Source: Elusimicrobiota bacterium (GTDB lineage Bacteria > Elusimicrobiota > Elusimicrobia > Elusimicrobiales > UBA9959). From it: DNA of 39,119 nucleotides. The stretch is taken from positions 1 to 39,119 of the forward strand of contig JACQPH010000080.1 of the NCBI GenBank assembly GCA_016207645.1, written 5' to 3'. The position numbers and the translations under genes are program-made. Under the pieces are notes generated by a model. It was not told the origin of the DNA. It searched no databases and saw nothing but the letters and a program-made list of their open reading frames with translations. Below are positions 1 to 39,119 of the stretch, in pieces. Position 1 is the first letter of the stretch; each line of letters opens with the position of its first letter.

Positions 1-38
1 AAACCCCGGCCAACCCTCCAGCAGCACTTGAGCGGTTA

Positions 39-1769
39 CTACAGCTGGTTGAACATCAGCTTGTGTATAAGCCCCTTTATCGGCATCTTCGGTATGCCCA
101 GTTCCTTCACGGTATTGGCTTTTTTTGCGGCGGCTATGTCCTTCCCGAAAGCGGAATCCAGTTCCGAAACGGCCTGCCTGTCGTAGAAATTCAGGGTTAT
201 CTCCATGACGTAACGGACGGAGCGGGGCTGCAGGTTGAAAGAGCCTATGGTGCCGTAATTCCCGTCCACCGACATGAACTTGGAATGCAGGCGGTCCGGC
301 AGGCCGCCTTCCTTAAGGTAGATATTCGCGCCGGCTTTCACCAGCTCGGGGAAGCTGCCCAGTATCATCGCGCTCATTATCTTATCGCCTATGGTCTCGA
401 GAGAATTGGAGAGAATGTTCACCTCCACGCCGCGGGCCCGGGCGTCCAGCAGGGCCGCCTTCATGGAAGGCATAAGCACCATGATGGCGTTCTCGATATT
501 GACGCGCTCGCGGGCTCCGTAAACCGCCCTGAGCATGGAGAGCAGTATATAGGGCTCCTGCCCCGGATCGTTCCAGACTATGGCGGCGTCGGCGCCGCCG
601 GCCGGCGCGCCGTCATAAGCCGAAGGGGAGACGCGCGAGGCCAGGCCGTCCTGGGCCGCCTGGGCGTTCCAGGCCCCGGCGAAGAAGCGCAGGGCGTCCC
701 TGAGCGCCGGGCCCTGCATGAAGACGTCGGTGTCGCGCCATTTCTGGTCGCCGGCCAGATGCGAATACTCGTTGCCTATGTTCATGCCGCCCAGTATGGC
801 GTACTTCCCGTCGGTAATAAGTATCTTGGAATGGAATTCGTAATAGTTCTTCCCCGCCGGCTGGTAGCGGAGCACCGGGATGCCGGCCTTCTCTATTTTC
901 GCCAGCACGCCCTTGTCGTAAAGCCCGGCGGTGTCCTTGTCTATCATCAGCCGCACGTCCAGGCCTTCCTTCTTCCTGGCTATCAGCAGGTCGGCTGTGC
1001 CGTGGCCGGTCTCGTCGTCGTAGAAGGCCCAGGTGGTGAGGTAAACGCTTTTCTTCGCGGCCCTGATAAGCTCGGCGCGCTTTGAGAAGGACGCCGCGCC
1101 GCTGTTAAGCGGCCGCACCAGGTTGCCGCCGGAAAAGGGAGTGCGCTGTATGCCGCCCAACTCGGCCAGGAAAGCGCCCCTGCCGGAGACGGCGGAACCG
1201 GCGCGGGTCAGCTCCGTGTGGCGGGCGGTCAGGGAATCCCAGGACTCCACGGGGGCTACGCCTTCCACGTGGCCGTTGGATTCCAGCTCGGCGCCCACGT
1301 ACATCGAGAAGACCCGGGCGGCTTCCGACGGCTCCATCTTGGCGCCGGCGGGGAAGAACCTTTCCAGGCGGGGGTCGCTCAATACGGCCACGATGACCGG
1401 CTCCAGGACCCCTTCCTTGTAGGCGGCGCCCAGTTCCTTGACTATAGCGTCGTCTATCTTCGAAGGATGGTTCCAGTTGGAGGTCACCTGCCGCACCAGC
1501 CTTTCCTTGAAATCGGCCACCAGCTTCTCTTTGGATCCTTTCGACTGTGGCACCGCTTCGGGGGAAGCGGCTTCGGGCGCGGGCGCCGCTTTATGAGCTC
1601 CCGGGGAAAGCTCGAAAGCCCCGGAAGCGCGGAGCCCGCCCAGCAGGCTTTCTCCGGCGAAGTTCTGCCCGTAGGTCAGGTCGGTGAAACAGGCGAGGAA
1701 AATGGCGAATGTGAAGAGAAAAATGAGATTGAAGATCTTGAGATCGTAGAGCTGGGTTTTATGTACCAT
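39..1769 (-). CDS. Exported phospholipase D-family protein (cardiolipin synthase-like)
   Basis: This 576-residue protein carries two HKD catalytic motifs typical of the phospholipase D superfamily: H313-x-K315-x4-D320 followed by GGMN, and H495-x-K497-x4-D502 followed by GSFN. Two HKD motifs in one chain are expected for cardiolipin synthases and related phosphatidyltransferases or phosphodiesterases. A hydrophobic segment at residues 12-29 acts as a signal peptide or membrane anchor, so the enzyme domain should face the periplasm. Residues 50-200 are an Ala/Pro-rich linker and a region I do not recognise. The start codon lacks a clear Shine-Dalgarno site and lies 6 bases after a TAAACT box, so the message could be leaderless. 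A hairpin terminator separates it from the polysaccharide cluster upstream. The family is secure; the substrate is unknown. Confidence 0.85.
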   Translation of the reverse strand: MVHKTQLYDLKIFNLIFLFTFAIFLACFTDLTYGQNFAGESLLGGLRASGAFELSPGAHKAAPAPEAASPEAVPQSKGSKEKLVADFKERLVRQVTSNWNHPSKIDDAIVKELGAAYKEGVLEPVIVAVLSDPRLERFFPAGAKMEPSEAARVFSMYVGAELESNGHVEGVAPVESWDSLTARHTELTRAGSAVSGRGAFLAELGGIQRTPFSGGNLVRPLNSGAASFSKRAELIRAAKKSVYLTTWAFYDDETGHGTADLLIARKKEGLDVRLMIDKDTAGLYDKGVLAKIEKAGIPVLRYQPAGKNYYEFHSKILITDGKYAILGGMNIGNEYSHLAGDQKWRDTDVFMQGPALRDALRFFAGAWNAQAAQDGLASRVSPSAYDGAPAGGADAAIVWNDPGQEPYILLSMLRAVYGARERVNIENAIMVLMPSMKAALLDARARGVEVNILSNSLETIGDKIMSAMILGSFPELVKAGANIYLKEGGLPDRLHSKFMSVDGNYGTIGSFNLQPRSVRYVMEITLNFYDRQAVSELDSAFGKDIAAAKKANTVKELGIPKMPIKGLIHKLMFNQL

Positions 1770-1851
1770 GCCTATAGTTTAACCCCGAAGCGGACCGGAA
1801 CAAAGGGCCGTTGGGGTCCCTTAATGGAATAAAAGGGCCTACAGCAAAGGA

Positions 1852-1887
1852 CAAAAGACCTAACCCCTCTTGCGGGGGAAGGTTAGG
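1852..1887 (-). terminator. Probable Rho-independent terminator of the polysaccharide cluster
   Basis: Seven-base arms (CCTAACC at 1859-1865 and GGTTAGG at 1881-1887) enclose a C/G-rich loop that can pair further. On the minus strand they are followed by TCTTTTGTCC. The site lies downstream of the last methyltransferase gene of the cluster and upstream of the phospholipase D-family gene. The sequence also resembles short dispersed palindromic repeats of other genomes, so it may double as a REP-like element. Confidence 0.5.
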
Positions 1888-1921
1888 ATGGGGGGCTGGA
1901 CAGTTTATTTAAGACCGGCTT

Positions 1922-2659
1922 TCAATCCCCGGTATTTTCCGGCTGCTCCTCCGGGAGGAAAAGCAGGCGGCCGAAATTGTTAAGGGTTTTGAGCGAGGCG
2001 GTAAGGGCGCCTTTCCCGGGATATGCCGGTCCGGCTTCGGAAAGTTTCTCTATCACGCCCAGGCCGTTGCCTATGCCCTCCAGGAGTATGGGATCTATGG
2101 CGCCTTCATAGGCGGCCTGCCAGGAGCGCACATAGGCCCTTTCCATATCCTCGCGGTTGGCGTCGTCCAGTACCACGTAGCCGCCGGGAGCCAGTGCCCG
2201 GAAAACGTCGTAGAACACGGACTCGCGGCCATAGTCGAGGTGCGGGGCGTCTATGAGCGCCAGGTCGAAGGGGCCGAGGGCCTCGAGCAGGCCCGCCGGC
2301 AGGCTGTAGGAAAGCAGCAGCCTGGGGCCGTAGAATCTGGGCCGCAGCGGGGCCACGCGGAATTCCACCTTCGCCTGGCAGCCTGAGCCGTCGAAAGCCT
2401 CTTTGGCCATTGCGGAGTACAGCGGCGAGGAATCTATGGAAAGCAGGTAGTTGTTCTCCAGCGGCGCTATTTCCCTGGCCATCATGAGGGTGGAGAAACC
2501 GGAACCGAACTCTATTATTTTTTTCGCGCCCAGAGCCCGGACGAAACCGGCCAGGAAGCGGCAGGAGGCCGGGTCCATGGCCCAGGAGCCGGGATGCTCG
2601 TACCTGGAGACCGGCACCTTGTCCATAGCGGCTACGGCTTCGGCTATATAAGGGTTCAT
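1922..2659 (-). CDS. Class I SAM-dependent methyltransferase
   Basis: This 245-residue protein has a Rossmann methyltransferase core: motif I IIEFGSGFSTL at about residue 44, an acidic strand end LLSIDSS at about 72, and DLALIDAPH at about 131, as in Methyltransf_24-type O-methyltransferases. The acceptor is unknown; from context it is probably a sugar or glycan intermediate. The start codon overlaps the stop of the WbqC-like gene by 4 bases (ATGA), which implies translational coupling. It is the last gene of the polysaccharide cluster and is followed by a hairpin terminator. Confidence 0.75.
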   Translation of the reverse strand: MNPYIAEAVAAMDKVPVSRYEHPGSWAMDPASCRFLAGFVRALGAKKIIEFGSGFSTLMMAREIAPLENNYLLSIDSSPLYSAMAKEAFDGSGCQAKVEFRVAPLRPRFYGPRLLLSYSLPAGLLEALGPFDLALIDAPHLDYGRESVFYDVFRALAPGGYVVLDDANREDMERAYVRSWQAAYEGAIDPILLEGIGNGLGVIEKLSEAGPAYPGKGALTASLKTLNNFGRLLFLPEEQPENTGD

Positions 2660-3330
2660 AAGTAGTCACCCGAGGCCGGGCCGCAGTTCAGCAGCAGGTC
2701 CAGCGCCGACATATCCGGCTCGAAGCCGGGAAAAGCCTGTTTATATTCGCGCGGCCTGAAATCCTGCCAGGAGAGCTTTATGCCGGCGAAACTGAAAACA
2801 CCGGGGTCCAGATAGGCCTTGGCCCCCGCCCCGGACAGATACTCGTCCGCCCCGGCCGCGGCGCAAAGGCGGGCCAGCCGCGCGCTGGCGGTTTCGGCCA
2901 CCCCGTACTCAGAGGAGAACTTCACCGGCGTCTTTATAGCGAAAGCTTCCTTCAGTAGCTCCATGGTGGCTATGGCCAGGTCGGCCAGCAGCCGGTAATC
3001 CCGGGAATAAAGCTCCTCCAGCCCCGGCAGGTATTCCTTGAAGAACGACGCCCGCGCGTAGTTCAGTTTTATGGCGCGCAAATGGTCGGCTTTCCAGTCC
3101 GCCGTATTCTCTATTTCCACTTCGTTTATCTTCTGCGCGAAGCGGCCCTTGGAGATGACGGGGGTCGTCAGGTACTGCCAGCCGCGCGCGGTGCGGATGC
3201 GGTTGCGGTTCTGGAACTCCCGCTTCTCGAACTGCACGTCGTCGAGGTAGATGAACAGGTCGGCCGAGCGCAGCTTGGAGAAGAACCGGAGGCCCGGCCA
3301 GTACTGAAGTTGGTGGATGGCTGCTTTCAT
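2656..3330 (-). CDS. WbqC-family protein
   Basis: The 224-residue protein opens with MKAAIHQLQYWPGLRFF, then DLFIYLDDVQFEKREFQNRNRI and WQYLTTPV at about residue 52. This opening is characteristic of the WbqC family found in O-antigen and other polysaccharide clusters. The family is associated with sugar or amino-sugar modification, but the exact reaction is not settled. The protein has no signal peptide and is cytoplasmic. It sits 19 bases after a methyltransferase gene and overlaps the next one by 4 bases. Confidence 0.8.
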   Translation of the reverse strand: MKAAIHQLQYWPGLRFFSKLRSADLFIYLDDVQFEKREFQNRNRIRTARGWQYLTTPVISKGRFAQKINEVEIENTADWKADHLRAIKLNYARASFFKEYLPGLEELYSRDYRLLADLAIATMELLKEAFAIKTPVKFSSEYGVAETASARLARLCAAAGADEYLSGAGAKAYLDPGVFSFAGIKLSWQDFRPREYKQAFPGFEPDMSALDLLLNCGPASGDYL

Positions 3331-3349
3331 TACTATGGTAGGCGCCGTA

Positions 3350-4201
3350 TTAAGAGCTATGTCCGTCGGACGGCCGTTTCCCGGCGGTCACGATGAGGGT
3401 GGAACCGGCGAAGACGCGGCCTAAAGTAATGAACCACAGCGCCTGGGCCAGCCAATAGTATAGAACTTTAAGGGCGCCGGTAAGAAATCCGCCGAGCGCG
3501 CCGCCGGTGCGGTAGGGGTCGCCCGCCGTCGGCGGGGAATTGCGCACCCTGATATCCCCGAACCCGGCCTTCTCCAGCATGAACCGCAGGGTCCGGGCCC
3601 TGAAATTCAGGTTATGGATAATAGAAGGACTGATCCCTAAAGGCCTGAATAAGCCCGCCTTTTCCAGGCGGTAAAGAGGCAGGTGGAAAGCGGCGTTGAA
3701 CTCCCTTATATGGATAACCCCGCCGGGTACGAGCAGCCGCAGCAGCTCCGCGGCGGCCGCGGCCGGTTTCTCCATCTGGGAGAACACCTCGAAGACCGTT
3801 ACGGCGTCGTAAGCGCCGCCGGCCAGCCCCGCCTCCTCGACCGGCCGCGTGTGCACCTCAAAACCGCGGGCCAGCGCCTTTACCGCCAGCGCCGTATCCA
3901 GTTCCACCCCTTCGGCCCTCCAGCCGCGCCCGGCCGCCGCCTTGAGGAATTCTCCTCCGGCGCAGCCGATGTCGAGCAGGCGGCCCTTCCCGTTAAGCAT
4001 GCTCTCCATGCTGTTCAGGGCCTCGGCGAAAAGCTCCTTTTTGGCCGAGCCGTAGATGCCGTCTTCAAGGCCGGGCGCGTAAACAGGGGAAATAAAAACC
4101 CTCTCCGTCCTGAAATACAGGCCGCACGCTCCGCAACGCTTCAGGACGGAAGCATGATCGCGCGCTTTCAGCTCACCGCAGACCGGGCAGGTATTCTCCA
4201 T
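3350..4201 (-). CDS. SAM-dependent methyltransferase with N-terminal zinc ribbon
   Basis: The 283-residue protein starts with a four-cysteine zinc-binding module (CPVC at residues 5-8 and CGAC about 18 residues later), followed by a Methyltransf_23-type core with motif I LLDIGCAGGEFL at about residue 97 and a post-I acidic region AEGVELD. A C-terminal hydrophobic stretch (about 240-265) may be an interfacial helix. The architecture recurs in polysaccharide clusters, where such enzymes methylate deoxysugars or glycan ends. GGAAGGA about 9 bases upstream of the start is a good Shine-Dalgarno site. The gene at 18129 has the same architecture, so the cluster carries two relatives. Confidence 0.78.
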   Translation of the reverse strand: MENTCPVCGELKARDHASVLKRCGACGLYFRTERVFISPVYAPGLEDGIYGSAKKELFAEALNSMESMLNGKGRLLDIGCAGGEFLKAAAGRGWRAEGVELDTALAVKALARGFEVHTRPVEEAGLAGGAYDAVTVFEVFSQMEKPAAAAAELLRLLVPGGVIHIREFNAAFHLPLYRLEKAGLFRPLGISPSIIHNLNFRARTLRFMLEKAGFGDIRVRNSPPTAGDPYRTGGALGGFLTGALKVLYYWLAQALWFITLGRVFAGSTLIVTAGKRPSDGHSS

Positions 4202-4228
4202 GTAGCTGGTCCTTCCGAGCGCTTTGCT

Positions 4229-5797
4229 TCAATCGGCCGGCCGCAGGCCGAGTTCTTCCGGGTACACCCGCCTGGACAGGCCGCTCAGGACGGTAAAGCC
4301 TCCGAGACTTTCCTTCCTGAAGCTTACCTTCAGCTCTCCCAGCCTGGCCAGGGCCAGCTCCTCCCGGCCTGGAAACAGGACGGTGTTAATAATGAAAGCC
4401 GGCTCGGCACTGTTCCTGGCCTGCCGGGTATAGTCCGGATATCTGTCCGCGAAATCGGCGTGGTAAAGAGTCGGCGAAGCCACGACTTTCTCTTTCGTCA
4501 GGAAAGTCACCATATACGCGGTAGCGTAATCGGAAAAAGCGTGCTTAACCCCCGAGCGTTCCAGGTGGGCCGCCAGGAGACCGTGATCGTACCGCGGTTT
4601 TTTCCCGAGCGCGGCCGCCACCGAGAAAATATTGGCGCCGACCGCCGCCGCCAGGACTACGGCGGCCAGTTTTTTCCGGCGGCCGTACAGCAGCTCGAAA
4701 GCCCGGCCCAGGAAGAGCGGCGCCGCCGCGTAAAGCGGTACCGCGTATCTGTCGGCCTGCGGCGCGCTGAGCAGGAAAGCGTAAAAGGCCGCAAAGAAAG
4801 CGGCGTAGACCAGGGCTACGTCTACCGGCGCCGGGAAGGTCCTTTCCCTTATCCTCCCCGCCGCCTCCTTGACGGCCACGGCGGCCGCGGCCGTGAAAAG
4901 AGCGAGGTTAAGGAGGCCGACCGAACGCACGTAGGATAAAGGGAGCTTAAAAAGATTCAGGGGACCGGATATTATTTTCCGCCAGATCAGTTTGGTTATA
5001 GCGGCGGCCTTGTCGGGCTCGCCCAGAAAGTTCCTGTCCAGGTCCAGCAGCCTCCCCCCCATCCTGAAAGCCACGTCGCGCGGGTGCAGGAGCGTATGCG
5101 CGAGGGCCGGGGCGAAGCCCGCGGCGAAACCGGCGGCGAAGAAAGGCAGACAATTCCCGAAGAAAAGCCTTTTCTCCGAGACAGCGAAGAAGAAAAGCGC
5201 CGCCCCCGCGGCCGGCAGCATGCCCGGAGACAGCCACTGCCCGAAGCCGGCCGCCGCGCCGGCCAGGAAGTAGAACAAGCCGGGTCGCGCAGGCCGGGAA
5301 GAAGCCCGGTACGCGGCAAAAAGGAAGAGGACGCTGGAAAAGGCGAAGGTTTCGGCGTAGACCCCGGCGTTGAGGATGGTATACCAGAGCACGTTCATGG
5401 GAGGGAACAGGCACAGCAGGAGGGCGGCCAGGGCCCCGGCCGGGCTTAAGACCCGGCGCGCCAGAGCGTACTGCGAGAGTATCCAGATCCAGGCTATCAG
5501 GATACCCGGCAGCGCGCTGGCGGTACTGGAGACGCCGAAAAGAAGGAAGAAGGCGGCCGCCATATAGCTGGAGAGGGTGCCGGCATAATGGTTGGCCCAG
5601 AAATAGAGCGGGAATTCCTTCAGTTGGCTGATATGCAGGGCCATAAGCCCGGCCACGGCGCTGTCGCCGTCGAACACGTAAGAAGCGAACTGCAGGGCCA
5701 GCGCCGCGGCGCAGGCCGCGCCTATCGCTATCCTTTTAACCGGCAGAGCCGTCATAGCCAGCCGCACCGGAGGCCGCGGAACGGGCGGGGCCTTCAA
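4229..5797 (-). CDS. Multi-spanning GT-C-type glycosyltransferase (PMT/ArnT-like)
   Basis: The 522-residue protein has many hydrophobic segments. Its first outside loop contains FDGDSAVAGLMALHI (D43 and D45) and then EFPLYFWANHYAGTL. This layout is typical of GT-C glycosyltransferases of the PMT/ArnT type, which use polyprenyl-phosphate sugars at the periplasmic face. A shorter loop region, ADRYAVPLYAAAPLF, lies near residue 355. I chose a TTG start: it overlaps the stop of the upstream gene (TTGA) and is preceded by GGAGG at 5-base spacing. An ATG 14 codons further in is the alternative. Donor and acceptor are unknown. Confidence 0.7.
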   Translation of the reverse strand: MKAPPVPRPPVRLAMTALPVKRIAIGAACAAALALQFASYVFDGDSAVAGLMALHISQLKEFPLYFWANHYAGTLSSYMAAAFFLLFGVSSTASALPGILIAWIWILSQYALARRVLSPAGALAALLLCLFPPMNVLWYTILNAGVYAETFAFSSVLFLFAAYRASSRPARPGLFYFLAGAAAGFGQWLSPGMLPAAGAALFFFAVSEKRLFFGNCLPFFAAGFAAGFAPALAHTLLHPRDVAFRMGGRLLDLDRNFLGEPDKAAAITKLIWRKIISGPLNLFKLPLSYVRSVGLLNLALFTAAAAVAVKEAAGRIRERTFPAPVDVALVYAAFFAAFYAFLLSAPQADRYAVPLYAAAPLFLGRAFELLYGRRKKLAAVVLAAAVGANIFSVAAALGKKPRYDHGLLAAHLERSGVKHAFSDYATAYMVTFLTKEKVVASPTLYHADFADRYPDYTRQARNSAEPAFIINTVLFPGREELALARLGELKVSFRKESLGGFTVLSGLSRRVYPEELGLRPAD

Positions 5798-8700
5798 GGG
5801 CGCCTCCCGGAAACCGCGTCGAACAGGGCCTGTTCTACCCCCTCGGCGTACCTGGTCCAGGAATAATTGTCCTCCACGAATTTACGGCAGGCGCCGCGCA
5901 TCGCCTCCCTGTCCGCCGAATACCGTGGAATAAAGCCAAGTATGCCGGAGGCTATGCCGGCCGGAGAGCAATCCTCCAGCAGCATCCTGGGGTCCAGGCG
6001 GCCGACTATTTCCGGGTTGGCCGCCACGGGAGTGGCCAGCACCGGCGTGCCGCAGGCGAGGGCCTCCACCGTGACCAGACCGAACCCCTCCAGCAGCCTG
6101 GTGGGCAGGATGAAAAGATCGGCGCACTGGTAGTAGGCCGGCAGGTCCGCCTCCGGTATATAGCCGGCCAGGCGCACGCTGCCGGAAAGCCCGGCCGCCT
6201 TTATCAGCTCCTCGAGCTTGCCGCGCAGATAACCGCTGCCCCCGATCACGAAAAGGACTTCCGGCCTCTCTTTGACCACGGCCGAGGCCGCTTCCACCAG
6301 GTTCTCCAGGCCCATGCGGCTCACCAGGTTCCGCACGCTCAGCACCACGAAAGCCCCGGGAGGCAGGCCGAGCCTTTTACGCAGCGCCGCGGTATCCGCC
6401 GAAGGCCGGAATTTATCCTGGTCCACCCCCAGCGGGAGTATCCGCGACTCCAGCGTGTGCGCGAACCTCAGTTTGGAGGCCATGAACCGGCTGGCGTTCA
6501 GGATGACCCCGGAGGACCTGAGTGCCCGGCGCTCGAGCCAGTTCCTGAGCCCGGCGCCGATGAACCTGCTTATAAAGTTCACGCCGAGGTCCCGGCACCT
6601 TATCGAATATTCCTCCGCCCAGGGGGAATGAAAATTATAAACCGCCGGCACCCCTTTGAGCGCGTTCAGCGCCAGGAAGGCCGTGTACGGATGGTGCAGT
6701 TCCAGCACGTCTATGCGGCCGTGCCTGGCGAGTACGTTCTTCACCGCCGCCCGCAGCCTGAACGGGCTGCCGCGGTAGCGGTAGATCTCTATCCCCTCCG
6801 AGGTCCCGATCTCTTCCTTGCCGGCGGCGCCTTTCGTCAGGACTATCGGCCGGTGCCCCATGGCCGCCAGGCGCTTGGCGGTCTCCCAGGCCACGCGCCC
6901 CGAGCCCCCGGCGTCGTCCTCCTGGATTATATCCGTGCAGACCAGCACGTTCAGCGGCCCGGCGGCGAGCCTGATGCCGGAGCTGACGCCGCCGGCGGCC
7001 AGCTTCCGGTTCCTGGCCAGCCAGAGCTCGAACATGATGACGGCGTGGATCTGGTCGCTCAGGTTCCTGCGCCCGCTTTCATGCTCCTTCAGCAGGCCCG
7101 CCACGGAGCCGGGGGAGAGCCAGCCGTTCTTTTCGAGGGCGCCGGAGTTGAGAACCTCGCGCACGAAACCTTTCAGCTCCTCCCCGTACCACCTGGCCAG
7201 CGGCACCTGGAAGCCGCGCTTCGGGCCGCCGAGCGTCGGCGGGGGCAGGCGGCCGGCCATGAGCTTTTTCAGCACCGCCTTCAGCGTGAAACCCCGGGTC
7301 TTCAGCGCCAGCGGGGCGGAGGCCAGGAGCTCCGCCAGCCGCACGTCGAGGAACGGCACCCTGAGCTCGAGGGAATTAGACATCGAGACCCTGTCCGCCA
7401 GGCAGAGCAGGTCGTCGGAAAGATAGTTCCGCAGCTCGTAGGAGAAGATATCGTCCGGGGAGCCCAGCCGGCCGGGCAGTTTCGGGGCAGTGCCGGCCGC
7501 GCCCGCGTGCGCGGGGCAATAAAGGCGGGCCCGCTCCTCCGGGGTAAAATAGGAGATCCAGGAATCGTATGCGCCGCGGAAATCCCCGCGCCCTCCGCCC
7601 AGGAACCTCTTTATCCGCCCGGGCACGTTCTTGGCCGAATGCGACTCGGGGAGCAGCCTGGCAGCCGACCAGAAACCCTCCCGGAGCGCGAGCGGCAGCT
7701 TCAGGTAGGCGGGCATGAGCCTGGCGCCTAGATGCCTGGGATAGCCGCCGAAGAACTCGTCGCCGCCTATCCCCGTCAGGGCCACGGTGACTTTCCTGCG
7801 GGCCTCGGCCGTCACCAGGAAGCTCGGTATGGCCGAAGCGTCGGCGAAAGGCTCGTCGAAAGTGGCGGCCAGTTTCTCCATCACATCCCGCGGATCGGGC
7901 TCGAGTATGGTTTCCGCATGGTCGGAACGGAAATGCCGCGAAACGAGCAGGGCCTGGGCGGTTTCGTTGAAGCTGGAGTCCTTTTTCCCGTAGCCGATGG
8001 TGAAGGTCTTCACCGGCGCGGCCCCGAGGCTGCTCATATAATACAGCAGCGCGGAGGAATCCACCCCGCCGGAAAGGAGCAGCCCCAGCGGCACGTCGGA
8101 AACCAGCTGCTCCGCCACGCCGGCGGCCAGCAGGGCGTCAGCCTCCTCCAGGTATTCCTCCCAGGTTTTGGGCGCGGAAGCCCCGAATTCCGGCAGCCGC
8201 CAGTAGCTCTTTATCTCGGCCGTTCCCCCCCGGAACAGCAGGGTCTGCGCCGGCTCCAGCTTGCGTATCGCTTTGTAGACGGTGAGCGGCGCGGGGACAT
8301 AAAGATTGGTGAAGTAGGCGTCCACGGCCTCGGTGTCCAGCCCGGCGCTTATGTCCGCGGCCGGCAGCAGCGCTTTCATCTCGGAAGCGAAGTACAGCTT
8401 GTTCCCGGCCAGGGAATAAAAAAGCGGCTTTATGCCGAAGTGGTCCCTGGCCAGCAGCAGGGCGGCCTTCCGTGAATCCCAGATGGCGAAAGCGAACATG
8501 CCGCGCAGCTTCGGGGCGAGGTCCGCCCCGTATTCCTCGTAAAGGTGGACCAGGACCTCGGTGTCGGTCCTGGTGCGGAAGCGGTGCCCTTTCATTTCCA
8601 GTCCGGCGCGCAGTTCGCGGAAATTATAGATCTCCCCGTTGAAGACCACCGTCACGGAGCCGTCCTCGTTCGAGATGGGCTGGGACCCGGTGGCCAGGTC

Positions 8701-8850
8701 TATGATCTTCAGCCGCCGCATCCCCAGGGAGACCTTCTCCCCGTCGGTAAAAAAGCCGTCCTCGTCCGGGCCGCGGTGCGCCAGCCGGGAGGCCATGCCT
8801 TTCAGCAGTTCCTCGTTCCTGTAATTAGCGAAGCCGCAGATGCCGCACAT
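5794..8850 (-). CDS. asnB: Asparagine synthase (glutamine-hydrolysing)-glycosyltransferase family 4 fusion
   Basis: This 1018-residue chain joins two complete enzymes. Residues 1-620 are an AsnB-type amidotransferase: Cys2 as the N-terminal glutaminase nucleophile, glutaminase motifs RGPDEDG and FNGEIYNFREL, and the synthase PP-loop SGGVDSS at 260-266. Residues 633-1010 are a GT-B glycosyltransferase of family 4, with DDAGGSGRVAWETAKRL as acceptor-side start and an E-x7-E signature (E921, E929) within EGFGLVTVEALACG. AsnB-like proteins are common in polysaccharide clusters, where they may amidate sugar acids. The two parts are normally separate genes. The frame is open with no stop across the junction. 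AAGGA upstream supports the start. Confidence 0.88.
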   Translation of the reverse strand: MCGICGFANYRNEELLKGMASRLAHRGPDEDGFFTDGEKVSLGMRRLKIIDLATGSQPISNEDGSVTVVFNGEIYNFRELRAGLEMKGHRFRTRTDTEVLVHLYEEYGADLAPKLRGMFAFAIWDSRKAALLLARDHFGIKPLFYSLAGNKLYFASEMKALLPAADISAGLDTEAVDAYFTNLYVPAPLTVYKAIRKLEPAQTLLFRGGTAEIKSYWRLPEFGASAPKTWEEYLEEADALLAAGVAEQLVSDVPLGLLLSGGVDSSALLYYMSSLGAAPVKTFTIGYGKKDSSFNETAQALLVSRHFRSDHAETILEPDPRDVMEKLAATFDEPFADASAIPSFLVTAEARRKVTVALTGIGGDEFFGGYPRHLGARLMPAYLKLPLALREGFWSAARLLPESHSAKNVPGRIKRFLGGGRGDFRGAYDSWISYFTPEERARLYCPAHAGAAGTAPKLPGRLGSPDDIFSYELRNYLSDDLLCLADRVSMSNSLELRVPFLDVRLAELLASAPLALKTRGFTLKAVLKKLMAGRLPPPTLGGPKRGFQVPLARWYGEELKGFVREVLNSGALEKNGWLSPGSVAGLLKEHESGRRNLSDQIHAVIMFELWLARNRKLAAGGVSSGIRLAAGPLNVLVCTDIIQEDDAGGSGRVAWETAKRLAAMGHRPIVLTKGAAGKEEIGTSEGIEIYRYRGSPFRLRAAVKNVLARHGRIDVLELHHPYTAFLALNALKGVPAVYNFHSPWAEEYSIRCRDLGVNFISRFIGAGLRNWLERRALRSSGVILNASRFMASKLRFAHTLESRILPLGVDQDKFRPSADTAALRKRLGLPPGAFVVLSVRNLVSRMGLENLVEAASAVVKERPEVLFVIGGSGYLRGKLEELIKAAGLSGSVRLAGYIPEADLPAYYQCADLFILPTRLLEGFGLVTVEALACGTPVLATPVAANPEIVGRLDPRMLLEDCSPAGIASGILGFIPRYSADREAMRGACRKFVEDNYSWTRYAEGVEQALFDAVSGRRP

Positions 8851-8893
8851 TTATTCTGTTCCTTTATTGAGCCCGGCCAAAGCGATGTCCGGC

Positions 8894-8912
8894 GCCGGGG
8901 ATATACCCCGGC
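8894..8912. repeat. Perfect 7-bp hairpin in a short intergenic gap
   Basis: Arms GCCGGGG (8894-8900) and CCCCGGC (8906-8912) flank the loop ATATA in the 133-base gap between a methyltransferase gene and the asnB fusion. No T-run follows on the minus strand, so it is not a classic terminator. It could be an mRNA processing or stability element. Confidence 0.4.
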
Positions 8913-8983
8913 TGGCCCGGCGAAATGTCTTTGCTCCTGGATTTGTCTGCCATATTTAGCAATCGGCGTAACGGGTCCGGCGG

Positions 8984-9736
8984 CTAAAAGAATAGAACTC
9001 CGATCCCGGCCCACTTCTGCTCCTTATCCTCGATCAGTTCCCGGTGGGGAAATTGCGCCTTGATCTCCCGCCAGAAACGGTGCACACCGCAGCCCTCGCC
9101 CACCGGGTGCTCCACGATGTCATGGAACGCGACGACCCCGCCTTTTCTCACCAGCCCGGAATACATCTCGAAATCCCGTTTAGCCCCCTCGTAGGTGTGG
9201 TCCCCGTCTATAAAAAGGAAATCCAGCTTCCTCCCGCCGAGCTGCCCGCCGACCCGCTCAAAAGTAGCCTGGGAATGCGAGTCCGCCCTTAACAGGCTCA
9301 ACCGCTGGCCCGGGTCCGGGAACGAACGGTACAGCGGGATGCGCCATGAATAATAGCCTCCCCCGAACCTGCCCCGGGGCAGATCGACGCTGATGATGCG
9401 GGCGTCGGGGGAGGCCAGCCGGCTGAAAAGGAACAGCGTCCCCCCCGCCGCGGTCCCGATCTCCAGCACGCAGGAAGGTTTCAGACCCGCTACCAGCCCG
9501 GCCAGTTCCTTGATCTCGCTCCTGACCTGGAAAGGCCTCAGCATCCCCCGGCACCCCTCGTAAATGAGCCTCACCAGGGCGTCCTCCCCCAGGCCGCGGA
9601 CCCTCCTGCGCAAGGTCAGGGAATAATACAGTATGGAAAGCAGGTCCAGCGGGAAAAAAAAGAATTTGCCGGCCAGGAAACCAGGGCCTCTGGTCCTTTT
9701 TATTTCACCGATCCTCTTAAAATAGTAGGAGAGCAT
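8984..9736 (-). CDS. Class I SAM-dependent methyltransferase (CmcI/Methyltransf_24-like)
   Basis: The 250-residue protein has motif I VLEIGTAAGGTLFLFSRL at about residue 90, the acidic strand IISVDLPRG, and the metal-site-like LDFLFIDGDHTYEGAKRDF at about 172, followed by GGVVAFHDI. These are hallmarks of the CmcI/rhamnosyl O-methyltransferase group. A sugar hydroxyl is the likely target in this cluster. The start has only a weak ribosome-binding site, and the gene is preceded by a possible internal promoter and a hairpin, so it may begin a sub-operon. The N-terminal 40 residues contain a hydrophobic stretch (FFFPLDLLSILYYSL) that could touch the membrane. Confidence 0.78.
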   Translation of the reverse strand: MLSYYFKRIGEIKRTRGPGFLAGKFFFFPLDLLSILYYSLTLRRRVRGLGEDALVRLIYEGCRGMLRPFQVRSEIKELAGLVAGLKPSCVLEIGTAAGGTLFLFSRLASPDARIISVDLPRGRFGGGYYSWRIPLYRSFPDPGQRLSLLRADSHSQATFERVGGQLGGRKLDFLFIDGDHTYEGAKRDFEMYSGLVRKGGVVAFHDIVEHPVGEGCGVHRFWREIKAQFPHRELIEDKEQKWAGIGVLFF

Positions 9737-9768
9737 TCTTTAAGATCTTGTTTCCATTTTCCTGAGAA

Positions 9769-9777
9769 ACTATACCA
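9769..9777 (-). promoter_or_regulatory. Possible extended -10 promoter upstream of the methyltransferase gene
   Basis: The minus strand reads TGGTATAGT, matching an extended -10 element, 32 bases upstream of the methyltransferase start. I see no good -35 box. A hairpin just upstream (9801-9819) would fit a break in the operon. Confidence 0.3.
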
Positions 9778-9800
9778 TTTGTTCAGGGAATAACGCTTAA

Positions 9801-9819
9801 GCCGGGCTCGAAGCCCGGC
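9801..9819 (-). terminator. Hairpin after a GT4 gene, possible weak terminator
   Basis: Arms GCCGGGCT (9801-9808) and AGCCCGGC (9812-9819) make a perfect 8-bp stem with a 3-base loop. The minus-strand continuation TTAAGCGTTATT is only moderately T-rich, so termination would be partial. It lies 23 bases after the stop codon of the glycosyltransferase gene. Confidence 0.4.
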
Positions 9820-9841
9820 AGACAAAGAACAAAGATCTTTT

Positions 9842-10936
9842 TCAATGCCCGCGGGTCAGGATCTTCTCGAACAGGCCCAGCAGCCGCCCCGCGGCCGCGC
9901 CGGGCTCGTACTTTTTCGCCTGTTCCAGGCCTTTAAGGCGCGCCGACTTCCGCGCCGCTTCGTCGGAAAGCAGGGCGGTCAGCGCCTGCCTGATGCTTTC
10001 CTCCGAGGCCGGGTCGAAATAGACGCAGGCGTCGCCGAGTATCTCCGGCAGGGAGGAGGCGCCGGAGCTGGCCACCGGGGCCCCGCAGGCCATCGCCTCC
10101 ACCGGGGGCAGGCCGAACCCCTCGTAGAAAGAAGGGAAAACGAAAACCTGGGCCGCGCTGTAGAGAAAAGGCAGGTCTTCGGAAGGGACGCGCGCGAGTT
10201 TCACGAGCGACCCCGGATCGACGCCGGCGGGGGCGGCGTAATCGCCCACCCCGGCCAGGACCAGGCTGCGCCCCGCCCGCAGCGCTTCGGGCAGCGCCGC
10301 GTAAGCTCTCACCAGCCCGTCCACGTTCTTATGCGGGTTGGCATTCCCCACATAAAGAACATAGGGCTCCTGGATCCCCAGCTTATTTATGCGCGCGGCG
10401 GCGTCCTTGCGCTCGTAAAAAACAGCCGGGTCTATGGCGTTGTGGCTGACGAAGACCTTGTCCGCGGCGACCCCCAGCAGTTTCACTATATCCTGCTTCG
10501 AATATTCCGAAACGGTCAGCACGGCGGCGCTGGAATCGGCGTAAAAACGCATCACCCTCCGGTATATTCCCCGGAACCTCGTATAGCCGGGGTAGACCAG
10601 GTTCGTCAGGTCGTGGATGGTTATTATAGAGGGCACGCCGGTGAAAACGCAGGTCTTATAATAGGGCGAGAAGAACAGGCCGCATTTCTCACGCTTCAGC
10701 GCCGCCGGGAGACTGACCTGCTCCCAGAACTGCGTATTGGCGCCGGGAATGGCCAGGAAGGAAACATTGGCGGGAAGGCTGAAAGGGAGCTCGGTATCGG
10801 CGTCGCCGAACAAAAGAAAGTCCCAGTCCGGGCGCAAGGCCGGCAGGTGGGAAATGTAATTCTGCAGGAACCTGCCGATCCCGGTGCTTTTCCCCCTGTA
10901 AAATTCCCTGCAGTCTATGGCTATCTTTTTTTTCAT
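9842..10936 (-). CDS. Glycosyltransferase family 4
   Basis: This GT-B fold enzyme of about 364 residues has the opening IAIDCREFYRGKSTGIGRF, nucleotide-sugar site VLYVGNANPHKNVDGLVRAY at about residue 195, and E-x7-E region YEGFGLPPVEAMACGAPV at about 275. It resembles the mannosyltransferase-type GT4 enzymes of capsule and O-antigen clusters and should act at the cytoplasmic membrane face. A GTG three codons upstream (start at 10945) is an alternative start; neither start has a clear ribosome-binding site. I prefer the ATG because the protein then begins directly with the first beta strand. The gene lies 33 bases after the GT2-GT4 fusion. Confidence 0.85.
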   Translation of the reverse strand: MKKKIAIDCREFYRGKSTGIGRFLQNYISHLPALRPDWDFLLFGDADTELPFSLPANVSFLAIPGANTQFWEQVSLPAALKREKCGLFFSPYYKTCVFTGVPSIITIHDLTNLVYPGYTRFRGIYRRVMRFYADSSAAVLTVSEYSKQDIVKLLGVAADKVFVSHNAIDPAVFYERKDAAARINKLGIQEPYVLYVGNANPHKNVDGLVRAYAALPEALRAGRSLVLAGVGDYAAPAGVDPGSLVKLARVPSEDLPFLYSAAQVFVFPSFYEGFGLPPVEAMACGAPVASSGASSLPEILGDACVYFDPASEESIRQALTALLSDEAARKSARLKGLEQAKKYEPGAAAGRLLGLFEKILTRGH

Positions 10937-10969
10937 TTCGTTCACAAGCCCGCGCGGCTGCCGGGACCT

Positions 10970-12934
10970 TTATTTCCGGCTGTTCTCACAGGTTTTGTAT
11001 ACCTCGTAAAGCCCTGCCAGCTGCGCCCGCAGATCGAAACAGCGTTCGGTCTTTTTCCTGGCATTACCGCCTATCCGGGCGGCATAAGCCGCGTCCGCCA
11101 GCAGCTTCCCGATAAGGCCCGCTATCGCTCCGGGCTCCGGCGGCGCCAGGAAGCCGTCCGCCCCGTCCTCTATTATTTCCAGCGGTCCCCCCATATTTGT
11201 GGCTATCACGGGTTTCCCGCAGGCCATGCCTTCTATTATGGTCCTTCCGAAGGGCTCCGGCAAGATGGAGGGATTCACTATCACCGAACACAGATTCATC
11301 AGGGCGGCTATATCCTTCCTGTAGCCGGTGAACAGGACTTTGCCCGCCAGCCCGGGCTCCCGGGCCAGCGCCTCCAGCCTGGCGCGCTCCGGCCCCTCCC
11401 CGACTATCAGGAAACGACAGTCCGGGTACAGTGGCGATATTTTTCTGGCGGCCGCCAGGAACAGTTCATGCCCCTTCCAGCCGTCCAGCCTGGAGAATAT
11501 CCCTATCACGCCGGCGCTCCGGTCCAGCCCCAGCTCTTTACGGAGCTGGTCCCGGGCGGGCAGGGGCCGGAAAGCTTCCAGGTCCACGGCGTTATGGACC
11601 TTAATAACTTTCCCTGGCGCAAGTCCGCTGAACTTGGCGGCTACCGCGTCCGAGATCACGATTATCCTGGTCGCCAGCAGGGCGATGGTTTTTTCCCTGA
11701 GGCCGGCCGTCTCGGCCACCCTGTTATGCCAGATGAAAGGGATGCCGCGCAGTCTCGCCGCGAGCGCGAAAACGAAACTGAAGAAAGTGGTGCCGGCATT
11801 GCAATGGATGAGGCCGGGCCGTACCGACCTGAGTATCCGGAGAAGCGCCGGGATGAAGGCGAGAATATCCGCCTTCCCGGCCTTTATCGCCCTGAGCGGA
11901 ACGCCCTGCGACCTGAACTCCGCCGTTATCGAGCTCGGCCCCGCCAGGACCAGGAAAGGGCGGTAGCCCTCCAGGTTCTTCACTATGTTCAGCAGGCTTA
12001 GCTGCCCCCCGCCGGGGCTCTCGAGCGGGAGGTCCAGGTACAGGATATTTTTCTCCAGCCGCGCCGGACCGCCGAAGAACAAAGCGGGACCCTTCAGCAA
12101 CGCCAGCAGGAAACCGGCTATTTCCGCCGGGCCGCCCGTTAAAGTCCGGTAGAGCGCGTAGAAGAGGAACAAGGGCAGGCCGGCGGCCGTCACCGTGTTC
12201 TTCAGGAGGAAGAGGAAGTAGTTCCTTCTATGTATGACCCTGGACCAGAAAGAGGAATAATGGGCCTTGACGGTGGAGCCGGCGTGCAGGTGGTAGACCC
12301 TGGCGTCCGGCCGGTACAGGATCCGCCAGCCGAACCAGCGGGCCCTGAAACAAAGGTCCAGGTCCTCGAAATAGAACGGCGAAAATCTTTCGTCGAAAAG
12401 TCCCAGCGCCAGGAACTTCTCCCGGCTGAACATGGAGGCGCCGCCGGAGGCGAAATCCATTTCCACGGCTTCCCGCGCGCCCGAACCGGCCGGCCGGACC
12501 TCGTACTTGAAGAGACCGAACCTCGAAGAGAACAGGCCCAGGTAGTCCTTCTCCTCGGAACCGGGCTCCGTGACTATTTTCGCCTGCACGGCGAAGACGT
12601 CCTTTTCGCCAAGGCTGCCGGCCAGCTTTTCAAGGACGCCGGGGGTCAGTTCGATATCGTTGTTCAGCAGGAAAACGAGGGGGTGCCTGGCCAGCTTTAC
12701 GCCCTCGTTGGCTGTTTCGGCGAAGCCGCCGTTCCTCTCCCGCCTCACGAACCTGACGCCCGGGAACAGGGCCGGCAGTTCCGCTGCGGTGCCGTCCGCG
12801 CCGCCGTCGTCCACCACGATAACTTCGCTCTCCCCTTTATACCTGCCCTGTTCTTCCAGGACTAAAGGGAGATTCTTCTTCAGCAGTTCCTTACCGTTGT
12901 AAGTCGGGATGATTATCGAGACACCTTCAGACAT
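10970..12934 (-). CDS. Bifunctional glycosyltransferase: family 2 domain fused to family 4 domain
   Basis: The 654-residue protein has an N-terminal GT-A domain of family 2 (residues 1-240): opening VSIIIPTYNGKELL, VVDDGGADGTA, the metal-binding-like LLNNDIEL at 89-96, and FYFEDLDLCFRARW at 187-200. A short hydrophobic region (about 245-290) links it to a GT-B family 4 domain (about 297-645) with GIFSRLDGWKGHELFL at about 478 and E-x7-E (E560, E568). One chain could therefore add two successive sugars. GAGG 7 bases before the ATG supports the start. The gene is tightly packed between neighbouring glycosyltransferase genes. Confidence 0.87.
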   Translation of the reverse strand: MSEGVSIIIPTYNGKELLKKNLPLVLEEQGRYKGESEVIVVDDGGADGTAAELPALFPGVRFVRRERNGGFAETANEGVKLARHPLVFLLNNDIELTPGVLEKLAGSLGEKDVFAVQAKIVTEPGSEEKDYLGLFSSRFGLFKYEVRPAGSGAREAVEMDFASGGASMFSREKFLALGLFDERFSPFYFEDLDLCFRARWFGWRILYRPDARVYHLHAGSTVKAHYSSFWSRVIHRRNYFLFLLKNTVTAAGLPLFLFYALYRTLTGGPAEIAGFLLALLKGPALFFGGPARLEKNILYLDLPLESPGGGQLSLLNIVKNLEGYRPFLVLAGPSSITAEFRSQGVPLRAIKAGKADILAFIPALLRILRSVRPGLIHCNAGTTFFSFVFALAARLRGIPFIWHNRVAETAGLREKTIALLATRIIVISDAVAAKFSGLAPGKVIKVHNAVDLEAFRPLPARDQLRKELGLDRSAGVIGIFSRLDGWKGHELFLAAARKISPLYPDCRFLIVGEGPERARLEALAREPGLAGKVLFTGYRKDIAALMNLCSVIVNPSILPEPFGRTIIEGMACGKPVIATNMGGPLEIIEDGADGFLAPPEPGAIAGLIGKLLADAAYAARIGGNARKKTERCFDLRAQLAGLYEVYKTCENSRK

Positions 12935-12956
12935 TCTATATCCTCGGCTATCCGCC

Positions 12957-13787
12957 TTACCGCGTTATATGATACTTCCCGTTCTTTCCAAGTCTTCCCG
13001 CGAAACCGTCCCTTATTCCGTCCAGGGCCGCCAGCACGGAAGAGGGAGAAAGAAAGACCAGGATCTTGAACAGGTACAGCACCGTCCTGAACACTTTCCA
13101 CCAGGCGCCGTACAGCCTGCTTACATAGATCTCGTTGCGGAAAGCGTAATACAGCCTGAAGGCGTCCCTGTAAGCGTGGGTGGGCCTGCCGAACCAGCCG
13201 CTGGTCATTTTATGGCCGGCGTATCTTTTCAGATACCCGGCGCCGGGGATCACGTACACCGCGAAACCGCTCCGCCGCATCCGCCTGAAATATTCCACGT
13301 CTTCGGCGTAGAGGAAAAGCTCCCTGAGCGGCAACCCTATCTTCTTGACCACGGCGCTCGTTATCAGCGCGCCCGACCATAAGGCGTCCGGGACTTCGGC
13401 CGGCTCCTTCCCCTTGAAGGCTTCCCACGCGCACCTCACGGCGCCGGCTCTCCCGCCCAGCTTCAGGAGGCCCTTCTCCAACTGCTCCAGCGCGTCGGGC
13501 CGGTAAAGATTGTCGTCGTCGGAAAGAAAGACCAGGTCGGCGGCCTCACCCGCCAGCTTTATCCCCTCGTAATAACCGCCGGCGCTGCCCTGGTTCTCCG
13601 CCAGCCGGACATACTCCACTCCGGGGAACCGCTTCTTTATCTCCGCCGTACCGTCGGCGCTGGCGTTATCGATGATATAAACGATATCCGGGGGCCTGGT
13701 CTGCGACAGGAGGTTCTCCACGGTCAGGCACAGGGAAGCGTAGTTATTGTAGGTCGGGATCACGCAGGCTATTTTCATACCGTTCAC
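12957..13787 (-). CDS. Glycosyltransferase family 2
   Basis: The 276-residue protein shows the GT2 fold: CVIPTYNNYASL near the start, YIIDNASADGTAEI at about residue 37, the DXD-like LVFLSDDDNLYRPD at about 87, and LYAEDVEYFRRMRRSGF at about 159. The pattern resembles rhamnosyl- or galactofuranosyltransferases, but the sugar cannot be told. A GTG start overlaps the stop of the DUF6798-like gene (GTGA); an ATG three codons later is the alternative. The C-terminus has a hydrophobic patch that may associate with the membrane. Confidence 0.85.
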   Translation of the reverse strand: MNGMKIACVIPTYNNYASLCLTVENLLSQTRPPDIVYIIDNASADGTAEIKKRFPGVEYVRLAENQGSAGGYYEGIKLAGEAADLVFLSDDDNLYRPDALEQLEKGLLKLGGRAGAVRCAWEAFKGKEPAEVPDALWSGALITSAVVKKIGLPLRELFLYAEDVEYFRRMRRSGFAVYVIPGAGYLKRYAGHKMTSGWFGRPTHAYRDAFRLYYAFRNEIYVSRLYGAWWKVFRTVLYLFKILVFLSPSSVLAALDGIRDGFAGRLGKNGKYHITR

Positions 13788-15616
13788 GGGAACACTTCCC
13801 CTCCTGTTGAATATATCTTGAAGTGCCCGTTCTTATACAGCTCCCTGAACTTAAACCCGGCGCCTGCCTCGGCAACGAAGTATGACGCGCCGTATTCGCC
13901 CGCCAGTTTTCTTACTTCATTTTCGTTCAAGCCCGCGTATAGCCGTTCCATTTCCGCCGCCAGGTCTCCCCTCTCTCCCGGCCTGTAGCCGAGGTCCTCC
14001 AGCCGCTGCCACCATTTGAAGGAGAAAGGCAGGCTGTAGACGCAGGCGGCCCCGTCCTTGAGTTCCAGGAAGACGCCGCGCAGGGAATGGAGCCTGAACC
14101 CCTCGATATGCGGCGGGGTGATAAAGACCGCGTCCTTGGGCGTGTTCTCCCTGGCCCAGAGCTGCGCGGCGGTCCAGTCCCGCCTGAGGGCCTTCCCGGC
14201 CCCGGCGTCTTTCGCCGGCCACAGGAACCCCGCCGCGGCCTGGGATAGGACCAGGAAAACCAGGGCGGCCCGCGCCGCGCCGGGACGGCCGGCTTTATAA
14301 AGCCGGAAAGCGGAGAACGAGAACAGGAGGACGGCAAGGAAGGCCGCAAGGTCCTTGAAGCCCAGGTCCGAGAAGAGGAGCGCCTTCTTCAGCAGCGGCG
14401 TTCCGCCGGCCGGCGGCAGGAGCGTACCCAGGGCGAATACGGCGAGCCCCGAGAACCCGGCGGCGCGCAGCAGCCGGGCGGCGCGTCCTCCGGCGCCGGC
14501 CTCGAAGGCCAGGTGCAGAAGGGCGAAACAGACTATAAGTTTATAAAGGCCGAGGAAAACGGCCGCTGCGCTGCAGGCCGCCAATAAGGCCGCGGCGGCG
14601 CTCCTTGCGGAGAATTCGATCAGATAGCGGGAGATATAGATGACGAGGAAAAAAAGGAAGAAGATAGTGCTGCGCCATAAGACCAGCTTTATCACCGCGG
14701 GAACCGGGAAAAGTTCCGTGAATACCGTGCTCAGGGCGCAAAGCAGACCTATAGCCTTGATAAGCTCCAACACCGTCTCCTGTTTGGGGGAGGGCCTGCC
14801 GTACCTGTAGACGATAAAGGCCCAGAGGAACCAGCCGGAATAGTTGAACCAGTCAGAGATCCCCCAGGAGAACGGGAAAACGTGATACCAGGACCGCAGC
14901 TTCAGGATCTCCAGCCACCGGGCCACCTCGCCCGGCGCTGCAAATTCGAAAAAGCCGGCGGACAGCATTTTCCAGGCCAAAGGCAGGACCGGCAGCACGA
15001 GAAATAACACCGCCGCCGCTACCGCCGGCAGGGGAAGCTTTTTTATCCTGACTATGAAGAAAAAGCAGAACAAGGCGGAAACTATCAAAGCCGCCATGCC
15101 CTGGAAATAGAACATGAACCCGCAGAGCAGGCAGGCCGTCCGGTATGCGCCGTTCAGGAACAGCGCTATGGCCAGCAGCAGGAAAGGCGCCGCGAACTCC
15201 GAGGGTTCCGGGGCACCCAGATTTATCCCGGCCAGGGCCAGCGACACCGCGCACTTCGGAATTAACAGCAACAGCACGGACAGGTATGCGGTCTTTCTCT
15301 CCTTAAAAAGCGTCATGGCCAGGGCAAAAACGGAAAGGGCCGCGGCATAGACGAACAGGCCGTGCAGCGCCGCCAGGAGTACGCCCAGGTCCACATACAG
15401 GGACAGGCGGCCCAGGATGACGAAATAGTAGGAATTATAGACGGACTGCGAATTTACGAACAGGTCGTTCGCGAACAGGGAGGGATCGGCGGCTTTCAGG
15501 ACGAACGGGATATAGTAGCTGTCCGGCAGATAGGAACACAGCAGCAGGCTGAGCCCCGCCAGGCCCAGCAGCGCAAAGAGATCCCCGCCGGAAATTATCT
15601 TTTCGTTTCCCGTCAC
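13784..15616 (-). CDS. Polytopic membrane protein, DUF6798-like
   Basis: The 610-residue protein has about 12 hydrophobic segments in residues 15-470 and a soluble C-terminal part. That part contains DAVFITPPHIEGFRLHSLRG at about residue 497 and a late VRKLAGEYGASYFV. The combination resembles the DUF6798 family and, more loosely, periplasm-facing GT-C enzymes or polymerase-like proteins. Its position between the flippase gene and glycosyltransferase genes suggests a role in glycan assembly, which is inference. The GTG start overlaps the flippase stop (GTGA), with GGAGG about 10 bases upstream. Confidence 0.6.
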   Translation of the reverse strand: MTGNEKIISGGDLFALLGLAGLSLLLCSYLPDSYYIPFVLKAADPSLFANDLFVNSQSVYNSYYFVILGRLSLYVDLGVLLAALHGLFVYAAALSVFALAMTLFKERKTAYLSVLLLLIPKCAVSLALAGINLGAPEPSEFAAPFLLLAIALFLNGAYRTACLLCGFMFYFQGMAALIVSALFCFFFIVRIKKLPLPAVAAAVLFLVLPVLPLAWKMLSAGFFEFAAPGEVARWLEILKLRSWYHVFPFSWGISDWFNYSGWFLWAFIVYRYGRPSPKQETVLELIKAIGLLCALSTVFTELFPVPAVIKLVLWRSTIFFLFFLVIYISRYLIEFSARSAAAALLAACSAAAVFLGLYKLIVCFALLHLAFEAGAGGRAARLLRAAGFSGLAVFALGTLLPPAGGTPLLKKALLFSDLGFKDLAAFLAVLLFSFSAFRLYKAGRPGAARAALVFLVLSQAAAGFLWPAKDAGAGKALRRDWTAAQLWARENTPKDAVFITPPHIEGFRLHSLRGVFLELKDGAACVYSLPFSFKWWQRLEDLGYRPGERGDLAAEMERLYAGLNENEVRKLAGEYGASYFVAEAGAGFKFRELYKNGHFKIYSTGGEVFP

Positions 15617-17052
15617 CGGCCGGCGGCCTCCTTTAAAAGGGCGGTATCCTCCGCGGTAAGCGTGCCGCTGGCGGCCAGGCAGAATAAATAGACGGTCAGC
15701 CCCAGCAGCGCCGACAGGAACAGGTTCAGGCCCGGCAGGGCGAGCAGGGCGGCGGCCATAACCGCGCAGAAAGCCAGCAGTTTGCCGGTCAATTTCCAGG
15801 GCGCCTGATAATATACGGTGCGCCTTAATTCCCTCATGGAGAGCAGGAAGAACACGAGTTCGGACAGCACCGTGGAAACCGCGGCGCCCATATAGCCGAA
15901 CCGCGGGATAAGGAGGAAGTTCAGGAGGATGTTCAGCAGGCAGGAGATCCCGAACAGCCGGAAGGAATCACGGACCCTGTCGGTGGCGTTAAAGAAATGC
16001 CCCATGAAGGCGTTCAGGTACAGCAGGACCGTGGTCGAGGCGAGGACGGCGTAGGGCGCGGCGGAAGCGGAAAAGCCGGGGCCGTAGAACGTCCGCATGA
16101 TCTTCGCGGCCAGCACCGGGCCGCCGAAAGAGACCGGCAGGCCGGCGAGGAGCAGGAACTTGAACGTCTTTTCATGCGCCTTCCTCAACCCTTCCTCCGA
16201 ACTTTTGAACAGGCGCGACAGGACGGGGAACACCGCGCCGAAATACACGGAGGAGAACACCCCGGCGGCCATGAAAAGGGTATAGGCGACGCTGTAATGG
16301 CCCACGGCCTGCTTGTCCCTGAAGAAAGCGAGCATCACGATGTCCGCGTTGAAGTATACGGTGACCGAGAGGGCGCTCAGACCGTAGGGCAGGATCCTGC
16401 GCAGCAGGTCCCCGTAAGCCGGGGGGGCCGCGGGCGGCCCGGGCCTGAGAAAGCCGAGCACCGCCGAGACCATCAGGCCCAGGTAGACGGCCTCGGCGGC
16501 CAGGTAACCGGCGGCTATCGCCACCAGGCCGGCTTTAAAAAGCAGGCAGGCCGCGCAAAAAACGAAGAGCGCCAGCTTGTACGCCAGCTCGATAAAGGCC
16601 AGCCGGCCCATTTTTTCGTAAGCCCGCAGGAAGCTGCCGAAAAAACCGCCGATATTGCGGAAAATATATGAAAGGCCTATCAGGCAGACTACCAGCAGCA
16701 TCCGCGGGTCCAGCTTCAGGAGAAAGCCCGCGGCCGCTATGAGTACGGCTACCAGCACGGACAGGGAAAGGCTCAGGATAAGTCCCCCGGACAGATACTC
16801 CGGGGCGAGGTCCCTGTTGGCGGAGACCTCTTTTATCGTGTGCACGCTCAGGCCGAAATCGCCCAGGACGGTGAAAAAGCCGACGAAGGCTATGGCGAAA
16901 GCCAGCTCCCCGTAACCGGCCGCGCCCAGGTACCTGGCCAGCAGGATATTGAGCGCGAAAGAGATCAGGCGGCCGCCCGCGGTATGGAGCAGGAGCCAGA
17001 GCGTATTCCGCGCCAGCTTCTGCATCGTGGTCAAACCCGTGGCGGCCGGCAT
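15613..17052 (-). CDS. Wzx-like polysaccharide flippase
   Basis: The 479-residue protein has about 14 hydrophobic helices. The opening NTLWLLLHTAGGRLISFALN is followed by LLARYLGAAGYGELAFAIAF, a hallmark of the oligosaccharide flippase family of the MOP superfamily. It should turn lipid-linked repeat units from the inner to the outer face of the cytoplasmic membrane. The start lies one base after the stop of the CgeB-like gene. A later in-frame ATG (codon 10) is possible. With the Wzy-like, Wzc-like and Wza-like genes it completes a Wzx/Wzy-type pathway. Confidence 0.88.
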   Translation of the reverse strand: MPAATGLTTMQKLARNTLWLLLHTAGGRLISFALNILLARYLGAAGYGELAFAIAFVGFFTVLGDFGLSVHTIKEVSANRDLAPEYLSGGLILSLSLSVLVAVLIAAAGFLLKLDPRMLLVVCLIGLSYIFRNIGGFFGSFLRAYEKMGRLAFIELAYKLALFVFCAACLLFKAGLVAIAAGYLAAEAVYLGLMVSAVLGFLRPGPPAAPPAYGDLLRRILPYGLSALSVTVYFNADIVMLAFFRDKQAVGHYSVAYTLFMAAGVFSSVYFGAVFPVLSRLFKSSEEGLRKAHEKTFKFLLLAGLPVSFGGPVLAAKIMRTFYGPGFSASAAPYAVLASTTVLLYLNAFMGHFFNATDRVRDSFRLFGISCLLNILLNFLLIPRFGYMGAAVSTVLSELVFFLLSMRELRRTVYYQAPWKLTGKLLAFCAVMAAALLALPGLNLFLSALLGLTVYLFCLAASGTLTAEDTALLKEAAGR

Positions 17053-17053
17053 A

Positions 17054-18139
17054 TCAGGCTGAGCCTCCGTCCCGCGCCCCGGCGCCGGTCGTATTCAGCC
17101 CGCTGAATTCTTCGACATACGCGAGCAGCTCCCTCATCCTGTGGACATAGGTATGCTCGCGGTAAGCCCTGCCCTGTCCCCGGCCGGCTATGGCCGCTCT
17201 CTCTTTTTCGTTCTCCAGGTAGTACAGCGCCAGGGCCTTCAGCTCGGCCGCATCCTTGTAGCAGACCAGCTCCCTGCCGGGTTCGAAGAAATCCTTCAAT
17301 ACGCGCCGCTCCTCGGTAAGCAGGAAAGCCCCGCAGGCAGTGGCCTCGAAGACCCGCATGTTGGGGTCGCTTTTACCGTGCGAGTGGATGTTGAGCACTA
17401 TCTTCGCCCCGCTGTACACCTTCGCCAGCTCCTCCCCCCACGCCTCTCTTCCGGCGAGGAGCGGGCGGAGCGGGGAAGACGCGGGAATGTCCCTCTGTAT
17501 CACCGTTCTCTTCTCCGGCAGATATTCCCTCACCACGGGCGAGGCCCAGATCCTGAGCTTGAAATCCTTCAAAGCCTCCAGCACCTTTACCCTGTAAGGG
17601 GTGAGCAGGCCGACGAAAACGATATCGCCGGCGTACTTTCCGGCCTCCTCCGCGGTCAGCCTGACCGCGTGGTGCGCGGCCGGGGAACAGGCGAAGGTCA
17701 GGAACCGGGCGAAGCGGCAGCCCGCCGCCTCGTGCGCGGCCACCGAATCGGGATCGTTAGTGAAGAACAGGTCGTAAGCCGGGGACAGCCCGCTGGAAAT
17801 GTCCAGGAGCCCCGGGTCGTCTATCCACCAGTTCGCCACGGGCGCGCGGGAACGGCTCCTGAGCCCGGCCACCGTTCCCGGCAGGAGTTCGTCCCCCTTG
17901 ATGACCAGGACCAGGTCCGGGGAGAATTCACGGACCCGCGAGAACAAGCTGCGCTCCGCCATGCGGTATTCGAGCCGGCCGAAGAACCGCCCGCCCGGCA
18001 GGGAGGAATACCGGTAAGGGTTGAAAGAAAAGACTTCGGCGCCGAGCCCCAGCTCCCTGAACGCGTCCGCGCAAAAGGAAGCTATTTCGGAATTAGTCCT
18101 GGAATAGGAGCGGACGATGAAAATTCTCTTAATGCCCAT
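17054..18139 (-). CDS. CgeB-type glycosyltransferase
   Basis: The 361-residue protein has an N-terminal Rossmann half (IKRIFIVRSYSRTN), NWWIDDPGLLD at about residue 113, and a C-terminal GT-B half with SDPNMRVFEATACGAFLLTEE at about 263, as in CgeB and the Glyco_trans_1_2 family. Such proteins are common in spore-coat, maturation and polysaccharide clusters; the sugar is unknown. It overlaps the upstream methyltransferase gene by 11 bases, so translation is probably coupled. Confidence 0.78.
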   Translation of the reverse strand: MGIKRIFIVRSYSRTNSEIASFCADAFRELGLGAEVFSFNPYRYSSLPGGRFFGRLEYRMAERSLFSRVREFSPDLVLVIKGDELLPGTVAGLRSRSRAPVANWWIDDPGLLDISSGLSPAYDLFFTNDPDSVAAHEAAGCRFARFLTFACSPAAHHAVRLTAEEAGKYAGDIVFVGLLTPYRVKVLEALKDFKLRIWASPVVREYLPEKRTVIQRDIPASSPLRPLLAGREAWGEELAKVYSGAKIVLNIHSHGKSDPNMRVFEATACGAFLLTEERRVLKDFFEPGRELVCYKDAAELKALALYYLENEKERAAIAGRGQGRAYREHTYVHRMRELLAYVEEFSGLNTTGAGARDGGSA

Positions 18140-19115
18140 GCTTTCTCGCGACCACCGTCATCCCGCTGCCGAGGCCCAGCCTGTCCGCCGCGAAACCCAC
18201 GCTTTTGAAGAACAGCCGCTCCGCGAAATGCGCGGACGCTTTCCAGAGCGGTTTTTTTTCCGCCGCCGGCGCCGCAGGCCCGGGCTCCCCTCCGGAGGGC
18301 TCCTGCTTGAGCGGGTACAGCCCCAGGTCCTGCAGGCAGTGGCGGACGCTTTCGGAATAATACATGGTATCCGCCGCCTCGTAAGACCTGTAGCCGACCT
18401 CGCGGACCTCGAACCCCGCCTTTTCAAGGAAGGCGCCGAGGGTATGCCTGGTATAATGAAAAAGGTGCTGGGGCAGCTTGAGCCCGACCCATTTATTGCC
18501 GAAAAGCCGGCGGTCGAAGCTGTCGAAATTGGGCACCGAGATCACCAGGCAGCCGTCCTTATCGAGCAGGCGGCTTACCTCCTCCAAAGCCCCGGCCGGG
18601 TCGGACAGGTGTTCGAATACATGGTGAAAGTTCACCACGCTGAAAAAACCGGCCGGGTACGCGCCCTTCTCGAACATGCCGGTGGAAACTTTAAGGCTCA
18701 GCACCTCACGGGCGTAGGCGGCGGCCACTCCCCCCGGCTCCACGCCGTAGCAGTCCCAGCCCGCCCTGGCCAGGTAGAGCAGCAGGAAACCGTCCCCGCA
18801 GCCGACGTCGAGGATCCGGCCCTTTCTCCCCAGGCGGATTATCGCGCCGGCCCTTTCCGCGGCGGCCGCCGTCCAGGGAGCGCCGCTGATAATGGCGTCG
18901 CTCTCCGGCACCCTGTTGCGGGCCCGGGACCAGTTCTCGGCCGGATAATATTTTCCCAGCTCGTTCTTATCAGGACGCGGGTTCACGAAGGCGAGGCCGC
19001 AGCCGTCGCACTTTACGATGGTAAAAACGTCGCCGCTGCCCCAATCCCTGTCCTTGCCGGTCAGCGCCGCGGAAAAGGCGGCGGAGCCGCAAAGAGCGCA
19101 TGAAACAGTCTCCAT
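18129..19115 (-). CDS. SAM-dependent methyltransferase with N-terminal zinc ribbon
   Basis: The 328-residue protein begins with a zinc ribbon (C6-x2-C9, then C34-x2-C37), followed by a Methyltransf_23 core with motif I ILDVGCGDGFLLLYLA at about residue 97 and YGVEPGG after it. FHHVFEHLSDP at about 167 is the usual motif IV/loop region. Such proteins include C- and O-methyltransferases acting on sugars. AGGAGG lies 4 bases before the ATG, the clearest ribosome-binding site in the cluster. It shares domain order with the shorter relative at 3350. The residues after about 240 include an unusual Pro/Ala/Gly-rich insertion. Confidence 0.78.
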   Translation of the reverse strand: METVSCALCGSAAFSAALTGKDRDWGSGDVFTIVKCDGCGLAFVNPRPDKNELGKYYPAENWSRARNRVPESDAIISGAPWTAAAAERAGAIIRLGRKGRILDVGCGDGFLLLYLARAGWDCYGVEPGGVAAAYAREVLSLKVSTGMFEKGAYPAGFFSVVNFHHVFEHLSDPAGALEEVSRLLDKDGCLVISVPNFDSFDRRLFGNKWVGLKLPQHLFHYTRHTLGAFLEKAGFEVREVGYRSYEAADTMYYSESVRHCLQDLGLYPLKQEPSGGEPGPAAPAAEKKPLWKASAHFAERLFFKSVGFAADRLGLGSGMTVVARKHGH

Positions 19116-19154
19116 TCATCCTCCTGCCCGTTTAACGAACCGCCCGTAGCCCGG

Positions 19155-20540
19155 CTACGCCCTGCTCTGTGCCGGCCCGTCCGCCGGAGCTCCCCTCAGG
19201 ATATACAGCCGCATGATCACGGCCGTCAGGAACCAGAAGGGCTCCATTATGCGGACTATGATAAAAGTGTTCACCCCTACGGCCTGGGCGAGCAGGCCCA
19301 GCAGCGAAACCATCAGGCCCAGGGACGCCGCCTTTATCCAGGGTTCCTGATAGGCCCTGAAAACCGCGTTCGCCGCCGAGTAGATCCTGTAGACCATCCA
19401 GAAGAAAGCGAAGAAGCCCACCAGCCCCACCTCGCCGAGGAGCAGCGCGTACTGGGTATCCCCCAGGCCTACGCCCGTGACGCCGCTGCCCAGCACCGGG
19501 TGCTTCGGAAGCCACTTCTGGAAGACGTCGCGGATAGCGGCATACCGGCTGTAGGCCGACTCCTCGAGCTTGAAGGTCACCCCCAGAAAGCCCACTTCGT
19601 ACACGGCGTACTGCCCGCTGTACGTCATCTCCACCCGCTCGCGCACCTTCCCGGTAAATTCCTTCATTCCGTATAGCGCCGCCGAACCGAGCAGCAGGAT
19701 GGAGATCAGCAGCAGCCTCCTCCTCTCGGTCTTCAGGATGACGGCTCCCAGCATCACCACGAAGCCTATGTACGAGGCCCTGGAGAAAGTAAGCAAAAAG
19801 GCCGGGAAAATGAAGGCCAGCGCCGCCAGCGGCCAGCCGAGCACGGGCCCGGAGGTGAGAAGCCCGAACAGGACGCCCATCACGATCAGGTAATAGCCGC
19901 CCAGCGAGGCCGGCTCGGACTCCCCGGGCTTGCCGAAGGCCGCCTCAAAAGGGGCGCTGGCCCTGGCGCCCGCGCCGGCGGTAAAATAATAAAAATAGGC
20001 GTAGACGGTGACCGCCAGGGAGATGAAAAAAGCGTAATTCAGATATTTGCGGATATCCTCCCTGGATTCCAGCACGTTCACCGTGAGGAAATAGAGCAGG
20101 AAGTACTCCACGTATTTCAGGATGTAGAAAACCGCCACCTCGTAGCGGATATTGCCGCGCAGGATGCCGAATACCGTGGAGAGCACGCAGAGGGAGGTGT
20201 AGAGTATTATCGGGGTCTGCACCGGGGTGTCCGTGACAAAGGCCTTTCCCTTCAGCACCGCGCCTTTGGCCAGCCAGGCCAGGAAGATGATGACCAGCAG
20301 GATGTCGTCGTACCGCACCACCACGCCCCTGCTGCCGGTCAGCGCGCCGAAACCTATTTCCGGGGAGAAAAGCATGGAGAACAGCAGCAGCCCCAGGCTG
20401 AGCTTCGGGGAGGAGAAGGCGAAAAGAGAGACCAGGAAAGCGGAACAGACGGTGAAGAGAAAGTACGGGGAAACGGAGCTCGCCATAAAGCCCAGCCAGC
20501 CCGCGGCGACAAGGGCTACCAGGACGAGTATGATCGGCAT
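19155..20540 (-). CDS. O-antigen ligase/Wzy-type polymerase family membrane protein
   Basis: The 461-residue protein has about 11-12 transmembrane helices and the Wzy_C-type region: LTFSRASYIGFVVML at about residue 250, then the periplasmic loop with RYAAIRDVFQKWLPKHPVLGSG and DTQYALLLGEVGLVGFF at about 363. These are the arginine-rich loop and GxG region shared by WaaL ligases and Wzy polymerases. Beside Wzx-, Wzc- and Wza-like genes the polymerase role is more likely. The start is 6 bases after the kinase gene stop. Confidence 0.82.
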   Translation of the reverse strand: MPIILVLVALVAAGWLGFMASSVSPYFLFTVCSAFLVSLFAFSSPKLSLGLLLFSMLFSPEIGFGALTGSRGVVVRYDDILLVIIFLAWLAKGAVLKGKAFVTDTPVQTPIILYTSLCVLSTVFGILRGNIRYEVAVFYILKYVEYFLLYFLTVNVLESREDIRKYLNYAFFISLAVTVYAYFYYFTAGAGARASAPFEAAFGKPGESEPASLGGYYLIVMGVLFGLLTSGPVLGWPLAALAFIFPAFLLTFSRASYIGFVVMLGAVILKTERRRLLLISILLLGSAALYGMKEFTGKVRERVEMTYSGQYAVYEVGFLGVTFKLEESAYSRYAAIRDVFQKWLPKHPVLGSGVTGVGLGDTQYALLLGEVGLVGFFAFFWMVYRIYSAANAVFRAYQEPWIKAASLGLMVSLLGLLAQAVGVNTFIIVRIMEPFWFLTAVIMRLYILRGAPADGPAQSRA

Positions 20541-20546
20541 GGGAAC

Positions 20547-22403
20547 TTACCGCTTGGCGTAGTTCTTGTAGTCTTTGTAGTAATAGCCGTACTGCGGGCC
20601 CATCTCGGAGGCGCGCACACCGTTGAGCACCACGCCCAGCATGCGGGCGTTCGCGTTGGTGATCTGGTCGCCCGCGCGCTTGAGGGCGCCGCGCGCTATC
20701 TTGCCGGCCTTGTAGATCAGCACCACGCCGTCGGAGGCGTGCCTGGCTATCATCACCGCGTCCACGAAGAGCAGCACCGGGGGCGCGTCGAAAATTATGA
20801 GGTCGAACTCGCTCTTCAGGTCCTCCATCAGGTCCCGCCAGTTGGCCGAGTCCAGCACGTCCACCACGTTCTCCGGCTGGGTGCCGCAGTTGAGCACCTT
20901 CAGGTTCTCGATGCCGGAGAAGCGCATCAGCTGGTCGAAATCCAGGCCGCCCATGATGAAGTCGGCGCTTTCCAGCGCGGCCTCGCGCCAGTCGGCCTTC
21001 CTGGTCAGCACGTCGCTGAGGCCGGGGGCCTTCTTGGTGCCGAAGATCTCGTTGATGGCGGGGCGCCGCAGGTCGGCGTCTATCAGCAGGGTCTTGAGGC
21101 CGGAATGCGCGGCGGCCAGCGAGAAGTTAACGGCGGTCAGGGTCTTGCCCTCGGCCGCGCCCGCGGAGCTGATCACCAGGGAGACGCTTTCCTTCGTGTG
21201 CAGGTTGGACAGGATATTCGTGCGCATCGTATGGTAGGACTCTATCACGCCGGAGGCGTAGCGCTTGTTCACTATCAGCACGCTGCGGAAAGCGTCCACG
21301 GTATAGCGCTCTTTCTTGAAAACGTTGGTCAGCCAGTTGTCCAGATGTTTTTCGCTGAGGATGTTCGGGATGATGCCGAGCACCGGCAGCTTCATGAAGC
21401 CCTCGATGTCCTCGATGGTGGAGATGGACACGTCCAGGTTCTCCAGCAGGAAGACCACGACCACGGCTATGAACAGGCCCAGCACCACGCCCACCATCAG
21501 GTTCAGCCTGCGGTTCGGGGAGATCGGGGTGTTTTCCGGCTTGGGCCGGTTCACCACGCTGACAAAAGAGACCATGGAGGAGACGCCCAGCTTGGCCTCC
21601 TCGTGCTGCTTGTTGAGCGTGGTGTAAAGTTCTTCCTGCAGGCGCAGTTCGCGGCTGATGCGCGCCAGCGTCACTTCCTGCGCGGGGATCTCCTCGAGCT
21701 TGCTCTCCGTCACCTCTATGCGCTGCTGCAGGCTGAGCACCTCGGGGTGGTTGGGGGTGTACTTCTCCAGCAGCTGCTTCTTCTTTATCTCCAGGTCCGC
21801 GAGCTGGTTGGCCAGCGCCGCGCCCAGCCCGGTCTTGGGGTTCTTCTCCACGAAATTCTGCTTCTGCCTCTCCAGCGCGCGCAGGCTGTCCTCCACCTCG
21901 TCCTTGCGCGCGGAGATGTCGGCCAGGGTCTTCCTGGCCTGCAGGCTCTTCTGCTCCAGGTCGAAGTCGCGGTAGGCCGCTATCACGGCGGAGACTATAT
22001 CCGCGGCCCTGACCGGGTCGGCGTTGAAAGCTGAAATGGCTATCAGGTTGGAGTCGGTCAGGCGCTCCACCTTGTAGGAACCGGCTATCTCCGCCGCGGA
22101 CCCCGCCCCGGACGGCATGCCCAGCCTGGCCGCCGCGCGCTCGGAGATCTCGGAGGAGGTGATGACCATCAGCTCGGTGGCCACGGCGCTCCAGGGGTCG
22201 AATTCCTCGGCTACCGAGCCGGTGATCCTGGAGTAGGACGTCGGCGGCTTTATCTTTATCTTGCCCTGGCTGCGGTACACCGTGGGCTGCAGGCGCGTAT
22301 AGAACATGGTGGAGAAAACGGTGACCGCGAAGATCAGCAGGGCCACCCACTTGCGTCTGTTGACGATGCGCCAGTAATCGTAAAGAGTGAGTTCGGCGTT
22401 CAT
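20547..22403 (-). CDS. Wzc-like polysaccharide co-polymerase with bacterial tyrosine kinase domain
   Basis: The 618-residue protein joins a Wzz domain to a BY-kinase. Transmembrane helices lie at about 19-36 and 301-320 and flank a coiled-coil-rich periplasmic region; PISPNRRLNLMVG precedes the second helix. The kinase has Walker A (A414-x4-G419-K420-T421), Walker A' LLIDADLRRP at 439-448 and Walker B LIIFDAPP at about 535. The C-terminus is a tyrosine cluster (Y605, Y607, Y608, Y609, Y612, Y615), the usual autophosphorylation tail. It should control chain length and export together with the Wza-like protein 6 bases upstream. Confidence 0.93.
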   Translation of the reverse strand: MNAELTLYDYWRIVNRRKWVALLIFAVTVFSTMFYTRLQPTVYRSQGKIKIKPPTSYSRITGSVAEEFDPWSAVATELMVITSSEISERAAARLGMPSGAGSAAEIAGSYKVERLTDSNLIAISAFNADPVRAADIVSAVIAAYRDFDLEQKSLQARKTLADISARKDEVEDSLRALERQKQNFVEKNPKTGLGAALANQLADLEIKKKQLLEKYTPNHPEVLSLQQRIEVTESKLEEIPAQEVTLARISRELRLQEELYTTLNKQHEEAKLGVSSMVSFVSVVNRPKPENTPISPNRRLNLMVGVVLGLFIAVVVVFLLENLDVSISTIEDIEGFMKLPVLGIIPNILSEKHLDNWLTNVFKKERYTVDAFRSVLIVNKRYASGVIESYHTMRTNILSNLHTKESVSLVISSAGAAEGKTLTAVNFSLAAAHSGLKTLLIDADLRRPAINEIFGTKKAPGLSDVLTRKADWREAALESADFIMGGLDFDQLMRFSGIENLKVLNCGTQPENVVDVLDSANWRDLMEDLKSEFDLIIFDAPPVLLFVDAVMIARHASDGVVLIYKAGKIARGALKRAGDQITNANARMLGVVLNGVRASEMGPQYGYYYKDYKNYAKR

Positions 22404-22409
22404 AGGCTG

Positions 22410-23090
22410 TTACCTGGTCGACACCAGGCTGACCGTGACCGCGAAGGTGAACAGGGTAGCCCAGGGCACGATGTTGTCCGTGATCCACTTCGAGGCCGTG
22501 GAATAGGATTTACGGGGGATATAGACGATATCGCCGCTGAGCAGCGCGGTATTCTTCTCCATTTTACCGGCGAACACGGCCTCGAGATCGGCCTTTATGA
22601 CCTCCTCGCTGATCTTCCCGTCGGCGCCTTTGACGCGCCTGAAGATCCGGACCCTGTCCCTGCGGGCGTAATCGGAGGTGCCGCCGGCCTGGGCCACCAG
22701 GTCCAGCAGGCGCATGCCTTCCCGGTACTCGAAATAGCCGGGCTGGTGTATCTGGCCTATCACCGCCACGCGGCTGAAGGAGAACTTGCGGACGCTCAGC
22801 GTGATGGAGGGGTTGGAGACGTACTTCGAGAATTTGGCGGTCAGGATCTTCTGCAGGTCGTCGGGTTTGACGCCCTGCGCCCTGATGGAGCCGAGCATCG
22901 GCACCTCAATGCTGCCGTCGGGCTGCACCGTCACTTCCTTGGAGAATTCCTCGGCGGGCTGCACGTTGATGCTGATGACGTCGCCGGCTTCGATGAAATA
23001 TTCCTTCTCCAGCGCCCCCAGGTCCAGGCTGTAAGCCGGCACGGAGCCGAAAAAGGTCAGGAGCGACAGCGCCAGGGAGATCGTCTTCAT
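22410..23090 (-). CDS. Wza-like outer-membrane polysaccharide export protein without lipobox
   Basis: The 226-residue protein has an SPase I-type signal peptide (residues 1 to about 21, cleavage near AYS-LD). A Poly_export domain (YFIEAGDVISINV, then TVQPDGSIEVPMLGSI) and an SLBB domain (VAVIGQIHQPGYFEYREGMRLLDLVAQAGG) follow. There is no lipobox cysteine, unlike Escherichia coli Wza, and it is shorter than Wza (about 380 residues). The last 25 residues are hydrophobic and could form the outer-membrane helix. It is the first gene of the polysaccharide cluster. The start lies 8 bases after a TATAAT box and has no Shine-Dalgarno site. Confidence 0.9.
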   Translation of the reverse strand: MKTISLALSLLTFFGSVPAYSLDLGALEKEYFIEAGDVISINVQPAEEFSKEVTVQPDGSIEVPMLGSIRAQGVKPDDLQKILTAKFSKYVSNPSITLSVRKFSFSRVAVIGQIHQPGYFEYREGMRLLDLVAQAGGTSDYARRDRVRIFRRVKGADGKISEEVIKADLEAVFAGKMEKNTALLSGDIVYIPRKSYSTASKWITDNIVPWATLFTFAVTVSLVSTR

Positions 23091-23098
23091 ATTGATTA

Positions 23099-23127
23099 AT
23101 TATATACATTAGCGGCGGCCGCCTCAA
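23099..23127 (-). promoter_or_regulatory. Near-consensus sigma70-type promoter of the polysaccharide cluster
   Basis: On the minus strand, TTGAGG (23122-23127), a 17-base spacer and TATAAT (23099-23104) precede the Wza-like start codon. Only 8 bases separate the -10 box from the ATG, so transcription should start at or next to it. The spacer contains the perfect palindrome GGCGGCCGCC (23112-23121), a possible operator. Confidence 0.7.
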
Positions 23128-23134
23128 TAACATT

Positions 23135-25600
23135 CTATGCCTCCCGCTTTTTCTTCGCTCCGGGCGCTTCCCGCGCCCCCGGGCCCGGCCCGGGCAGCAG
23201 GCTCTCCAGCCTGGCTTCCAGGGCGGCGTACTTCTCCATGAACTCCTGGGCCTGCCTGCCTTTTTCGGTTATCAGCAGCAGGTCCCTGGCGCGCAGCTGT
23301 TCTTCCAGCCTGGCCTTGTACTCCTCCTCCAGCGCCTCCTTCCATTTCGCCAGGTCCGCCTTCGTTTTCAGCGCCTGGTCCGCTATGAAGGACTTGGTGG
23401 AAACGGCGCAAAGGGCCAGCTCGCTCTCATACCTTTCCTTTTCGAGCGCCCAGTTCTTTTCCCTGGCTTTAAAAGCCTCGGCCTGCTCCCGCGCCTCGGC
23501 CTCGAGCGCGGCCCTGGCTTTTTTGAGGTCCGCCGCGGTTTCGGCCAGCAGGCTTTCCCGCCTGCCGCTCCGCGCTTCCCGGGCGGCCCGCCCGGCTTCC
23601 AGCCGCTCCGCCGCTTCCCGGTTCAGTTCGGCCTCTCTTTCGCGCAGTTCGGCGGCCAGCGCCGCGCGGCGCGCGGCGTGCTCGCGTTCCAGTTCCTCCG
23701 CGCGCGCCGCCAGCGAAGCCTTCAGGGCGGCCTCCAGCCCGGCGTACTTTTCAGCCGACCCGGCTTTTGCCCGCTCGAACTCTTCCTCCAGCGCGGCCTT
23801 CTCCCCCTCGAACCGGGCCTTGAGCTCGTTCAGCGACTTGAGGTAGGCGTCCCGCTCCTTCCCGGCCTCTTCCCGCCGCGAACGGAGCTCGGCCTCCTTC
23901 TCGCGCAGCCTGGCCGCCAGTTCGGCGTAATGTTCTTCGCTCCAGGCGATGAACTGCTTCTCCAGCTCCTTTACCTTCCCGCGCTCCGCGGCCAGGTCCC
24001 GCTCTTTCGCCACGAGCTCCGCGGACTGCCGCGCCGCGTACTCGCGCTCCAGCTCCGCCGTCCGCGCCGCCTGCGCGGCCCGCAGGCCGGCCTCCAGCTC
24101 GGCGAATTTCTCGCCGGACTTCGTCCTGATCCTCTCGCGCTCCGCCTCCCAGACCTCTTTTTCCTCCGCGAACCGCCCCTTAAGTCCGTCGATCAGCTTA
24201 AGATAGGCGCCCCTCTCCCTGTCAAATTCCTCCAGCCGCGAGCGGAACTCGGCCTCCTTCTCCCGCAGCTTCTCCATCAGTTCCGCGTGGTGCTCCTCGT
24301 TCAGGCCGAGGATCCTGTTCTCCAGCTCCTTGACCTTCTCATGCTCCGCGGCCAGGCGCCGGTCCTTCGCGGCCGACTCCTCCTCCTGCCACCGGCTGCG
24401 TTCCTCGTACTGGCGCTCCCGCTCGTCCAGGCTGGCTTTGAGCCTGGCGCTTTCGTCCTTCGCCAGCGCCGTTCCCTCGGCCGCTTCCTCGCCCTTTTTC
24501 TCGGACGCTTTCAGCGACGCCAGCAGGCGGCCGGTCACTTCCTCCACCGCCTCCTGCACGCGGCGCCCGCTCTCCCGCTCGAATTCGGACCTGGCCTCGA
24601 ACAGGCGCTTTTCCGTCTCGTTCTCCCTGCCGGCCAGGCTGTCGGCCAGACGCCGGCGCTCCGCCGCCAGGTCCTCCAGCTCTTTCTTCGCTTTCCCGAG
24701 GTCCTCCCTGGCCCTGGCCAGCAGCCCTTCCTGCCGCCCGGCCTGCGCCTCCGCCTCCGCGCGCTCCAGCTCCAGGCGCTCCGCGGCGGCCTTGTTCAGC
24801 TCGGTCTCTTTCGCGCGCAGCTTCTCCTTCAATTCCGCCTGGTGCGCCTCGGTCAGCTCGGAGATCCGCGTCTCCAGCTCCCTAGCCGTGGCGCGCAGCG
24901 AGGCCAGGTCATGCTCTTTCACCTCGAGCTCCCCCGCCTGCTGCGCGATGCTCTCCTCGAGCTGCCGCGTGCGCGCCGCGAGGGCGTCCCTGAGCCTGTC
25001 GTTCTCTTCTTTGGCGCGGAAGGCCTCGGCCGAGGCGTCGGAGAACTTCTGCTCCGCCGCCTTCAGCGCCAGCAGCAGATGGCCGGTGATCTGTTCCACG
25101 GCTTCCTGTATGCGGCGCCCGCTCTCCTTGTCGTATTCCGCCTTGGCCTCGAACAGACGCCTCTTGAGCTCGGCCTCCTGCTCCTCCAGCCTGCCCTTCA
25201 TGCGGCGATTCTCCGAGTAGAGGTCCTCGCTCTCCTTCTGCGCCCTGCCGAGGGCCTCGTTCAATTCCGCTTTCTCGCAGGCGAAAGACACGCCGGCCTT
25301 TTCCAGCCTGGCCGTAGCCGCCGCCCGGAGCTCTTCCAGGGCGCGGCCCGCCTCCTCGCGCAGTTTTTCCCTTTCCCGCGTCCAGTTCCTGTCTTTTTCC
25401 CTGATAGCGGCGTTGCGCTCCCTGGCCGAAACATCGAACAGGGTCTCATTCAGGGACCTGACCTCCGGTTCCGCGTCCTCCAAGATCGCGCCGAGCTGCG
25501 CGGAGGCGGGGTTCCGGGTCTCCCAGAGCCGCACCAACAGCTTTTTCAGCCTGTCCACCATGTCCGCGGGGACATAGTGCACGAGTTTCTCTTTTTCCAT
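23135..25600 (-). CDS. Large coiled-coil protein with shared N-terminal domain and duplicated blocks
   Basis: The 821-residue protein is almost wholly charged, Ala/Glu/Arg/Leu-rich coiled coil (about 60-800), with no signal peptide or membrane segment. Residues 1-56 form a separate, less charged domain aligned without gaps to the 232-residue neighbour (24 of 56 identical, including V10-P11, L25-W26, R29-N30-P31). Ungapped internal repeats are visible: 149-270 matches 333-454 (offset 184), 411-530 matches 531-650 (offset 120), and 262-310 matches 653-701 (offset 391). The tail (803-821) is Pro/Gly then Lys/Arg-rich. It is the last gene of a four-gene operon. I know no function; a cytoskeletal, tethering or scaffold role is inference. 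Confidence 0.85.
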   Translation of the reverse strand: MEKEKLVHYVPADMVDRLKKLLVRLWETRNPASAQLGAILEDAEPEVRSLNETLFDVSARERNAAIREKDRNWTREREKLREEAGRALEELRAAATARLEKAGVSFACEKAELNEALGRAQKESEDLYSENRRMKGRLEEQEAELKRRLFEAKAEYDKESGRRIQEAVEQITGHLLLALKAAEQKFSDASAEAFRAKEENDRLRDALAARTRQLEESIAQQAGELEVKEHDLASLRATARELETRISELTEAHQAELKEKLRAKETELNKAAAERLELERAEAEAQAGRQEGLLARAREDLGKAKKELEDLAAERRRLADSLAGRENETEKRLFEARSEFERESGRRVQEAVEEVTGRLLASLKASEKKGEEAAEGTALAKDESARLKASLDERERQYEERSRWQEEESAAKDRRLAAEHEKVKELENRILGLNEEHHAELMEKLREKEAEFRSRLEEFDRERGAYLKLIDGLKGRFAEEKEVWEAERERIRTKSGEKFAELEAGLRAAQAARTAELEREYAARQSAELVAKERDLAAERGKVKELEKQFIAWSEEHYAELAARLREKEAELRSRREEAGKERDAYLKSLNELKARFEGEKAALEEEFERAKAGSAEKYAGLEAALKASLAARAEELEREHAARRAALAAELREREAELNREAAERLEAGRAAREARSGRRESLLAETAADLKKARAALEAEAREQAEAFKAREKNWALEKERYESELALCAVSTKSFIADQALKTKADLAKWKEALEEEYKARLEEQLRARDLLLITEKGRQAQEFMEKYAALEARLESLLPGPGPGAREAPGAKKKREA

Positions 25601-25608
25601 ACCGGGAC

Positions 25609-26181
25609 CTATTCCAGCCCCACCGCTTTGGTGAGGGACTTCACCAGCACCCGCAGCTCCTCCACCTTATGCTCCAGCTCGCGCTCCCTTTCGGAGCTGC
25701 CGGCCGAAGCCTGCGCCCCGCCCCCCAGGGCGGCCCTGGAACTGAGCGTTTCGATCTTCCTTGAAAGCGCGTCGACGCGGTCGGCCAGGCCGGGCGCTTC
25801 CGCTCCGCCGCGGCCGGAAGGCAGGCAGACCCTGAAAAGCGCGAGCAGCATCACCAGCGAAAAGAGGGCGAAGAAGATGGCGCCGATGAGGGCCAGGTAG
25901 TCGAGGCCGGCCAGTACGCCTCCCAGCGAGGCGGTCAGCGTGGACAGCATGCCGAAAAGCATGCTCTCCTTGTTCTCGCTCCAGGCCGGGTTGTGCTGGC
26001 CGCCGAAGAAAGGCGGCGGCTCCGCCGCCCGCTCCGGCCTGCCGAACCGCTCCGGCCTGGCCGGGACGGGCTGCGGGCCGCGCTGCGGCGCCGCGGGCCG
26101 GGGCGCCTCGAATTCAGGCAGGGGCCTTACTTCCCCTTTAAGCCTGTCGAGCAGGTCCTTCAGCTCCCTGGTCCCGCTCAT
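25609..26181 (-). CDS. Small membrane protein of the coiled-coil operon
   Basis: This 190-residue protein has a short amphipathic N-terminus (RELKDLLDRLKGEVRPL), a Pro/Arg-rich linker (25-57) and a hydrophobic block at 74-120 that can form one long or two short membrane helices. A C-terminal helical region (about 132-190) ends in a short leucine-heptad coiled coil. The start overlaps the stop of the 232-residue gene by 4 bases (ATGA), with GGAGG before it. It is the only membrane protein of the operon, so it is the natural candidate to anchor the coiled-coil partners to the inner membrane. That role is inference. Confidence 0.8.
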   Translation of the reverse strand: MSGTRELKDLLDRLKGEVRPLPEFEAPRPAAPQRGPQPVPARPERFGRPERAAEPPPFFGGQHNPAWSENKESMLFGMLSTLTASLGGVLAGLDYLALIGAIFFALFSLVMLLALFRVCLPSGRGGAEAPGLADRVDALSRKIETLSSRAALGGGAQASAGSSERERELEHKVEELRVLVKSLTKAVGLE

Positions 26182-26876
26182 AACCCTCCGCCGGCGGGCT
26201 TTCCTTCCTCGCGCCCGGCCAGCTCTTTTTCCTTGGCTTCCAGACCGGCGCGTATCCGGTCGAAGGTCTTTATCAGGTCCGATTTCCGCGCGTTAAAATC
26301 TTCCTCGAGGGCCCTCTCGCGCTGCTTGAACTGCTTGGCTTTCGCAGCGCATTCCTCGTCGAACTCCCTGGCCCGTATCTCCAGGGACTTGTTCTTGTCC
26401 TCCCACCGGGCCAGCATTTCCAGCTCCTTTTTATTGATCTTCTCGTAAAGCTCCTGCATCCGGGCCACGTATCTGGCGTTGAGCGTCCCTTCGTCCTCGG
26501 CGGTCTTGATCCTGAGCTCCGCCACCAGCGCCTCGCGCTCGTTGAAGGCCATCTGCATCTCCTCGTTCTTTTTGAGCGCGCCGCGCAGCGAGTTCTCGGT
26601 ACCGGCCAGGCGCGCCTTGAGGTCCTCCAGCTCTTTCTTGAGGCGGACCTCCTTCTGTTCGAACCGGCTCTGGCCGGAGGCCAGGCGCGCGGCATAATCG
26701 GATTCGGCGTCCTTCAGCACATTGCCCAGCGTCTTCACGTCCGGTCCGAATTCCTCCAGCAGGGCGTTAAGGGCCACGGAGGTGGGGTTCCTGTCCGCCC
26801 AGAGCTTCGCCGACAGGGCCGCCAGCCTTTGCAGGAACTCCCCCGGCACGCATTGCATGGCGCGTTCTTTTTCCAT
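26178..26876 (-). CDS. Short coiled-coil protein sharing the N-terminal domain of its larger neighbour
   Basis: In this 232-residue protein, residues 1-56 are clearly homologous to the start of the 821-residue protein (MEKE, V10-P11, R17-L18, LW at 25-26, RNP at 29-31, S33, P45, V47). Residues 57-222 are a continuous coiled coil, and the end is Gly/Pro-rich. No signal or membrane segment is present. It starts one base after the stop of the 954-residue gene and overlaps the membrane-protein gene by 4 bases, so the products are probably made together. Function unknown. Confidence 0.82.
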   Translation of the reverse strand: MEKERAMQCVPGEFLQRLAALSAKLWADRNPTSVALNALLEEFGPDVKTLGNVLKDAESDYAARLASGQSRFEQKEVRLKKELEDLKARLAGTENSLRGALKKNEEMQMAFNEREALVAELRIKTAEDEGTLNARYVARMQELYEKINKKELEMLARWEDKNKSLEIRAREFDEECAAKAKQFKQRERALEEDFNARKSDLIKTFDRIRAGLEAKEKELAGREEGKPAGGGL

Positions 26877-26877
26877 A

Positions 26878-29742
26878 TTATTTCTTCCTGTACTCGATGA
26901 TGGCGCGGGCGAGCTCGCCCTTGAGCTTCTCCAGTTCGGAGTTCCTGATGGCGTAGTCCTTCTCGAGCTTGAGCCTGAACTCGTTGAGCGCTTTCTCCTT
27001 TTCTCCGAGCTCCTGTTTCTGCGCGAACATGTCCTCGTTGAACCCGTTCAGGCGCATGTTCAGGCCGGCGTGCAGGCCGTCCAGCTCCAGCTGCTTCTGC
27101 CTGTAGAACTTGTCGCTGTCGGCCAGCAGCTTTTCCTTGGCGGCCAGCAGGCTCTCGAGCTGCCTGATGCGGGCGTCGCCGCGGGCCTTCTCCTCTGCGG
27201 CCTGCTCGCGGAAGCGCGCGTCCTGCTCGGCGATGTTCCTCATCAGCTCTCCGGAGGCGTTCTGGCGGTACTTGAGCATCGTATGCTCGAGCTCCTGCAG
27301 TTTCTCGTCGGCGCTCTCGATGTAGCGGTCGCGGCGGCCCAGTTCCTCCAGCAGCTGGTCCTTCTCGGCCTCGAAGCCTTCCCGCAGCAAGCCCACCTCC
27401 TCGCGGTTGGTCTTTTTCATCTTCTCGAGCTCTTCCTGCGAGTGGCGCAGCCGGTCCTCGGCCAGTTCCACGGCCGCGGCCACGGCGTCGCCCACCGAGG
27501 CGTCGAACTCCCTGATCTGGGCCTTCTGCAGCTCGACCTTCTCGTCGTGGAAAGCCTTCTCGGCCGCCAGCAGCTTCTCCGCCATTTCCTTGGCCCCGGC
27601 TTTGGCCTGGGCGGCGGCGGCGTCCTGCTTCTCTATCTCCTTCCTGAGGACGGCGTTGTCCTCGGCGAGGCGGTTGGACTTCAGGTCGAAATCGCTGCTT
27701 ATCTCCTCGAGGCGCGTCTGGTAGTCCTCTTCGAAAGCGGCCTGTTTGGCGGCGTAGGCCTTCTCCAGTTCGGCGCGGCGCACGGCCAGGCCCTCGGAGA
27801 TGGCGGAGATCCGCTTCGCTTCGTTGTCGCGCGCGGCTTCCGCGGCGGCGTTGGTCAAAGCGCGCACGGAGCTCTCGCTGGCCTCCAGAGCGGCCGAAAG
27901 CTCGGCCTGCTTCGACAGGGAGGCGTCGAGGTTCCTGACCAGGTCGGAAGTCAGCGCGGCCACGGACTCCTTCACGCGGAAAGTAAGCTCCTTTTCGTAG
28001 CCGGCCTTGGCCTCGAGCAACTCCCTGGCGTAGCGGTCCTCGCGCCCGGCGTTCTCCATTTCGGCCTGGCGCTGCCTGGCGTTGAAACCTTCTATCTCTT
28101 TCTGCGCCGCTCTGAAAGCGGCGGAAGTCTCGGCCAGCGTGGCTTCCAGCCTGACGCGCTCCGCCAACCAGTTTCCCCTGTCCACCTCTATTCTCATCGC
28201 GACCTTGGCGTCGAACTCCGCGTAAACGCTTTTCTTTTCCTCTATGAACTCGGCTTCCCTGCGCCGGAGTTCGTCGGCGAGCTTATTTATAGTTTCATTA
28301 TAAGCCTGTTTCTCGGCCTCGAAGCCGGCCAGCTTGTCGCGGAACGAGGCCTCCCCGGCGCGGAGGCGCTCCAGCAGGTCCTTGTGATGCTCCTCGCGGG
28401 TGGCCGTGACGGCATGCTCCAGCTCTTTCAGCCTGGCCGAAGCGGCGGCCAGCGCCTCTTCGCTCGCCAGCTTTTCCCCCTCCAGAATGTCTTTTTGCGC
28501 GTCCATGGACTGCCGCTCGGCCTGCAGGCGCGCGTCGAATTCCTTTTCGAAAGCGGCGCGGCTGGACTCTATCTCTTTCTCTATCTCCTTCCTCCTGTCC
28601 GCGAAAGCGTTCTCGAGCGCGGCGGCGCGTTCGCGCAGGCCGGCTTCCATGGAACTGAGCCTGCCGTCGAATTCCGCCTGCAGCCTCGAGCGGTCCGCCT
28701 CCCAGCTGTCCGACCTCTTTTCAAGTCTGCCCTGCAGTTCCCTGACGGTCTCCTCTTTGGCGGCTTTTTCGGCTTCCAACCCGGCCAGTTGGGCCCTGAA
28801 AGCGGTCTCTTTCTCGGTTATGATCTTAAGCAGCTCGTTATGATGGGCCTCCTGCTGGGCGGCCAGGGCGTTCTCTATCTCTTTTATGCGGTCCTGGGCG
28901 GAGGCGTACTGGGCCTCGCGCACATGCTGCTCCTGCAGGAGCCTCGCGCGCTCTATCTGCCAGGAGGCTTCGAACGCGCGCACCTGCTCGGCGTGGTCGG
29001 AATCGGCGGCGCGGAGCTTCTCCTCCAGGCCGGCTTCCAGGAGGTTCTTCAGCTTGCGGTAATTCTCCTCGGCCTCGCGCTTCTTCTGGAGGTATTCGGC
29101 CTCCAGCGCGCCGCGGCGCGCCTCCACCTTCTCCTCGGACCGGAGCACGCTGCTTTCCAGCCCGGCTACCCTTTCGGAAAGGAATTTCTCGCGCGACCTG
29201 AAATCGGCCTGGAGCGAGTTCATCCGCCCCTGGTACTCCCCCTCCAGCTCCGCGCGCAGGCCGTCGTATTTCTTCTGGGCCTCGGCCAGGCGGCCGGCGT
29301 ACTGGCTTTCCACCTCCAGCAGGCGGGAGTTCCAGCGCTCTATCACCGAGCGCTGGTTACGGTCCAGTTCCTCGAATTTGTCGGAATATTCGGCTTCCAG
29401 GCTGTGGCGCAGGGAATCCAGCTTGGCCTCTTTCTTCAGCAGCTGCTGTATGTCCAGCTTGCCCTCGCCCAGGAGGGACATGGTGGCTTCAAGCTTGGTG
29501 TAAAAATCCTCTTTTTCCTCTATGGTCTTGTTGCGCGAGGTATAGGCGTCGGTGAGGGAGGCTTCCTTGACCTGCAGCCGCCTGGCGGTTTCCTCGGCCA
29601 GGGTCAGGTTCTTCTTGAGGTCGGCCTTTTCTTTTTCGATGTTGTTGAGCCTCTCCAGCGCCCAGCGCAGCGTCATCCGGGCGGTGTCCAGGCTCGTCAC
29701 ATCGTTGACCAGCTGTTCGAGTTCGTTATAATCGTTCGCCAT
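26878..29742 (-). CDS. Very long coiled-coil protein, first gene of the operon
   Basis: The 954-residue protein is nearly all coiled coil. Its N-terminus (VNDVTSLDTARMTLRWALER) differs from the domain shared by the two neighbours. It repeats a block seen in the 821-residue protein: KEIE (287-290) to H300-H301 and beyond, and KELE (439-442) to H452-H453 (offset 152), plus a degenerate copy at 814-848. A second shared block, at 575-610 (LLEAKAGYEKE, then V-x-ES-x3-LTSDL), matches residues 149-180 of that protein. AAGGG 9 bases before the ATG is a modest ribosome-binding site, and a good promoter lies about 80 bases upstream. SMC or Rad50 ATPase motifs are absent. Confidence 0.85.
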   Translation of the reverse strand: MANDYNELEQLVNDVTSLDTARMTLRWALERLNNIEKEKADLKKNLTLAEETARRLQVKEASLTDAYTSRNKTIEEKEDFYTKLEATMSLLGEGKLDIQQLLKKEAKLDSLRHSLEAEYSDKFEELDRNQRSVIERWNSRLLEVESQYAGRLAEAQKKYDGLRAELEGEYQGRMNSLQADFRSREKFLSERVAGLESSVLRSEEKVEARRGALEAEYLQKKREAEENYRKLKNLLEAGLEEKLRAADSDHAEQVRAFEASWQIERARLLQEQHVREAQYASAQDRIKEIENALAAQQEAHHNELLKIITEKETAFRAQLAGLEAEKAAKEETVRELQGRLEKRSDSWEADRSRLQAEFDGRLSSMEAGLRERAAALENAFADRRKEIEKEIESSRAAFEKEFDARLQAERQSMDAQKDILEGEKLASEEALAAASARLKELEHAVTATREEHHKDLLERLRAGEASFRDKLAGFEAEKQAYNETINKLADELRRREAEFIEEKKSVYAEFDAKVAMRIEVDRGNWLAERVRLEATLAETSAAFRAAQKEIEGFNARQRQAEMENAGREDRYARELLEAKAGYEKELTFRVKESVAALTSDLVRNLDASLSKQAELSAALEASESSVRALTNAAAEAARDNEAKRISAISEGLAVRRAELEKAYAAKQAAFEEDYQTRLEEISSDFDLKSNRLAEDNAVLRKEIEKQDAAAAQAKAGAKEMAEKLLAAEKAFHDEKVELQKAQIREFDASVGDAVAAAVELAEDRLRHSQEELEKMKKTNREEVGLLREGFEAEKDQLLEELGRRDRYIESADEKLQELEHTMLKYRQNASGELMRNIAEQDARFREQAAEEKARGDARIRQLESLLAAKEKLLADSDKFYRQKQLELDGLHAGLNMRLNGFNEDMFAQKQELGEKEKALNEFRLKLEKDYAIRNSELEKLKGELARAIIEYRKK

Positions 29743-29818
29743 AGTTTTTTGCCCTTGCTATGCAGGTGCAGTATCGGGAGCTATGCTCATCAGACGGCCC
29801 TTTGAATACTCTATATCA

Positions 29819-29847
29819 AGTTTAATACACACCCCACCCTAAGTCAA
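29819..29847 (-). promoter_or_regulatory. Sigma70-type promoter of the coiled-coil operon
   Basis: The minus strand has TTGACT (29842-29847), a 17-base spacer and TAAACT (29819-29824). This predicts transcription from about 29812 and a leader of about 70 bases before the 954-residue gene. It lies in the most AT-rich stretch of this intergenic region. Confidence 0.6.
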
Positions 29848-29886
29848 TATAAGGAATATTAAATGAATGTGAACAGAATATGTCAT

Positions 29887-29975
29887 AGGATCACAGATAG
29901 CAGCGGCCAGGAGGGCAACGCAAAGCTACGGAAGGCGGGAGCGGGCGTTTCCTGTTTTCAGCCGCCTTCCGGCGC
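29887..29975 (+). promoter_or_regulatory. Possible c-di-GMP-I (GEMM-I)-like riboswitch motif, degenerate
   Basis: CGCAAAGCTACGG (29919-29931) matches the most conserved internal strand of GEMM-I aptamers. It is preceded by a small CC-AGGA-GG hairpin and followed by a perfect 10-bp stem (29929-29938 with 29962-29971) whose 3' side includes CAGCCG, roughly where GEMM-I has its second long helix. The 5' strand CACAGATAGCAGCGGCC fits the consensus only loosely, and the GNRA tetraloop is missing. It lies 55 bases upstream of a plus-strand gene; no clear expression platform follows. It could be a variant, a decayed aptamer or a chance match. Confidence 0.35.
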
Positions 29976-30030
29976 TTTCCCCGGCTTTCCCGCTTTCCGC
30001 GGCTATAACTATATTTTGTAAAATCTACTT

Positions 30031-30456
30031 ATGCGCAAGAGGCTCATCTGGACGGTAGTGCTTGCGGGGGCCGGCTTTATAGCCTGGCGCTTCGGCTACC
30101 CGTACGCTCTTAAATATTTTTTCCGGGTTTCCGGTACGGTCGGCGTAGCCCCGCAACTGCTCCAGGGCCTGCCCGGGGCCAACAGCATGCTTTTCGTGGT
30201 GGCCAGGAACGAAAGCGGCGTGCCGGTAGCCGTCAGGAAGATAATAAGCCCGGTTTTCCCGGCCAAATTCGAGCTGACCTCCTCCAACCTGATCATGCCG
30301 GACCTGCTGACGCGCAGGGTCTACCTTGACGCCATCCTCAACACTCACGGGCAGCTGGGGGTTCCGCGCAGGGGAGACCTGAAAGGGGCCCGCCAGGACC
30401 GGGTCAGCTTCTTCAGCAAGGGTCTTGAAATAACGCTGGACACGGCCCAAAAATAA
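30031..30456 (+). CDS. Membrane-anchored CcmI/CycH-like Ig domain protein
   Basis: The 141-residue protein has an N-terminal membrane helix (residues 5-19) and one periplasmic domain. The pattern SGTVGVAP, LFVVARNESGVPVAVRKI, PAKFELTSSNLIMPDLL, then GVPRRGDLKGA, resembles the C-terminal domain of the cytochrome c maturation protein CcmI/CycH. In other bacteria that domain follows a TPR region; here it stands alone. No other Ccm gene is nearby, so a role in haem-protein assembly is uncertain. There is no Shine-Dalgarno site; an in-frame stop shortly upstream fixes this ATG as the first start. It is the only clear plus-strand gene in the window. Confidence 0.65.
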   Translation: MRKRLIWTVVLAGAGFIAWRFGYPYALKYFFRVSGTVGVAPQLLQGLPGANSMLFVVARNESGVPVAVRKIISPVFPAKFELTSSNLIMPDLLTRRVYLDAILNTHGQLGVPRRGDLKGARQDRVSFFSKGLEITLDTAQK

Positions 30457-30457
30457 A

Positions 30458-30490
30458 ACCCGGGACCGCCTTCGGGCGCATCCCGGGTAT
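30458..30490. terminator. Strong bidirectional Rho-independent terminator
   Basis: Arms ACCCGGGA (30458-30465) and TCCCGGGT (30481-30488), plus an inner CGCC-TTCG-GGCG hairpin, form a long stem. The minus strand continues TTTATTTTT and the plus strand ATTTT. It serves both convergent genes, the CycH-like gene and the 56-residue gene. Confidence 0.85.
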
Positions 30491-30505
30491 TTTGCCCGCT
30501 CTTCC

Positions 30506-30676
30506 CTATCTTTTGAACTGCGGCCTTTTCCCGCTGGAGAGCGAAAAAAGCCAGATAAGCTTGTCCGTGGACTTTAACAGGTTATCCCAGTTCTTCTCCA
30601 GCTTCGGCAGCTTTTTTCCGGGTCTTTCCACCTTCGTGTCCTGTTCGTACTTCTTGGTGATCTCCTCCCAGGTCAT
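30506..30676 (-). CDS. Small 56-residue protein of unknown function
   Basis: The reading frame encodes 56 residues beginning MTWEEITKKYEQDTK and ending GKRPQFKR, rich in Lys and with three tryptophans (W3, W30, W42). It has no signal peptide; LIWLFSLSS at 40-48 is too short for a membrane span. Four things support a real gene: a strong AGGAG ribosome-binding site 4-5 bases before the ATG, a promoter-like sequence about 32 bases upstream of it, a strong terminator just after the stop, and no overlap with another gene. I do not recognise the family. Confidence 0.7.
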   Translation of the reverse strand: MTWEEITKKYEQDTKVERPGKKLPKLEKNWDNLLKSTDKLIWLFSLSSGKRPQFKR

Positions 30677-30707
30677 ATTCTCCTCCCCCGTTTTTTACCC
30701 TCGCTAT

Positions 30708-30735
30708 ATTGTACCCCGGAACGAAAAAAAGCCAA
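30708..30735 (-). promoter_or_regulatory. Promoter of the 56-residue gene
   Basis: TTGGCT (30730-30735), a 16-base spacer and TACAAT (30708-30713) lie on the minus strand, giving a leader of about 25 bases that contains the ribosome-binding site. The -35 box overlaps the terminator of the upstream operon, so the two units are separated within a few bases. Confidence 0.5.
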
Positions 30736-30755
30736 GGGCCTAAAGGCCTACCAGC
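30724..30755 (-). terminator. Rho-independent terminator of the glmU-prs-rplY-pth operon
   Basis: On the minus strand a GC-rich hairpin (30731-30755, GGCC-TTTA-GGCC core with an outer GC/GU helix) is followed by seven T residues (30724-30730). The stop codon of the small membrane protein gene lies inside the stem. Confidence 0.65.
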
Positions 30756-30978
30756 CCAAAGTCCTTGAGACGCCCATATAGACCAGCACCCCGCCTACCA
30801 GCAGCAGCAGGAAACCCCAGTTCTTGCGGTGCAGCGCCACGTAGGAATCGTTGAGGAAAGTCTCTTTTATCAGGCGGTTCACCCGCTCTATGATCTCCGG
30901 CCTGTAGATATACCCCAATCCCAGCAGGACGAAGAGCAGACCGAAAAAGATCTTAAGGAACGGGTTTATCTCGTTCAT
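30748..30978 (-). CDS. Small two-helix membrane protein
   Basis: The 76-residue protein has two hydrophobic helices (about 7-26 and 53-70) joined by a basic, helical loop. It resembles small inner-membrane proteins of unknown function; I do not recognise the family. The start codon lies inside the 3' end of pth (26-base overlap in another frame), so expression is probably coupled to that gene. It is the last gene of the housekeeping operon and ends in its terminator. Confidence 0.7.
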   Translation of the reverse strand: MNEINPFLKIFFGLLFVLLGLGYIYRPEIIERVNRLIKETFLNDSYVALHRKNWGFLLLLVGGVLVYMGVSRTLGW

Positions 30979-31549
30979 GATTGTAGCGGTTCATCGCTTT
31001 CTCCACCCCGTCCTCGAAGGCCGCCTTCAGCGCTTCGCAGGCCAGGTCCAGGAAAGCGGGCAGCCGCGCCCCCTCTTCTTTAGTAAATCCCGACAGCACG
31101 AAATTCTTGCCGGGTATATGCTCCGGCCGCGGCCCTATCCCCAGCCTCAGCCTCGGCAGGGCCGGCCCCAGCGCGGAGATGATCGAATCCATCCCGTTAT
31201 GGGAGCCCGCTGAGCCGTCCTTGCGTATGCGCAGTTTGCCGAAGGGCAGCGCCAGGTCGTCATAGACCGCCAGGACGGCCGCCGGCGGGAGCTTGTAGAA
31301 AGAGGCGAAGCTCTGCACGGCGTTCCCGGACAGGTTCATGTAAGTCCGGGGTTTCAGCAGGAAAGCCTTGCGGCCGGCGGCCTCGAATTCGAGGTACAGC
31401 CCCAGGCCTTTCCAGTCCCGCCAGCTCCCCCCGGAAGCGAAGCCCCGGGCGGCGAGGTCGGCCAGCATAAAGCCTATATTATGCCTGGTCTTCTCGTATT
31501 CCCTGCCCGGGTTCCCGAGCAGGGCCGCCATTTGTATCCGGTCTTTCAT
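30953..31549 (-). CDS. pth: Peptidyl-tRNA hydrolase
   Basis: The 198-residue protein is of usual length for Pth and has its active-site motifs: GNPGREYEKTRHNIGF with the catalytic histidine (about H23), the RTYMNLSG loop, DDLALPFGKLRIR with the conserved aspartate, and GSAGSHNGMDSI. It releases tRNA from prematurely dropped peptidyl-tRNA in the cytoplasm. AGGGG just before the ATG supports the start. It follows rplY, a common pairing in bacteria. Confidence 0.97.
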   Translation of the reverse strand: MKDRIQMAALLGNPGREYEKTRHNIGFMLADLAARGFASGGSWRDWKGLGLYLEFEAAGRKAFLLKPRTYMNLSGNAVQSFASFYKLPPAAVLAVYDDLALPFGKLRIRKDGSAGSHNGMDSIISALGPALPRLRLGIGPRPEHIPGKNFVLSGFTKEEGARLPAFLDLACEALKAAFEDGVEKAMNRYNHERDKPVP

Positions 31550-31559
31550 ATCCCCTAAT

Positions 31560-31607
31560 GCAAGGAGCAGAAGCCGAACATTTAAGGTCCAACTTCTGCT
31601 CCCTTGC
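31560..31607 (-). other. Long hairpin between rplY and pth
   Basis: Arms of 14-15 bases (31560-31573 and 31593-31607) pair perfectly apart from one bulged base, around a 19-base loop. The minus-strand continuation after the stem has no T-run; the ribosome-binding site of pth follows at once. An attenuator, an RNase processing site or a translational control element are possible; a strong terminator is unlikely because pth has no other visible promoter. Confidence 0.55.
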
Positions 31608-31618
31608 TCTGGCCCCCG

Positions 31619-32359
31619 TTACTTCTTGGGGGCGGGTTTCTTGTCCTCGGGCTTGGCGGCGGCGCCGGCGGCGGGTTTGGCCCCGGCGGCGGGCTTGGCG
31701 CCCTCTTTGGCGGCGCCTTCTTCACCCTCTTCCTTCTTGCCCTTGGCTATAACTTCGGGTTCCGCACCCGCCGCGGCGGCGCCGGCCGCGGGTTCCTCGA
31801 CCTTCTCCTCCTTCGGAGCGGTCACGCTGACCACGATCTGCTCGGGGGCGTCCAGGAGCTCGGCCTTGCCGGCCTTGATGTCCTTGATGCGCAGGGAATG
31901 GTTGATATGCAGGTCCGTGATGTCCACTTCGATCTCGTGCGGGATCTCGGTGGGCAGGCAGGAGACGTTCAGTTCGCGCATGGTGTGTTCCACCAGGCCG
32001 CCCTGGACCTTCGCGCCGTGGCACTCGCCGGTGAGCTTCACGTGGACCTTCACCTTGATCTTCTCTTTCAGCGAGATGCGCTGGAAGTCGAAATGGGTGT
32101 ACTTGTCGGTGACGGGATGGCGCTGTATGGCCTTCACTATCACCGTGTCCTCGCCGCCCTGGTGCTTCATCGTTATGATGGCGTTGGGGTCGGCCCTGAG
32201 GATGGCGCAGATGGACTTATAATCCACCACGATGGTCATGGGCTGCTTTTCCTGGCCGTAGATAACGGCGGGGATCTGGTCGGCGGCCCTGTGGGCGGTG
32301 AGAGTGCCCCGTACGCCGGCTTTAGTGCGCGGCTCGGCTGAAATTACCGTCTGTTTCAT
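31619..32359 (-). CDS. rplY: Ribosomal protein bL25, long CTC form
   Basis: This 246-residue protein binds 5S rRNA. It has the N-terminal L25 domain (TVISAEPRTKAG, AVIYGQEKQPMTIVV, HFDFQRISLKEKIKVKVHV) and the TL5/CTC beta-domain (GGLVEHTMRELNVSCLP, then IDVTDLHINHSLRIKDI). A low-complexity Ala/Lys/Pro/Glu tail of about 60 residues contains the repeat KPAAGA. I chose the ATG at 32357-32359 because AGGAGG lies 8 bases upstream; a start 11 codons earlier would overlap prs but has no such site. The tail is longer than usual for the family. Confidence 0.95.
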   Translation of the reverse strand: MKQTVISAEPRTKAGVRGTLTAHRAADQIPAVIYGQEKQPMTIVVDYKSICAILRADPNAIITMKHQGGEDTVIVKAIQRHPVTDKYTHFDFQRISLKEKIKVKVHVKLTGECHGAKVQGGLVEHTMRELNVSCLPTEIPHEIEVDITDLHINHSLRIKDIKAGKAELLDAPEQIVVSVTAPKEEKVEEPAAGAAAAGAEPEVIAKGKKEEGEEGAAKEGAKPAAGAKPAAGAAAKPEDKKPAPKK

Positions 32360-32388
32360 ACTGCTTTCCTCCTGCTGAAATACAGCTA

Positions 32389-33342
32389 TCACTTAAAGAG
32401 TTCGCTTATGGACTCACCCATGTGATTGCGTTTGATGGCCTCCGCAAGGAGCGCGGCCACGGATACTACCTTTATTTTAGCACTTTTTGAGGCGTTTACG
32501 GGAATAGTATCCGTCAAAATGAGCTCTTCTATGGGCGATTTGTCTATTTTCTCGATAGCGTCCCGCGATAGAACCCCGTGCGTCGCGGCGGCTATGATCT
32601 TGCCGGCTCCCTGTTCCTTTATGGAATGGGCCACCATGCAGAGCGTGCCGGCCGTATCCACCAGGTCGTCGAAGATGAAGCAGGTCTTGCCCTTCACGTC
32701 GCCGATGATATTATAGACCACGGCCTCGTTGGGGCGGGGACGGCGCTTGTCTATGATGACCAGGCCCAGGTCCAGGCGCTTGGCGAAGGAGCGGGCGCGC
32801 TCCACGCTGCCCACGTCGGGGGAAACCACCACCATATTGTCGAAATTGCGGCCCCTTATGTAGTCCAGCACGACGGGCCGGCCGTAGAGGTGGTCCAGGG
32901 GTATATCGAAGAAGCCCTGGATCTGGGCGGCGTGCAGGTCTATGGTGATGACGCGGTTGGCCCCGGCTTCGGTGATCAGGTTGGCCACCAGCTTGGCGGT
33001 GATGGCCACGCGGGGGGCCGGCTTGCGGTCGGCGCGGGCATAGCCGTAATAGGGGACGACGGCCGTGATGCGGCCGGCGGAGGCGCGGCGCAGCGCGTCC
33101 ATGAGGATGAGGAGCTCCATCAGATTGTCGTTGACGGGCGGGCAGGTGGGCTGCACTACGTAGCAGTCCTCGCCGCGCACGTTCTCCAGGATATGGGCGT
33201 CTATCTCGCCGTCGGCGAACTTGGACACCTTGGTCTCGGAAAGCGGCACGCCGAGGATGTCGCAGATCTTCCTCGCGAGCGCCGGGTTGGCGTTGCCGCT
33301 GAATACCTTGAACGAACCCCTTTTCCTCAGTTCGGGAGTCAT
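32389..33342 (-). CDS. prs: Ribose-phosphate pyrophosphokinase (PRPP synthetase)
   Basis: The 317-residue enzyme transfers pyrophosphate from ATP to ribose 5-phosphate. It has FSGNANPALARKICDILG at the N-terminus, YARADRKPAPRVAITAKLV in the catalytic region (K, R, H region with DLHAAQIQGFF) and the PRPP-binding motif FIFDDLVDTAGT at about residue 218. Length and motifs are standard for class I enzymes. The ATG overlaps the glmU stop by 4 bases (ATGA). Confidence 0.97.
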   Translation of the reverse strand: MTPELRKRGSFKVFSGNANPALARKICDILGVPLSETKVSKFADGEIDAHILENVRGEDCYVVQPTCPPVNDNLMELLILMDALRRASAGRITAVVPYYGYARADRKPAPRVAITAKLVANLITEAGANRVITIDLHAAQIQGFFDIPLDHLYGRPVVLDYIRGRNFDNMVVVSPDVGSVERARSFAKRLDLGLVIIDKRRPRPNEAVVYNIIGDVKGKTCFIFDDLVDTAGTLCMVAHSIKEQGAGKIIAAATHGVLSRDAIEKIDKSPIEELILTDTIPVNASKSAKIKVVSVAALLAEAIKRNHMGESISELFK

Positions 33343-34733
33343 TTAGTCCTTTTTTTGAGTTGTTTCACCACCTGCCGTGCGCGCGCTATGGCCAGCGCGC
33401 CGCCCGGGACGTTCTCGGTTATGGTCGAACCCGCGGCCGTGTAAGCGCCGGCCCCGATGGTTACCGGAGCCACTAGATTGGTGTTGGAGCCGATGAAAGC
33501 GCCGGCCCCGATGACGGTTTTATTTTTATTGACGCCGTCGTAATTGCAGGTGATGGTGCCGGCGCCCACGTTGACCTTCTCGCCCATCTGGGTGTCGCCG
33601 ACATAGCTGTGGTGGTGCATCTTGGAGCCGCGGCCGATGACGGACTTCTTGACCTCGGCGAAATTGCCTATTTCGGCGGAGGGGCCGATGTCGGAGAGGG
33701 GGCGCAGGCGGGCGAAGGGGCCGACGATGGCGCCGGCGCGGACGCGGCTTTTCTCTAGGGCGCAGGAATATCTTATTTCCGCGCCGTCGTCGATGCGGCA
33801 GTCCTCGAGGACGCCGCAGGGGCCTATTTTGCAGCCGCGGCCTATGGAGGAGACGCCTTTTATGAAGACGCCGGGATAGATGACGGTGTCGCGGCCGATC
33901 ACGGTGTTCTCTTCTATATAGGTATTGGAGGGGTCCACTACCGTCACGCCGGAGGCCATCAGCTCGGCGGCTTTGCGCCGGTTGAGCATGGCGTAAGCGG
34001 CGGCGAGGTCGCCGCGGGAATTTATGCCGGTCATCTCGGTGGGGTCGGTGAGGCGGAAGGCGAGGGCCCTGCCGCCGGCGGTGATGATATTTTCCACGGC
34101 GTCGGTAAGGTAGAATTCGCCCTTGGTGCCTTTTTTCCTGAGGTTCTTGACGGCTTTTTCGAGGCTTTTTACGCTGAAGAAGTAGGTGCCGGAATTGACT
34201 TCGCGGATGGCCAGCTCCCAGGAGTCGGCGTCGGCGGCTTCGACTATAGCGGCTACGTCGCCGGCATGGTTGCGCTTGACGCGGCCGTAGGAGCCGGGCT
34301 CGGAGAGGTCGGCGGTCATGACGAGGCAGTCGGGGGAATGCTTGAGGTAGTAGCCGAGCATTTTCTTGACGGTCTCGACCCTGAACAGGGGGGCGTCGCC
34401 GCAGAGGACCATTACGTTGGCGTGCTTGCGTATCTGCGGCATGGCTTCCTGCGCGGCGCGGCCGCTGCCTTTAAGGAGTTTCTGGCGGACGAAAACTATT
34501 TTCCCGGAAATGGCTGCCCCGAGTCTCCTGGAGAGTTCGGTTTCCACGAGGTCGGCGCCGTGGCCGGTGACGACTATTATTTTTCCGGGGCCGAGCACGG
34601 CTATTTTCCGTATGGCCCGCTCGATCAGCGACATGTCGCCGAGGTAATGGAGGACCTTGGGGAGGTCGGACTGCATGCGCGTGCCGAGGCCGGCCGCCAG
34701 GACCACCGCCGCGAAACCATTGTTTTTGGGCAT
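33339..34733 (-). CDS. glmU: Bifunctional GlmU: UDP-GlcNAc pyrophosphorylase / glucosamine-1-phosphate acetyltransferase
   Basis: The 464-residue protein makes UDP-GlcNAc for peptidoglycan and surface glycans. The N-terminal uridylyltransferase has LAAGLGTRMQSDLPKVLH and VMVLCGDAPLF; the C-terminal left-handed beta-helix has NFAEVKKSVIG, GAGTITCNYDGVNKNKT and GAFIGSNTNLVAPVTIG. The usual QLGTGHA-like motif is replaced by KLLKGSGRAAQE at about residue 85, but the fold motifs around it are intact. No Shine-Dalgarno site is visible; the sequence upstream of the ATG is AT-rich, with TAGAAT (34788-34793) a possible -10 box. It is the first gene of the housekeeping operon. Confidence 0.96.
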   Translation of the reverse strand: MPKNNGFAAVVLAAGLGTRMQSDLPKVLHYLGDMSLIERAIRKIAVLGPGKIIVVTGHGADLVETELSRRLGAAISGKIVFVRQKLLKGSGRAAQEAMPQIRKHANVMVLCGDAPLFRVETVKKMLGYYLKHSPDCLVMTADLSEPGSYGRVKRNHAGDVAAIVEAADADSWELAIREVNSGTYFFSVKSLEKAVKNLRKKGTKGEFYLTDAVENIITAGGRALAFRLTDPTEMTGINSRGDLAAAYAMLNRRKAAELMASGVTVVDPSNTYIEENTVIGRDTVIYPGVFIKGVSSIGRGCKIGPCGVLEDCRIDDGAEIRYSCALEKSRVRAGAIVGPFARLRPLSDIGPSAEIGNFAEVKKSVIGRGSKMHHHSYVGDTQMGEKVNVGAGTITCNYDGVNKNKTVIGAGAFIGSNTNLVAPVTIGAGAYTAAGSTITENVPGGALAIARARQVVKQLKKRTK

Positions 34734-35015
34734 AGTTTAAAAAGAAAGAAACTAAAAAATTCCAGAAACGGATAGGACTACGCTTAAATTCTACAAAAAT
34801 AGCCGCACAGGTAGGAACGATTATTTGGGTTCGCGGGGCCTGTCGGGGGACCGGAACGCAAAAACAGGGTCGGGCACACCGTGCCCGCCCTTCCCGCTCT
34901 CAGGTTCGGCGCTTACGCAAGCCGAACCTTCCGAGAGGGTTTTGCTTATCCGGCTCCCCCGCCACCCGCTCCTATAAGGAATGGGGATTAATTAGGGACA
35001 GACACGAATTTCCGC
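34734..35015. other. Intergenic region with two hairpins and a possible repeat fragment
   Basis: No gene is visible here. There is a 7-bp hairpin (CGGGCAC 34871-34877 with GTGCCCG 34881-34887). A 9-bp hairpin follows (AGGTTCGGC 34902-34910 with GCCGAACCT 34921-34929), with outer CTCT/AGAG arms and a downstream GGTTTTGCTT that would suit termination on the plus strand. The right end, near 34993, reads AGGGACAGACACGAATTTCC, a sequence I associate with REP-type intergenic repeats, which is recollection only. Confidence 0.5.
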
Positions 35016-35288
35016 CTACTTATTCGCAATGAGAGCGTCTTTCTCTTTACGCGAAAGCTTCTTGATAGAGGCCTCCAGGACAGAAGCCGCGGACCTGTCC
35101 TTCTTCCTCTTCTTCCAAACCACCGTCACCGGCCCAAAAGCCGCCGTATACTTAGCCCCCTTCCCCGCATTATGGTCAGCAATGCGCGAAGCCAAATTGT
35201 TAGTAATCCCCGTATATAAGGACCCGTTAGCGCAGCGCACGATATACACGGACCAAGATTTATTTGAGGGAAATGCTGTTTTTTTCAT
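35016..35288 (-). CDS. GIY-YIG domain protein (UPF0213/YhbQ-like)
   Basis: This small protein of about 90 residues has a GIY-YIG nuclease fold: YIVRCANGSLYTGITNNLASR, with the Y-I-V and Y-T-G motifs, then HNAGKGAKYT and late KKLSRKEKDALI. The family is a single-domain group (UPF0213) of uncertain role, perhaps DNA processing. I chose the inner ATG (MKKTAFPSNKS) because the family usually starts near the first beta strand; an ATG 11 codons upstream (35321) is also open. Neither has a good ribosome-binding site. Confidence 0.85.
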   Translation of the reverse strand: MKKTAFPSNKSWSVYIVRCANGSLYTGITNNLASRIADHNAGKGAKYTAAFGPVTVVWKKRKKDRSAASVLEASIKKLSRKEKDALIANK

Positions 35289-35387
35289 TGACCAGTACTT
35301 AGTCACTCCACATGGCCGCAAGGGGATTTAACCACCGAATTCAGACTTCGGTTCCAGTTCCAAATAATAACCCGCAAAAGGAATATG

Positions 35388-37094
35388 TTAATCTGCTTGC
35401 TCTAGCGCTGAATTATACTCATCCATTTTCTGTTGCGCAGTTTTAGCCCAAATGCTGTCTGGATACTTGCTTATAAGTTCATTGAAATAGCTGAATGCCA
35501 GGTTCGTGTTATAGCCCACTTCCCACGTATTCCAGTCTACCAGCATGGCGTCGAAATAAAGATTCCCGAGTTCCCAAAGTCGCTGGTCCTTTGACATCTT
35601 CTTGCGACTGATTTCTTGATATTTGTTCTTAGTCGCAATCATAAGTTCCAAATCATTCTTTTGAATCCACCCAAGACAGATACTGTCAGGATATGATTTT
35701 CTCAAGATTTCAAAATATTCCATTGCCTCAACTGGCTTGCCAGCCCCAAATGCGCTCGTAGCAAGCGCATAATATCCTATCGGCTTTTCAAGCTCGGTTA
35801 ACTGCGCAAAATCCAGCTTAGGCGCAAACCAGTCTCCCCCTTCCTTCTGCATCCTTAGTGCATGTCTCGCCTCAGAAGTGAGAATATTAACTTCGCGATT
35901 GGTTTTATCCTTCCGCAATAATTCAAACAATTCCACTATGTATTTAATTCTCTGAACGATATCAATATCTTCTGCATGACGTAAGAAGCCCCCCAATTCT
36001 CCAATTCTATTTTTCGCATCTTCTAGTGATTTGTCAATTTTAAACGCTTCATTTAAGTTAGCTTTGGGAATCATTATCAATCCATCTTGAGAGCTCAGTG
36101 CCCAATAGTTGCTTTTGTCCTGAAGCATTGTTGTTAAAAACAACTGGGATACATCCATTTGCCTTGTTTTTCTATTGATTCTGGCCAAATAATTGTCCGC
36201 TAAAAACAGCAAAAAATCCCCATCCTCATATAGACATTTAGCTCCACCATGGATATGTGTGTATTTCTCGGCGATAGACATGCTGTTTAAATCAAATCGT
36301 GCGATATCACCCCAATATAGCCATATAGCTCCCTCCCCGCGTGTTGCATAAATGGCCTCCACGTCATCCAGTGATAGAATAATTTTGTCTGCCGACCCTA
36401 TGATCACAACCGTTTTTCCGTATGAGTCAAAAGAGATTTTATATGGTGGCAAAAAACTAAAACTACGAACCTCTTTCATGGGCCACTTTTCCGCAACGGA
36501 CACTTCTTTTATCTGCAAGTCTGTGCTATCGACGAACGAACTCCCGTTAACCCAGATTCTAATGCCATCAACCGCGAGACTTTTAACCCAAGTGTTACCA
36601 AACGCATCCACCTTTTGCGTTGTTTGCGAGTCCCGAGAAAGATAATACAATCCGGAGGCAGTTCCCACCCAAATGCGATTCTTATCAAGTGCAACTGCGG
36701 TAACAGGATGGCCGCCAAAAGACGAGCGAACTGTGTATACCTGTGAACTGCGATTTATCAGGTTATAATGCAGCAAACCATCATAAAAATTAGCACTCCA
36801 CAACCAACCGGGAGCATAAGCATCTTCAACTAAGTTTATATAGGGGTCAGAAGCACAGTTCCCTACAGACTTTCCCAACGCAGTCCAACTACCGGACTCA
36901 ATATCAAATTCGTATGAGTCAGCGTTCCTCCTAAATATCCAAATTCGTTCCTTCCCTTTAACAAAAGTCATTGCTGATGCATTGTTAAATCCTGACGGGA
37001 ATGAGAACTTTTTGATTCTTATAGCATCCGCATGTGCCATTACGGCTGCCATCACCACTATTCCACCTACAACAGCAACTTTAAATATTTTCAT
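35388..37094 (-). CDS. Exported beta-propeller/TPR protein, AT-rich and likely acquired
   Basis: This protein of about 568 residues has a signal peptide (MKIFKVAVVGGIVVMAAV, cut near AHA). Repeated strands of the two-component-propeller type follow (RIWIFRRNADSYEF, RIWVGTASGLYYL, KVDAFGNTWVKSLAVDG), then a helical C-terminus with TPR-like units (YALATSAFGAGKPVEAMEYFEIL, then FSYFNELISKYPDSIW). I chose the ATG after GGAGTGGAAG. Base composition is unlike its neighbours: 24 of 60 G/C at 35461-35520 and 17 of 60 at 36001-36060, against 44 of 60 at 33061-33120 in prs. The function is unknown; it probably binds a partner at the cell surface or in the periplasm. Confidence 0.75.
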   Translation of the reverse strand: MKIFKVAVVGGIVVMAAVMAHADAIRIKKFSFPSGFNNASAMTFVKGKERIWIFRRNADSYEFDIESGSWTALGKSVGNCASDPYINLVEDAYAPGWLWSANFYDGLLHYNLINRSSQVYTVRSSFGGHPVTAVALDKNRIWVGTASGLYYLSRDSQTTQKVDAFGNTWVKSLAVDGIRIWVNGSSFVDSTDLQIKEVSVAEKWPMKEVRSFSFLPPYKISFDSYGKTVVIIGSADKIILSLDDVEAIYATRGEGAIWLYWGDIARFDLNSMSIAEKYTHIHGGAKCLYEDGDFLLFLADNYLARINRKTRQMDVSQLFLTTMLQDKSNYWALSSQDGLIMIPKANLNEAFKIDKSLEDAKNRIGELGGFLRHAEDIDIVQRIKYIVELFELLRKDKTNREVNILTSEARHALRMQKEGGDWFAPKLDFAQLTELEKPIGYYALATSAFGAGKPVEAMEYFEILRKSYPDSICLGWIQKNDLELMIATKNKYQEISRKKMSKDQRLWELGNLYFDAMLVDWNTWEVGYNTNLAFSYFNELISKYPDSIWAKTAQQKMDEYNSALEQAD

Positions 37095-37260
37095 CTTCCA
37101 CTCCATCCAAGCCGCTTCCGATTGTTAGAGGGAACCGCTGATTTCTAAATGGCTTTTTTATTCTCCCCTGTCCCAACTGGGATATTCTACATAACTATCT
37201 AAAAGTGGATTCCGAAATAAGGGTCAGGGACCGCTTATAACTAATCCAATCCATATTTAG

Positions 37261-37569
37261 TCAGGGGTTGTTCGGGGGCGGGAGGACTTCGTATTTAGCT
37301 TGGATGACTTTCCGGAATTCCTCAGAGATGGCGTGCCAGTCCAGGATATCTACGCGGTAAGGGATATCCGATTCTTCGAAGGCTTCCCGGAGACTTTCGA
37401 GGATGGCGGGATTCAGTTTGGCAGAGCCGACCAGCGCGAGGTCGAGGTCGGAATAGTCCTTGGGGGTGCCGACGACACGCGAGCCGAAGGCGCGTGCTTC
37501 TACACCCGGAACATGGGCAACGAGGATAGCGCTGATTATCCGAAGTTGCTCCGGGGTCGCTTTAATCAT
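37261..37569 (-). CDS. mntA: MNT-domain nucleotidyltransferase antitoxin (MntA-like)
   Basis: The 102-residue protein is a minimal nucleotidyltransferase with the signature G-S-R-x-V-G-x5-SDLDLAL (within AFGSRVVGTPKDYSDLDLAL), as in MntA antitoxins that inactivate HEPN toxins by AMPylation. The frame is open further upstream, but the ATG at 37567-37569 overlaps the HEPN stop by 8 bases and matches the family's usual start. The HEPN partner is encoded first, as in HepT/MntA systems. Confidence 0.85.
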   Translation of the reverse strand: MIKATPEQLRIISAILVAHVPGVEARAFGSRVVGTPKDYSDLDLALVGSAKLNPAILESLREAFEESDIPYRVDILDWHAISEEFRKVIQAKYEVLPPPNNP

Positions 37570-37969
37570 TTCTCTGTTCGAGGATTTTAAGCAGGCTCCG
37601 CGCGTCCGCGGCGAAGGGAGCCGCAAGCGCGAAGATCGCGGCGGCCTTGGCGGGGTCGTAGGTGTGCGCGGTTTCGTTGCGGGCGGCGTGATATTTGAAC
37701 CAGTTCTCGACGCCCGTAATAAGCCGGCTTTCCGCGGCCAGCCTGAACAATTCTTTCCTGGTGGAACCGTCCACAGTGGAAGCCCCGGCGTTGAGTTCAA
37801 GCCACCTTTTCATGAATTTCCAGCACAGCTCGTAAGTCACTTCAAAATTATGTATTACCCCGGCCCGGATCACCTCTGCCTGCTCGGAATTCATGCTCCC
37901 GCCCGCCACTTTTAGGGTTCGGTCCAGAGAATCAACCGCTTTTTTCAGGCTGCCAAGATCCAGCGCCAT
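37562..37969 (-). CDS. hepT: HEPN-domain toxin (HepT-like, HI0074 family)
   Basis: The 135-residue helical protein is a nucleotidyltransferase substrate-binding/HEPN family member. It has the RNase motif R-x4-H-x-Y as RNETAHTY near residue 93, followed by DPAKAAAIF, and conserved WKFMKRWLEL at about 46. HepT toxins cleave RNA (tRNA in some cases) and are held in check by the MntA partner encoded next to it. AGGAG 7 bases before the ATG supports the start. A 6-bp inverted repeat upstream may be an operator. Confidence 0.87.
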   Translation of the reverse strand: MALDLGSLKKAVDSLDRTLKVAGGSMNSEQAEVIRAGVIHNFEVTYELCWKFMKRWLELNAGASTVDGSTRKELFRLAAESRLITGVENWFKYHAARNETAHTYDPAKAAAIFALAAPFAADARSLLKILEQRND

Positions 37970-37988
37970 TTCTATCTCCTGTGCCCCA

Positions 37989-38003
37989 GCTTAACCATTA
38001 AGC
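37989..38003. promoter_or_regulatory. Inverted repeat, possible operator of the toxin-antitoxin pair
   Basis: GCTTAA (37989-37994), CCA and TTAAGC (37998-38003) form a perfect 6-bp palindrome 19 bases before the HEPN start codon. It sits just downstream of a -10-like TATAGAAT (38012-38019 on the minus strand), a place suited to autoregulation. Confidence 0.4.
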
Positions 38004-38057
38004 CTACAGCTATTCTATAATTTTCCCCGCTATTACACTCCTGTTAAGCAAGCGATA

Positions 38058-39083
38058 TCAGGCTCCTGCCGCCTTTTTTAAGACTCTTTCCATATCGGAA
38101 AGAAAAACCTGTGTATATTGTTCCCCTTTCTGGGCTTTATCATCAGAGATCAGAACGCCGAAGCCGGCCTGTTCAAAGGCGGGGCGCAGTTCAGCCATGA
38201 GAGCGCGGAGTACCGAAGATGTCAGAAGAGCGTCCAGGCGCTGGAATTCAACGGAATTCAATTTCAGCCAGACGCGCTCAAGCGCGCTGAAAAGCGGCGG
38301 GCGGCAGGACCAGATCAAGGCGTCCGGTTCCGCCTTAAGCAAGGAGGCCCAGGAAGCCTTATCCAGCCGGTACCGCTTTTCTCTGCCGACTGTCCTCACC
38401 GAGATAACTCCGGACCTGCTCATTTCAACCATCGCGTCCTGTACCGCTTTCTGGCTGAAATAGGTTTCCCTGGCGATAATGGAGGGATGCGCGCTTTCAT
38501 GGGCAAACAGATAGGCTACGATTTCCGGCCGGACCGTAACACCGAACAATGCCCTGAGCCGCAGGATGAGAGCGCTTTTTAAGTACCGCGGATGAGCGGC
38601 CTGCCCGCGGCTTTTTATTTTACCGCGGCTCAGGCCATGACGGAGAAAAGTTCTGTCGGCGTCCCCAAAATGCTCAAGCGGGATATCATCGGAAGAATAA
38701 AAAAGAGGCTCCGGCCTGTTAACCGCGGCGGCCGGGCCGAACAAACTTTTCCATTTGCGGGCCCTGTAGCCTTGACCGATGGTTTCAGCCATAGCCGCCA
38801 GGACCGCCCTTCCGGAAAACCCTTCCCTGGTCATTATCATTTTCAGGCGTTGGACATTTATCAGCTCGCCATTGGTCCCCAGCCAATCCAGCACCTCGTC
38901 AAAAAGCCGCGGATCGCTTCTCGCTATAGTACAGGTGAAGAGCAAAAGCGCTTCCGGGTCCACTATGCTGTTCTCTTCCCCCCCGGAATAACCGGGCACG
39001 CCGATGGCCGCCCATTGCCTCCAGAGCAGGGAGAGCAAGTCTTCCTTAAATTTTTTATTAAATTCTATCAGAGACTTTTCCAT
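38058..39083 (-). CDS. Winged-helix DNA-binding protein, probably of an accessory module
   Basis: The 341-residue protein has no signal peptide. Residues 40-90 contain DPEALLLFTCTIARSDPRLFDEVLDWL and RLKMIMTREGF, and residues about 187-245 are a winged helix-turn-helix (FGVTVRPEIVAYLFAHES, then YFSQKAVQDAMVEMSRSGV and a basic wing). I recognise this layout from proteins annotated as transcriptional regulators that often neighbour nucleotidyltransferase-like genes; that association is from memory. The ATG lies close to the window edge and probably overlaps the end of an upstream gene. The C-terminal part is of unknown function. Confidence 0.65.
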   Translation of the reverse strand: MEKSLIEFNKKFKEDLLSLLWRQWAAIGVPGYSGGEENSIVDPEALLLFTCTIARSDPRLFDEVLDWLGTNGELINVQRLKMIMTREGFSGRAVLAAMAETIGQGYRARKWKSLFGPAAAVNRPEPLFYSSDDIPLEHFGDADRTFLRHGLSRGKIKSRGQAAHPRYLKSALILRLRALFGVTVRPEIVAYLFAHESAHPSIIARETYFSQKAVQDAMVEMSRSGVISVRTVGREKRYRLDKASWASLLKAEPDALIWSCRPPLFSALERVWLKLNSVEFQRLDALLTSSVLRALMAELRPAFEQAGFGVLISDDKAQKGEQYTQVFLSDMERVLKKAAGA

Positions 39084-39119
39084 ATCCGATTTTTTTCAGC
39101 ATATCCTTCAGGATAAACC

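Follow-up and report, generated by a model that had tools for sequence, protein, structure and literature searches.

A conserved coil and membrane-protein gene block adjoins polysaccharide export genes in Elusimicrobiota

A three-gene block encoding a long helical rod protein (CC954), a short coil protein (CC232) and a small membrane protein (TM190) lies upstream of the polysaccharide export (EPS) genes Poly_export, Wzc and Wzy in about 40 Elusimicrobiota genomes, from the genus of the source genome and other genera of its family. How polysaccharide export machines are positioned within bacterial cells has been worked out in just a few model species. We here propose, giving the idea about equal weight for and against, that a cytoplasmic coil scaffold, made of CC954, CC232 and TM190 and tethered to the membrane, clusters or positions the Poly_export-Wzc-Wzy machine. 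If this is true, the head domain, the membrane adaptor and the natural variants in rod length make the question of placement directly testable, and a cytoskeleton-like family would be newly described in a phylum that is represented mainly by metagenomic data. Even if unrelated to EPS, the block would hold an undescribed, strongly conserved coil family. To our knowledge it is part of no described EPS cluster, and we found no description of such a coil system in the open literature, which, with few subscription papers, was the scope of the search.

The window, which is the whole 39,119-nucleotide stretch of DNA that was analyzed, lies within contig C58 of an Elusimicrobiota metagenome-assembled genome (MAG) of 2.8 Mb that is 81% complete, and those relatives that carry the same genes and have a name are Elusimicrobia or Elusimicrobiota MAGs. 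Four open reading frames on the − strand encode CC954 (26878–29742; 954 aa), CC232 (26178–26876; 232 aa), TM190 (25609–26181; 190 aa) and CC821 (23135–25600; 821 aa); the first pair is 1 base apart, the second overlaps by 4 bases and the third is 8 bases apart, so the lengths and head-to-tail spacing given in the initial annotation agree with the coordinates. On the same strand follow three constant neighbors: a polysaccharide export protein (Poly_export and SLBB; 22410–23090), a Wzc-like polysaccharide co-polymerase/BY-kinase with a Tyr-rich C-terminal tail (20547–22403) and a Wzy-like polymerase/ligase (19155–20540), for which the Wzy_C match is slightly below the curated cut-off. TM190 alone is hydrophobic enough for membrane segments (19-residue Kyte-Doolittle maximum of 2.81 versus <0.8 in CC954, CC232 and CC821), as expected from the earlier claim of a single membrane protein.

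The same annotation had read all four genes as one system, which we reject, given that the conserved block is CC954-CC232-TM190 and CC821 is extra to this genome. Where the contig reaches, the loci of 26 relatives share the order GlmU-Prs-L25-Pth-(Ig-like, other strand)-CC954-CC232-TM190-Poly_export-Wzc-Wzy; the three genes are thus kept as a block rather than scattered, and a CC821 counterpart is absent from all relatives' loci examined. The distance from TM190 to the export gene is mostly 18–45 bases within the genus (91 bases in the close relative L041 and 18 in L045 by the longest frame) versus 2.5 kb in the window, where CC821 is all that separates them. CC821 combines a CC232-type head (residues 1–56, 43% identical, E 3e-12) with rods of the CC954 type (E 6e-16) that have internal repeat lags of 184 and 120, so the domains that were said to be shared indeed are. 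A gain in this genome is a simpler origin than a loss in the sister species, and CC821 would then be an additional, mixed-type subunit that arose recently. Between Pth and CC954 the window also contains two small frames on the − strand, one for a small membrane protein (30748–30978) and one for a 56-aa MTWEEITKKYEQ... protein (30506–30676), to which a frame in L135 (about 1760–2041) is clearly related.

CC954 consists of an invariant head (residues 1–160), a variable rod and a conserved tail ending in LEKLKGELARAIIEYRKK. Among 18 proteins, identity is ~90% in columns 1–159, 50–60% in the mid-rod and 73% in the last 53 columns, and across the class the head motif reads LDTARMxLRWALER. AlphaFold2 predicts two long helices for the head (2–92 and 98–189; mean pLDDT of 89), interrupted at the conserved LLGEGKLDI. 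The rod has internal repeats (score of 137 versus ≤63 in block-shuffled controls; lag of 152), and total length in relatives varies nearly four-fold, from 790 to 2957 residues. The strong hydrophobic period is 3.62 residues (power of 32.6 in CC954), which is nearer to hendecad or 18-residue packing than to canonical heptads; hence ‘coiled coil’ should be read here as a long helical rod in which heptad packing is unproven. Given that it has no signal peptide or transmembrane (TM) segment, the rod is probably cytoplasmic. Outside EPS loci, paralogous coil proteins of ~758–1156 aa with the same N-terminal motif (for example, DTARLALRWALERL) are present in L090–L092 and L109, and in L092 a second coil gene lies head to tail downstream of the paralogue, its product beginning with a similar DSAKMILRLTSELR motif.

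The N-terminal domain of CC232 is conserved (MEKExxxxCVPxExLxRL...LW...NPxSVxLxAxLEEF), and the 4-base overlap with TM190 is kept in the loci of most relatives. For TM190, AlphaFold2 (mean pLDDT of 72) predicts a helix at 3–17, which is amphipathic, a low-confidence Pro-rich stretch, a helix at 65–119 and C-terminal helices at 131–152 and 163–188. Both hydrophobic segments fall inside helix 65–119, forming a two-helix membrane hairpin, and, judging by how short the loop is and by the positive residues that follow the second segment, both ends are probably inside, with a cytoplasmic C-terminal tail. In the proposed scaffold, TM190 would be a helical hairpin in the inner membrane, both ends inside, and the coil proteins would probably dock on its amphipathic and C-terminal helices. 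The invariant head and conserved tail of CC954 would serve assembly or recruitment, its rod would be a spacer of variable length and CC232 a short adaptor. Localized in this way, the proteins might oligomerize, possibly into filaments, and bind the EPS machine, and its spatial organization would be their purpose.

The association with EPS export is strictest for TM190. Within the phylum it matches 43 genomes, a search of genome contigs with TM190 gave matches in Elusimicrobiota only, and Poly_export is the next EPS gene for 39 of 39 good copies (34 by coordinates, at ≤506 bases, and 5 read from the loci), with no good copy lacking it. In g15 and f9, too, the gene after CC954 encodes a TM190-like protein that shares the N-terminal helix motif. 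Head-domain searches covered 341 genomes, all Elusimicrobiota, of which 107 match the head profile, many of the weak matches being paralogues that share only the first 50–120 residues. Scanning for the motif [DE][TS]A[RK][ML]x[LVI]xW[AT] returned 36 heads in the loci retrieved, which span several families; the sequence in almost all is LDTARMxLRWALER or a near variant, which makes mere coil bias an unlikely explanation for those matches. A CC232-like second gene adjoins or overlaps the CC954-like gene in f11, f14 and f15 as well.

Two of these families place the coil genes beside EPS genes in other arrangements. All six f14 genomes with a strong match (G184, G185, G186, G188, G189 and G190) have the head-bearing gene 2–3 kb from Poly_export, and the order where it was read (L093, L094, L097 and L120) is Poly_export-Wzc-coil followed by a membrane protein, with a Poly_export-Wzc pair only ~25% identical to that of the window. 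The f14 membrane protein is no homologue of TM190; directly after the coil gene in two loci (L093:10973–11689 and L094:11053–11757) it is a one-TM protein whose C-terminal part resembles CBM_48 (E 1.5e-4 and 1.9e-4; the matches reach the curated cut-off or fall just short of it). In two f15 genomes (G212 and G213) the coil genes adjoin TM190-like, Poly_export, Wzc and ATPase genes, the ATPase matching the XrtA-associated TIGR03015 at 207 bits versus a cut-off of 324.5. With 2–3 Poly_export genes per 4.2 Mb, a random gene would lie ≤5 kb from one in <1% of cases, an estimate to be read with the non-independence of genomes within one family in mind, while the three arrangements differ. By its conserved adjacency, the block is a genomic partner of the Poly_export-Wzc-Wzy cluster. 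The link to the envelope, which the initial annotation had offered as inference, is much strengthened by this, given that the block abuts the cluster in every relative with a good TM190 and that the head domain recurs beside a divergent Poly_export-Wzc pair in another family.

Not every coil locus has kept its EPS genes. Intact CC954 is retained in G010 (99% complete) and G155 (96%), although the EPS genes are gone at that locus and the coil genes have as their new neighbor a methyltransferase with a relative at the distal end of the EPS region of the window. CC954 is also intact in G151 (100% complete), where remnants of CC232 and TM190 share one short frame with a stop inside the TM190 match. 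No Poly_export was detected in G010 and G151, and G155 has one elsewhere. Hence, CC954 is not only an EPS part. This favors a general intermediate-filament-like cytoskeleton or polarity landmark for shape, poles or division, with the EPS machine as at most one client, as do the CC954-like/CC232-like pair of f11 genomes (one of them 99% complete) in which Poly_export was not detected, the location of the coil genes away from Poly_export in most f15 genomes, the far greater conservation of the CC954 head and tail than of the rod, and the further paralogues with the same head motif elsewhere in the genomes. However, a good TM190 always adjoins Poly_export, and adjacency to EPS genes recurs in f14 and f15, where the gene orders differ and an EPS pair is divergent, and we consider such a general role rather unlikely. 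Given that CC954 is kept without the EPS cluster and that the f11 pair occurs without a detected Poly_export, the more general role may belong to CC954, with TM190 and CC232 as the EPS-specific adaptors. A tentative extension is that Elusimicrobiota have their own membrane-tethered cytoskeletal family, marked by the LDTARMxLRWALER head and with rods of varied length, which adaptors couple to EPS secretion as a dedicated filament that organizes export.

Regulatory input to the BY-kinase would be another explanation of the strict position of TM190 beside Poly_export-Wzc: TM190 would then act like the small two-TM activators of split BY-kinases, with the coils as partners or phosphorylation targets. 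The two-helix hairpin with its probably cytoplasmic C-terminal tail fits this, as does the Tyr-rich end of the window's Wzc. However, in that Wzc the kinase is already fused to a transmembrane co-polymerase part, so a separate activator is unneeded, and we know of no BY-kinase activator with 1000-residue coil partners, which makes this reading improbable. TM190 has no match to the Wzz/GNVR domain, which is present in the adjoining Wzc. A molecular ruler, in which the length of the CC954 rod sets a distance or the polymer length, would suit the 790–2957-residue range between species and the internal repeats, but is very improbable given that the rod is probably cytoplasmic whereas polymerization occurs at the periplasmic face, and that close relatives whose Wzc proteins are similar have CC954 of very different lengths.

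Comparison with known families leaves the proposed scaffold without a described counterpart. CC954, TM190 and CC821 have no Pfam or NCBIfam match and do not fall into the curated cytoskeletal or polar families (DivIVA, bactofilin and others). CC232 has a sub-cut-off coil match to the SMC profile (19.9 bits versus 729), and PADLOC, a profile search of the PDB (A3) and Foldseek of the CC954 head returned nothing usable beyond generic coil similarity, to which we also attribute the SMC, ZorA and LmuB matches of CC232. Zorya ZorA was rejected because the PADLOC match is through the CC232 coil alone (E 7e-4 at best) and TM190 has no match to MotA/ExbB/TolQ. The CC954 head has no match in PLSDB plasmids. 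The HMM and structure-based searches thus reveal no homology to a known machine beyond generic coil similarity, which together with the tight coupling and the conservation as a block supports the original idea of one undescribed assembly with a membrane anchor.

In Streptomyces, the polar scaffold DivIVA/Scy/FilP acts with the CslA polysaccharide synthase, and cytoplasmic coils position a polysaccharide-making machine. This is an analogy of working only, with no detectable homology, and the coil genes in the window adjoin export genes of the Wzx/Wzy type. The XrtA/PEP-CTERM and Wzx/Wzy EPS clusters are alike in that Poly_export, Wzc and the f15 ATPase match TIGR03027, TIGR03018 and TIGR03015, below the cut-offs, but the exosortase (PF09721) of the former has no match in this 81% complete MAG, and an exosortase-type EPS system in this genome was therefore rejected. 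The criteria for proteins with intermediate filament (IF)-like rod domains are a coiled coil of >80 residues, which may be unbroken or in segments, the absence of TM, signal and catalytic domains, and spontaneous assembly into filaments (PMC2680258). Measured against this, the CC954 head helices are long by prediction, CC954, CC232 and CC821 have no TM segment and no Pfam domain, and the hydrophobic period is 3.62, not 3.5. CC954 resembles crescentin and FilP (Bagchi et al. 2008, PMC2680258) in being a long helical rod that lacks TM, signal and enzymatic domains, and the FilP family also in its variable rod architecture with conserved N-terminal motifs, but differs in having no Pfam or PDB sequence match, a dedicated membrane subunit and an EPS gene context. 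The Mad proteins likewise form a coiled-coil network that organizes a membrane-bound structure, but the structure is the magnetosome and they have actin-like partners (PMC12748827). Magnetotactic Elusimicrobiota are reported to lack the Mad proteins for chain formation (PMC12748827), and a magnetosome Mad identity was rejected for that reason.

The promoter that had been placed ahead of the coil genes corresponds to a sigma-70-like site at 29847–29819 on the − strand (promoter region 29810–29875), with a −35-like TTGACT at 29847 and a −10-like TAAACT ending at 29819. It lies in a 68-base stretch ahead of CC954 that is largely invariant (34 invariant columns in an alignment with 14 relatives). 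About 10 bases upstream of the −35, an inverted repeat TGTTAA-N7-TTAACA, degenerate in the window (about 29857–29875, − strand) and best preserved in relatives such as L035, looks like a candidate regulator site. A promoter scan and comparison with relatives also identified a AAATATATATAATTAnCCTATG −10-like box 8 bases before the export-gene ATG (TATAAT; 23099–23104, − strand), with homologous sites in nearly all relatives (L034–L059), usually 6–8 bases before the start codon. This position points to a separate, perhaps leaderless transcript for the export gene and suggests leaderless transcripts in this group. Given this promoter-like element, co-transcription of the coil block with the export gene is uncertain, and the two are probably consecutive transcription units, both conserved. 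The divergent gene next to CC954 (30031–30456, + strand) encodes a 141-aa protein with a CycH Ig-like domain (PF23892); it is present there in nearly every relative whose contig spans the site, and a TAAAAT-like box likewise precedes its ATG by a few bases. Further along the window, at 37261–37969 (− strand), adjacent small genes resemble, as judged by eye only, a toxin-antitoxin-like pair of a nucleotidyltransferase and a HEPN-type substrate-binding protein.
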